Shown piece by piece: positions 1-46,984 of a DNA stretch of 46,984 bases (position 1 is the stretch's first letter; every line of letters begins with the position of its first letter). The position numbers and the translations under genes were made by a program. The notes under the pieces were generated by a model. That model saw only the letters and a list, made by a program, of their open reading frames with translations, made no database searches and was not told the origin of the DNA. The DNA is from Bacillota bacterium (GTDB taxonomy: Bacteria > Bacillota > Bacilli > Alicyclobacillales > SLC66), in contig JAJZCB010000021.1 of assembly GCA_021846285.1 (NCBI GenBank), positions 1-46,984 on the forward strand, read 5' to 3'.

Positions 1-267
1 CAGGTCGTCGAATCTGCGACTGCCGACGCAGTGTTCGACGACCCGCTCCACCCGTATACGAAAGCGCTGATGGAGTCGATCCCCGTCATTGACCAGGATC
101 GGGATAGACTGGCCTCCATTCCAGGCACTGTTCCGAGCGCGGCCAACTTTCCGTCAGGTTGCAGGTTTGCGCCGCGTTGCACCTTGGCGCAGGAGAGTTG
201 TCATCAGAAGATGCCGGAACTCCGGGAGCTTAAACCTGGACACTACGTTCGCTGCGATCTGGTATAG
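1..267 (+). CDS. oppD: Oligopeptide ABC transporter ATP-binding protein, C-terminal part (OppD/DppD type)
   Basis: Open from the first base, so the gene starts outside the window; 88 residues remain. What is left is the typical C-terminal extension of OppD/DppD-type ATPases (oligo_HPY region): the HPYTKAL motif at about residues 17-23, then a cysteine-rich stretch with CRF, CTL and CHQ spaced as in the C-terminal iron-sulfur or metal-binding tail of these proteins. The ATPase core (Walker A, signature, Walker B) is not in the window. The stop at 265-267 lies 25 bp before the start of the second ATPase gene, so the two are almost certainly co-transcribed. The paired ATPases would power the OppB/OppC channel encoded just downstream. 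Family is clear; the exact substrate (di- or oligopeptide) is not. Confidence 0.9.
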
Positions 268-292
268 AGTTTGTGTGAAAAGGGGTGGGCCG

Positions 293-1300
293 GTGAGCGC
301 TCTGGAATCTGAACTCGCGTTAAAGAAGACTCAGGGGAAGTCAATTCTCGAAGTCAGAAATGTGAAGAAGTATTTTCCGATTGCAGGCGGGGTTCTTCGT
401 CGCACGATCGGGCAAGTAAAGGCAGTGGATGACGTGTCGTTCAGCCTCCCGGAAGGCGAAACGATTGGCTTGGTGGGCGAGTCCGGCTGCGGCAAATCGA
501 CCCTTGGGCGACTGATCATGCGCATCAATGACCCGACAGCCGGATCCATTCTCATGGGCGGTCAGGACATCACCAGAGTAAAGGGCAGGCAACTGCGCAA
601 GCTTCGGCATGATTTTCAAATGGTGTTCCAGGATCCCTACAGTTCGTTGAATCCGCGGATGAGCGTGGGCTCGCTGATTGCGGAACCGCTCATTGTCAAC
701 AAGCGCGGAACGCGCTCCGACGTCAACAACGAGGTCGTTAGGCTGCTGGAGATCGTGGGACTTACTCCGGAAGCACGACTGCGTTTTCCCCACGAATTTT
801 CCGGCGGACAGCGGCAACGCATCGCCATCGCCAGGGCGCTCGCCCTGCGCCCCAAGCTGATCGTGGCCGACGAGGCGGTCTCCGCTCTCGACGTGTCGAT
901 TCAGGCGCAAGTCCTCAACCTGTTAGCTGACCTCCGCAAGGAGTTTGGACTCTCTTACGTGTTTATCTCTCACAATCTCGCTGTCGTGAAGCACGTCAGC
1001 GACCGCGTGGCCGTGATGTATCTGGGGAGATTGGTGGAACTGGCGCCCAAACGCCAGCTATACAGTTCTCCGCTTCATCCCTACACACAGGCCTTGCTGT
1101 CTGCGGCGCCCGAGCCGAAGCGTCACGTGAACCGTGAGCGGATCGTACTCGTGGGAGATGTGCCAAGTCCAGCTAAGCCGCCTTCCGGCTGCGCGTTTCA
1201 TACGCGTTGTCCGAAGGTGATGGATGTTTGTCGTTCTGAACGTCCCGCGCTCAAAGAGTATGCTCCCGGGCAATTCACAGCGTGTCATCTGTACGCCTAA
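293..1300 (+). CDS. oppF: Oligopeptide ABC transporter ATP-binding protein (OppF/DppF type)
   Basis: 335 residues from a GTG at 293, which has the Shine-Dalgarno AAGGGGTGG at 279-288; the frame is open further upstream, but that part overlaps oppD and looks like noncoding translation. It is the second cytoplasmic ATPase of a peptide importer. Visible motifs: Walker [10 protein letters not shown] (62-70), Q-loop Q113, signature FSGGQ (169-173), Walker B LIVADEA (189-195), and the HPY tail ([11 protein letters not shown]) with a C-terminal cysteine pair. The Walker B is followed by Ala where most ABC proteins have Pro, a variation that does occur in Opp ATPases. Its neighbours oppD, the binding protein, oppB and oppC make a complete importer. 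Confidence in the family is very high. Confidence 0.93.
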
Positions 1301-1410
1301 AGGGTGATGGTGACCGCGATGACTGGGGGCGCCATCATCGCGAAGTGTCTGTCGACCGGTCGGCAGGCACTCTGCAGTACGCTTTACATACCAACATAGG
1401 GGGTTTCAAG

Positions 1411-3138
1411 ATGAAGAGGAAGTCCACGCTTTTCACAGCGGCGGCTGTCATGACGCTGTCCGCGCTGTTTGCTGGCTACTCCGGTGGTATTGGCGTTGCT
1501 GACGCCGCCACGGCGCATCGGTCTCCGGTCACCAACGGCGGCACCATGGTGCAAACGTTTCCAACCGCATTTGGTCTGAACTTCATCCCTTTTCTGTCGA
1601 CATCGGCCTACACGGCGGCCGCAACGTCATACAGCTTTGATTCCATTTTGAGATTCAACCGCAATGATCAAGTCTCTGCGGATATCGTCAACAAATGGTG
1701 GACCTCGCCAGACAAGAAAACCTACTACTTCCAGATCAATCCGAAAGCCCGCTGGTCGAACGGCATGTATATCACGACCGGCGACGTCAAGCTGGGCGTG
1801 GACTGGCTGCTTTCCAAGAGCTACAACGTGACCGATGGCGGTTCGTACGGCTACCTGCTGTCCAACGTCGTGGGCGTGCCGTCCAGTGGGTACCTGCCGG
1901 ATGGGCAGACGCCGTCTGGTTTCAAAATCCTTGGGCCCCGCGAGTTTTCCGTCACTCTGCAACATGCGGACGCGGCGGCGCTTCCCGCCAACCTTGTCGC
2001 TATCACTCCGCTTCCGACGTACATTCTGGGCAAGATCCCGATGTCCCAGTGGAAAGGGACCCCGTTTGACCGTCATCCATGGATTGGTTCGGGTCCCTTC
2101 ATCACCACGAGCATCGTGCCAGGCCAGTCGATCACCCAGAAGGCGAATCCATACTACGTGCTTGGTGCTCCGCACATCGCCCAGAACGTGTGGAAAGTCA
2201 TCAGTACCGACGTCGTTAACGGCGATCTGGCGTCCGGTCAGGTCACAATGGCGGCCATTCATGCCATTGACGTCGCGCAGATGAAAAAGGTTCCGAATCT
2301 GAATATCAATGTCGTTCCTTCGAACGGCTTCCAGTATCTCGGCTGGCGTCTCAACAACGCGACGTATGGTTCGGTGTTCAGCCAAGCCACCTTCCGGCAG
2401 GCGGTCGAGTATGCGATCAACCGACCTGCCATGGTCAAAGCGCTGTACGCCGGATATGGAACGCTCGAGAACGGTCCGCTGCCTCCGATCAACTTCTGGT
2501 ACAACAAGTCGCTCAATACCTATCCATACGATCCCGCCAAGGCGAACGCCCTTCTTAACTCCATTGGCATGAAGATCGGTGCGGGCGGCTGGAGAACCAT
2601 GCCAAACGGACAGCCGTTCACACCGACGCTGACGATCTCCAGCGGCGACACGACCATCCAGCGGCAGGCTGACTTTATCCAGAGTTTTCTGCAGGCGGTG
2701 CACATCAATCTGAAGATTAATCCGCCGATCAACTTCAACACCATTCTCACCCAACTGAACTCCGACTCCAACGGCAAGCAGCCCATCCAGGCGTTCCTGC
2801 TCGGCTGGAGCCTCAGCAATGATCCCGATCCGCGGGGCTTATGGCGCTCGACAGACAACCTCAACATCGTAACGATCGACTGGACGAACCCGAAAGATCC
2901 AGCCATTCAGTTGAATGACAAGCTGATCCATGAGTCGCACGGCAAAGCGGCGTATAACATCAACTACCGCATTGCCACTCTCAACAAGTGGCAGGCATTG
3001 CTCAATCAGCAACTGCCGGAGAATTTCCTGTTTGACGCAAACAACGTTACGGCCTATAACAAAAACCTGCATGGCGTTGTGTTCACACCGTACGGCAATC
3101 TCGATCCTCAGAAGTGGTGGCTCAGCACTGGCAACTAA
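1411..3138 (+). CDS. Peptide ABC transporter substrate-binding protein (SBP_bac_5 family), no lipobox
   Basis: 575 residues from ATG 1411, preceded by the ribosome site AGGGGG; the frame is open back to 1282 but without a good start. A family-5 extracytoplasmic solute-binding protein that would capture peptides and deliver them to OppB/OppC. It has an N-terminal signal peptide (MKRKS, hydrophobic segment to about residue 26, then ADA-AT as a signal peptidase I site). Family landmarks include FRQAVEYAINRPAMV, ENGPLPP..FWYN and a DPDPRGLW stretch. Odd: a typical lipobox would carry Cys where this has FAGYSGG, so lipid anchoring at that site is not possible. A paralogue sits at 5246-6991. It follows the ATPase genes and precedes the permeases; a hairpin at 3186-3216 separates it from oppB. 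Confidence 0.9.
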   Translation: MKRKSTLFTAAAVMTLSALFAGYSGGIGVADAATAHRSPVTNGGTMVQTFPTAFGLNFIPFLSTSAYTAAATSYSFDSILRFNRNDQVSADIVNKWWTSPDKKTYYFQINPKARWSNGMYITTGDVKLGVDWLLSKSYNVTDGGSYGYLLSNVVGVPSSGYLPDGQTPSGFKILGPREFSVTLQHADAAALPANLVAITPLPTYILGKIPMSQWKGTPFDRHPWIGSGPFITTSIVPGQSITQKANPYYVLGAPHIAQNVWKVISTDVVNGDLASGQVTMAAIHAIDVAQMKKVPNLNINVVPSNGFQYLGWRLNNATYGSVFSQATFRQAVEYAINRPAMVKALYAGYGTLENGPLPPINFWYNKSLNTYPYDPAKANALLNSIGMKIGAGGWRTMPNGQPFTPTLTISSGDTTIQRQADFIQSFLQAVHINLKINPPINFNTILTQLNSDSNGKQPIQAFLLGWSLSNDPDPRGLWRSTDNLNIVTIDWTNPKDPAIQLNDKLIHESHGKAAYNINYRIATLNKWQALLNQQLPENFLFDANNVTAYNKNLHGVVFTPYGNLDPQKWWLSTGN

Positions 3139-3185
3139 TGTTTGAGCCTGCGCTGTCGCTTCGGCTTTGAGGCATACAATTTGGT

Positions 3186-3216
3186 CATGGAGAGCGGCGC
3201 CTTGCGGCTCTCCATG
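3186..3216 (+). terminator. Perfect 10-bp hairpin between the binding-protein gene and oppB
   Basis: CATGGAGAGC (3186-3195) and GCTCTCCATG (3207-3216) are exact reverse complements around an 11-nt loop. No T-run follows, so it is not a classical intrinsic terminator. Such hairpins between a binding-protein gene and its permease genes commonly act as partial terminators or 3' mRNA stabilisers, giving much more binding protein than channel; that role here is inferred. Confidence 0.6.
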
Positions 3217-3244
3217 ACTGAAAGCTATCGAGGAGGGCCTCTGT

Positions 3245-4213
3245 GTGACCAGTTATGTGATTCGCCGCCTTTTGGGCTTGATCCCGACGTTGTTTATCAT
3301 CACAGTGATTGTGTTCAGTCTCATGCACCTGATGCCGGGCAATGCCTTTCAGGCTCTCATTGGTCTTAATCCCCATATCAAGGACGCCGCCAAAGTGATC
3401 GCGCAGCGCACGGCCAACGCGGGTCTGAACCTGTCCTGGCCGAAGCAGTATGTGAACTGGATCGTCAACCTGCTGCACGGCAACCTCGGCACCTCCTTTG
3501 AGTTTCAGGAGCCGGTCACGACCCTGATTGGCATCGCGCTGCCCAACACGGTGACCCTGGCGTTAACGGCGGAACTCATCATTTTGATGATCGGCATTCC
3601 GGTCGGTGTTTTCCAGGCCAATCGTGTGAACAAAGGATTTGACATCTCCACGTCGCTGGTGGCTGTATTTCTCTACTCCGTGCCGGGTTTCGTTTTTGCC
3701 CTGTTTCTCATCTTCCTGTTTTCCTTTACACTCAACTGGCTTCCCTCAATGGGTACGGTCACGGCCGCCGTGCCATGGTCCGGCAACCTCGGCGACCGGA
3801 TCCAGCATCTGATCCTTCCCGCCACCACCTTGGCTCTTCCCAGCGTCGCCTATTATACGCGGTTAATGCGCGCCAACACGTTGCAGGTGTTCTTCCAGGA
3901 TTATGTGCGCACGGCGCGAGCCAAAGGCCTTCACTCGACACGCGTATTGTTCCGGCATGTCCTGCGCAACGCCATCATCCCGATCACGACGCAGTTTGGT
4001 TTTGACATCGGCGGATTGGTCGGCGGCGCCGTCATCCTCGAACAGATTTTCACCTGGCCCGGCATGGGCGAACTTACGATTAATGCAAACCTCAACCGCG
4101 ACTATCCAGTCATTTTGGCGACGACGTTGATATTTGCAGTCATGGTCCTGCTCGGGAATCTTTTTGCCGACATTCTCCTCGCGTCGATGGATCCTCGCGT
4201 GAGGTATAACTAG
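3245..4213 (+). CDS. oppB: Peptide ABC transporter permease (OppB/DppB type)
   Basis: 322 residues from GTG 3245 with GAGGAGGG about 8 nt upstream. It forms half of the membrane channel of the peptide importer. The opening residues TSYVIRRLLGLIPTLFII match the first transmembrane helix of DppB/OppB permeases. About six hydrophobic segments are visible, and the EAA loop that contacts the ATPases lies around residues 215-245 (DYVRTARAKGL..VLFRHVLRNA). The C-terminus FADILLASMDPRVRYN is typical of the family. Only 11 bp separate it from oppC. Confidence 0.93.
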   Translation: MTSYVIRRLLGLIPTLFIITVIVFSLMHLMPGNAFQALIGLNPHIKDAAKVIAQRTANAGLNLSWPKQYVNWIVNLLHGNLGTSFEFQEPVTTLIGIALPNTVTLALTAELIILMIGIPVGVFQANRVNKGFDISTSLVAVFLYSVPGFVFALFLIFLFSFTLNWLPSMGTVTAAVPWSGNLGDRIQHLILPATTLALPSVAYYTRLMRANTLQVFFQDYVRTARAKGLHSTRVLFRHVLRNAIIPITTQFGFDIGGLVGGAVILEQIFTWPGMGELTINANLNRDYPVILATTLIFAVMVLLGNLFADILLASMDPRVRYN

Positions 4214-4224
4214 GGGGTGAGTCC

Positions 4225-5133
4225 ATGGCTGCCAGTGTTGTATCGAATGCTGGGGTAAAGTCCGGAGGCACAGTCTTGAAGGGGAAACCTCCGTCACGGC
4301 TCGCCTTTGAGCGATTTATGCGAAATCCCCTTGCGGTGGCGGGATCAATCATTTTGCTGGCCATTATTTTCATAACTGTGGGAGCGCCGCTCTTTACCCA
4401 CTACAGCCCTTCGGTCATCGATATCATGAATACGAACGCTCCGCCTTCTGCGGCGCATCCTTTGGGCACAGATCCGTCGGGTTATGACAATCTGGCGCGT
4501 CTGCTGTATGGGGGGCGTGTGGACCTGACCGTGGCCTTTTCGGCCGGCGTCATGACACTGGTCATCGGCACCATTTACGGTGGGATCAGCGGCTATTTTG
4601 GAGGCTGGATCGACAACCTCATGATGCGGTTTGTGGACGTCATGCTGAACTTCCCCTTTGTCGTGTTCATCCTGTTCCTTGAGGCCGTGTTCAACACGTC
4701 AGGCGAACTCCTTTTGATCACGGTCGTCGTGTTGACGAGTTGGCCCGCTTCCGGACGGTTCATGCGCGGCGTGTTCATCCAACTCCGCCAACAGGACTTT
4801 GTGATTGGCGCCACTACGATTGGGGCGGGAACATGGCGAACCATCTTTAGGCATATGTTGCCAAACACCGTCGGCACCCTGTCGGTGTTGGTCAGTTTTG
4901 CCGTCGCCGGGTATGTGGGTCTGGAAGCTGCGCTCACATTTATCGGGCTCGGACTGCCGCTCTCGGTGGCTTCCTGGGGCGGCATGCTCAGTGAAGCTTC
5001 CAACTATACCGCCATGACCACGCAACCGTATCTGTGGTTGCCGCCTGCCATTATGATTGTGTTGACGATCCTGTCCGTAAACTTTATCGGTGATGGACTG
5101 CGCGACGCGTTTGATCCGCAGATGCGGAGTTGA
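4225..5133 (+). CDS. oppC: Peptide ABC transporter permease (OppC/DppC type)
   Basis: 302 residues from ATG 4225, with GGGGGTGAG just upstream. This is the partner channel subunit of OppB. It has the OppC-specific N-terminal segment (RFMRNPLAVAGSIILLAIIF), the HPLGTDPSGYD motif (around residue 77) found in OppC/DppC, about six transmembrane segments, and an EAA-like loop around DFVIGATTIGAGTWRTIFRHMLPN. The C-terminus (GDGLRDAFDPQMRS) is also characteristic. A terminator lies about 30 bp after the stop, so the operon probably ends here. Confidence 0.93.
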   Translation: MAASVVSNAGVKSGGTVLKGKPPSRLAFERFMRNPLAVAGSIILLAIIFITVGAPLFTHYSPSVIDIMNTNAPPSAAHPLGTDPSGYDNLARLLYGGRVDLTVAFSAGVMTLVIGTIYGGISGYFGGWIDNLMMRFVDVMLNFPFVVFILFLEAVFNTSGELLLITVVVLTSWPASGRFMRGVFIQLRQQDFVIGATTIGAGTWRTIFRHMLPNTVGTLSVLVSFAVAGYVGLEAALTFIGLGLPLSVASWGGMLSEASNYTAMTTQPYLWLPPAIMIVLTILSVNFIGDGLRDAFDPQMRS

Positions 5134-5164
5134 GGTCGCTGTTGTCCGTGTAGAGGTGTTGTCG

Positions 5165-5200
5165 CAGCCGGGGCGCTGAGCCGCTGGCTGTTTTTCTTTC
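5165..5200 (+). terminator. Intrinsic terminator after oppC
   Basis: CAGCC at 5165-5169 pairs with GGCTG at 5186-5190, with a further inner GGC/GCC pairing, and TTTTTCTTT follows directly. It separates oppBC from the second binding-protein gene, which probably has its own promoter. Confidence 0.65.
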
Positions 5201-5245
5201 GACTGATCCAATCTTTTGTTATCATGAACATGGAGGAGATATGCC

Positions 5246-6991
5246 ATGAGCCGTAAAAAACGCAATTCCAGTGAAGCGAGTGCATTCTCGATTTTCAGGA
5301 GTGGCCAGGCAGCGATCTTCCTGGCTGGCGTGCTTGCCGCTGCCGCTGTCTCCACATTGGGAATGTCCGGGAAGCCGGTATGGGCCGCGGTGAATCCAAA
5401 CGGGCTAAACACCGCGACGGGGCTCGTCACGATCGGAGAATCCACCGGGTTTTCGGGCGCCTTCCTGCCCTACCTGTCTACGTCGGCATCGACGAATCTG
5501 GTGGTGGGGGAGCAGTTCGGCAGTTTGTTGCGCTTGCGGCGAAATCTCGCGGTTGCTCCCGAACTGGTGTCAAAATGGTGGTATGGAGATAATGGACAGC
5601 GCCTGTACATGCAACTGAACAAGAACGCGGAGTGGTCGGACGGTACGCCGATTACATCTGCCGATGTCGGGCTCGCCGTCAATTTTCTGGCTTCCCCCGT
5701 CTACAATAACCAACTGCAAGGAACACAAGGGTATCGCGTGTTGCCGATCGTCGGTTCGCGAGCCGTCATGGCCGGGCAAGCTCAAACTGTATCGGGATTC
5801 CATGCCGTGAATCAGAGCGAATTCTACTTTCAATTGCGTGCTCCAGATCCGTCAGCGCTTGTGCGCGATTTTGCCGGATTGATGCCATTGCCGTCCGTTA
5901 TTCTTGGGTCGCTTTCGTATGCGTCCTGGCCCACGTCATCCTACGCCCAAAATCCCGGCGTGGGAAGCGGGCCGTTTCTGATCTCGGCGTCAGAGGGTGC
6001 GCAGGTTGACTTGAGGGCCAACCGCAAGTTCATACTCGGAATTCCCAAACTGCGCAGCCTCATTGTCAGAGTGGCGACGAGCGCAGTTTTGCCCGGACTG
6101 CTGCAGTCGGGTGAGATCGATCTCTATAGTGGGGTCTCTCCGGGCCTGGCCAAACAGGCGGGACATATGCATGGATATCGGGTGATGTCAGTACCGGGCA
6201 ATGGCTACACGTTTCTCGGATGGAAAGACAATCGGCCGGGTTATGCCAGCGCGGCGTTTCGCCAGGCGGTGGAATACGCGATCAACCGCAAGGCGTTGAT
6301 CAGTTCTGTTTTCGGGGGCCAGGCGGCGCTTGAAAATGGCCCATTGCCCCCAGACAGTATGTGGTACAATACGGCGCTGAGCAGCGCCTATCCCTATCAG
6401 CCGCAAACGGCTCGGAATCTGTTGATCAACGCAGGCTTTCACATCGGACCAAAATTGTGGATTGTGCAACCAAACGGCAACCCGCTTGGCGCGTCGATTG
6501 CCTATGCGCAGGGAGATCCATACGGGAAGCAGGAAGCCACTGTGATCGCGCGCGACTTGCGCGCGATCGCGATTGATGCAAGCGTTGGTCCGGCATTGTC
6601 GCCGCGTCAGATGATTACCGACCTGGAATCAAATTCGCCCGCGATTCAGGGTTATATCATGGGCTGGCAGCTTGGGGTAGATCCGAACCCCACAGATCTA
6701 TGGTCAGCGAACGCCCTCTTTAATCAGGATACGAGCGACTGGACCAACACTGCGGACCCGGCTGTCGCGACCAATAACTCCCTGCTCGCGCAACAGGACA
6801 GCGCTTCTGCCGACAACACGGCAACGCGCCAGCAGATATTGAACCAGTGGCAAGAACTGATCAGTCAGCAGTTGCCAGAAAACTTTTTGGTCGATCCGTT
6901 TTTGCTTGGCGTACAGAGTACGCATCTGCATGGAGTTGTGTGGTCGGGGGCGCAGGGGCCGATTGATTCGTGGAATTGGTACCTCTCTTGA
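5246..6991 (+). CDS. Second peptide ABC transporter substrate-binding protein (SBP_bac_5 family)
   Basis: 581 residues from ATG 5246 with GGAGGAG at 5232-5238. A paralogue of the 1411-3138 product: it shares FRQAVEYAINRKAL, ENGPLPP..MWYN, GWQLGVDPNPTDLW and a C-terminal LHGVVW. It has a long signal peptide (charged residues 1-19, hydrophobic to about 41, PVWA-AVN cleavage site) without any cysteine, so it too lacks a lipobox. Two binding proteins around one OppBCDF set suggest alternative substrates for one channel; this is inferred. A 10-bp GC-rich inverted repeat (6544-6568) lies inside the coding sequence. The stop is 37 bp before the TetR gene. Confidence 0.87.
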   Translation: MSRKKRNSSEASAFSIFRSGQAAIFLAGVLAAAAVSTLGMSGKPVWAAVNPNGLNTATGLVTIGESTGFSGAFLPYLSTSASTNLVVGEQFGSLLRLRRNLAVAPELVSKWWYGDNGQRLYMQLNKNAEWSDGTPITSADVGLAVNFLASPVYNNQLQGTQGYRVLPIVGSRAVMAGQAQTVSGFHAVNQSEFYFQLRAPDPSALVRDFAGLMPLPSVILGSLSYASWPTSSYAQNPGVGSGPFLISASEGAQVDLRANRKFILGIPKLRSLIVRVATSAVLPGLLQSGEIDLYSGVSPGLAKQAGHMHGYRVMSVPGNGYTFLGWKDNRPGYASAAFRQAVEYAINRKALISSVFGGQAALENGPLPPDSMWYNTALSSAYPYQPQTARNLLINAGFHIGPKLWIVQPNGNPLGASIAYAQGDPYGKQEATVIARDLRAIAIDASVGPALSPRQMITDLESNSPAIQGYIMGWQLGVDPNPTDLWSANALFNQDTSDWTNTADPAVATNNSLLAQQDSASADNTATRQQILNQWQELISQQLPENFLVDPFLLGVQSTHLHGVVWSGAQGPIDSWNWYLS

Positions 6992-7021
6992 CGACGTTTC
7001 GAAGGTGGCGTAAAATCCTGA

Positions 7022-7039
7022 TGAATGAATGGCCATTCG
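7022..7039 (+). promoter_or_regulatory. Candidate FadR box overlapping the start codon of the TetR gene
   Basis: TGAATGAATGGCCATTCG matches 15 of 18 positions of the Bacillus subtilis FadR operator consensus as I recall it (TGAATGAMTANTCATTCA). It contains the palindrome GAATGGCCATTC and covers the proposed ATG at 7029, which would suit negative autoregulation. Confidence 0.55.
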
Positions 7040-7655
7040 GCAAACATGGGGGGAGACGCTCATCGCTCAGCGCAAGGACACGGCCAAGTATCACGCCATA
7101 CTCGCTGCGGCTGTGAGGGTGATGGCTGTCTCTGGATATCACGGCGCCCAGGTAGCGCGTATTGCCCGTGAGGCAGGGGTGGCAGATGGCACAGTATATC
7201 TTTATTTCAAGAACAAGGAGGACATCCTGATTTCCGTCCTGCGCGAAACCATTGGTCAGATCGTTATCCTGTCGACCTGGCTTGAAGGAGAACATCCGGA
7301 ACCGCTGACTGCTCTGCGCAAGCTGATTGAAGCGCATTTCCGGACCTTGGGTCAAAATCCCGAACTGGCGCTGGTGCTTCAGGTGCACGTGCGCCAGGCA
7401 GATCGGGCGATTCGTGAGCAAGTGGCGGACATGATGAAACCATACCATCGCACATTGGATCGTATTTTGGAACTTGGGCAGGAAACGGGAGCGTTTCGGC
7501 GTCCCTTTGACGTGCGTGTCGCTCGCAGGATGATTTTTGGCACGATTGACGAGACCGTCAGCGCATGGATTTTTACGGGCGCCAAATACGATCTCACGGC
7601 ACTGGTGGATCCGGTCTACGACATGCTGCTAGGCGGCGTCGGAAACCGGTCATGA
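7029..7655 (+). CDS. fadR: TetR-family transcriptional regulator, FadR-like (fatty-acid degradation)
   Basis: 208 residues from ATG 7029, the only start that keeps the whole DNA-binding domain. The N-terminal helix-turn-helix is classical TetR: AILAAAVRVMAVSGYHGAQV, then IAREAGVADGTVYLYFKNKEDIL (about residues 42-66). The C-terminal ligand domain shows no catalytic motif. In B. subtilis, FadR (YsiA) represses beta-oxidation genes until long-chain acyl-CoA binds, and its gene sits with etfB and etfA; the same pairing is seen here, 37 bp from etfB, and a FadR-like operator overlaps the start. I therefore infer an acyl-CoA-responsive repressor of the etf operon and of itself. TetR family is certain; FadR orthology is likely. 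Confidence 0.8.
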   Translation: MAIRQTWGETLIAQRKDTAKYHAILAAAVRVMAVSGYHGAQVARIAREAGVADGTVYLYFKNKEDILISVLRETIGQIVILSTWLEGEHPEPLTALRKLIEAHFRTLGQNPELALVLQVHVRQADRAIREQVADMMKPYHRTLDRILELGQETGAFRRPFDVRVARRMIFGTIDETVSAWIFTGAKYDLTALVDPVYDMLLGGVGNRS

Positions 7656-7692
7656 CGGTTGGTTCTTGATCACTGGATAGGGGTGCGCGCTT

Positions 7693-8460
7693 GTGAACAT
7701 CATCGTATGTATGAAGCAAACATTTGATACGGAAGCAAGGATTGTCCTGGAGAACGGCGCCGTGAAAGAGGACGGGGTGCAGTTTATCATCAATCCATAC
7801 GACGAGTACGCTGTGGAAGAAGCCATCAAATTGAAGGAAACCGCGGGAGGATCGGTGACGGTTGTTACAGTAGGACCTGCACGTGTGGAAGAAGCCATAC
7901 GCACGGCGCTTGCCATGGGCGCCGATGAGGCGATTCATGTGGAAGACGAGGCGGCGTTTGGCGACGAGGTGACGGTTTCAGAAGTTCTGGCCGCCGTCAT
8001 CAAGGACCGTCCGTATGACCTTATCATCGCCGGCAATCAGGCGGTGGACGACGGTTCTGGTCAAGTTGCGGTCCGCGTGGCAGAGTTGCTCGGGGTGCCG
8101 CATATTTCGACGGTCACGAAGCTTGAGATAAACGGTGGGGAAGTTGTCGCCGAGCGGGATGCGGAGGGCGATACGGAGATCGTGACGGCGCCGCTGCCAG
8201 TGTTGGTGACAGCTCAACAGGGGTTGAACGAACCGCGGTATCCATCCCTGATCGGGATTCGCAAGGCGAGCAAGAAGCCCATCGCAAAGGTTGCGGTGGC
8301 CGAACTGGATCTTGATGCGCAAGCCATTGCCAGGCGATCTTCCGTCGTTGAGATTGTTCTTCCTGCCGCCAAAGGCGCAGGTCGCGTGTTGGAGGGTGAC
8401 ACCGGCGCGCGGGCGCAGGCGCTGTTTCGCGAACTTCGGCAAACCAGCAAAGTGCTGTAG
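7693..8460 (+). CDS. etfB: Electron transfer flavoprotein subunit beta
   Basis: 255 residues from GTG 7693 (preceded by TAGGGG). EtfB pairs with EtfA to carry electrons from acyl-CoA dehydrogenases to the quinone pool; it is cytoplasmic. Typical features: the opening NIIVCMKQTFDTEA, INPYDEYAVEEAIKLKE, the AMGADEAIHVED segment, AGNQAVDDGSGQVAVRVAELLGVP, and PRYPSLIGIRKASKKPI near the C-terminus. The length matches the family. It is followed by etfA after 64 bp. Confidence 0.95.
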   Translation: MNIIVCMKQTFDTEARIVLENGAVKEDGVQFIINPYDEYAVEEAIKLKETAGGSVTVVTVGPARVEEAIRTALAMGADEAIHVEDEAAFGDEVTVSEVLAAVIKDRPYDLIIAGNQAVDDGSGQVAVRVAELLGVPHISTVTKLEINGGEVVAERDAEGDTEIVTAPLPVLVTAQQGLNEPRYPSLIGIRKASKKPIAKVAVAELDLDAQAIARRSSVVEIVLPAAKGAGRVLEGDTGARAQALFRELRQTSKVL

Positions 8461-8524
8461 AACTGTCGGCGTGGTTGTCCGAAATGCGCGGTATGTACTG
8501 TGCGATTGATCGAATGGAGGAGCG

Positions 8525-9502
8525 ATGGCGGTGAAACGAAATGTATTGGTGGTTGCCGATTTGCGCGCAAACCAGTTGCGTAATGTCTCTTTCGAGGCTC
8601 TTGGCGCGGCGCGGATTATCGCAGACGGCGGTGCGGTAGCGGCCCTGTTGATCGGTCATGAGGTCTCCGGACTGGCTGCGTCTCTACGGGCTCATGGAGC
8701 GGATCAGGTGTACGCAACGGACCGGGAGGAGTTTGGTCAGTATGTGCCGGACCACTATGCGGCTGCCGTAGAACAGGCGATGGAAGCGTTCGCGCCGCAG
8801 GCTGTGCTGTTTGCGCACTCCGCCATCGGGCGGGATGTGGCGCCTATGGTGGCGGCTCGTCACCAGGCGGGGCAGGCCTCCGATGTGATTCATGTAGAAC
8901 TGGCCGGAGATGATGTGATCTTTACGCGGCCCATTTACGCAGGCAAGGCATTCGTGAAGGTCAACATAGCGGGTGACCTGATCGTGGCAACCATCCGGCC
9001 CAATAACTTGCCAGCCCATGAGGAAACGGGCGCATTGGGCAATGTGACGAATCTGGCGGTCCGACTCTCCGGCGATGTGTCGACACATGTGCGAGACGTA
9101 CTGAAAAAAGCGGTCTCCGGCGTCGATCTGTCTGAGGCGAAAATCATCGTGTCAGGTGGCCGCGGCGTGAAGAGCGCCGAAGGTTTCGCGTCGCTCCAGG
9201 AGCTTGCGGCCGTGCTTGGCGCGGCAGTCGGAGCATCGCGCGGGGCCTGTGACGCGGGCTACTGTGATTATTCGATGCAGATTGGCCAAACGGGCAAGGT
9301 CGTGACTCCGGATCTGTACATTGCGTGCGGGATCTCGGGAGCGATTCAGCATTTGGCCGGCATGTCCAATTCAAAAGTGATCGTGGCGATCAACAAGGAT
9401 CCGGAGGCGCCCATTTTCAAAGTGGCCGACTATGGGATCGTCGGCGACCTGTTCGAAGTGGTGCCTGCGCTAACGGAGGAGGCGCGCAAGCTGTTCGCCT
9501 GA
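8525..9502 (+). CDS. etfA: Electron transfer flavoprotein subunit alpha
   Basis: 325 residues from ATG 8525, with GGAGG upstream. EtfA holds the FAD of the ETF heterodimer. The C-terminal FAD-binding domain is clear: SGGRGVKSAEGF, GASRGACDAGY, QIGQTGKVVTPDLYIACGISG, QHLAGM, and INKDPEAPIFKVADYGIVGDLFEV. The N-terminal half is the usual variable alpha/beta domain. It would be co-transcribed with etfB; the acyl-CoA dehydrogenase partners are not in this window. Confidence 0.95.
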   Translation: MAVKRNVLVVADLRANQLRNVSFEALGAARIIADGGAVAALLIGHEVSGLAASLRAHGADQVYATDREEFGQYVPDHYAAAVEQAMEAFAPQAVLFAHSAIGRDVAPMVAARHQAGQASDVIHVELAGDDVIFTRPIYAGKAFVKVNIAGDLIVATIRPNNLPAHEETGALGNVTNLAVRLSGDVSTHVRDVLKKAVSGVDLSEAKIIVSGGRGVKSAEGFASLQELAAVLGAAVGASRGACDAGYCDYSMQIGQTGKVVTPDLYIACGISGAIQHLAGMSNSKVIVAINKDPEAPIFKVADYGIVGDLFEVVPALTEEARKLFA

Positions 9503-9636
9503 TCCGCCGCGATGTAGATCAGGGCGATGCATCCCCCATTTTTGCGCAATAGAGGGCTTGAGCCCGCGCATTTGATCATGCAGACACATTATCTACAGTG
9601 TATCGCTGATCTAAAGGCAAAGGGGGAGGAATCCAC

Positions 9637-9753
9637 ATGGGAGTCTTCGGTGGCTACACGCGCTGGGCCGTGGTGTTTCTGATCATCTTCGTCCTGTTCT
9701 TCCTGCTCGTACCGGTGTACACCACGCAGTGCACAACAGTTCCCGTGTACTAG
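9637..9753 (+). CDS. 38-residue membrane micro-protein, YjcZ-like sporulation family
   Basis: ATG 9637 with a strong Shine-Dalgarno GGGGGAGG at 9622-9629 (spacing 7), ending at TAG 9751-9753. The product begins MGVFGGYTRW, has one hydrophobic helix of about 18 residues (WAVVFLIIFVLFFLLVPV) and ends in a short polar tail with one cysteine. The glycine-rich opening plus single helix resembles YjcZ-family proteins, small membrane peptides common in spore formers and often spore-associated. The match is by overall pattern, since the sequence is too short for certainty. A terminator 20 bp downstream supports a single-gene transcript. Confidence 0.6.
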   Translation: MGVFGGYTRWAVVFLIIFVLFFLLVPVYTTQCTTVPVY

Positions 9754-9771
9754 TAAGAGGACCACTGACAG

Positions 9772-9812
9772 AACTACAAGCAGGCTGACGCCACGCTTGT
9801 AGTTTCTTCTGT
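9772..9812 (+). terminator. Intrinsic terminator after the micro-protein
   Basis: AACTACAAGC (9772-9781) pairs perfectly with GCTTGTAGTT (9795-9804) around a 13-nt loop and is followed by TCTTCTG, a short U-rich tail. Confidence 0.65.
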
Positions 9813-9830
9813 CGTGGGCAGCGTCAAGGG

Positions 9831-9860
9831 TTGACGCGCCCGCCTCAGGTATCTGATAAT
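9831..9860 (+). promoter_or_regulatory. Candidate sigma-A promoter for the namZ-like gene
   Basis: TTGACG (9831-9836), an 18-bp spacer and GATAAT (9855-9860) each match the consensus hexamers at 5 of 6 positions. It lies about 80 bp before the next start codon and just after a terminator. Confidence 0.55.
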
Positions 9861-9938
9861 CTGATCATTACGCACGAATGAGAGAATGTCGAGTCACTGC
9901 GCCGTCGTGAAATCGATCAGGAGAGTAGGCCACTGTGA

Positions 9939-11090
9939 ATGAAACTGGGAGTTGAAGCGCTGTTTGAACATCACACACATCTGATCGCGGGTAAAAAATT
10001 GGGTCTGGTCAGCAATTACACGATGACAGACAGCGGATTGGTTCCGGTCATCGATCTGTTTATGGAGGCGACAAACTGCGACGTAACCAAATTGTTCGGT
10101 CCAGAACACGGAGTTCGCAACAGCGCCAGGGAGGGTGAACACGTCTCCTTTGCCGTAGACCGCCACTCAGGGTTGCCTGCTCACAGCCTTTACGGAGACA
10201 CCAGAAAACCGACCGCGGACATGCTTGCTGAACTTGACGCGCTCGTCATTGATTTGCAAGATATAGGAACGAGATATTACACGAACATGAACACCGCAGC
10301 CCTCTGTATGGAGGCGTGTGCGTCAGTCGGCATGCCCTGCATTGTTCTTGACCGCCCAAATCCCATCGGAGCGGCGCGGGAAGGTTTTGTCATCGCAAAG
10401 GAGTTTGCTTCCTTCGTCGGAATGTATCCGATCGTAAATCGACACGGTCTGACGATGGGGGAACTGACTCTCCTCTACAACACTGTGAATGGAATCGGAT
10501 GCGATCTGACCGTTGTTCAGATGGAGGGGTGGAAGCACAGGATGTTCCTGGCTGATACCGGATTGCCGTTTGTGCCGCCATCGCCCAACACTTCAGGATT
10601 GGACATGATGATTCTCTATCCAGGCGCCTGCCTCTTCGAAGGAACGAATGTGAGCGTCGGCCGAGGTACGACCCATCCCTTTGAACTGACAGGAGCTCCC
10701 TGGATTGATGGGCACAAGCTGGCTCAACAGTTCAACAGACTCAATCTTCCTGGCGTTGTCGCGCGACCCGTGTACTTTACACCACACCACTGTCTGTATA
10801 GAGGGGAACTGTGCGAGGGCGTCCAGTTGCATATTACGGATCCTGCGCAAGTCCTCGCCCTTCGCACTGGTGTGTCACTCGTTCAGGAAGTGGCCAGCGC
10901 GTATCCGGATGAGTTTCAGTTTGTGACGCCGGACGGTGGGGGCCGACTGTTTTTTGATCTGCTCGCCGGCGATGATCGGTTGCGTACGCTTATCTCGCAA
11001 GGCATGGGCCACAGGTACTTCGAGGAAGAGCCGCGGGCTCTCACTGAGTTCTCCGCGTTTGCAGGCCGATTTGAACTATACGGGCGCTGA
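9939..11090 (+). CDS. namZ: DUF1343 / NamZ-type exo-beta-N-acetylmuramidase homologue, no signal peptide
   Basis: 383 residues from ATG 9939. An in-frame TGA at 9936-9938 directly precedes the ATG, so the protein cannot start further upstream. DUF1343 proteins (YbbC/NamZ of B. subtilis) release MurNAc from the non-reducing end of peptidoglycan fragments. Family features: LFGPEHGVRN, DALVIDLQDIGTRYYT, VLDRPNPIGA, FEGTNVSVGRGTTHPFELTGAPW, and TPHHCLYRGELCEGVQLHI. Unlike B. subtilis NamZ, which is exported, this begins MKLGVEALFEHH with no hydrophobic segment, so I infer cytoplasmic action, possibly on imported muropeptides. A serine hydrolase of the beta-lactamase fold follows at 105 bp. Confidence 0.85.
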   Translation: MKLGVEALFEHHTHLIAGKKLGLVSNYTMTDSGLVPVIDLFMEATNCDVTKLFGPEHGVRNSAREGEHVSFAVDRHSGLPAHSLYGDTRKPTADMLAELDALVIDLQDIGTRYYTNMNTAALCMEACASVGMPCIVLDRPNPIGAAREGFVIAKEFASFVGMYPIVNRHGLTMGELTLLYNTVNGIGCDLTVVQMEGWKHRMFLADTGLPFVPPSPNTSGLDMMILYPGACLFEGTNVSVGRGTTHPFELTGAPWIDGHKLAQQFNRLNLPGVVARPVYFTPHHCLYRGELCEGVQLHITDPAQVLALRTGVSLVQEVASAYPDEFQFVTPDGGGRLFFDLLAGDDRLRTLISQGMGHRYFEEEPRALTEFSAFAGRFELYGR

Positions 11091-11195
11091 AGGGGTGGGA
11101 TGACGCGTTTTAAGCGCATCTTGTCTCGACCATTATTGGGTACATGCCTATAATAGATGTCGTGGATATAAACCTGACTTGGTGGAGGCGTGATC

Positions 11196-12005
11196 ATGGA
11201 TTTCGCGGGCATGTGCAAACGAGTAGAGGAAATTGCAACGGAGGCGGGGGGCATTTGGGGTGTGGTCATTGAGCATCTGGAGACGGGAGAACGCTTCGCG
11301 ATGAACTCCGACCACCAGTTTTACGCTGCCAGTGTCATCAAGATGCCCATTATGAGTGCGGTCTACCGCGAGCAGTTGGCTGCGCGTCTGAATTTGCACG
11401 ATACAGTGACTTTGCATGCGCAGGATCAGGTAGGGGGATCCGGGGTGTTGCAACTTCTGACTCCCGGCGCGGAGATCACGATACAGGACCTGGTGACTCT
11501 GATGATCACTGTCAGTGACAACGCCGCTACCAATATGTTGATCGATGCATTGACGATTCCCGTGATTCAGGCTTCCATGGTGGAGGATGGGATGACATCC
11601 AGTGCCATCTACAACAAACTGCAGACTGTGCCGGCGGTTTTTAACGGACGCAACGCGATTACTGCGCAGGATGTCGCGACCTGGTGCAGTAAAGTGGCCA
11701 AGGGTGAACTGGTGTCATTATTTGCGTCGCTGCAGATGGTGAACGTGCTGAAGCGGCAACAGTATAGAAATAAACTGCCGGCTCTCCTTCCAGACCCGGA
11801 TAATCCGATTGTCGGCGGATTGCCGTTGTGGGAAATGGCCAATAAAACCGGCATGGTCACGGACATTGAACACGATGCGGGAATTTTATATTTGCCGGGA
11901 GCCAGTTTTGTCATCGTCACACTATCCTATCAGTGCCATGATGCCATACCGACCATGCAACGCATTGGCAGGACCGTTTACGATCACTGGCTGGAGTCGA
12001 GATAA
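11196..12005 (+). CDS. Class-A beta-lactamase-fold serine hydrolase, predicted cytoplasmic
   Basis: 269 residues from ATG 11196, chosen because GGTGGAGG (11181-11188) is 7 nt upstream; the GTG at 11190 would be too close. An in-frame TGA at 11175-11177 rules out a longer N-terminus. All penicillin-recognising motifs are present: SVIK with Ser46 and Lys49, SDN at 107-109, and KTG at 217-219. The size fits the beta-lactamase2 family. There is no signal peptide, so a periplasm-type beta-lactamase is unlikely; the neighbouring NamZ homologue suggests a role in cell-wall fragment turnover, for example amide or peptide cleavage of muropeptides. In B. subtilis namZ also neighbours a beta-lactamase-like amidase (AmiE), but that protein is exported and of another class. 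Fold certain, substrate unknown. Confidence 0.82.
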   Translation: MDFAGMCKRVEEIATEAGGIWGVVIEHLETGERFAMNSDHQFYAASVIKMPIMSAVYREQLAARLNLHDTVTLHAQDQVGGSGVLQLLTPGAEITIQDLVTLMITVSDNAATNMLIDALTIPVIQASMVEDGMTSSAIYNKLQTVPAVFNGRNAITAQDVATWCSKVAKGELVSLFASLQMVNVLKRQQYRNKLPALLPDPDNPIVGGLPLWEMANKTGMVTDIEHDAGILYLPGASFVIVTLSYQCHDAIPTMQRIGRTVYDHWLESR

Positions 12006-12076
12006 GGCAGGTTGCGGCGAAGCTATGTTGTATAATAGATTCACAGGTATTCCTGACACGATCGGGAGGCAACGCA

Positions 12077-13285
12077 ATGATTATTGAACCAAAAATTCGC
12101 GGCTTTATATGCACCACCGCTCATCCGCAGGGATGTGCTGAGCATGTTCGGGAGCAGATTGCGTTCGTTCGCGCAAAGCGTCCGATTCAGGGCGTCAAGA
12201 ATGCGCTTGTGATCGGTTCTTCGACAGGATACGGTCTCGCCAGTCGCATCACCGCAGCGTTTGGGGCGAACGCGGGCACAATCGGCGTGTGCTTTGAGAA
12301 GCCGGCTTCAGGCAATCGGACTGCGAGCGCCGGGTGGTATAACACGGCTGCATTTGAAATCGCGGCCAAGGAGCATGGAGTCATGGCCAGGACGATTAAC
12401 GGCGACGCCTTTTCGGACGCGGTGAAAAAGGAGACGATCGCCGCGATTCGGGAAGAGTGCGGACAGGTCGATCTTGTGATATACAGTCTGGCGTCGCCGC
12501 GTCGGGTCCATCCCCGCACGGGCGAGACGTTTTCATCGGTGTTGAAGCCCGTTGGCAGATCATTTACCAGCAAAACGGTCAATGTGCAAAGCGGTGTAGT
12601 GACAGAGGTGACTCTCGATCCCGCGTCGCAAGACGACATTCGCAACACGGTGGCCGTCATGGGCGGGGAAGACTGGAATCTGTGGATCGAAGCGTTGGAT
12701 CAGGCGGGGGTGCTGGCGCAAGGCGCCATTACGACAGCCTATTCCTATGTCGGACCCGAACTCACCTACGCCATCTATCGTGAAGGCACCATCGGGCGAG
12801 CGAAAGACGATCTGGAAGATACGGCCCTAACGCTTGACGCTCGCCTGGAACTCTCTGGAGGCCGCGCTTTTGTTTCCGTCAACAAGGCGGTGGTTACTCA
12901 GTCAAGTTCCGCGATTCCCGTGGTGCCTCTGTACATATCGCTGTTGTTTCGCGTGATGAAAGAGCGCGGCCTGCATGAAGGCTGTATTGAACAAATGTAT
13001 CGCCTGTTTGCGGAACGGGTGTATTCTGACGGGCCAGTATCCGTGGACGAGCGGGGCCGCGTGCGTATGGACGACTGGGAGATGCGGTCCGATGTTCAGG
13101 CGGTCGTGGATGAGCTGTGGCAGCGGGCGCAGACGGGCAGTCTCACGGACATCGCGGATCTGGGCGGGTATCGCGAGGACTTTTTGAAACTGTTTGGGTT
13201 CGGTTTTCCCGACGTGGACTATGACGCGGACACATCTCCAGATGTTCCGATTCCGTCAGTGGCGCCGATCGAAGAAGGCGTGTAG
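12077..13285 (+). CDS. fabV: FabV-type enoyl-ACP / trans-2-enoyl-CoA reductase
   Basis: 402 residues from ATG 12077 (GGGAGGC upstream). FabV and TER reduce trans-2-enoyl thioesters with NADH in fatty-acid synthesis or short-chain fermentation. The opening MIIEPKIRGFICTTAHPQGC is diagnostic. The Rossmann motif is GSSTGYGL (47-54) and the active-site pair is Tyr234-x8-Lys243, the FabV spacing rather than the x6 of FabI. YSLASPRR (136-143) and MGGEDWNLWI (195-204) are also family marks. FabV is usually insensitive to triclosan. It is not in a fab cluster here, so either role (ACP or CoA substrate) is possible. Confidence 0.9.
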   Translation: MIIEPKIRGFICTTAHPQGCAEHVREQIAFVRAKRPIQGVKNALVIGSSTGYGLASRITAAFGANAGTIGVCFEKPASGNRTASAGWYNTAAFEIAAKEHGVMARTINGDAFSDAVKKETIAAIREECGQVDLVIYSLASPRRVHPRTGETFSSVLKPVGRSFTSKTVNVQSGVVTEVTLDPASQDDIRNTVAVMGGEDWNLWIEALDQAGVLAQGAITTAYSYVGPELTYAIYREGTIGRAKDDLEDTALTLDARLELSGGRAFVSVNKAVVTQSSSAIPVVPLYISLLFRVMKERGLHEGCIEQMYRLFAERVYSDGPVSVDERGRVRMDDWEMRSDVQAVVDELWQRAQTGSLTDIADLGGYREDFLKLFGFGFPDVDYDADTSPDVPIPSVAPIEEGV

Positions 13286-13339
13286 AGGCGCGGCGCCATG
13301 CGCGCGCCGAATGTTCAAGGGATGAGAATCTACGAATGA

Positions 13340-13364
13340 CAAAGGGGCCCCAGGGGCCCCTTTG
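13340..13364. terminator. Bidirectional terminator between convergent genes
   Basis: An 11-bp perfect stem (CAAAGGGGCCC at 13340-13350 with its complement at 13354-13364) and a 3-nt loop lie between fabV (+) and the YcdB/SLH gene (-). There is no long T-run; the position between convergent stop codons supports termination for both sides. Confidence 0.7.
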
Positions 13365-13387
13365 CTGTCAATCAGACACGTCTGTCA

Positions 13388-15685
13388 TCAGGGATGCTGT
13401 TGTTCCTGACTGTACAATTGCATGGTTGTCACAACCGCAACCGCTGCGTCGGCGACTGTGAGCGGTTGTGTGGGCAGGAACTTGCCGCCTACAGAAGGAA
13501 TGATCCCCAGTTTCGCGACAATGGCGGCGTCGCCTCTGAACTGGGCGGGAATCGCGGAAGCGTCCGCGAAATTGACGGAAAACAACCCGGTCTGCTTGGC
13601 CAATTCGTGCCAGCCCATGAAACCCACAATCCAGTCGGCGGCTCGTTCACGAGTGATCGGAGAATCAGGCGAGAAGTTGCCGCCCGGTTTGAGCCAGCCC
13701 TGGGTCACCGCCTGCTGCACAAAGGAATAGTATTTGCTCGTCTGCGAAACGTCGGCAAATGCGGCTGAGGATGGAGTTCCGCCACCGTAGAAGACGCCGT
13801 CCGCTTCGACTAGCAGTCGAATGAACTGGCCTCTTGTCATGGAGCTGTTTGGGTGCACTTTCCCGTTTTGCACCTTGAGCAGGCCCCGGTTCACCAAGAG
13901 ATTCATGTCCTGCGCTCCGTAATGTCCTTTGATGTCCGAGGGCTCTTTTACACCTGCGGTCGGGGGATACCCCTGCGTCTGCCATTGCCCTGTGTTGGCG
14001 TTGTAGATATCCGGTGAAGAGTTCTGTTGCGGCGCGTAAACGAGCATGGCCGTGGAGCCGATCGTCTGCGGACCATAACCCGTGACTTTCGAAGACGCGA
14101 GTTGATACGGCATGACATACATCAACTGCAGGGGATCCTTCGCGACAGAGGCGGCCTCTGCGGTGCTCACCGGTACGACTGCGCCGACGGCGGGATAAGT
14201 GACGCCTGAGTTCAGGAAGGCATTGTATTCGACCACCTGCCCAGTGCTCAGATTGACGCCGACGCTGATCTGGTTTTCTGTTGCGATGCCGTTGACCAGC
14301 ATCGAGAATGACTCTTGTGCGATGTTGTTATTGCCAGACCCGTAAAATGGCGATGGTCCGTCATAAGTCACGCCTCCCGTCATGGTCGGCAACGCCTTCT
14401 CGACAAATGACGCAGCGGCCGCCTCCGCCTGTGCACTGGTGAGAGCGGTCTGAGACGAAGATCCGGAAGAAGGGGAGCCTGGTCCCATCTGGTATTCATT
14501 CATATTTTCAAGGAGGCCCGTTGCAGCGTCTATGGTGATGTCGAGCCCGGTTGAGGAGTTTTGATCAGTGTAGTTGAAGTTCCATGTCATCTGCGTAGCT
14601 TGCCCTGGATTGGTATACGACTGGTAATTGGAATTCACCAGAGTGAAGTTGCCGGAAGTCGGCAGCAAGGCGGACGCCGCCTTTTGTGCCTGGGATTCTG
14701 ACAGCGGCTTGGCGAGTGGGGCGGGCAGTGTGTCGGGGCCGCCCGTCACCAGCGGCGTCAAAGACGGCGCGTTCGACGCTTGGGCCGCCTGTCCGTTGGT
14801 TTGCAGCAGGGCGCCCGTAACGGGGTCGAACCACGGCGACATGGCCTGTTGTCCAGCCAGCGGACTATACATGGCATTAGTGCTCTGGGACGGCAGATAA
14901 GCCACTATCATCTGCGGTTTCTGCGAAAACGGCGAGTAGAGATAAGCGTAACTCAAATGCAGGCCGAGGGCTGCGCCGTAAGTTTGGTCGAGCTGAGCAA
15001 CGGGCATGATATTGGCCGGCGGAGTCGGAAAGGCGGCGTGCTGCCAGTTGAATGTGTAACTGGTCAGACGACCGTCCTGACCGATCCCGATCTGCGCATT
15101 GTCGAAGGCCACCATGACGCCGTTTACCTTGCGGGCAAAGACAAACGAATACTGTCCAACTGGCGGCTTGTACTGTGGACCCGAGGGATTTGACTGCAGC
15201 GAGAGTTCCCCTGCCTGCGCGGGGGCGAGTTTTTGCAGCCATGTCTGGGCGGCTGCGGCAGCCTGCGCCTGTGTAATGCCGGGGCTAAGGTTCCATCCGG
15301 TTTGACTGGAGAAGTTGAATACTTGAAGGATCTGTCCCGTATCGGCGTTTACGGTGACGGAGATGTTTTGACCTCCCGGACCCATCGGTCCCCCCTGCCA
15401 GTTCATGATGTAAACGGGTATCTGTCCACCGTTCCAGGAGGATTGATAGTTTACTCCCTGCTGGGTGTATGTGCTGGGGATGCCCAGTGTTTTCGCCGCA
15501 GCCGCAGCGACCTGAGCGGCCGTCAAGGCAGGCGGAACGGTGGACTGCGATGAACTGCCCGCCGACGTGCCAGTTCCGCTGGAACTGCCGGTAGCGGCGC
15601 TCGCGTAAGCTGGCTGGAGCAAGAGTGCAGTTAGCAGTCCGGCCGAAGTGCCAAGCCACAAACGGTCGCGAAAAGACTTGCGCAT
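13388..15685 (-). CDS. Secreted YcdB/YcdC-domain protein with C-terminal S-layer-homology domains
   Basis: 765 residues; ATG at 15683-15685 with AGAGGAGA upstream on the minus strand. A signal peptide (MRKSFRDRLW, hydrophobic core, AYASA-AT at about 31) is followed by a Ser/Thr/Gly linker. Two large repeats follow (about 50-300 and 330-560), each with PepSY-like helices ending in VNADTGQIL or IDAATGLLEN, as in YcdB/YcdC proteins. Three SLH-like modules (about 578-755) include SSMTRGQFIRLLVEADGV and SPITRERAADWIVGFM; SLH domains tether proteins to cell-wall polymers. The protein is thus surface-anchored; PepSY-like modules often inhibit proteases or sense the envelope, but no function can be assigned. 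Monocistronic, ending against a bidirectional terminator. Confidence 0.85.
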   Translation of the reverse strand: MRKSFRDRLWLGTSAGLLTALLLQPAYASAATGSSSGTGTSAGSSSQSTVPPALTAAQVAAAAAKTLGIPSTYTQQGVNYQSSWNGGQIPVYIMNWQGGPMGPGGQNISVTVNADTGQILQVFNFSSQTGWNLSPGITQAQAAAAAQTWLQKLAPAQAGELSLQSNPSGPQYKPPVGQYSFVFARKVNGVMVAFDNAQIGIGQDGRLTSYTFNWQHAAFPTPPANIMPVAQLDQTYGAALGLHLSYAYLYSPFSQKPQMIVAYLPSQSTNAMYSPLAGQQAMSPWFDPVTGALLQTNGQAAQASNAPSLTPLVTGGPDTLPAPLAKPLSESQAQKAASALLPTSGNFTLVNSNYQSYTNPGQATQMTWNFNYTDQNSSTGLDITIDAATGLLENMNEYQMGPGSPSSGSSSQTALTSAQAEAAAASFVEKALPTMTGGVTYDGPSPFYGSGNNNIAQESFSMLVNGIATENQISVGVNLSTGQVVEYNAFLNSGVTYPAVGAVVPVSTAEAASVAKDPLQLMYVMPYQLASSKVTGYGPQTIGSTAMLVYAPQQNSSPDIYNANTGQWQTQGYPPTAGVKEPSDIKGHYGAQDMNLLVNRGLLKVQNGKVHPNSSMTRGQFIRLLVEADGVFYGGGTPSSAAFADVSQTSKYYSFVQQAVTQGWLKPGGNFSPDSPITRERAADWIVGFMGWHELAKQTGLFSVNFADASAIPAQFRGDAAIVAKLGIIPSVGGKFLPTQPLTVADAAVAVVTTMQLYSQEQQHP

Positions 15686-15950
15686 AGATCCATCTCCTCT
15701 AGAAAAATATCCCTACGACTATTAGACGTTGACGAGTGGCAAAAGGTTGCATGATTTGGTCCATTTTTGAAAATTTTTATTTACAAGAGCCGTAGAACCA
15801 TGCTTTGGCCTGGGAGGTAGAAGGCATGCTCTTGATCCCCCACAGCTAGTGTAATAAACTGCAAGCATGGTGCAGCAACAGAATACATAGGATCTTCCGC
15901 CGAGCGCGTCGACGCGGGCGAGCCCGGAAGGTGCAAGGAGAGATGACCGG

Positions 15951-17045
15951 ATGAGTGAGCAGACGGACAGGAAACTGAAGATTGGCATCATTGGTTGCGG
16001 AGGGATCGCCCGAGGAAAACACATGCCAAGCCTGGGAAAACTATCGCAGGTGGACATGACGGCATTTTGCGATCTGAACGCGGCGCAGGCACAGGCGGCT
16101 GCGAAACAGTATGGCGGCGCAGACGCCGCGGTATACACCGATTACCGGGAACTGTTAAAGGATCACAGCATCGATGTAGTGCACGTCTGCACTCCCAATG
16201 CTTCGCATGCGGATATAACGGTAGCGGCTCTTGAAGCGGGCAAGCACGTCATGTGCGAAAAACCGATGGCAAAGACGGTGGAAGGTGCTCGCCGTATGTT
16301 GGAAGCGGCCAAGCGGACGGGCAAGAAACTGACCATCGGTTACAACAACCGGTTTCGCCCAGACAGTGTGTATCTCCATGAAGTGTGCGCGCGCGGCGAT
16401 CTGGGGGACATCTATTTCGCGAAAGCGCATGCGATCAGACGGCGGGCAGTGCCGACCTGGGGCGTGTTTTTGGACGAAGAGCAGCAGGGAGGCGGACCCC
16501 TGATTGACATTGGCACCCATGCTCTCGATCTTGCTTTATGGATGATGGATAACTATGAACCGAAACTGGTCGTGGGCACGACGTATCACAAACTCGGCGG
16601 CAGACCCAATTCGGCCAATGCGTGGGGTCCGTGGGATCCGGCAAAGTTCCAGGTTGAGGACTCCGCCTTCGGATTTGTCGTGATGAAAAATGGGGCAACC
16701 ATTGTCCTTGAATCCAGTTGGGCGCTCAATACTCTGCAGACGGGCGAAGCGCGCTGCACACTCTGCGGAACGGAAGGCGGAGCGGATATGCAGGAAGGCC
16801 TGCGCATCAATGGCGAGGACTTCGGCAGATTGTACGCCACCAAAGTTCAATTGGAAGCGGGAGGCGTGGATTTCTACGACGGAACGGAGGAGAGTTCGGC
16901 CGATCGTGAAGCCAGAGAATGGATCGAGGCCGTCCAGAGCGACGCTGACCCGGTTGTGAAGCCTGAACAGGCGCTGGTTGTTACAGAAATACTGGCGGCC
17001 ATTTACGAATCGGCTCGCACGGGTGAAGCGGTGTATTTCGAGTAG
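15951..17045 (+). CDS. Gfo/Idh/MocA-family NAD(P)-dependent oxidoreductase
   Basis: 364 residues from ATG 15951 with AAGGAGAG upstream. N-terminal Rossmann domain (IGIIGCGGIARGKH, glycine motif at 15-20) and the family CEKPMAKT motif (about residues 102-109) that holds the catalytic lysine. GGGPLIDIGTHALDLALWMM supplies the usual Asp/His active-site pair. Such enzymes oxidise or reduce sugars, inositols and related polyols in the cytoplasm; the substrate cannot be told from sequence. No sugar transporter lies next to it; its downstream neighbour is the phosphate transporter. Confidence 0.88.
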   Translation: MSEQTDRKLKIGIIGCGGIARGKHMPSLGKLSQVDMTAFCDLNAAQAQAAAKQYGGADAAVYTDYRELLKDHSIDVVHVCTPNASHADITVAALEAGKHVMCEKPMAKTVEGARRMLEAAKRTGKKLTIGYNNRFRPDSVYLHEVCARGDLGDIYFAKAHAIRRRAVPTWGVFLDEEQQGGGPLIDIGTHALDLALWMMDNYEPKLVVGTTYHKLGGRPNSANAWGPWDPAKFQVEDSAFGFVVMKNGATIVLESSWALNTLQTGEARCTLCGTEGGADMQEGLRINGEDFGRLYATKVQLEAGGVDFYDGTEESSADREAREWIEAVQSDADPVVKPEQALVVTEILAAIYESARTGEAVYFE

Positions 17046-17103
17046 ACTCGCGGACTTCGGGATTATGAAGATTTCCTAAAGATGCATTCAGTCTCTGCCG
17101 TTC

Positions 17104-17147
17104 TTTATAATTTCTTAACAGTTTTCGTCTATCGTTCATCCTATAGG
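17104..17147 (+). promoter_or_regulatory. Candidate Pho box and promoter before pstB
   Basis: TTTATA (17104-17109) and TTAACA (17115-17120) both fit the PhoP repeat consensus TT(A/C/T)A(C/T)A and are spaced by 5 bp; two weaker repeats (CGTCTA, CATCCT) continue the 11-bp period. A possible -10, TATAGG (17142-17147), follows. PhoP control is inferred. Confidence 0.5.
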
Positions 17148-17171
17148 ATAGTGCTGAAGGAGAGCGTGGCC

Positions 17172-17999
17172 ATGGGCGAAACTGTAGTGGCATTTCGCAA
17201 GCCCGTCGCAGGCGCGGCGGGCCAGTTGCAGGCAATCAGGGCGGAAAGTTCTGATGCGGCGATTGTTACGACTGAATTGAATGCGTTTTTTCGCACGAAG
17301 CAGGTTTTACGCAGCGTCGATCTCGAAGTCGCAAAGGGGCAGATTACGGCGCTTATCGGGCCTTCAGGTTGCGGCAAGACGACCTTTTTGCGCACCCTGA
17401 ACAAAATGAGCCACACAGTTCCCGGATTCCGTCAAACGGGTTCCGTGCGCGTTCTTGGACAGGATATTCGCACGGTTGCGGATGTTGAGACGTTTCGCCG
17501 CTCCGTGGGGATGCTGTTTCAGCGACCCAATCCGTTCCCTATGTCTATTCTCGACAACGTCACCCTTGCCTTGCGGCTCGCTGGCGTTAAGAAGGTTCAG
17601 CGGAGGGAAATCGCGGAGGAACGTCTGACACAGGTGGGTCTCTGGCAGGATGTCAAGGACCGTCTCGACAAATCGCCCTTCCAACTGTCTGGCGGTCAGC
17701 AGCAGCGGCTGTGCCTGGCGCGGGCGCTGGCGGTGGAACCGTCCATTCTCTTGCTTGATGAACCCGCGTCGGCGCTGGATCCAAAATCGACAAGGCTGCT
17801 TGAGGATCTGTTTGTCGGCCTTTCCGGCAGGATGACCCTGGTCCTTGTGACGCACAATCTCAGCCAGGCAAAACGGATTGCCGCCAGGACGGCGTTTATG
17901 GAGGCGGGCGAAGTCGTCGAATATGCGGCGACTGAAGCTCTCTTTTCGGATCCGCAGGATCCGCGGACGGCCATATACGTTCAGGAACACAGCAACTGA
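17172..17999 (+). CDS. pstB: Phosphate ABC transporter ATP-binding protein PstB
   Basis: 275 residues from ATG 17172, 7 nt after AAGGAGAG; the upstream open frame runs through the promoter region. PstB powers high-affinity phosphate import. Motifs: Walker A GPSGCGKT (63-70), MLFQRPNPFPMSI with the Q-loop (114-126, a PstB signature), LSGGQQQRLCLARAL (172-186), Walker B ILLLDEP (192-198), SALDP, and His228. PstB is normally the last pst gene; here it is first, with its own candidate Pho box, ahead of pstS-pstC-pstA. No phoU follows in the window. Confidence 0.93.
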   Translation: MGETVVAFRKPVAGAAGQLQAIRAESSDAAIVTTELNAFFRTKQVLRSVDLEVAKGQITALIGPSGCGKTTFLRTLNKMSHTVPGFRQTGSVRVLGQDIRTVADVETFRRSVGMLFQRPNPFPMSILDNVTLALRLAGVKKVQRREIAEERLTQVGLWQDVKDRLDKSPFQLSGGQQQRLCLARALAVEPSILLLDEPASALDPKSTRLLEDLFVGLSGRMTLVLVTHNLSQAKRIAARTAFMEAGEVVEYAATEALFSDPQDPRTAIYVQEHSN

Positions 18000-18113
18000 C
18001 AGTCTGCCCAATAATCCCGGTCAGTCTTGCTTGTCGCAGGATCAGATGCTTGCTCAACTCAGATTTTTATGGTTTGCTGGTGATCGATGGAAGCGACTCA
18101 AGCGACCCAAACG

Positions 18114-18178
18114 CTTACAGAAACTACCCAGTAACTTTACAATTCCAACAGAATCCGTTTACGTTTCGCCTGTACACT
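18114..18178 (+). promoter_or_regulatory. Candidate Pho box and promoter before pstS
   Basis: Hexamers in an exact 11-bp register: CTTACA (18114), TACCCA (18125), TTTACA (18136), AACAGA (18147) and TTTACG (18158). Three match the PhoP consensus TT(A/C/T)A(C/T)A at 5-6 of 6 positions, two are weak. A -10-like TACACT follows at 18173-18178, about 60 bp before the pstS start. The 238-bp pstB-pstS gap otherwise holds no gene. Confidence 0.6.
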
Positions 18179-18237
18179 TGCATTGTAGCGAAACGAAGGC
18201 TTGCACACTGCAGGCCAAACAAACGGGGGTTGCCGGA

Positions 18238-19380
18238 TTGAAATCAGGACACAGCAAGAAGGCCATGCTGGCAGTCAGCAGCGCACTGAGTCTCGCCAGT
18301 TTGACAGTAGCCGGACTGGGCGGAGCGCCCGCCGCATTTGCACAATCGTCGGCACATGCCAGAGCGTCGGCCGTTCGTCACACGAGCGGACCCGCAGTTC
18401 GTCTCCAGGAAACAGGTTCCACTCTACTCTTCCCACTCTTTCAACTCTGGGTTCCCGCTTACAAAAAAGTGGCGTCAAACGTCTTCATTACACCCAACGG
18501 AACGGGCAGCGGTACGGGCATTCAGCAGGCGGAAGACGGCGTCGTGCAGATCGGCGCGTCTGACGCGTACATGAGCACTGGACTGTTAAGCCAGCATCCT
18601 TCCATGCTGAACATTCCCCTGGCGATTTCCGCGCAGCAGATCATGTATAACCTGCCTGGCCTAAAGGCGAGCACACACTTGCACTTGACCGGCTCTGTCA
18701 TAGCGCAAATGTTTATGGGCAAGATCCGGTATTGGAACGCTCCGCAGATTCAGAACCTGAACCGGGGAATCAAACTGCCGCACGCGGTGATCGTGCCCGT
18801 GCACCGCACAGACAGCAGCGGAGACACATTTTTGTTCAGCCAGTTTATGACAGACACCAATGCGCAGTGGGCGCAGTCCGTAGCTTATGGCACGAGTGTT
18901 CCATGGCCTGCGGTTGCGGGAGCGCAGGGCGGCAATGGCAATCAAGGTGTGGTTCAAACAGCCCAGCGCACGCCTTACAGCATCGCCTATGTGGGTATCA
19001 GCTGGCTTGATAAGGCGCTTTCACACGGGCTGGGGGAAGCGGCTCTGGCGAATCGCACGGGTCGCTTCCTGCTTCCCACGGTCGCCACAATCAGCGCGGC
19101 CGCAGGGCAAATGATCGCAAAGACTCCTCGCGACGAGCGCATCTCCCTCATCTATGCACCCGGCGCCAATTCATACCCGATCATCAACTATGAGTACGCG
19201 ATCGTGAATGAAAACCAATCCAGCGCCGTGGTGGCGCAGGCGATCAAAAATCTGCTGCTTTGGGCGATCAACTCAAAGGGCGGCAATTCAGCGAGTTTCA
19301 TGACAAAGGTGCACTTCCTCCCGCTCCCGACGTCCATCGCACCGCTTAGCCGCGCGCAAATTGAACGGATTCACGGGTAA
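18238..19380 (+). CDS. pstS: Phosphate-binding protein PstS-like (solute-binding protein)
   Basis: 380 residues from TTG 18238, with GGGGGT 8 nt upstream; the frame is open upstream but crosses the pstB end and promoter. The opening MKSGHSKKAMLAVSSAL runs into a signal peptide ending AAFA-QSS near residue 35. PstS marks: ETGSTLLFPLFQLW, TPNGTGSGTGIQQ (phosphate-binding serine/glycine loop), QIGASDAYM, HRTDSSGDTFLFSQFM, and SYPIINYEYAIV. It should bind phosphate outside the membrane for PstC/PstA. Unlike most Gram-positive PstS proteins it has no lipobox cysteine. The weak start codon lowers confidence only in the first residues. Confidence 0.88.
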   Translation: MKSGHSKKAMLAVSSALSLASLTVAGLGGAPAAFAQSSAHARASAVRHTSGPAVRLQETGSTLLFPLFQLWVPAYKKVASNVFITPNGTGSGTGIQQAEDGVVQIGASDAYMSTGLLSQHPSMLNIPLAISAQQIMYNLPGLKASTHLHLTGSVIAQMFMGKIRYWNAPQIQNLNRGIKLPHAVIVPVHRTDSSGDTFLFSQFMTDTNAQWAQSVAYGTSVPWPAVAGAQGGNGNQGVVQTAQRTPYSIAYVGISWLDKALSHGLGEAALANRTGRFLLPTVATISAAAGQMIAKTPRDERISLIYAPGANSYPIINYEYAIVNENQSSAVVAQAIKNLLLWAINSKGGNSASFMTKVHFLPLPTSIAPLSRAQIERIHG

Positions 19381-19420
19381 ACAGACGAACGCCAGATAGA
19401 CAAGATAGGGGAACTGATCA

Positions 19421-20419
19421 GTGACGAGAAGGCGCTTCGGATCAAAACTGTTCGCTGTGACCACCGGCATCGCCGCCGGTGGTCCGCTCGTCGTCATGCT
19501 AGTCTTGATGGGTGTCCTGGTGCGCGATGCGTGGCCTGCGTGGCGCTTTCAAGGTCTCTCCTTCTTTAGCGGCACAGTATGGAATATGGGCAATATGTAC
19601 GCAAACACTCCCATCGTCCGGGCGGGTGTGCAGGGGGCGCCGGGCGCCAGCTTTGGCATCCTGCCGCTTGTCGTCGGCACTCTCTACTCGTCGTTGATCG
19701 CTTTGGCGGTGGGGGTTCCGATTGCTTTGTTGACGGCGGCGGCACTCGTCTATCTGGCGCCAAAGCGCGTCAGCATGTGGTTGTCGCCAGTGATTGATCT
19801 GCTGGCCGGCATCCCGAGTGTCGTCTATGGCCTATGGGGCGTCGAGGTGCTTGCCCCTTTTGTGCAATCAAGGCTGGGACCCTGGCTCTCTCACGTGTTG
19901 CGAATCGCGCCTTTTTTCCATGGCCCAGTAGGTACGGGCATGGGTCTCTTGACGAGCGGTCTTGTGCTGGCTGTGATGATTATACCCATCGTGACGGCGA
20001 CGACCAGAGAACTGCTTGCGCAAGTGCCGCGATTGCCTTATGAAGGGGCGCAGGCGCTGGGGTTGACATCGTATGAAAGCGTGCGGTATGTGGCCTTTCC
20101 CTGGGTCAGCAGCGGCGTGATTGGGGCCGTGATTCTCGGCTGGGGTCGCGCGCTCGGTGAAACGATGGCCGTGCTCATGGTGAGTGGCAATGCGGCCAAC
20201 TATCTGCCGACCAATATCTACAGTCCAATCTCAACGATGGCGTCGACGGTGGCCGCGCTTCTGGACAGTGCACTCACCGACTTTACCGGACTCGCTGTCC
20301 ACGCCCTGGCGCTCATCGCCGTGACGCTTCTTGCGATCACGATGGCGACCAATCTGCTCGCGCGCTCTCTGGTTGCGCTTGGGCGTCGTGGCCTGGAGGC
20401 CGAGGGGGAGAGACGATGA
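19421..20419 (+). CDS. pstC: Phosphate ABC transporter permease PstC
   Basis: 332 residues from GTG 19421 (AGGGGAA upstream). One half of the phosphate channel. About six transmembrane helices, the PstC-type segment GVPIALLTAAALVYLAPKRV, DLLAGIPSVVYGLWG, and the ATPase-contact loop LLAQVPRLPYEGAQALGLTSYE..YVAFPW, then GRALGETMAVLMVSGN. The stop overlaps the pstA start (ATGA), so the two are translationally coupled. Confidence 0.93.
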   Translation: MTRRRFGSKLFAVTTGIAAGGPLVVMLVLMGVLVRDAWPAWRFQGLSFFSGTVWNMGNMYANTPIVRAGVQGAPGASFGILPLVVGTLYSSLIALAVGVPIALLTAAALVYLAPKRVSMWLSPVIDLLAGIPSVVYGLWGVEVLAPFVQSRLGPWLSHVLRIAPFFHGPVGTGMGLLTSGLVLAVMIIPIVTATTRELLAQVPRLPYEGAQALGLTSYESVRYVAFPWVSSGVIGAVILGWGRALGETMAVLMVSGNAANYLPTNIYSPISTMASTVAALLDSALTDFTGLAVHALALIAVTLLAITMATNLLARSLVALGRRGLEAEGERR

Positions 20420-21246
20420 ACGCACGGGCTATCCGATCGAAGGCCGCGTGGAGTATGGCCGCGCTGGCGCTTGCCGTCGTCATGTTCGCTGTGATCGACA
20501 TCCTTGCGCTCGTGGCGGGAAAGGGCGCCGCCGCCCTGAATGGCAGTATTTTTACGACCATGACCACGGGCATTGCCGGCGGATTGCAAAACGCCATTTA
20601 CGGCACCTTTGCTTTAGTGGGACTCGGCATCGTGTTGTCCGTGCCCATCGGCGTGTTGGCGGGAGTGTACGGTGCGCTGTTTGCTCCGGATCCCGTGGCG
20701 AAATTTTTTCGGTTTGTAGCTGAAGTGATGGCTGGTGTGCCATCCATTGTGATTGGGTATTTCGGGTATACCATGTTGGTGGTCGCCTGGGGATTTGGAT
20801 TCTCACTGCTGGCGGGCGGCATCAGTCTGGCCATTTTAATGTTGCCGTACATCGTAAGGGCCACCGAATCAACCATACGGCAACTTCCGCATGGATATAT
20901 GGAAGGCGCAAGAGCACTCGGCATCACTCCGGCGGACGCATTCAGGACGATTCTGTGGAAACCCGCACTGCCCGGCGTTTTAACTGGAGTTCTGCTTGCC
21001 ATATCGATTGGGCTGGGGGAAACCGCCCCGCTGCTATATACGGCTGGATGGTCCAACTTTGACCCAAACTGGCAGTTGACGAAGAATCCGATTGGCTACC
21101 TGACGTACGTGGTGTGGACATATCTTAATGAGCCGTACAGTGCGGCCCATCGCCTCGCTTACGCGGCCGCGCTGCTCCTGACGGCGCTTGTGCTGCTGCT
21201 GCACGTCGCCGCCAAAGGCTTGCAACGTTCTACGCCTGCACAGTGA
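20416..21246 (+). CDS. pstA: Phosphate ABC transporter permease PstA
   Basis: 276 residues from ATG 20416, overlapping pstC by 4 bp, with GGGGGAGA inside the end of pstC. The second channel subunit. Six hydrophobic segments; VMAGVPSIVIGYFGYTML and the loop IRQLPHGYMEGARALGITPADAF..ILWKPALPGVLTG are PstA hallmarks, as is SIGLGETAPLLYTAG. It is the last gene of the cluster. Confidence 0.93.
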   Translation: MNARAIRSKAAWSMAALALAVVMFAVIDILALVAGKGAAALNGSIFTTMTTGIAGGLQNAIYGTFALVGLGIVLSVPIGVLAGVYGALFAPDPVAKFFRFVAEVMAGVPSIVIGYFGYTMLVVAWGFGFSLLAGGISLAILMLPYIVRATESTIRQLPHGYMEGARALGITPADAFRTILWKPALPGVLTGVLLAISIGLGETAPLLYTAGWSNFDPNWQLTKNPIGYLTYVVWTYLNEPYSAAHRLAYAAALLLTALVLLLHVAAKGLQRSTPAQ

Positions 21247-21362
21247 CTGCCACTGGCCTGCGCCGCTCCAAGCTTTCATAATGGCTGCCGAAAGCCGCTG
21301 ACGGCCTGCGCCGATCGCGCGAAATCGAACGGGGTTCCATGCATCGCTATGTGGACCCTGAT

Positions 21363-21383
21363 ACTCCATACTCCATACTCCAT
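21363..21383. repeat. Three tandem copies of ACTCCAT
   Basis: A perfect 7-bp triplet repeat in the 165-bp gap between pstA and the next gene. Nothing else is recognised in that gap apart from two copies of GGCCTGCGCCG about 47 bp apart. Confidence 0.7.
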
Positions 21384-21411
21384 ACTGACTAATGGCGCTC
21401 TGGATAGTTTT

Positions 21412-22071
21412 TCAGTTTGCAAAAATCTCCTTGACGCGCTCAATCGCTGCGGCGTATTGCGGTTTGCTCCAATTGTTGTAGGAAGGGTGCGGCACTTGAT
21501 CGATCACATTCCACAATGGCGACGTGACTGCGGCCAGACGAAAAAATGCCTGTGCGAAACGTCCACAAGGAACAATGAACAGTTCCTGTCCTTGCAGTTT
21601 CACCAGCTTGCGCCTGATGCTGCCAGTGATGATCTGTTGCACGGCGTGTTTGCGCGGATCCGCGAACGTGGTTGTTCCGCCCGTGGTGCGCACCGTGGCC
21701 AGGGCGGCGAAAAACTGCGCGTGCTGCGCCGTCAGTGACGCGTCTGCATAGGCTGCGGCCTGTAACGGAATCTGGCACACGTTCATCAGTCCCACCCTGT
21801 CGATAGAGGGGCGTCTGAGGGCCTCATCGACGTTTTTCTTGACGACAATGCCGAGAGGCAGATGGGCAAACCGTTCACCGAAGAGATGCCTGCTCATGGA
21901 TGCGCCTGACGGTCCGGACACGGGAGCGCCGTGTTTCAGTTCCTGAACATGCGGACTCTCCAAAATAAACAGCACTTTTGTGCGCTCTGTGACGTAGTCA
22001 TTGACAAGGTACTGCGTCGCCAGAGTGTTAAATATGCCTCTGTACTCCTCGTGGAAATCCTCCGCACCCAT
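21412..22071 (-). CDS. Uracil-DNA-glycosylase-superfamily-like protein
   Basis: 219 residues, ATG at 22069-22071; only a weak GGAG lies about 10 nt upstream. The layout recalls the UDG superfamily: a beta strand with an acidic loop VLFILESPHVQEL (33-45), a following GAPVSGPSG stretch, and a late VPHPSYNNW (193-201) in the place of the conserved HPS loop that grips DNA. The usual first motif GExPG is replaced by LESPH, so catalysis on uracil is uncertain and another nucleobase or nucleotide substrate is possible. Function may be DNA repair. A repeat element lies just upstream of its start. Confidence 0.55.
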   Translation of the reverse strand: MGAEDFHEEYRGIFNTLATQYLVNDYVTERTKVLFILESPHVQELKHGAPVSGPSGASMSRHLFGERFAHLPLGIVVKKNVDEALRRPSIDRVGLMNVCQIPLQAAAYADASLTAQHAQFFAALATVRTTGGTTTFADPRKHAVQQIITGSIRRKLVKLQGQELFIVPCGRFAQAFFRLAAVTSPLWNVIDQVPHPSYNNWSKPQYAAAIERVKEIFAN

Positions 22072-22098
22072 GCACTGTCACTCCGTACGGTGGCTTGA

Positions 22099-22170
22099 TA
22101 GACTGTCATGCTGCTGCGCAGCACCAACAACTGGGAAGAAAACGCGCCTGCGGCGATTTTCCGGGATAGA
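22099..22170. repeat. Repeat element copy A (compact form)
   Basis: Two blocks shared with copy B at 29455-29610: block 1, 28 nt (22099-22126, one mismatch), contains the 12-bp palindrome TGCTGCGCAGCA; block 2, 17 nt (22154-22170, one mismatch), reads CGATTTTCCGGGATAGA. The 27-nt spacer can pair imperfectly within itself (GAAGAAAACGCGCC with GGCGATTTTCC). It lies right before the 21412-22071 gene. The family is unknown to me. Confidence 0.65.
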
Positions 22171-22518
22171 ATTTGCGGCGCACAAGCGCTTCGGAACTGT
22201 TGCAGTTCCTTTGTGGGGATGAGTTTGCCTGTCAGAGCCGTGTTCATGGGTTGAGTATAGCACAAGGTCATGGGAGAGGATGGCGTATCCAAACATGTTG
22301 ACGTTCGCTATTGTCAGTCCGGTGTCTTGCCCCTCGTTCTGCGGTCCGGCTAGCGGTATGGTCGGGTTGAGATGTTCTACCCGTCCACCCCGCAATCCGG
22401 AAGCGACAGCGGCCACCGGGCACATGACGATGGCGAACGCGAGCGCCATCTCCAACCCGTGATGGAACGGCCCGGTCAGGAGGACCTGGAAAACGCCTGC
22501 CCCGTTGCGGAGCATGGC
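22171..22518. other. Gene-free stretch
   Basis: No supported gene. A 7-bp hairpin, GGAACTG (22193-22199) with CAGTTCC (22203-22209), lies next to repeat copy A. Reading frames cross the area on both strands, but none has a ribosome site or recognisable protein; a short degraded gene cannot be excluded. Confidence 0.5.
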
Positions 22519-22734
22519 CGACGATGACGGAGCCGACGACTTTACGGAGCCGACGATGACGGAGCCGACGACTTTACGGAGCCGACGATGACGGAGCCGA
22601 CGACTTTACGGAGCCGACGATGACGGAGCCGACGATGACGGAGCCGACGATGACGGAGCCGACGATGATGGAGCCGATGATGACGGAGCCGATGATGACG
22701 GAGCCGATGATGACGGAGCCGATGATGATGGAGC
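22519..22734. repeat. Tandem repeat array of 14 units (15 and 17 bp)
   Basis: Fourteen head-to-tail units. Eleven are 15 bp (CGACGATGACGGAGC and close variants); three are 17 bp with a CTTTA variation (22534-22550, 22566-22582, 22598-22614), alternating with 15-bp units at the distal end. On the minus strand the 15-bp unit encodes Ala-Pro-Ser-Ser-Ser, forming the tail of the 22606-23682 protein. The 17-bp unit supplies its TAA stop (22606-22608) and shifts the frame. The array continues about 87 bp beyond that stop. Confidence 0.9.
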
Positions 22735-23682
22735 GGTTGTGGTCGGAACTACCGGATTCTCGATGCTGGTTTTCACACTGCTATAGGCTGTGTCTTGAAT
22801 GGAAATTGGGGCCGTCTTTGCCAGACTCGCCAACAACTCCGGAGCCGTTGGCGCCTTTTGACTCTTGATCGCGAGGATGATTTGCGCTTTCACGGAAGCC
22901 ATGGACGGCGTAGAGGCAGGAGTTCTTGAGGTCACCTTCAAGATTTCCCACCCGGACGTGCTATCCACAGGCGCCCCCACACGCCCCACCGGTTGGCTAA
23001 AGGCCGCTTTCGCGGTTGCTGGATCCAATTGTGAATAACTGAAGGTTCCCATCACGCCCCCTTTATTCGCAGTGGTCTTGTCCAGCGAATATTTCTTGGC
23101 AGCAGCGGCAAAACTGTACCCGCCTTGCAACTTTGCGGCGACTGCATCCGCTGTGGCTTTATTTTTCAGGAAGATGACCGATAGCTTCACTTCAGCAGGC
23201 ACTTGGAGCGTCTTCGTATTTTTTGTGTAATACTGTTTAATCTCGGTGTTCGTGACTTTCACTTGGCTCTCGGCAACTTTCTGGGCCAGCACTTGCAACT
23301 TTAGTTGGGACTGAAGTTCGGACATCGTCAAGTTGCTTTGAGCCAGCGCTTGTTGGAGTTGCGCCGTACTGGTGATGCCGTTTTGTTGTTCGAGTGAGGC
23401 GAGCGCCGACTGAATATCCGACGAGGTCGCGACCACATGATCCTTCTTCGCCGCGTCAGTCAAAAGCTGCTGGGTGATCATATTGGTCAGCGTTCCAGAT
23501 CCTACAGCCTTGGCCATTTGATTGTCCCAAGCAGTGCTATGAATGGCCGTTCCTCCCACGGTTGCGATGACGGGCCCCCCTTGTTCCTGTGCTGATGCGA
23601 CAACCCAGCACACGCCCACAATGGCCGCACCCAAGCATGTTCCACCGATCAGAGACCCCATGTGATAATTGGCGAATTTCAA
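22606..23682 (-). CDS. PrsA/SurA-like peptidyl-prolyl isomerase (foldase) with repetitive Ser-Pro tail
   Basis: 358 residues from TTG 23682, with AGGAG 13 nt upstream (long spacing). A hydrophobic N-terminal segment (10-31) anchors or exports it; its cysteines (16, 25) are not in a convincing lipobox. Residues 60-150 resemble the SurA/PrsA N-terminal chaperone helices. About 163-252 form a parvulin-type rotamase domain: EVKLSVIFLKNKATADAV, FAAAAKKYSLDKTTANKGG, and a final GWEILKV strand. PrsA proteins fold exported proteins outside the membrane. The tail from about 316 is TTAPSSS followed by repeated SAPSS units, encoded by a tandem repeat array that continues past the stop, so tail length may vary between strains. 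Confidence 0.8.
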   Translation of the reverse strand: MKFANYHMGSLIGGTCLGAAIVGVCWVVASAQEQGGPVIATVGGTAIHSTAWDNQMAKAVGSGTLTNMITQQLLTDAAKKDHVVATSSDIQSALASLEQQNGITSTAQLQQALAQSNLTMSELQSQLKLQVLAQKVAESQVKVTNTEIKQYYTKNTKTLQVPAEVKLSVIFLKNKATADAVAAKLQGGYSFAAAAKKYSLDKTTANKGGVMGTFSYSQLDPATAKAAFSQPVGRVGAPVDSTSGWEILKVTSRTPASTPSMASVKAQIILAIKSQKAPTAPELLASLAKTAPISIQDTAYSSVKTSIENPVVPTTTAPSSSAPSSSAPSSSAPSSSAPSSSAPSSSAPSSSAPSSSAP

Positions 23683-23766
23683 TGTGATTTGCCAACTCCT
23701 ATCCGCTTAGTGTAGTCACAAGACTTAGCCTAGTCCTATACCCTTGAGGTTTGCTTAAGGATCCTG

Positions 23767-23797
23767 ATTAAAAAGAGGTCTTACCTGATCCCTCTTT
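23767..23797 (-). terminator. Terminator for the small membrane protein gene (minus strand)
   Basis: On the minus strand AAAGAGG (23797-23791) pairs with CCTCTTT (23778-23772) and is followed by a T-rich run into TTTTAATC. A second hairpin, GTTATGAT/ATCATAAC with a 3-nt loop, lies at 23808-23826. The gap between the two minus-strand genes (23683-23896) holds no gene. Confidence 0.55.
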
Positions 23798-23896
23798 GAA
23801 CAGGCTAGTTATGATTCCATCATAACCATTTTCTGATTGGCCTGGAATACCATCGAGATACTGGAGGGAGATAGGAGAAGATTTAAAGAGAACTTC

Positions 23897-24217
23897 TTAA
23901 GGCAAATGACGTTCATACATGAACCAGGAAACCGCCCTTATAGACGGTAAAATAAAGGCGATAGGCGTGTAAACCCAGAATCCATAGTAAACGATAATGC
24001 CAAAAGAGGCGACAAAGGAAATAACCATTACGAAATTTGTTCCGACACTGTTTATTGGGTTTCTGGAAAGGACAAGGCCATTCATATCCTTTAGTTCTTC
24101 CGAGTAACAGTTTGTATGATAAGCACAAATTCTTAAGAAGTAGAAAGCAGTAACGAGTTCAGACCGATGCATTATCTCATTATTGCATTTTTCGCAGTAA
24201 ATGTCTGCCTGTTTCAT
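23897..24217 (-). CDS. Small membrane protein with N-terminal cysteine cluster, unknown
   Basis: 106 residues from ATG 24217 with a strong GGAGGT 6 nt upstream. The N-terminus has CEKC (8-11) and a later C31..H34..C37, which could bind a metal like a small zinc ribbon. Two transmembrane helices follow (about 60-78 and 82-100). The gene is visibly richer in A/T than its neighbours, as is the DNA from about 23690 to 24520, suggesting later acquisition. I do not recognise the family. Confidence 0.6.
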   Translation of the reverse strand: MKQADIYCEKCNNEIMHRSELVTAFYFLRICAYHTNCYSEELKDMNGLVLSRNPINSVGTNFVMVISFVASFGIIVYYGFWVYTPIAFILPSIRAVSWFMYERHLP

Positions 24218-24643
24218 GATCTACCTCCAAAATAGTCGTCATTATGGCTTCCGCAAAAGGTGTTATTTAAATAGGAACTTGCGTTTCTGGGTTATTTGAT
24301 CATTCCGTTTGCCCTGAGTATATCTTGCTCCCCGTGATTTGAACAGACACTGATCGGAAGCCTGGCGCACATTATCAACCCATCCTTCGCTTGTACGCGC
24401 TTTCGAGGAGGTAGGTCGTCTCTCAGGAGGCGTGCCGCTCTCAGCGATTTGCTTTCTCTCTGAATGTAACTCCTTATCTCGCTGGATATGGCATAATGGA
24501 CACATGAACTACACATCGCATATAGCTGTTCAAAACGTTAAATCGGAACTTTCCTGGTCTATGCATCGCGTCGGGGCGCCTGCAGCTTTTGTCTCTAATG
24601 GCTCCACGGCAGTGAGGAGAGGTTAGCCAGGGCGAAACCGGGA
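24218..24643. other. Gene-free stretch, partly AT-rich
   Basis: About 425 bp with no supported gene. Short open frames exist on both strands but lack ribosome sites and recognisable protein. It holds the upstream region of the minus-strand membrane protein and presumably the promoter of the following E1-like gene, which I could not pinpoint. Confidence 0.5.
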
Positions 24644-25711
24644 GTGACGCACAGAAACATGAGTGATCATCAACAAGACGGGCTGACGGATGAACTGGAC
24701 AGCCGTTATTCGCGACAGATTCTGTTTCGCCCGATCGGCGCGGCGGGTCAGGAGCGGTTGCAGCGGTCGCGGGTGGCCGTCGTCGGCATGGGCGCCTTGG
24801 GAACAGCCAGTGCGTCGCAACTGGCTCGGGCGGGCGTGAAGTATCTGCGTCTCATCGATCGGGACATCGTGGAACAATCCAATCTGCAGCGTCAGTCTCT
24901 CTACGATGAGTCTGACGCCTCAGGCAGCGTTCCAAAAGCGCTGGCTGCGGCAGAAAAACTGCAGCGCGCCAATAGTGACGTGGACATCGATCCCGTTATT
25001 GCGGATGTAACGGCCAAAAACGCGGAAAGGCTGCTCGCCGATGTCGACGTGATCGTCGATGGCACAGACAATTTCCAGATTCGCTATCTGATCAATGACG
25101 TATCTGTGAAACACGGCATCCCCTGGGCCTACGGAGGCGCGGTGAGTTCTTACGGCACGATAGGATTGCTGCGCCCAGGGCGCACACCCTGTCTGGTCTG
25201 TCTGTTTGGCGCGCAGCAGGGCGGGGGGCACGACACCTGCGATACAGTTGGCGTGATCGCTCCGATTGTGTCGATGATCGCCTCCCTTCAGGTCGCGGAG
25301 GTGATCAAACTGTTGACCGGTCATGAAGACGCGCTGAATCCTGGCCTTACATATATTGACGTTTGGACAAACGAAGTGCGCAAGATTCACTTTCAGGAGC
25401 CCGATCCACAGTGTTTCTGTTGCGGACAGCGTACGTTTGCCGCGCTGTCGGCTCGCAGCGATGCGCTGACAGTGTCGTTGTGCGGACGGCGGACCATTCA
25501 GGTGAAACCGGAATCCCCGCCCGCATGGTCGCTGGAGACGGTGGCGCAGAGACTGCGCGCGGTGGGCGAGGTGCGCCACAACGCCAATCTGCTGCGCTGC
25601 GATCTGGGGGCGATTCAAATCTCTCTGTTTGCAGACGGAAGGGCGTTGATTCACGGCACCGACGACGACACGGAAGCGCGTGCGCTATACGCCCGCTACA
25701 TCGGCATGTAA
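24644..25711 (+). CDS. ThiF/MoeB-family adenylyltransferase (E1-like)
   Basis: 355 residues from GTG 24644; ATG 24659 is an equally possible start, neither having ideal ribosome-site spacing. E1-like enzymes use ATP to adenylate the C-terminal glycine of ThiS or MoaD-type sulfur carriers. Seen: RYSRQILF (21-28), nucleotide motif GMGALG (48-53), LIDRDIVEQSNLQRQ (70-84) with the conserved Asn/Arg, DGTDNFQIR (139-147), zinc pairs C183xxC186 and C257xxC260, and a Cys199 in the DTCDTVGV position of the catalytic cysteine. The last 90 residues are a less conserved tail resembling a small carrier-like or regulatory domain. No carrier gene is adjacent, so thiamine versus molybdopterin pathway cannot be decided. 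Confidence 0.88.
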   Translation: MTHRNMSDHQQDGLTDELDSRYSRQILFRPIGAAGQERLQRSRVAVVGMGALGTASASQLARAGVKYLRLIDRDIVEQSNLQRQSLYDESDASGSVPKALAAAEKLQRANSDVDIDPVIADVTAKNAERLLADVDVIVDGTDNFQIRYLINDVSVKHGIPWAYGGAVSSYGTIGLLRPGRTPCLVCLFGAQQGGGHDTCDTVGVIAPIVSMIASLQVAEVIKLLTGHEDALNPGLTYIDVWTNEVRKIHFQEPDPQCFCCGQRTFAALSARSDALTVSLCGRRTIQVKPESPPAWSLETVAQRLRAVGEVRHNANLLRCDLGAIQISLFADGRALIHGTDDDTEARALYARYIGM

Positions 25712-25770
25712 GGGGGGGTATGCGGCAGGCAAGGTCGGCATAAAAATGGCAGGGGAGAGGGGATAGTCGG

Positions 25771-27465
25771 TTGAAATTTTCGGAGTTTCCATACATACGG
25801 CCCGACATGGACGCGATGCTGGCTCGCTTTGAGGCGTTGCTGGAGCGATTGGCAGGCGCTGGGAGCGCCGAAGAGCAGTCTGCGGTCATGGAAGAGATCA
25901 ATCAGGCAAGGGCGGAGTATGACTCGCTGGCGCAGATCGCCCAAGTCCGGCATACGATTGACACGACCGATGAGTTCTATAAGGCGGAGCAGGATTTTTT
26001 CGACGAGTCTGGACCTGTCTACCAGGGGATCGTCACACGCTACTATGAAACCTTGACGGCGTCGCCGTTTCGCGATGCTCTGGAGAGCAAATGGGGAACG
26101 CAACTCTTTCGGATTGCGGAAACCTCTGTGAAGACATTTAAGCCCGAAGTGCTCGCAGACCTTCAGGCGGAAAACAAGCTGGTGAGCGATTACGTCAAAT
26201 TGCTGGCGTCTGCCAAAATTTTGTTTGAGGGCGAAGAACGCAATCTCTCCCAACTCGGTCCGTTTTTGGAAGCCACCGACCGCGCGATGCGCAGACGGGC
26301 CAACGAAGCGAAGTATGGGTTCTTCAGAGAGCAAGAGGAGCGCCTTGATCAGATTTATGACGACTTGGTCAAGGTGCGGACGGCGATCGCCCATAAACTC
26401 GGATTTGCCAATTTTACAGAATTGGCGTACGCGCGACTGACGCGCACTGACTACGATGCGCCTATGGTGGCTGTGTTTCGCGAACAGGTGAAACGTCACA
26501 TCGTGCCTGCGGCCACTCGCTTGCGGGAGCGTCAACGCGCGCGCATCGGCGTGGACACACTGCGGTATTACGACGAACGGTTCAGTTTCAAGACCGGCAA
26601 TGCGACCCCCAAAGGGGATCCGGATTTTATCGTGGCGGCCGGCCGACGAATGTACCGGGAACTGTCACCGGAAACGGACGCGTTTTTTTCCTACATGACC
26701 GATCACGAACTGATGGATCTGGTGAGCAAGAAGGGGAAGGCGGGGGGCGGTTACTGTACCTACATCACGCAGCATAAGGCGCCCTTTATTTTCTCCAATT
26801 TTAACGGCACGTCGGGTGATGTGGACGTACTGACCCACGAAGCGGGCCACGCGTTCCAGGTGTATTCGAGCGGCCGTTTTCAGGTTCCGGAGTATCACTG
26901 GCCGACCTACGAAGCGGCGGAGATCCACTCGATGAGCATGGAGTTCTTCACCTGGCCGTGGATGGAACTGTTTTTCGCAGACGATGTGCAAAAGTACAAG
27001 TTCTCGCATCTGGGCGGGGCGCTGTTGTTCATTCCCTACGGAGTCGCGGTCGATGAATTTCAGCACTTTGTCTACGCCCATCCGGAGGCCGGCAAGGAGG
27101 AACGCAAACGGGCATGGCGCACTATCGAGCGCGCATATCTCCCGCATCGCGACTATGAAGACAACGATTATCTGGAACGCGGAGCGTTCTGGCATCAGCA
27201 GAGTCATATCTTTAGCGTACCGTTTTACTATATCGATTACACGCTGGCCCAAATCTGCGCCTTTCAGTTTTGGGTTCGCGCCAATCAGAACCGCGCCCTG
27301 GCGTGGGCCGACTATCTCACGCTCTGTCAAGCTGGAGGCAGCAAACCTTTCACCGAACTCGTCAAAGTCGGGAACCTGCTGTCCCCATTTGATGAAGCGT
27401 GCGTGTCATCGGTGATCGGCGATATCGAGTCCTGGCTTGACGACGTCGATGATATGGCGTTATGA
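25771..27465 (+). CDS. M3-family oligoendopeptidase (PepF-like zinc metallopeptidase)
   Basis: 564 residues from TTG 25771 (GAGAGGGG about 9 nt upstream). Cytoplasmic zinc peptidases of this family cut short peptides and would suit the peptide import genes in the window. The zinc site is HEAGH (356-360), with a third ligand likely Glu384 in AAEIHSMSMEFF, 28 residues on, the M3 spacing. The N-terminal helical lobe covers 1-200. Length is typical of bacterial oligoendopeptidase F-like enzymes. It begins 59 bp after the E1-like gene and may be co-transcribed. Confidence 0.92.
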   Translation: MKFSEFPYIRPDMDAMLARFEALLERLAGAGSAEEQSAVMEEINQARAEYDSLAQIAQVRHTIDTTDEFYKAEQDFFDESGPVYQGIVTRYYETLTASPFRDALESKWGTQLFRIAETSVKTFKPEVLADLQAENKLVSDYVKLLASAKILFEGEERNLSQLGPFLEATDRAMRRRANEAKYGFFREQEERLDQIYDDLVKVRTAIAHKLGFANFTELAYARLTRTDYDAPMVAVFREQVKRHIVPAATRLRERQRARIGVDTLRYYDERFSFKTGNATPKGDPDFIVAAGRRMYRELSPETDAFFSYMTDHELMDLVSKKGKAGGGYCTYITQHKAPFIFSNFNGTSGDVDVLTHEAGHAFQVYSSGRFQVPEYHWPTYEAAEIHSMSMEFFTWPWMELFFADDVQKYKFSHLGGALLFIPYGVAVDEFQHFVYAHPEAGKEERKRAWRTIERAYLPHRDYEDNDYLERGAFWHQQSHIFSVPFYYIDYTLAQICAFQFWVRANQNRALAWADYLTLCQAGGSKPFTELVKVGNLLSPFDEACVSSVIGDIESWLDDVDDMAL

Positions 27466-27549
27466 CGTTGCGACGACATCGCCGAAGGTTGGTTGGTTGA
27501 TTGCGTTCGCGGGGCAGGCCAGTTTGGACCATAGTACGGGAGGTCTATT

Positions 27550-28554
27550 ATGATGCGCAAAATGACACTCATCGCTGGCGCTGGAATGATTCTGGCGCAA
27601 CTGTCCATCGTTGGTCTGGCATCGGCGAACGCGCGCGCGTCCACGCCGGCGCTTCCCAGACCGCCGTACGTCTACAGGAGCGTCGAGACGATGGTTAGCC
27701 CAGAGGACAGTTGGAACCATGTTACGGAACAGTTTGGATACCAGGACCAGATGATAGTGAGCAAGGGCAACGACTGGCTTTCGCTGTCTTTCATTCGACA
27801 ATCAATGGGGGAAGCCGGAATTCCAAGCGCGCTCGCGAGTCGGACTCTGAACTTCACGGTTCCCAAGTCCATCCCGGTGGATTTCCGGCGTCTTCCACCG
27901 CATCCCGCGCCGGGCGCAAACGAGTTGGGCATTAAGATCGATGGTCGTATGACGGCCGTTCTACCGTGGTTGAAGAGCGCGCAGTTGCAAGATTCGTACG
28001 TTCCGAGCAGTCTGGCCATGGCGGTCCTGCGCCGCATCGGCGTGAAAATGCGATGGAATCACAGTGCCGGCAGCTTTACCCAATGGGACATCGGTTCACC
28101 CGTGTACGGGGCTATGACCACCGTCACGTTGTTTGGCGGCGGTCATATGACGTCTACCAGATCAGGCATACTCATCGTCAGAAAGGGCGACAACTGGATT
28201 CCCGTCGACTACATTGCGAACTCACTGGACAATGCAGGAGCAGGCATCACAGTCGACATGCCGAGTGACCATGGATTCGATATCCAAGTTCCGGCGGGCA
28301 TCAGGGTCAACCTCAAGAATCTTGCGGGCCGGCGAGACAGGACGGCGAACCAGGTTCCCATCGAAATCAACGGCCGCATCGTGGGGTACTCCTCATGGCT
28401 CGTTCCTACTTATGGTCCGAGCACCGAATATCTGTCCAGCGCTGCGGTCATGACCGCAGTCCGCCGCATTGGGCTCAACATGCACTGGAACAACACCAAC
28501 GGAACCTTCACGAAGTGGTTTATTACTGCGCCGCCGCGGCGTTCCGGCAATTAA
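27550..28554 (+). CDS. Secreted protein with internal duplication (copper-amine-oxidase-N-like modules), unknown function
   Basis: 334 residues from ATG 27550 (ATG 27553 also possible), after GGGAGGT. Signal peptide of about 30 residues ending ANARA-S. Two homologous modules: residues 69-179 and 209-323. Both run IVxKGxxW(L/I), a (I/F)xxSxxxAG segment, a VxxxxL stretch, ANxxxIxIxGR, then an (R)RIGxxMxWN....GTFTKW ending. That pattern resembles the short stalk modules annotated copper amine oxidase N-terminal-like in Bacillota, in which the final NxxxxxFT motif recurs. No catalytic residues are recognisable. The role could be wall or surface binding; this is inferred from export and duplication only. 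Confidence 0.7.
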   Translation: MMRKMTLIAGAGMILAQLSIVGLASANARASTPALPRPPYVYRSVETMVSPEDSWNHVTEQFGYQDQMIVSKGNDWLSLSFIRQSMGEAGIPSALASRTLNFTVPKSIPVDFRRLPPHPAPGANELGIKIDGRMTAVLPWLKSAQLQDSYVPSSLAMAVLRRIGVKMRWNHSAGSFTQWDIGSPVYGAMTTVTLFGGGHMTSTRSGILIVRKGDNWIPVDYIANSLDNAGAGITVDMPSDHGFDIQVPAGIRVNLKNLAGRRDRTANQVPIEINGRIVGYSSWLVPTYGPSTEYLSSAAVMTAVRRIGLNMHWNNTNGTFTKWFITAPPRRSGN

Positions 28555-28572
28555 GCTGCGCCGGGTCTCGCT

Positions 28573-28630
28573 ATTCGTTCGCATTTTGTTGGCGGAACGC
28601 CTTGCCAAGTCAAAATGCATCGAATAAACT
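28573..28630 (+). promoter_or_regulatory. Candidate promoter with inverted repeat before the toxin-antitoxin pair
   Basis: TTGCCA (28602-28607), 17-bp spacer, TAAACT (28625-28630). An inverted repeat surrounds it: GCATTTTG (28581-28588) with CAAAATGC (28611-28618), plus TTGGC/GCCAA inside and ATTCG/CGAAT outside. Toxin-antitoxin operons are usually autorepressed through such sites; the hairpin could also terminate the upstream gene. Confidence 0.45.
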
Positions 28631-28664
28631 GGTCCTAGAGACCGGTTCAAAGGAGGAGCGGAGC

Positions 28665-28904
28665 ATGAAGGAGGTGGGGTCCCATGAGGCTAAGACGCAC
28701 TTGGCCGAATTGCTGGATGACGTCGCTAACGGGGAAACCGTGTTAATCACTCGACGCGGCAAACGAGTGGCTCAGATCGTGCCATACAGGGACACGGACG
28801 ATTCGTTGGAGGCCATTTGGAGCCGTCTGCAAACCCTGCGCGCGCATGCGAAGAGCGGAGAGCCGTCGATCCGCGAGATGATCGAGGAAGGGCGGCGCTT
28901 TTGA
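28665..28904 (+). CDS. Type II antitoxin, Phd/YefM family
   Basis: 79 residues from ATG 28665, with AGGAGGAG upstream; the longer open frame upstream covers the promoter and is not used. The N-terminal fold KEVGSHEAKTHLAELLDDVANGETVLITRRGKRVAQIVP is the Phd/YefM DNA-binding domain. The tail (LEAIWSRLQTL..SIREMIEEGRRF) should bind and block the toxin. It is one base from the PIN toxin gene, the standard antitoxin-first order. Confidence 0.88.
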   Translation: MKEVGSHEAKTHLAELLDDVANGETVLITRRGKRVAQIVPYRDTDDSLEAIWSRLQTLRAHAKSGEPSIREMIEEGRRF

Positions 28905-28905
28905 T

Positions 28906-29310
28906 ATGACGTTTGTTCTCGATGCGTCCGTGGCGCTCAGTTGGTGTTTTCCTGATGAGTCGAACGAGTATGCGCAAGACGTGTTTCGACGCTTGTCTGC
29001 CGACGACGCCGTTGCACCGGCAATTTGGCCATTTGAAGCAGCCAATGCATTGGTGGTTGGCTCGCGCCGGGGCCGCATCACAGTGGAACAGGCACGCGAG
29101 GGGATCCGTTTATTAGCCAAGGTCGGCGTAAAACTGGACTCCGCCGTGGAACTGACGTCCCGGTCGGCGCTTGAATTGGCGGTCGTTCACGGACTGTCCG
29201 TGTATGACGCCGCCTATCTGGCCTTGGCGCAACGGCTCAACGTTCCGCTGGCCACGGCGGATCAAAAACTGCAACGGGCGGCCCGCGAATTGATGCTGAG
29301 CATCGTGTGA
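28906..29310 (+). CDS. Type II toxin, PIN-domain ribonuclease (VapC-like)
   Basis: 134 residues from ATG 28906, one base after the antitoxin stop. PIN-domain toxins cleave RNA, often tRNA or rRNA, using acidic residues around Mg2+. The acidic set is complete: Asp6 (FVLDAS), Glu44 (WPFEAANAL), Asp101 (SVYDAAYLALA) and Asp119 (ATADQKL). Size and order with a Phd antitoxin fit VapBC-type modules. RNA target unknown. Confidence 0.88.
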   Translation: MTFVLDASVALSWCFPDESNEYAQDVFRRLSADDAVAPAIWPFEAANALVVGSRRGRITVEQAREGIRLLAKVGVKLDSAVELTSRSALELAVVHGLSVYDAAYLALAQRLNVPLATADQKLQRAARELMLSIV

Positions 29311-29454
29311 CCGCCTCGGGCTATCGGGTGTGAACGTACAGCATTGCGCCTTATGGCACGCACGGACGCGAGGGCTTAATTCAAGCGCTGGCGGAGTCTT
29401 TAGGGCCGAAAATCGAGATGAGCATAGCATAGCTGGGAAGGACCGTATTTGCTG

Positions 29455-29610
29455 TAGACTTTCATGCTGCTGCGCAGCACCATCGGAGGAATGAAAGTTC
29501 GCTTGGCCAGAACCGTATGCTGTGCCGAGGCGAGTTCGGCGTAGCCGTGTTTGAGAAGCGGCACAGCATACGGTTCTGGCGGGCAGGAGCAATCGATTTT
29601 CCGGAATAGA
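29455..29610. repeat. Repeat element copy B (with nested hairpin)
   Basis: Carries the same two outer blocks as copy A: 29455-29482 (28 nt) and 29594-29610 (17 nt, CGATTTTCCGGAATAGA), in the same order. The spacer is 111 nt instead of 27 because a 75-bp hairpin segment (29506-29580) sits inside it. The element lies in the 333-bp gap between the PIN toxin gene and the end of the citramalate-synthase-like gene; I see no gene in that gap. Confidence 0.65.
29506..29580. repeat. 22-bp perfect inverted repeat, 31-nt loop
   Basis: Arms 29506-29527 and 29559-29580 are exact reverse complements (GCCAGAACCGTATGC at the start of the left arm). The loop includes a smaller palindrome, GGCGTAGCC. There is no T-run after either arm, so it is not a plain terminator. 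It appears as an extra segment within repeat copy B. Confidence 0.9.
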
Positions 29611-29643
29611 GCCTTACTTTCTGCGATCGTCTGCTGGCGGGTG

Positions 29644-31254
29644 TCAGACGTGCAGTTCTGTCTTTGTAAGCTGCATATGATGCAGGTAACGGCCGATCTG
29701 TGCAAGGGCGTCCGCGAGGGCGTCCTTTGCCGTGGTTCCAATGCCCATCGTACACAGGGTCGTGTGCTGCCACAGACCGGTGACAACGGCCCGCTGTTTG
29801 TGATCCTGGCCAGTGCGGCTAAAAGAGCTTACACGATGCTCTCCCAGTAGAAAAGAGAAACGTTCGAGATCCATGGCGGTAAAAAGGTCGGCGATCAGGT
29901 TCTGATACTCAGAGGGAGACGCATGGTGGATTTCGCCGCTGCCGTAAGGAGGCGTCGCTGTCGATGCGGAAGCTGACGCCGCTGTCGACGCGGGCGTCGA
30001 AGCGTGCGCGGCGACGCGACCGTTGACTTGGCTGCCAGCGTGATCGCTGGAGCGTCCGTCAACATGGCCGCCGACTGAACCGCCGGCCAGCCCCAGTTCC
30101 TCAAGCATGAGTAATTCCAGTGACGTGTGGGCGTTCTCGTATACGTATCCCAGCGCCTCTGTCGCCTTGACGCGGGCCAGGATCCGGCCCGCCTCCTCTT
30201 CAGAAGCAGGCAGCCCCATGCGCTCCAGTTGATAGCGAATGTTGCTGGCTCCGGACAGTTCCGACACGAGCACTCGTCGCTGGTTGCCGGTCATTTGCGG
30301 CGGCATGTGCTCGTAAAGAGACGGGTCGCGCATGACGGCGCTCACGTGCATGCCTGCCTTATGCGCAAAGGCGCTGCCGCCGACGAAAGGTTGTGAACCG
30401 ACAGGGGAACGGTCGGTGATCGCATACAGGCGATCGGACACTTCTTTTAAGCGTTGCAGTCCGTCTACCCCCATGTGACAGGGCCGCTTCATCTTGTAGA
30501 TGAGATTCGGAGCGACGGCGCACAGGTCGGCATTGCCGCAGCGTTCGCCGAGCCCGTTGATGGTGACCTGAATCTGCACAGCTCCAGCCTCGACGGCGGC
30601 GAGTGCGTTGGCGACCGCCAACCCGCCGTCGTTATGGGTGTGGATGCCAAGCGGTGAAAATCCGGCCGCGCGCACACCCGCGACGATGGTCTGCACTTCA
30701 TGCGGGAGGGCGCCGCCGTTGGTGTCGCAAAGCACCAGCCAATCTGCTCCCGCGTCCCTGGCGGCCGCCAGCGACTGGATGGCGTATTGGGGGTTATGCT
30801 TGTACGCATCGAAAAAATGCTCTGCGTCAAAGATCACTTCAATCTCATGTTTCTTCAGAAATGACACAGTGTCGGCGATCATTCTCAGATTTTCGTCGAG
30901 TTCGGTGCGCAGGGCTTTCAGCACATGAAAGTCCCATGTCTTCCCGACAACTGCGCAATATCTCATACCTGTGCCAAGCACCATGTTCATGTGCCCGTCT
31001 TCTTCGATACGCTGACCCTTTTTCCGCGTGCTGGTGAATGCCACAACACGGCTGTGCTGCAGCGGTATGCGACTCAGCTCATAGAAGAAGGCCAGATCCT
31101 TCGCATTGGACCCCGGCCATCCACCCTCTATATAATCGACGCCCAGGGAATCCAGGAGGCCGACTATTTCGAGTTTATCTGCTACTGTAAACGCCACGTG
31201 TTCAGACTGAGCTCCATCCCGAAGCGTCGTGTCGTACAACCATATGCGATTCAT
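29644..31254 (-). CDS. cimA: Citramalate synthase / 2-isopropylmalate synthase-family protein with unusual C-terminus
   Basis: 536 residues; ATG at 31252-31254 with GGGAGTGGAG upstream. The N-terminal 385 residues form the HMGL-like TIM barrel: LYDTTLRDGAQSEHV (6-20), YIEGGWPGSN (41-50, the citramalate-synthase form), metal ligands in HTHND (205-209), and NGLGERCGNADL (233-244). This type condenses pyruvate with acetyl-CoA to (R)-citramalate, for isoleucine synthesis. Residues about 388-447 are a low-complexity Gly/Ser/Ala/His linker, and only about 90 residues follow, including GIGTTAKDALADAL, a remnant of the LeuA regulatory domain. The feedback domain thus looks shortened, so isoleucine inhibition may be altered. 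A 2-isopropylmalate synthase role is less likely. Confidence 0.82.
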   Translation of the reverse strand: MNRIWLYDTTLRDGAQSEHVAFTVADKLEIVGLLDSLGVDYIEGGWPGSNAKDLAFFYELSRIPLQHSRVVAFTSTRKKGQRIEEDGHMNMVLGTGMRYCAVVGKTWDFHVLKALRTELDENLRMIADTVSFLKKHEIEVIFDAEHFFDAYKHNPQYAIQSLAAARDAGADWLVLCDTNGGALPHEVQTIVAGVRAAGFSPLGIHTHNDGGLAVANALAAVEAGAVQIQVTINGLGERCGNADLCAVAPNLIYKMKRPCHMGVDGLQRLKEVSDRLYAITDRSPVGSQPFVGGSAFAHKAGMHVSAVMRDPSLYEHMPPQMTGNQRRVLVSELSGASNIRYQLERMGLPASEEEAGRILARVKATEALGYVYENAHTSLELLMLEELGLAGGSVGGHVDGRSSDHAGSQVNGRVAAHASTPASTAASASASTATPPYGSGEIHHASPSEYQNLIADLFTAMDLERFSFLLGEHRVSSFSRTGQDHKQRAVVTGLWQHTTLCTMGIGTTAKDALADALAQIGRYLHHMQLTKTELHV

Positions 31255-31375
31255 GTCTCCACTCCCTGTGGGTTGTCTCTCTCGTACAATTCTCTCTGCT
31301 TATGCGGGCCTAAACAAAAAGTCCTCAATCCTTGCCTGGATGAAAGACTTCTAGCTGCGTCGGGCGCTTTCTATT

Positions 31376-31399
31376 TATTATAATTATGCGTATTATAAT
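31376..31399. promoter_or_regulatory. AT-rich divergent promoter region with doubled TATTATAAT
   Basis: TATTATAAT occurs at 31376-31384 and 31391-31399, between the divergent citramalate-synthase-like and glycyl-tRNA synthetase genes. Either copy contains a perfect TATAAT -10 on the plus strand, but no good -35 is at the right distance. The longest glyQS reading frame would start here, which is why I prefer a later start. Confidence 0.4.
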
Positions 31400-31484
31400 G
31401 AACAATGCGGTTCTTGGCAAGAACGACCCGCTCGCCGGGCAGGGGATTCCGCCTGTTACACGTCATAAGAAATGGGGTTTACTA

Positions 31485-32870
31485 TTGACCAGGTCAGTCA
31501 CTATGGAACAGTTGGTCGCTCTGGCCAAACACCGGGGGTTCATTTTTGCGGGTTCAGAGATTTATGGAGGACTTGCGAATTCATGGGATTATGGACCGCT
31601 CGGCGTACAACTGAAAAATAACATCAAACGCGCGTGGTGGAAACGATTTATTGAAGAATCACCCTACAACGTGGGACTCGACGCCGCGATTCTGATGAAT
31701 CGCGAAGTATGGGTTGCGTCGGGTCATGTAGGCAATTTCAACGATCCCATGATCGACTGTCGGGGGTGTAAGGCGCGGCACCGGGCGGACAAACTCATCG
31801 AAGAGACGCTGCTTGCGCGCGGTGAAGAACGCATCGTGGACGGTTTGTCCTTCGGCGCCATGGAGGAACTCATCCGGCAGTCCGGAATCCAGTGTCCCGA
31901 ATGCGCCAGTACTGATTTTACGCCAATCCGTCAGTTTAATATGATGTTTCGCACGTTCACAGGGGTTACCGAGGATGCGGCGAATGAAGTATTTTTGCGA
32001 CCCGAAACGGCTCAGGGCATCTTTGTGAACTTTAAAAATGTGCAGCGAACAATGAGAAAGAAGATTCCATTTGGTATCGGACAGATCGGCAAGAGTTTTC
32101 GCAATGAAATCACACCCGGTAATTTTACGTTCCGAACGCGGGAGTTTGAGCAGATGGAATTGGAGTTTTTCTGTGAACCGGGTACGGATGAACACTGGTT
32201 TTCGCATTGGCGCGCATTTTGCGACGAGTGGGTCAAGTCCCTTGGCATACGTCCAGAACATCTGCGTTTGCGTGATCACGAGAAAGAACAGCTGTCACAT
32301 TACAGCAAAGCGACAACAGACATCGAATACCGCTTTCCGTTTGGCTGGGGAGAACTGCTCGGGGTAGCCAATCGAACGGACTACGACCTAAAGAGGCACG
32401 CGGAACACGCGCGGATGGACATGGCGGTCTCGGAAGAGGGGAAAGACCCATACATTCCCTACTGCATAGAACCTTCCATTGGCGCGGATCGACTGACGCT
32501 GGCTGTATTGGCCGATGCGTATGAAGAACAGCAGCTTGATGATGGCGACACCCGCACTGTCATGCACTTTCACCCCGCGATAGCGCCGTACGCGACGGCT
32601 GTGTTTCCACTCTCAAAGAAACTTGGTGAAGGCGCGCAGAAGCTGTATACGAAACTCAGGCGCGAATTCGCCTGCGACTATGATGAAGCCGGATCCATCG
32701 GCAAACGCTATCGAAGGCACGATGAAATCGGCACGCCGTACTGCGTGACCTACGATTTTCAGTCGGAAGAAGACGGCGCGGTCACCGTGCGCGATCGCGA
32801 TACCATGGAACAGGTGCGGTTGCCAATGGTAGAACTGCCCGCGTTTCTCCGGAACAAGATGTCCATGTGA
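31485..32870 (+). CDS. glyQS: Glycyl-tRNA synthetase (single-chain, class II)
   Basis: 461 residues from TTG 31485, chosen because the resulting [18 protein letters not shown] lines up with other bacterial enzymes and GGGGT lies 7 nt upstream; ATG 31503 is the alternative, and the open frame back to 31386 runs through a promoter-like region. Charges tRNA-Gly. Seen: [17 protein letters not shown], the IDC..C zinc cysteines with a later [15 protein letters not shown], motif 2 [23 protein letters not shown], motif 3 EPSIGADRL, and the anticodon-binding domain ([12 protein letters not shown] onward). This is the dimeric archaeal/eukaryal-like form common in Bacilli. No T-box leader is seen. Confidence 0.93.
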
Positions 32871-32876
32871 TGAGCG

Positions 32877-34142
32877 TCATGCCATGCTGGTTTCCAGTTC
32901 GCGGCGGACGGCAGACCAGTCCGACAGATTCACGGAAGGGATGGAAACGGTCATGGAACTGGGCGTTTCATCGATCTGTGTGCAGCGCTGGAGCAACTCA
33001 TATTGCCAACTGAGCGGCGGTCGACGCAGCTCGTCTTCGGGCTGTGTCCGCAACTGGCGCTCCCGTTCCCGTTGAGGCAACGTCCGCATTTTGTCGGCCA
33101 TGGCCCGCAGGCGGTCCTGCGGGGACGCCGTTTCGCTCAGGCGTTCCTGGGCAAATTGCAGGGATTCGACCAAACTCAGTGTCGTCAGATAGTGTTCAAG
33201 CGGTTTTGGCCCAGTGAGTTTGGCTGTACTGCGATTCGCTCTGTAGACAACCCCGTGCTCGAGTGCCAGCAGGCTGCGATTGAGAACGTAATGCATACTC
33301 TGCGGTATGACGGCGATGGGAAATGTGAAGACTCGCAACATCCGGACCATGGACTGTCGTCTCATCATTCTCAAACTGCGGGAATATTGGGCGCGGTCAA
33401 CGCTTCCCGATGATTCGCTGGAAGGGAGAACCCCGCTCCCGACAATGACGTCGTAAGCGGTCTGCAGCAGGTCACGCGCCCACTTCGCGATGTCGATCGA
33501 CGACTGCCGATTCTTTTTGGCGATCAGCAGCTCCCGGACGATTCCTGCTGTGAAGGACGCTGGATCCTGGGCAGCCAGAGTGGCCAAGCCACAGACCAGA
33601 ATTCGCTTTCGCCGCCATAGCGGCTGTACCAGACGAATCCCTGACAGAGATTCAGAGATTTGGATTTCATTCACTTTTCTGACGCGGAGAACTGAGCAGA
33701 TGCGGTCCATCTGTTCGAATGTCCGCTGCGCCTGCTTGCGGGTGACCCCATAGGGCTGTTTAGAAAACGAGACAAGTGGCGCGATCGGGAGGTACAGTCC
33801 AATCAGCAGAATGATCGCCAATCCTCTGCCAATGAAAAAGGGATCTTCAAACAGGTATATCATTAACGCGACGTACGCGGCCAGGCCGATCGTCACCAGC
33901 AGAGTGAGAAGAGCGGCGATGACAGCGGCCATGGGTTTCACAAGGGCCTGTCCAGCCGTCCAGGCGTCTGCGAATGCCTGGTAGAGGCGTTGCATTCGTT
34001 CATACCGACGGGTCATGGTCTTGTCATCCGTCCACTGTGCGGGTATCCCAACGTTCCATCCGCACTCGCACCAACTCGCATAGCCCTGGTTGAACGGCAC
34101 ACTGCTGTGGCATTGCGGGCATGTTGTCGCAGTCTTGTTCAA
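32877..34142 (-). CDS. Zinc-ribbon membrane protein resembling a catalytically dead M48 peptidase
   Basis: 421 residues from TTG 34142, with TAGGAGTG 7 nt upstream. N-terminal zinc ribbon: C8xxC11 and C25xC27. Two transmembrane segments at about 71-97 and 104-124. Residues 155-215 are laid out like an M48 (HtpX/Ste24) core: a beta pair ending IRLVQPLWRRKRILVCGLATL, then an amphipathic helix TAGIVRELLIAKKNRQS. Where M48 enzymes have HExxH this has RELLI (203-207), so both zinc histidines are missing. The C-terminal 170 residues are helical and unrecognised. I infer a non-catalytic relative, maybe regulatory. It ends 6 bp from the convergent glyQS stop. Confidence 0.6.
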   Translation of the reverse strand: MNKTATTCPQCHSSVPFNQGYASWCECGWNVGIPAQWTDDKTMTRRYERMQRLYQAFADAWTAGQALVKPMAAVIAALLTLLVTIGLAAYVALMIYLFEDPFFIGRGLAIILLIGLYLPIAPLVSFSKQPYGVTRKQAQRTFEQMDRICSVLRVRKVNEIQISESLSGIRLVQPLWRRKRILVCGLATLAAQDPASFTAGIVRELLIAKKNRQSSIDIAKWARDLLQTAYDVIVGSGVLPSSESSGSVDRAQYSRSLRMMRRQSMVRMLRVFTFPIAVIPQSMHYVLNRSLLALEHGVVYRANRSTAKLTGPKPLEHYLTTLSLVESLQFAQERLSETASPQDRLRAMADKMRTLPQRERERQLRTQPEDELRRPPLSWQYELLQRCTQIDETPSSMTVSIPSVNLSDWSAVRRELETSMA

Positions 34143-34300
34143 AGCAGTTCACTCCTACCGGGGAGGTCTACCCCGCACTGGCGTTCGAACGTATTGTAGC
34201 GCATGCCGACGCTTTTGAGGAGATGGCAATGAACGGGATGCAAGTTCAAGCGCGTCACACCATCGCGAGTATCATCTGTTGCGCGTGAGTGTTCATGCAA

Positions 34301-36433
34301 TCAGGGAGTTGGCGTGAATATAACCGTGACAGGCGTTCCCAGTGACACCAGTTGCCCAGGTTTGACACTCTGTCCGTGGGCGTAGCCCACTCCTCTTGGA
34401 ACGAGCTGAAGACCGAGAGAGGCGCATATGCGCATCGCTTCTGTCATGACCATGCCCAACAGATTTGGCATGCGGACCTGTCCGCGCTGGCCCGACTGTT
34501 GCGGGCGGGAGACGAGCGCGATCTGGTCTCCCTTGGCAACCGATGTGCCCGGTCGGGGCCATTCGATGGCGACCTTGCCGGGTCCGCCCACTGTGTCTGA
34601 CGAGAGGCCGAGTTGGGAGAGCGTCGTGGAAGCCGCGAGAGAAGTCATCCCTTGCACATTGGGCACCCGAACGTAAGAAGTCAGCGGAACGCCTTGCAGA
34701 GACGGCGCTGCAGGGGTGTGCGGCGGTATGCGCAGATAGGCGAGAGATTGTTGCAGTACGTACTTTGCGGCAGGAGTCGCGACCCAGTCGCCCCACTGTG
34801 CGGTGTTGTGCGCCTCATTGACTGTGACCATAATCTCGAGCGCCGGGTGATGGGCTGGACCGAAGCCGATAAAGGAGAGATTGTATAAATTCTTGTAGTA
34901 ACCGCCGCTGGGCTTGGGAATCTCCGCAGTACCGGTTTTTCCGGCAATGTTGTAACCGGGGATTACGCCGGTGTTACCCTGGGGATCATTATTGACCACC
35001 TGCACCATGGCGTTCGTTACTTCACGCATGATGGCGGGTGAGGCGACGCGCCTGACAATGTGGGGTTTGCGATCCATCACGACCTGTCCGTTTGGCGCCA
35101 CGATTTTCTGCACGACATAGGGCGTCAGCAGATGGCCGCCGTTTGCGATCGCCCCAATCGCAGCAAGTTGTTGAATAGGGGTGACGGCCAGACCCTGACC
35201 GAATGTCATGGTGGCGAAGTCGACGGGATTCAAATTTTTCGCCGGGAAAATAATGGAGCTGGCTTCTCCCGGCAGGTCGATGCCTGTGGGTTTGTTCAGC
35301 CCGAACAACTGGAAATAGTGATAAAAGTTTTTGACGCCTTCAGCTTGTCCAATATGGATGAATCCAACGTTGCTGGAATACACAAAAGCCTGAAGGTAAG
35401 TCAGTCGCCCCCACCCGTACACGTTCCAGTCGCGAATCGGCACTCCATTTACATAGTCGACGCCTGACATGTACGTTTGATTCAGGCGGATCGAGTGAGT
35501 GCTGAGCGCGCCTGTGAGAGTGACCGGCTTAAACGTGCTGCCTGGTTCAAAGGGATCCGAGATGGCCCAGTTGGTGTCCAGTGTCGACGAAGGATACCGC
35601 CAGAAGTAATTGGGGTTATAGTTGGGCAACGTCGCCATGGCGAGGATGGCGCCGGTCATTGGATTGGCCACTATGATTGCCGCGTGAGCGGGTCGAAACC
35701 GCTGTTTGATGACGGCGAGAGCGTGCTCTGCATAGTGCTGGATCACGGAATTGAGCGTAAGATACAGACTGTCGCCATTTTGCACCGGCTTCCTGATGAT
35801 CGGTCGAAAGGGGATCGGATCACCCAGATTGTCCGGAGTAAATGTTTCATAGCCGGGAACCCCGGACAGGTACTTGTTGTACTCGTACTCGACTCCTGCG
35901 GCGCCGTGTCCGAAGTTGTCCGTAAATCCGATGACCTGCGACGCAAAACGGCCGTCGGGATATACGCGACGATATGTTTTGTACGGACTGACGTCATTTT
36001 GCAGGCCCAGTTTTGCAAAGAGCGCCAGAATGCGCTGCTTGGCCGCGAGTGGAACCTGAACCAGGTATGGGTACATGCGCAGCCAGACAACGCCTGGACG
36101 ATGCAGTTCAGACAGCATGACAGCCGGCGTGGTGTGAACGATCTGACTCAGACCGGCGGCCAGGGTCTGTACGGTGGCGGAACCGTGGCTGGCAATGCCT
36201 TGCAGATTGATGTCCATGTCATAAGCCGGGGTGTCGAACGCCAGGATTCCGCCTGTGGAGTCATAAATGGCTCCGCGCATCGGATCGATCTGAGTCGTGG
36301 CGGTCCATTGATTGGTAGCTCGTTTATGCAAAAACACATCCACTCGCTGTACGTACCAGATCCGTCCAAGAACGATCATGGACAGAGATACGAATCCCAT
36401 CTGCAAGATCCTGGCTCGAAACTGTTTCTTCAT
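34301..36433 (-). CDS. Class-B penicillin-binding protein with two PASTA domains (PBP2B/SpoVD type)
   Basis: 710 residues; ATG at 36431-36433 with AAGGGCG upstream. A membrane-anchored transpeptidase of septal or spore-cortex peptidoglycan synthesis. One transmembrane helix (about 9-28), a PBP dimerisation domain (about 50-210, with DPMRGAIYD), then the transpeptidase: SxxK Ser299-Lys302 (GSTFKP), SSN 353-355, KTG 499-501. Two C-terminal PASTA domains follow (about 575-640 and 650-710; VRVPNVQGM and VRMPNLLGM starts). SpoVD usually has one PASTA and PBP2B two, which leans to PBP2B, but no mraW/ftsL neighbours are present to confirm division versus sporulation. Confidence 0.9.
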   Translation of the reverse strand: MKKQFRARILQMGFVSLSMIVLGRIWYVQRVDVFLHKRATNQWTATTQIDPMRGAIYDSTGGILAFDTPAYDMDINLQGIASHGSATVQTLAAGLSQIVHTTPAVMLSELHRPGVVWLRMYPYLVQVPLAAKQRILALFAKLGLQNDVSPYKTYRRVYPDGRFASQVIGFTDNFGHGAAGVEYEYNKYLSGVPGYETFTPDNLGDPIPFRPIIRKPVQNGDSLYLTLNSVIQHYAEHALAVIKQRFRPAHAAIIVANPMTGAILAMATLPNYNPNYFWRYPSSTLDTNWAISDPFEPGSTFKPVTLTGALSTHSIRLNQTYMSGVDYVNGVPIRDWNVYGWGRLTYLQAFVYSSNVGFIHIGQAEGVKNFYHYFQLFGLNKPTGIDLPGEASSIIFPAKNLNPVDFATMTFGQGLAVTPIQQLAAIGAIANGGHLLTPYVVQKIVAPNGQVVMDRKPHIVRRVASPAIMREVTNAMVQVVNNDPQGNTGVIPGYNIAGKTGTAEIPKPSGGYYKNLYNLSFIGFGPAHHPALEIMVTVNEAHNTAQWGDWVATPAAKYVLQQSLAYLRIPPHTPAAPSLQGVPLTSYVRVPNVQGMTSLAASTTLSQLGLSSDTVGGPGKVAIEWPRPGTSVAKGDQIALVSRPQQSGQRGQVRMPNLLGMVMTEAMRICASLGLQLVPRGVGYAHGQSVKPGQLVSLGTPVTVIFTPTP

Positions 36434-36552
36434 GCATCAGTCGCCCTTATTGACACAGAATGATCGCGCAACTTGTCCAGCGCGCACTATCTCCACTATA
36501 CGGCACTCTGACCACGGGGTGACAGTCAAGCATTTGTTCAGATGTGAACATT

Positions 36553-37776
<1,224 letters not shown>

Positions 37777-37926
37777 CTATGGTAACATGTAAGAGGTTGC
37801 CTGAAAAGGGGAACGAACTCAAGGTGTCTGGCGCGGCAACGGCGGCGGAACACTCGCCAATGGCGGTGCGGGTATGCGATAATGCGCATGAAGGCGAGAG
37901 TCCAGGGGAAGCGGGGTGTCCGTTGC

Positions 37927-39399
37927 ATGCGGCGGGATGAGGGCGATGGAGCGGCCGTCAATATCGATGAAGCATCAATTTTGGAACTGCAGGGGTTCAT
38001 GGAATGCGGAACGCTTACGTCGCGCAAGCTTGTTTTACATTATATGGACCGGATCGCAAGGCATGATCACGGCGGCGCGGTGATCAATGCCGTGCTGGAA
38101 CTGAATCCGGACGCTCTTGCGATTGCTGACGCGCTCGACGTGGAGCGCAGTATTAAAGGAACGCGAGGACCGTTGCACGGCATACCCATTTTGCTAAAGG
38201 ACAATATCGACACGGGGGACAACATGCATACCAGCGCCGGGTCTATCGCGCTGGCGGAATCGTACTCGCCAGGGGACAGCGCTGTGGCGGAGCGTCTGCG
38301 CGAGGCGGGAGCCGTGTTGCTGGGCAAAACCAACATGACGGAATGGGCGAACTTTATCGCCGAAGACATGCCAAACGGGTACAGTTCACGCGGGGGGCAG
38401 GTGTTGAATCCTTACGGCCCCGGTCAATTTGATGTTGGCGGTTCAAGTTCCGGGTCTGGAGCAGCCGTTGCCTCCAGTTTTGCGACCGCCGCCATTGGCA
38501 CCGAAACGTCAGGATCCATACTGAGTCCGGCGTCCGCCAATTCGGTCGTAGGGATTAAACCGACTGTCGGACTGATCAGTCGCTACGGGATCATTCCGAT
38601 CTCGCATAGTCAGGATACGGCGGGGCCGATGGCGAAGTCTGTAACTGACGCCGCGATTCTCCTGGGGGTCCTCACGGGTGTGGACGAACGCGATCCCGTC
38701 ACTCGGACAAGTGCGCGAGGCGCCCACCGCAACTATCGACAGTTCCTTGATCCGGACGGACTCGACGGAGCGAGGCTGGGAGTGCTGCGGCCGCTGCATT
38801 ATAAGAAGCTGGGTCCTGACCAAATGGCCATTTTTGAGCAGGCGATGACAGTGATGGCAGGGGCTGGCGCTGTGATCGTGGACCCCGTTTCACTTCCGGA
38901 GGAGAGCGGCGGCGGGTACGAGGTGCTCATCTACGAGTTTAAGGCGGCTCTCAACGCGTATCTGCGCAGGCTGGCTCCCGGTGTGCCTGTGCATACCCTG
39001 GCAGAACTGATCGCGTACAATGAGGAACACGCCGATGTCGCGCTGCGTCACGGGCAGGCGCTGTTTGAACGCTCTTTGCAGGTGAGTGGAACACTGACGG
39101 AAGCAGGTTATATCCGGGCGAGACTGGACGATTTGCGACGCTCCCGGGAGCGGGGCATCGATTACGTGCTCGCGGAGCATCATCTAGATGCACTGTTGTC
39201 CCCCGGCAACTTCGGCGTTGCGCTGCCCGCCAAGGCAGGATATCCATCCATCTGTGTGCCCGGGGGCTACACTCCGGCAGGCGAACCATTTGGCATCACA
39301 TTCACGGGAGGTGCGTATACTGAACCAGCGCTCATCCGATTGGCGTTTGCTTTTGAGCGACTGACGAAGTGCAGGAGGTCGCCCGACAGTCTCAAATGA
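37927..39399 (+). CDS. Amidase-signature family enzyme
   Basis: 490 residues from ATG 37927, which has GGGGTG about 9 nt upstream; ATG 37882 in the same frame is possible. Amidase-signature enzymes hydrolyse amide bonds with a Ser-cisSer-Lys triad. Seen: Lys91 in GIPILLKDNID, the serine-rich GGSSSGSGAAVA (171-182), and GTETSGSILSPA with the proposed nucleophile Ser197. The signature arginine after GSI is replaced by Leu. It is not a GatA by length and context (no gatB/gatC). Substrate unknown. It has a free N-terminus without signal peptide, so it is cytoplasmic. Confidence 0.87.
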   Translation: MRRDEGDGAAVNIDEASILELQGFMECGTLTSRKLVLHYMDRIARHDHGGAVINAVLELNPDALAIADALDVERSIKGTRGPLHGIPILLKDNIDTGDNMHTSAGSIALAESYSPGDSAVAERLREAGAVLLGKTNMTEWANFIAEDMPNGYSSRGGQVLNPYGPGQFDVGGSSSGSGAAVASSFATAAIGTETSGSILSPASANSVVGIKPTVGLISRYGIIPISHSQDTAGPMAKSVTDAAILLGVLTGVDERDPVTRTSARGAHRNYRQFLDPDGLDGARLGVLRPLHYKKLGPDQMAIFEQAMTVMAGAGAVIVDPVSLPEESGGGYEVLIYEFKAALNAYLRRLAPGVPVHTLAELIAYNEEHADVALRHGQALFERSLQVSGTLTEAGYIRARLDDLRRSRERGIDYVLAEHHLDALLSPGNFGVALPAKAGYPSICVPGGYTPAGEPFGITFTGGAYTEPALIRLAFAFERLTKCRRSPDSLK

Positions 39400-39450
39400 C
39401 GCTCGTCTCCGGGCGGGAAGTGGAAGTGTGTTTTGACTTTTCGCGCTCAT

Positions 39451-39762
39451 TCATGGCATCCAAATGTCGGCCCACTCCTGAACCTGATTCATCACAGGGC
39501 CGAGAGCCTTGCCCTTTTCGGTCAACGTGTACTCAATCCGTACAGGGGTCTCCGGATAGACGTGACGCATGATAAGCCCCGTCAACTCCAACTCCTTAAA
39601 GCGTTCGGCGAGCATGCGGTCGCTCATGTTGGGAATCATGTCAGAAATGTCTTTGAAGCGCTTTGGTCCGTCCATCAGGACACGAATGATGAGCCCAGTC
39701 CAACGTTTTCCGAGCAGAGCGAACGCCGATTCAAATTTTGGGCACAGATGATCATTGTCCAT
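39451..39762 (-). CDS. HxlR-family winged-helix transcriptional regulator
   Basis: 103 residues; the ATG at 39760-39762 is 8 nt from GGAGG, better than the GTG at 39792 or the ATG at 39768. HxlR regulators are small winged-helix proteins that often sense electrophiles or aldehydes through an N-terminal cysteine; one is present (HLCPKFESAF). Core: LGKRWTGLIIRVLMDGPKRFKDI and MSDRMLAERFKELELTGLI, wing RIEYTLTEKG. It is divergent from the LigB/MEMO-like gene, with paired direct repeats between them, so it likely controls that gene and itself. Confidence 0.88.
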   Translation of the reverse strand: MDNDHLCPKFESAFALLGKRWTGLIIRVLMDGPKRFKDISDMIPNMSDRMLAERFKELELTGLIMRHVYPETPVRIEYTLTEKGKALGPVMNQVQEWADIWMP

Positions 39763-39798
39763 ATCCATAACCTCCGAAGCAAATTGTATCACAGACGT

Positions 39799-39848
39799 TC
39801 GACAAAAGTAAGTTATCTGAGATAATACGCGTACGAAAAGTTAGTTAT
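39799..39848 (+). promoter_or_regulatory. Candidate promoter and HxlR operator (direct repeats)
   Basis: AAAAGTAAGTTAT (39804-39816) and AAAAGTTAGTTAT (39836-39848) differ by one base and are 32 bp apart, three helical turns. Between and around them is a promoter-like pair for the right-hand gene: TCGACA (39799-39804), 16-bp spacer, GATAAT (39821-39826). HxlR of B. subtilis is reported to bind direct repeats, so this is a plausible operator. Confidence 0.5.
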
Positions 39849-39959
39849 ATACCTTTGTTGGGCTATTACAGAGTTCCGCACAGCAGTAAGGATCCGCCGG
39901 ATAGCGGAACTGGCGGCAAAAGCGGGATCGAGCGCAATTTTCGAAAGGAATGGGTGACT

Positions 39960-40787
39960 GTGGCTGGCATCGTCTACGCTTGTGTCGCACCGCATGGATT
40001 TGAAATCATTCCCGAAGTCGCAGGAAAGGATCGTCAGCGCTTCGATCCCACGCGCGCAGGCATGATTGACCTTGGCCGGGAAATGGCGGCCTGTTCACCT
40101 GACACGATTATTTTGGCGACTCCGCATGGATTCCGCATGGAAGGGGCCGTCGCCATCGCGACGACCTCCTTTGCCGCAGGGCGTCTGGGCAAATACGGCG
40201 TGCATGTGGACCTGGAACTGCCGCATGACCGGGACTTGGCGCTGCAGCTGCTGCGTGCTGCGAAGGAAGCGCAAATTCCCGTCCGGGGGGTGACGTTCGG
40301 CGCAACTTCGGGCGACGCTTCGGTACTGCCGCTCGATTGGGGCTCGTTTATCCCCATGTGGTTTCTGGGCGGAAGAGGCAAGCCGCAACCGAACGTGGTG
40401 ATCATAACCCCGACGCGGGAATACGGTCTGGGGCCGCTTGTTGAACTTGGCCGCGTCATCGCCCAAGTGGCTGGGCAGAGTGGGAAGCGAATCGCATTTG
40501 TGGCTAGCGCAGATCAGGGGCACGCTCACGCCGCCGATGGTCCCTATGGCTTCGACGCGGCATCCAGGTCGTACGACGAGCAGATGTGTGACATCGTTCG
40601 CAACGATCATCTGGAGCAACTTCTGCATTTTGATTCGGAATTTGTGGAAGCGGCAAAACCAGACAGCCTGTGGCAGATGGCCATACTGCTCGGCATCCAC
40701 GAAACGGTTCCGTTGCGCGGGCGGTTGGTGTCGTACCAGGTGCCTACCTATTATGGGATGCTGTGTGCATCGTATCGCGTAAACTGA
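39960..40787 (+). CDS. LigB-type class III extradiol dioxygenase / MEMO-like protein
   Basis: 275 residues from GTG 39960 (AAGGA 10 nt upstream); GTG 39954 is the alternative. The opening VACVAPHGFEIIPEV has the conserved histidine of the LigB/MEMO fold. SPDTIILATPHGF, PLDWGSFIPMWFLGG, KRIAFVASADQGHAHA and PYGFDAASRSYDEQM follow, giving His and Glu/Asp candidates for an Fe(II) site like protocatechuate 4,5-dioxygenase beta subunits. The substrate may be an aromatic diol; some relatives (MEMO1, AMMECR1 partners) have other roles. Divergent from an HxlR regulator, which would suit an inducible catabolic or detoxifying gene. Confidence 0.8.
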   Translation: MAGIVYACVAPHGFEIIPEVAGKDRQRFDPTRAGMIDLGREMAACSPDTIILATPHGFRMEGAVAIATTSFAAGRLGKYGVHVDLELPHDRDLALQLLRAAKEAQIPVRGVTFGATSGDASVLPLDWGSFIPMWFLGGRGKPQPNVVIITPTREYGLGPLVELGRVIAQVAGQSGKRIAFVASADQGHAHAADGPYGFDAASRSYDEQMCDIVRNDHLEQLLHFDSEFVEAAKPDSLWQMAILLGIHETVPLRGRLVSYQVPTYYGMLCASYRVN

Positions 40788-40806
40788 GCGTTGGCAACGG
40801 CAGTTT
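40781..40806. terminator. Small hairpin between convergent genes
   Basis: AAACTG (40781-40786) pairs with CAGTTT (40801-40806), enclosing CGTT/AACG. It overlaps the stop of the LigB-like gene and precedes the end of the SGNH hydrolase gene. Weak, but well placed for termination on both strands. Confidence 0.4.
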
Positions 40807-40813
40807 GACTGAG

Positions 40814-41632
40814 TTACTGTCCATGACTTGAGTTGCTTGCCGTCGCGGCTGGTGTGACAAAGGGGATGCCGGACAAGCCGAACTGCACCATCATATCCTG
40901 AAACAGCAGCTCGCCCGCCAATTTGTGTCCTTGTCTGTTGGGATGCCAGCTGTTCGCCATATACGGCAGATAAGTCTGATTGTGGGCGTCAAGATACTGT
41001 TTCATCTGGTCAAAGACATTAAACACGTACACGTTTGGGCTGTGGAAACTCTCGGCGACTGCCAACTCGTGGGCCAGATACTCGGGCTCCTGGACCTGGT
41101 ACGTCGTGTAAGACGCTTTGGTTACCGGCGGAGTCACAACAAGCACAACGGCATGGGCCGCCAGACCCATGGCGATCTGTTGTCGGACCTGGCTGTCAAA
41201 GACGCTGAAGGGCGTCTTGGCATGGGCGTCATCCAGTGTGCCCCAGGAGATCACCAGCACCTGAGGGTGCTGGGTGTCGATCCATTGTTGGTACATCCCT
41301 TCTTCTTGCGTAATCGGAGCGCCGGGAACAGCATCGCTGATTACGTTGTAGGGAATCGCGGAAGCGTTTTGGTAGTTGACGAACGCTCGACGGATATAGC
41401 CGCCGCCTGTGGGATCGACCCATCCATCGGCGACCGAAGAACCAAAGATGATCACGTTTACGGCGCGCCCGTCTGTTCGGGCCGCCTTCTTTACTTGCCC
41501 TGCTGTTCGTATGTGGAGGCTTGCGCGCTGCGGCGAGGAGCTCCCAGTCGCGGCGAACGCAGGAACCGACAGCAGCGAAGCCGTGACAGCGAGTGTGGCC
41601 AAGACAGTAAAAAGCTTTCCAAAGGGTGCCAT
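40814..41632 (-). CDS. Secreted SGNH/GDSL-type hydrolase
   Basis: 272 residues; ATG at 41630-41632 with GGAGGCG upstream. Signal peptide ending VPAFA-AT (about 28). SGNH hydrolases are extracellular or envelope esterases. Block I is IIFGSSVADGW with Ser66 as probable nucleophile (the usual GDS is GSS); a VISWGTLDD block (127-135) stands for block III; block V is NSWHPNRQGH with catalytic His230. The aspartate normally three residues before that histidine is Asn227, so the triad may be weakened or use another residue. Target, perhaps acetylated wall polymers or lipids, unknown. Confidence 0.82.
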   Translation of the reverse strand: MAPFGKLFTVLATLAVTASLLSVPAFAATGSSSPQRASLHIRTAGQVKKAARTDGRAVNVIIFGSSVADGWVDPTGGGYIRRAFVNYQNASAIPYNVISDAVPGAPITQEEGMYQQWIDTQHPQVLVISWGTLDDAHAKTPFSVFDSQVRQQIAMGLAAHAVVLVVTPPVTKASYTTYQVQEPEYLAHELAVAESFHSPNVYVFNVFDQMKQYLDAHNQTYLPYMANSWHPNRQGHKLAGELLFQDMMVQFGLSGIPFVTPAATASNSSHGQ

Positions 41633-41666
41633 GCACTCGCCTCCTTGTTGAATAATCTTCCTCTCG

Positions 41667-41694
41667 GTTATAGCACAGTCCTCGCGAACTACAA
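41667..41694 (-). promoter_or_regulatory. Candidate sigma-A promoter for the SGNH hydrolase gene
   Basis: On the minus strand: TTGTAG (41694-41689), 16-bp spacer, TATAAC (41672-41667) preceded by an extended -10 TGC. It would start transcription about 30 nt before the ATG. Confidence 0.55.
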
Positions 41695-41749
41695 ATGCAA
41701 TAAACGTGTAATTTTAATGTAATATATAACGATGCGCAGAACACGGGAT

Positions 41750-43951
41750 CTAGCCTATGGAAGGCGTGTGCAGGTAGGCGGATTGGGAAGGAATGAGGGA
41801 GGTAAGCGGATCCCAGTGATAGATGCAGAGTCGATGCAGAGCTCTGGTCATGGCGACATACAGAAGCTTGATGTCGATGGCATTTTGACTATCGAATTTG
41901 TGTTCCGTAGGGTTGACGATGATGACGGCGTCAAATTCCATGCCTTTGGCAAAGTAGACAGAGACGACACTGACGCCGCCTTCATAGCGTGTTTCCTTAT
42001 CTGTGATCACCTTTAACCGCTGTCCCCGGCGCGTCAACAAGTCACCCAGTACTTTGCAACGGGAGAGCGATTTGTCGATAATCGCGATATTGTTCATGCC
42101 CGCCTGTTGCAACGTTTCGACCTCGATCGCGAGTTGTGCGATCGCCGCGCGCTCATTGGAAACGCATACGCGCTTTGGCGTTTCCCCATGCCGGAGCACG
42201 GGTTCCGCGAGCACTTTTTTCGGATTGTCCCAGTGCGCGAGCACCGCGTTTGCGAGCGACATGATCTCAATGGTTGAGCGGTAACTGCGGGGCAGAGTCT
42301 CCAACTGGGGCGGCTTGGCGAACAGGTCCGTCGGTATGGCGCGCCAGTCCCCGAGTCCTTTAAAGGCGTAAATCGATTGTGAGAGATCGCCAAACACGCT
42401 GATCGAGTCCTGGTTGCAAAGGAGGCGCAGCAAGTAGATTTGAAATGGTCCAAGGTCCTGCGCTTCGTCGACGATGATGTGGCTGAAGGGCCGGCGCTTG
42501 TCCAAGCCGTGCAGGCGATAGGTCAGGTAGAACAGGCCCGCGATATCCTCCCATTCAAACGCGCGGTCCGTCAGCGTGTGTTTCAGGCAGGACGCCATGT
42601 TGTCAGCGTCTCCAAGCCAGTCGGTGATGCCTGATCGCTTAACCAGCCAGACGATACTCTTTTTCGTCGTGACCAGCATCCGGTAGGCCGCAAAAATATC
42701 GACGGCGCGGATTTTTGCGCAGTAGTGGTCAAGAGCCTTTTCATAGTTCTGTTTGACCGTCTGCGTATACGCATCGGCTTCGAGATAGCGCCCTGCGAAT
42801 CTCTTGGCGATCTGTCCGGAGACTTCCGCCAATGCGTCCACGCTCCAGGCGCGCAGCGCGGCAATCAGTCGTTCACGACGCCTGATGTACGGATAATGGG
42901 CAAAATCGCGATGGAACTTCTGCGCGATCTGCTCTCTGGACATCACATGCCGAGTGTCGAGAACCAGATCCTCATCGGGAATCGCCTGCGCCAACAAATG
43001 CTCCACATAACGGTCCAACAGTTCTTTCATCGCCATATGACTGCGCAGGAGAGCCGCCCTGGCCACAGTGTCTTTGCCAAACGGCGCGGTTGCGGCAACG
43101 CCTTCGATAAATAGTTGGACTTTTTTCTGATGGTTCTGGAGTCGCACCCGCTTTGGCAGCATCGAGAGCAGCAAGTCCTCCCAGGTTGTCTGCGTCACGC
43201 CTTCGACGCCGAGATTCGGGAGCACATCAGATATGTAATCGATAAACAGGCGGTTGGGGGCGATGACCAGAAAATTGCCAAAGGTCGTGCGTTCCTTCTG
43301 CTGGTAGGCGAGGTATGACAGGCGATGCAGCGCAATCGTCGTCTTGCCGCTGCCAGCCACACCCTGCACGATCAGAAGCTGGTTTGGATCTGCGCGAATC
43401 ACCCGGTTCTGGTCAGCCTGGATCGTTTCGACAATATCTTTCATGCGCTGCTCGGACTTGGCGTTCAGGCGCTGCATGAGAGGCTGGTCGGTGCGCACGG
43501 CGCTCGTGCTGTCAAAAAACTGGACCAGTTTGCCGTCCCTCAGTTCAAAGTGGCGCTTGCGATGCACGTCAAAACGCAGTTCGTGATCGCGATCGACCTG
43601 AACCGGAACGTCGGCAAACGATTCATCGTAATACAGGTTGGCGATCGGCGAGCGCCAGTCGATAACATAGGGCGCGAGAGTTTCCCGATCAAACAGTCCA
43701 AAACGGCCAATGTAGAAGTCCTCCGTGGCGCGCTCCCCATGCTCCCGACAGGATATCCTGGAAAAATAGGGTTGGTTGCGTGAACGTTCGAGTTGGACAC
43801 TCTGGTTTTGCATGACGGTGTTGATGACGATCTGGGTGTGATCGTGGGATTGCTTGATGCCTCCCCTGGCTACTGCAATGGCGCGTTCGATGTGCGACTG
43901 GATGGTGGTCAGGTGTGTCTGTTCGCGCTTTAGTTCTTCGGACGGGGGCAA
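41750..43951 (-). CDS. helD: HelD-like superfamily 1 helicase (RNA polymerase recycling factor)
   Basis: 733 residues from TTG 43951, with GAGGAGGA 6 nt upstream; the frame is open 31 codons further but without a ribosome site. HelD is a UvrD-like motor that pulls stalled RNA polymerase off DNA. N-terminal coiled-coil arm (PPSEELKREQTHLTTIQSHI), then the HelD-type APYVIDWRSPIANLYY segment. Walker A GVAGSGKT (197-204) within QGVAGSGKTTIALHRLSYLAY; Walker B IIVDEAQDLGPFQ; LPRSYRSTIEI; late motif VYFAKGMEFDAVIIVNP; and LYVAMTRALHRL. Slightly shorter than the B. subtilis protein. No sigma or RNA polymerase genes are adjacent. Confidence 0.9.
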   Translation of the reverse strand: MPPSEELKREQTHLTTIQSHIERAIAVARGGIKQSHDHTQIVINTVMQNQSVQLERSRNQPYFSRISCREHGERATEDFYIGRFGLFDRETLAPYVIDWRSPIANLYYDESFADVPVQVDRDHELRFDVHRKRHFELRDGKLVQFFDSTSAVRTDQPLMQRLNAKSEQRMKDIVETIQADQNRVIRADPNQLLIVQGVAGSGKTTIALHRLSYLAYQQKERTTFGNFLVIAPNRLFIDYISDVLPNLGVEGVTQTTWEDLLLSMLPKRVRLQNHQKKVQLFIEGVAATAPFGKDTVARAALLRSHMAMKELLDRYVEHLLAQAIPDEDLVLDTRHVMSREQIAQKFHRDFAHYPYIRRRERLIAALRAWSVDALAEVSGQIAKRFAGRYLEADAYTQTVKQNYEKALDHYCAKIRAVDIFAAYRMLVTTKKSIVWLVKRSGITDWLGDADNMASCLKHTLTDRAFEWEDIAGLFYLTYRLHGLDKRRPFSHIIVDEAQDLGPFQIYLLRLLCNQDSISVFGDLSQSIYAFKGLGDWRAIPTDLFAKPPQLETLPRSYRSTIEIMSLANAVLAHWDNPKKVLAEPVLRHGETPKRVCVSNERAAIAQLAIEVETLQQAGMNNIAIIDKSLSRCKVLGDLLTRRGQRLKVITDKETRYEGGVSVVSVYFAKGMEFDAVIIVNPTEHKFDSQNAIDIKLLYVAMTRALHRLCIYHWDPLTSLIPSQSAYLHTPSIG

Positions 43952-44040
43952 AGGCGGTCCTCCTCGTTGTGGTCGTGTCAAGCGTCTCTTTGCTTTGTGG
44001 ATCAGGGAAACTGTGCGCAACCGGTGGTTGCAACTGCCGT

Positions 44041-44280
44041 TCACCAGTCATCATCGCTGGTCAGGCAGACGTCCTCTTCTTCCTTCATGGCTCGCAACAG
44101 ACTCAACAAAGCCTCCGGATCCGTGGTCTCCAGAAGCTTTCCGTCCGCATATGCATAGGGTCTTACAATGCAAAACTCACAGCGGTCCAGGCACGAATAG
44201 GTCACGACCTCGAATCCCTCGGATTCGAGCGCGCCGACATAAGACGCCATTTCATTTGAAGCGCAGATCTCAACGATCAT
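44041..44280 (-). CDS. DUF1450 family small protein (YuzB-like)
   Basis: 79 residues from ATG 44280; the ribosome site GAGAG is weak. DUF1450 proteins are small, cytoplasmic and uncharacterised, common in Bacilli. Family signature: SCLDRCEFCIVRPYAYADGK, with Cys30, Cys34, Cys37 and also Cys6, suggesting metal or iron-sulfur binding as in thioredoxin-like ferredoxins. It sits 13 bp after the GGDEF gene on the same strand, so the two are probably co-transcribed. Confidence 0.87.
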   Translation of the reverse strand: MIVEICASNEMASYVGALESEGFEVVTYSCLDRCEFCIVRPYAYADGKLLETTDPEALLSLLRAMKEEEDVCLTSDDDW

Positions 44281-44293
44281 TTTACGCTCTCAT

Positions 44294-45346
44294 TTAAAAC
44301 AGATTCGCTTCCGACTGTTGCGGTTGACGCCGCCGCTTGTTGTCATACATGGCTGCATCGGCTTCGCGAATCAGTTTTGAGAGTCCCTCCCACGCATCGT
44401 GTTTCACGCCAATGCTGACGGACATCGGTTGCCCGCGATGGTCGCCGTTTTTGTATGCGGTCTGGCGGATGTGGCTGGCGATGTTGTGGGCCTGGATCTC
44501 GGTCGCGTTTGGCAGGACAACGACAAATTCATCGCCGCCGTACCGAAAAATGAGTTGGTGCCCCGGAGTCGCGTACCGCAAGATCTGGGCGAAAGCAACA
44601 AGCCGCCGATCACCTTCGTCATGACCATACTGGTCATTGTATAACTTGAAATCGTCAAGATCAATTAACAGAACAGCTATGGAGTGGATGTCCTCAAAAT
44701 CGTAATCAATGACAAACTCATCAAGAAAATCCATGAGTCCCTGTTGATCGCGAATTTCATGCAAGGCTCGCCGATTGAACACACCAGTCAAGGCATCTGT
44801 GGACGCCTGCAATTTTAACTCCATAACAAGTTTTGATACATAGAGAGCGGACGAGAGTTGCAGGCCGACATCCTCCAGAAAAGTGATGTCAGCTTCTGAA
44901 AAATGGTTCGGTTCAGTGGATTTGACAGTCATGACGCCATACGCCATGCCTGATCTGAACAGCGGAACGCGCACGATGGATCGGATCTGATCCTCGTAAA
45001 GCGGCTCATCTTCAAGAAACTCTTTCTTGTGTGAAAGATCGTGGTTGACATGAGTGCGCAACTCGCCAAATATCCATTCAATGGCTGTGCCGGCGATGGG
45101 CATGATCGATCCGGGCGGACAAAAATTGAGTCCAGTCTTTGTCACCAATTCATGAACAATGCAATATTTGCCTCGCGGCTCTGCAACGAGAAGTCCAAAG
45201 CGGTCAAATTCCACCAGTTTTCCGATATGATCTCGTACCGCGTGCAAAATATCAAGCGTGTGAATGGAATCCCGTGTTGCTTGCAAAAGGCGGTTGAGTG
45301 CGCGCAAGCGGGAGATTTCCGCGTGCAGTGTCTGTATGTCTTCCAG
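44294..45346 (-). CDS. GAF-GGDEF diguanylate cyclase, probable CTG start
   Basis: 350 residues if started at CTG 45346-45344. An in-frame TAA at 45361-45359 bounds the frame; between it and TTG 45307 there is no ATG, GTG or TTG, but AAGGGGGGG (45360-45352) sits right before the CTG, and translation from there gives a smooth coiled coil EDIQTLHAEISRLRALNRLL. TTG 45307 itself has no ribosome site. A GAF domain (about 30-175) follows, then GGDEF (about 180-335): STDALTGVFNRRAL, LLIDLDDFKLYNDQYGH and an intact GGDEF (270-274). It should make cyclic di-GMP. The RxxD inhibitory site is absent (TPGH in its place). Confidence 0.85.
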   Translation of the reverse strand: MEDIQTLHAEISRLRALNRLLQATRDSIHTLDILHAVRDHIGKLVEFDRFGLLVAEPRGKYCIVHELVTKTGLNFCPPGSIMPIAGTAIEWIFGELRTHVNHDLSHKKEFLEDEPLYEDQIRSIVRVPLFRSGMAYGVMTVKSTEPNHFSEADITFLEDVGLQLSSALYVSKLVMELKLQASTDALTGVFNRRALHEIRDQQGLMDFLDEFVIDYDFEDIHSIAVLLIDLDDFKLYNDQYGHDEGDRRLVAFAQILRYATPGHQLIFRYGGDEFVVVLPNATEIQAHNIASHIRQTAYKNGDHRGQPMSVSIGVKHDAWEGLSKLIREADAAMYDNKRRRQPQQSEANLF

Positions 45347-45494
45347 GGTAGCCCCCCCTTAGTGAATGACGAATCAGTGCCCGTTCCATGTGTATAGTTA
45401 TAAGTATATATACATGTGGAATATTTGTACATACAAGCAGGAATTCCATTTCGCTGTACGAAATCATTACTGTGAAATAGGGAGGCGGGGAAAC

Positions 45495-46984
45495 ATGGAG
45501 CAGACACCGTTTGTCAGAGAAGACCTGTATCGCTTTGAATGGTTGGGCGCGCCGCGCATGACGCCTGACGGAACACGCTTCGCGTACGCAAAAAAGACGG
45601 TAGCCAGTGACCGCCATGGATACAAAAGTGAGATTTTTGTCGCGGATGTCGCCACTGGAATCTCCACGCCCTTTACCCACGGCAATCATAACGATCGGAT
45701 TGCGGACATCACCGATGAAGTTATCGTACTTCTGTCCGACCGCGCTGGTGACACGCAGGCGTACGTACTGCCCTTGGCGGGTGGGGAGGCGCGCCAGATC
45801 ACGTTTATCAAAGGCGGAGTAACAGATGCGGCGATGAGCCCTGGCGGCGGCCGGTTGTTCGTGCTGTTGCGGATTAAAGAGGGTGAAGAGGTGAAGTATA
45901 CGTCTGATGCGCCAGAACATCTGCGTCAGGGCGGCGATCATTCTGACGGAACGGACCCGGGAACTCCTCTGCGTCCGGGCGGTAGCGGCGATGCTGACGC
46001 CACAACACAGCCGGCGCCCTACGAGGTGAAGCGTCTGTCCTACAAATCCAATGGCAGCGGATTGTGGGATGGGAAATACACGCAACTGGCGACGGTTGAC
46101 CTGGTCACGTCCGAGACGCGGCTGTTGACCGAGGGCCCGTTTCATGTGCAGGAGTTTTGCTGTTCGCCTGACGGCGTCAAGGTCGCCTATACAAGCAAGC
46201 GCGATCCCGATGACCGCGCTTTTTTTCGCGATCTCTACGTGCTCGATGCGGCAACGGCCCTCAGTGTGAAAATATCGGACAGCAGCCTGTCTCTGAGCGC
46301 TCCGGTATTTTCTCCTGATGGTCGGGAGGTTGCCTGCTTCGGAAACGATATGGAATTTGCTGGAGCTACGCAAACGGCTGTCTATATCGCGGATATTGCA
46401 ATGAAATCATTGTCTCGTCTTGAGCCGCGTGACTTTGCCTATGAACTGGCGGCCTCTGGCATGAGTGACATGCGCGGTCACGAGCATGCGCCTGGCCCGT
46501 TATTTACGGCGGATGGGGCTGCAGTGCTGGCGCCATACAGTGCGAAGGGATCTGTTTCGCTTGCTTTTTTCTATCGCGATGGACGTGTCAGGTCTGTCGT
46601 CCAAGGCGATCGTGAAGTGTTCACGTATGACTTTAGTCCGCGTACAGGGGGCATCGTGTTTGCTGCGACCGATCCAGGGCATCCGAACAATCTGTATTAC
46701 CTCGAACCGGACCATGTGACAGAACGCCAATTCACCGCAACCAATGAATGGCTGCAGGAACGGACACTGGCGCCTGTCACTTCGTTTGCCGTTGCCGGCG
46801 AGGACGGGCAGGAACTCCAGGGATGGTGTATGATGCCGCAACAGCCCGCTCATGGGAACAAGTCTGAAGCGGCCAAGGCGCCTGTCGTGTTGCAGGTGCA
46901 TGGTGGACCGCATGCGATGTATTCCTATTCTTTCGTGTTTGAATTTCAGTTGCTCGCCGCTGCCGGATTCGCCGTTGTCTATGG
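45495..46984 (+). CDS. S9-family prolyl oligopeptidase/acylaminoacyl peptidase, N-terminal part
   Basis: ATG 45495 with GGAGG 9 nt upstream; the frame runs off the window end (496 complete codons seen). The first 420 residues form the beta-propeller with repeated strands such as GTRFAYAKKT, KSEIFVADVATG, RLFVLLRIKEGEEV and SPDGRKVAY-like turns. The alpha/beta-hydrolase domain begins near residue 440; VVLQVHGGPHAMYSYSF contains the oxyanion HGGPH (His469). The catalytic Ser, Asp and His lie beyond the window. Such cytoplasmic peptidases trim short or acylated peptides, in keeping with the peptide importer and M3 peptidase in the window. Divergent from the GGDEF gene across a 148-bp AT-rich gap containing the palindrome GTATATATAC. 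Confidence 0.88.
   Translation, partial: MEQTPFVREDLYRFEWLGAPRMTPDGTRFAYAKKTVASDRHGYKSEIFVADVATGISTPFTHGNHNDRIADITDEVIVLLSDRAGDTQAYVLPLAGGEARQITFIKGGVTDAAMSPGGGRLFVLLRIKEGEEVKYTSDAPEHLRQGGDHSDGTDPGTPLRPGGSGDADATTQPAPYEVKRLSYKSNGSGLWDGKYTQLATVDLVTSETRLLTEGPFHVQEFCCSPDGVKVAYTSKRDPDDRAFFRDLYVLDAATALSVKISDSSLSLSAPVFSPDGREVACFGNDMEFAGATQTAVYIADIAMKSLSRLEPRDFAYELAASGMSDMRGHEHAPGPLFTADGAAVLAPYSAKGSVSLAFFYRDGRVRSVVQGDREVFTYDFSPRTGGIVFAATDPGHPNNLYYLEPDHVTERQFTATNEWLQERTLAPVTSFAVAGEDGQELQGWCMMPQQPAHGNKSEAAKAPVVLQVHGGPHAMYSYSFVFEFQLLAAAGFAVVY

Follow-up and report, generated by a model that had tools for sequence, protein, structure and literature searches.

Coding minisatellites, or VNTRs, occur in the low-complexity tails of proteins. 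Their units are multiples of three in length, the copies are near-identical, and the number and order of the units depend on the lineage. Tandem repeats inside genes can also have consequences of another kind: in the phase variation of poly-N-acetylglucosamine in Staphylococcus aureus, repeat changes reportedly alter expression.

Here we analyse a stretch of 46,984 nucleotides from a Bacillota bacterium (contig JAJZCB010000021.1), referred to below as the window, in which a tandem repeat forms the 3' end of a foldase gene and runs on across its stop codon. The locus is very probably a coding minisatellite in the disordered, tolerant Ser/Pro tail of a PpiC/SurA_N (PrsA-like) foldase, in which the newest slippage copied the stop codon into the trailer. 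The comparison covered three species of the genus, each represented by one draft: the window and the genomes JA6.bin5 (L029) and DX2.bin20 (L030), hereafter JA6 and DX2, whose sequences are low-coverage MAG contigs (coverage 2.0 and 2.9, respectively).

Anatomy of the repeat array

Tandem Repeats Finder placed the array at 22517-22734 of the window, with a period of 15, 14.1 copies and a score of 319. The next best score in the window was 52, and the best score across 50 first-order Markov simulations of the window was 68; the repeat in the foldase tail is far beyond chance. Read in the direction of the gene, on the minus strand, the segment 22734..22519 splits without remainder into 14 units, eleven 15-mers (units 1-8, 10, 12 and 14) and three 17-mers (units 9, 11 and 13), in the order of eight 15-mers followed by 17-15-17-15-17-15. 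The array comprises the final 126 bases of the foldase gene before the stop and the 87 bp past it. The sequence-only reading that preceded this work had described fourteen units extending over the 3' end of a PrsA-like gene and about 87 bp beyond its stop, and Tandem Repeats Finder and the unit parse confirmed this description; its statement that the 15-bp units keep the frame and encode Ala-Pro-Ser-Ser-Ser was found to be correct for the coding part. The features are as follows (evidence in parentheses).

22606..23682, minus strand: foldase gene, 358 amino acids, with a putative TTG start as listed; SurA_N-like N-terminal part, PpiC/Rotamase domain and Ser/Pro tail (open reading frame list, Pfam, PDB matches, structure model, fold search, dN/dS)
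22615..22734, minus strand: translated units of the array, 1-8, all 15 bp long and encoding Ala-Pro-Ser-Ser-Ser (unit parse)
22598..22614, minus strand: unit 9, the first 17-mer, consisting of GCTCCG (Ala-Pro), TAA and the 8-bp trailer AGTCGTCG (unit parse, congener comparison)
22606..22608, minus strand: TAA stop codon in use (open reading frame list, unit parse)
22519..22597, minus strand: untranslated units of the array, 10-14 (15-17-15-17-15), forming a higher-order repeat with a 32-bp period (unit parse, flank alignment)
22566..22597, minus strand: a single 32-bp period of that repeat, made up of units 10 and 11 (unit parse)
22486..22518, minus strand: unique 3' flank, beginning with GCCATGCTCCGCAACGGG (alignment with the congener flanks)

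The coding units 1-8 vary at third codon positions only. Units 6, 7, 8, 10, 12 and 14 are identical, and the differing units are found at the 5' end of the array. The untranslated part holds two spare TAA-bearing 17-mers, and all three 17-mers of the window are identical to one another. The longest exact self-match within the array is 87 bp at an offset of 32. In the own genome, a draft of 164 contigs, the 19-mer GGCTCCGTAAAGTCGTCGG had no second exact copy and one match with two mismatches (on C153), and a search with the tail peptide returned a single match, the tail itself.

The foldase and its Ser/Pro tail

The gene product contains a PpiC-type rotamase domain (PF00639, 60.2 bits with a cut-off of 21.7; PF13145 and PF13616 were also matched) and a SurA-like N-terminal domain (PF13624, 38.3 bits with a cut-off of 27.2), and PF09312 stayed under its cut-off (21.6 vs 30.8 bits). 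PrsA of Bacillus subtilis (4wo7, 7.1e-20) and PrsA1 of Listeria (5htf, 3.9e-18) were the top sequence matches in the PDB, and the same two structures came first when the predicted structure of the foldase was used in a fold search. Single PpiC domains match the model at 0.8-0.9 by target length. The whole-chain TM-scores, by query length, are low (0.30 and 0.35 for 4wo7 and 5htf), thus the arrangement of the domains is poorly matched to the PrsA structures. The cut-offs of the NCBIfam PrsA equivalogs were missed widely (NF002827, 74.5 of 343 bits; NF002846, 67.2 of 361 bits), and NF000809, the best of ten NCBIfam matches, was also under its cut-off with 111.5 of 303 bits. Inspection by eye of an alignment of 12 sequences revealed no recognisable lipobox and no invariant Cys column; both Cys residues near the N-terminus of the window protein, in Gly-Gly-Thr-Cys and Val-Gly-Val-Cys, lie by eye outside any lipobox. 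Because no lipobox was seen and the NCBIfam PrsA cut-offs were missed, we call the foldase PrsA-like rather than a PrsA in the strict sense. The protein is probably exported, as judged by eye from its hydrophobic N-terminus.

Identity of the foldase protein to that of the window, tails included, is 86% for JA6 and 88% for DX2, and 91% and 89% for the body. The values with tails included derive from the 12-sequence alignment (A3), from which L010 and L011 (on the contigs of L029 and L030), the partial matches L024-L028, and L017, L021 and L022 (genus already in other rows; their tails were read separately) were omitted. The dN/dS values of the body, 0.243 against JA6, 0.251 against DX2 and 0.154 against G010, which belongs to another genus of the same family, show that the foldase gene is under constraint, with purifying selection on the body.

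The tail follows a conserved Asn-Pro (residues 309-310 in the window) and is 48 residues long in the window, 64 in JA6 and 58 in DX2. After this Asn-Pro G010 has 32 irregular Ser-rich residues and G006, also of the own family, has 10, and 3-10 residues follow it in 10 of 10 orthologs of a genus that belongs to another family of the order. Of the orthologs whose ends were read, only those of this genus have the regular repeat tail, a shorter irregular Ser-rich tail being present in one other genus of the family, and the order-level orthologs end about where the tail of the window protein starts. The structure model is mostly confident in the body; residues 313-352 have a pLDDT below 50, a value that may alternatively stem from the shallow alignment of 12 sequences. 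None of the five Pfam matches to the foldase is to an anchor family, the protein ends at Ala-Pro-stop, and nothing is located beyond the repeat for a stalk to hold or anchor. The suggestion of the sequence-only reading that the tail has the makings of a variable surface-protein stalk is therefore unsupported, because the tail is a C-terminus predicted to be disordered and unanchored, starting where orthologs end; an anchored stalk was ruled out for want of an anchor or a distal domain. The tail is most likely a flexible C-terminal extension whose length is little constrained, and this Ser/Pro/Ala sequence is probably dispensable.

The 17-mer in the congeners

The stretches of JA6 and DX2 that were compared contain exactly one GCTCCGTAAAGTCGTCG each, located at the stop of the orthologous gene. 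It is preceded by seven coding units of 18 bp and one of 24 bp in JA6, and by nine coding units of 15 bp in DX2, six with Ser in place of Pro (GCTTCG). The coding units counted number 8 + 8 + 9 over the three species, and each of these 25 has a length divisible by three; the sole unit whose length is not, the 17-mer, sits at or past the stop. Immediately past the array, the window flank begins with bases that align with the sequence directly after the single 17-mer in both congeners. As judged from this comparison, the 17-mer is the native, conserved gene end, Ala-Pro-TAA plus the first 8 trailer bases; it is not a frame-switching unit, because it is present in a single copy at the stop in both congeners. 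Unit number, unit order and unit length vary among the three species of the genus, thus the variability anticipated for the tail in related strains was found between species (n = 3), where number and order are not identical.

Origin of the array

The segment TCGTCGGCTCCGT is common to both unit types, the 15-mer and the 17-mer, across their junctions. Slipped-strand mispairing or unequal recombination between such common segments may have multiplied the in-frame units separately in each species. In the window lineage, a 32-bp block consisting of one 15-mer and one 17-mer would have been duplicated across the stop, which would account for the two additional stop-bearing 17-mers of the 3' trailer. 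At the protein level the duplication across the stop is silent. Because the final unit is a 15-mer rather than a 17-mer, the gene end would not simply have been copied head to tail; one duplication junction is suggested to lie inside the common TCGTCGG. We infer the slippage itself from the sequence alone.

Misassembly could have given a wrong number of 32-bp copies in the window because the longest exact self-repeat is as long as 87 bp, and the genome is a draft in 164 contigs. However, it is highly improbable that the downstream 32-bp copies as such are an error of short-read assembly: the array splits into units without remainder, the neighbouring sequence is colinear with JA6 across 4 kb (19801-23758 of the window, at 91%, nearly all of the 4036-base JA6 contig), and an assembly error would more probably have merged copies than added them.

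Effect of unit changes on the protein

Losses and duplications of units were examined in silico. Loss of a single unit yields a protein of 353 amino acids for units 1-8, 363 for unit 9 and 358 for units 10-14, and duplication of a single unit yields 363 for units 1-8 and 358 for units 9-14. The last ten residues were unchanged in all 28 single-unit changes (14 of 14 losses and 14 of 14 gains), and the frame of the translated tail was altered in none of the 28. With 1 to 5 copies of the 32-bp block the protein always had 358 amino acids. The prediction that gain or loss of units changes tail length thus proved right, the changes being in-frame 15-bp steps (353, 358 or 363 amino acids). It had also been predicted that loss of the first 17-bp unit would extend the protein; it does, but only by five amino acids (from 358 to 363), as translation then ends in the same way at the following 17-mer. 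The view that the 17-bp units bring a TAA and shift the frame held for the TAA; it failed for the frame shift, since these units, the native gene end, lie at or after the stop and the C-terminus survives every single-unit change.

Loss of any two 17-mers still leaves the end at Ala-Pro-stop. Long extensions resulted only from the loss of all three 17-mers (517 amino acids) or of all 32-bp blocks (502 amino acids), both of which open the frame into 22078-22515, a 145-codon open frame downstream. This frame has a 61% match in JA6, broken by a stop and a gap, and no match in DX2. Extension of the protein into it was rejected as a candidate, given that all three 17-mers would have to be lost and that a stop interrupts the corresponding stretch in JA6.

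Because the end remains Ala-Pro-stop when any one unit or any two 17-mers are deleted, it could be argued that the Ala-Pro-stop cassette was repeated under selection to keep the terminus intact when slippage removes units. This is highly unlikely: the spare stops are present in only one of the three species, the three 17-mers are identical and therefore recent, and translation reading through the first TAA passes through the spare stops in another frame. Because the readthrough frame runs on through them, the spare stops do not qualify as fail-safe stops as understood in PMC6764699, which in any case reports no compelling evidence of bacteria selecting for additional stops. There is likewise little probability that the array is a self-buffering gene end, in which the amplified cassette shields the terminus from slippage; if it were, the tail would be free to grow and shrink with the C-terminal sequence held constant. 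Finally, a phase-variable or contingency locus, in which gain or loss of 17-bp units switches the frame and hence the C-terminus of a surface protein, would fit the fact that 17 is not a multiple of three and the 517-residue fusion of the tail to the 3' open frame, but it is very improbable indeed, as the C-terminal residues are kept in 28 of 28 single-unit changes, loss of the relatives' single 17-mer would add merely 12 (JA6) and 14 (DX2) residues, the downstream frame is broken in JA6 and without a match in DX2, and all three species keep their coding units in frame. A frame-switching role of the 17-mers was rejected on the in silico unit changes and the single 17-mer in both relatives.

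Surroundings of the array

When 17001-29000 of the window was compared with 12.9 + 14.0 kb of DX2 and 4.0 + 5.5 kb of G010, the DX2 matches were confined to 22517-23780 and those of G010 to 22727-23757. The plus strand carries the phosphate transporter genes pstS-pstC-pstA at 17878-21246 (NCBIfam matches above cut-off); the real PstS start is probably downstream, because the first 175 residues of the listed 500-residue frame are outside the family match. After pstA, at 21361-21386, Tandem Repeats Finder detected a 7-bp tandem repeat (ATACTCC, 3.7 copies, 100% match). A small UDG-superfamily-like protein is encoded between the pst genes and the foldase gene (21412-22071, minus strand; PF03167, 28.4 bits with a cut-off of 24.3), for which there was no NCBIfam match.

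A dispersed element of about 73 bp at 22097-22170 is matched at least 42 more times in the own genome, some of these matches being neighbouring or partial, with 82-95% identity (40 of 82 candidates scored). Seven copies were aligned; four of them have a common core in the same orientation, and the other three align poorly because they lie on the opposite strand and were aligned without reorientation. Inverted repeats were seen by eye, the element is kept at the same place in JA6 (92%), and a 28-bp partial match (96%) occurs at 29455-29482. The element looks like a REP-type or MITE-like sequence. The own genome has six matches to the Y1 transposase family (PF01797), but the three transposase loci examined contain no copy of the element.

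No Rfam family reached the gathering score anywhere in the window, and a reading of the locus as an RNA element was dropped. A terminator scan of 21900-24300 gave two terminator-like sites, compared with a mean of 2.4 in shuffles, and none was beside the foldase stop.

Comparison with known systems

Among the literature matches listed, no description of this arrangement was recognised, and novelty is not claimed. The locus is a small, clean case of tandem-repeat evolution in a protein tail, with three species and differing unit lengths, all in frame, and one lineage has copied its stop codon into the trailer without an effect on the protein. It also illustrates that units of non-triplet length can occur in a coding repeat without acting as frame switches, a question that comparison with relatives decides. 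If the array varies within populations, it would be a handy marker and little more.

With the PrsA foldases of Bacillota (4wo7, 5htf) the window foldase shares the SurA-like N-terminal part and the PpiC domain. It differs from them in having no lipobox recognisable by eye, in falling far under the NCBIfam PrsA cut-offs and in bearing a repetitive Ser/Pro tail. Contingency loci with slipped-strand repeats, an example being the phase variation of poly-N-acetylglucosamine in S. aureus (PMC4117637), have a tandem repeat inside a gene, as does the window foldase; in contrast to the altered expression reported there, single-unit changes in the window alter at most five tail residues.

The array resembles the coding minisatellites or VNTRs: the tandem coding units are in frame and multiples of three (25 of 25 in three species), the copies are near-identical, and number and order vary from lineage to lineage. 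Unlike in those systems, the array of the window crosses the stop codon, and the end unit that bears the stop has itself been multiplied.
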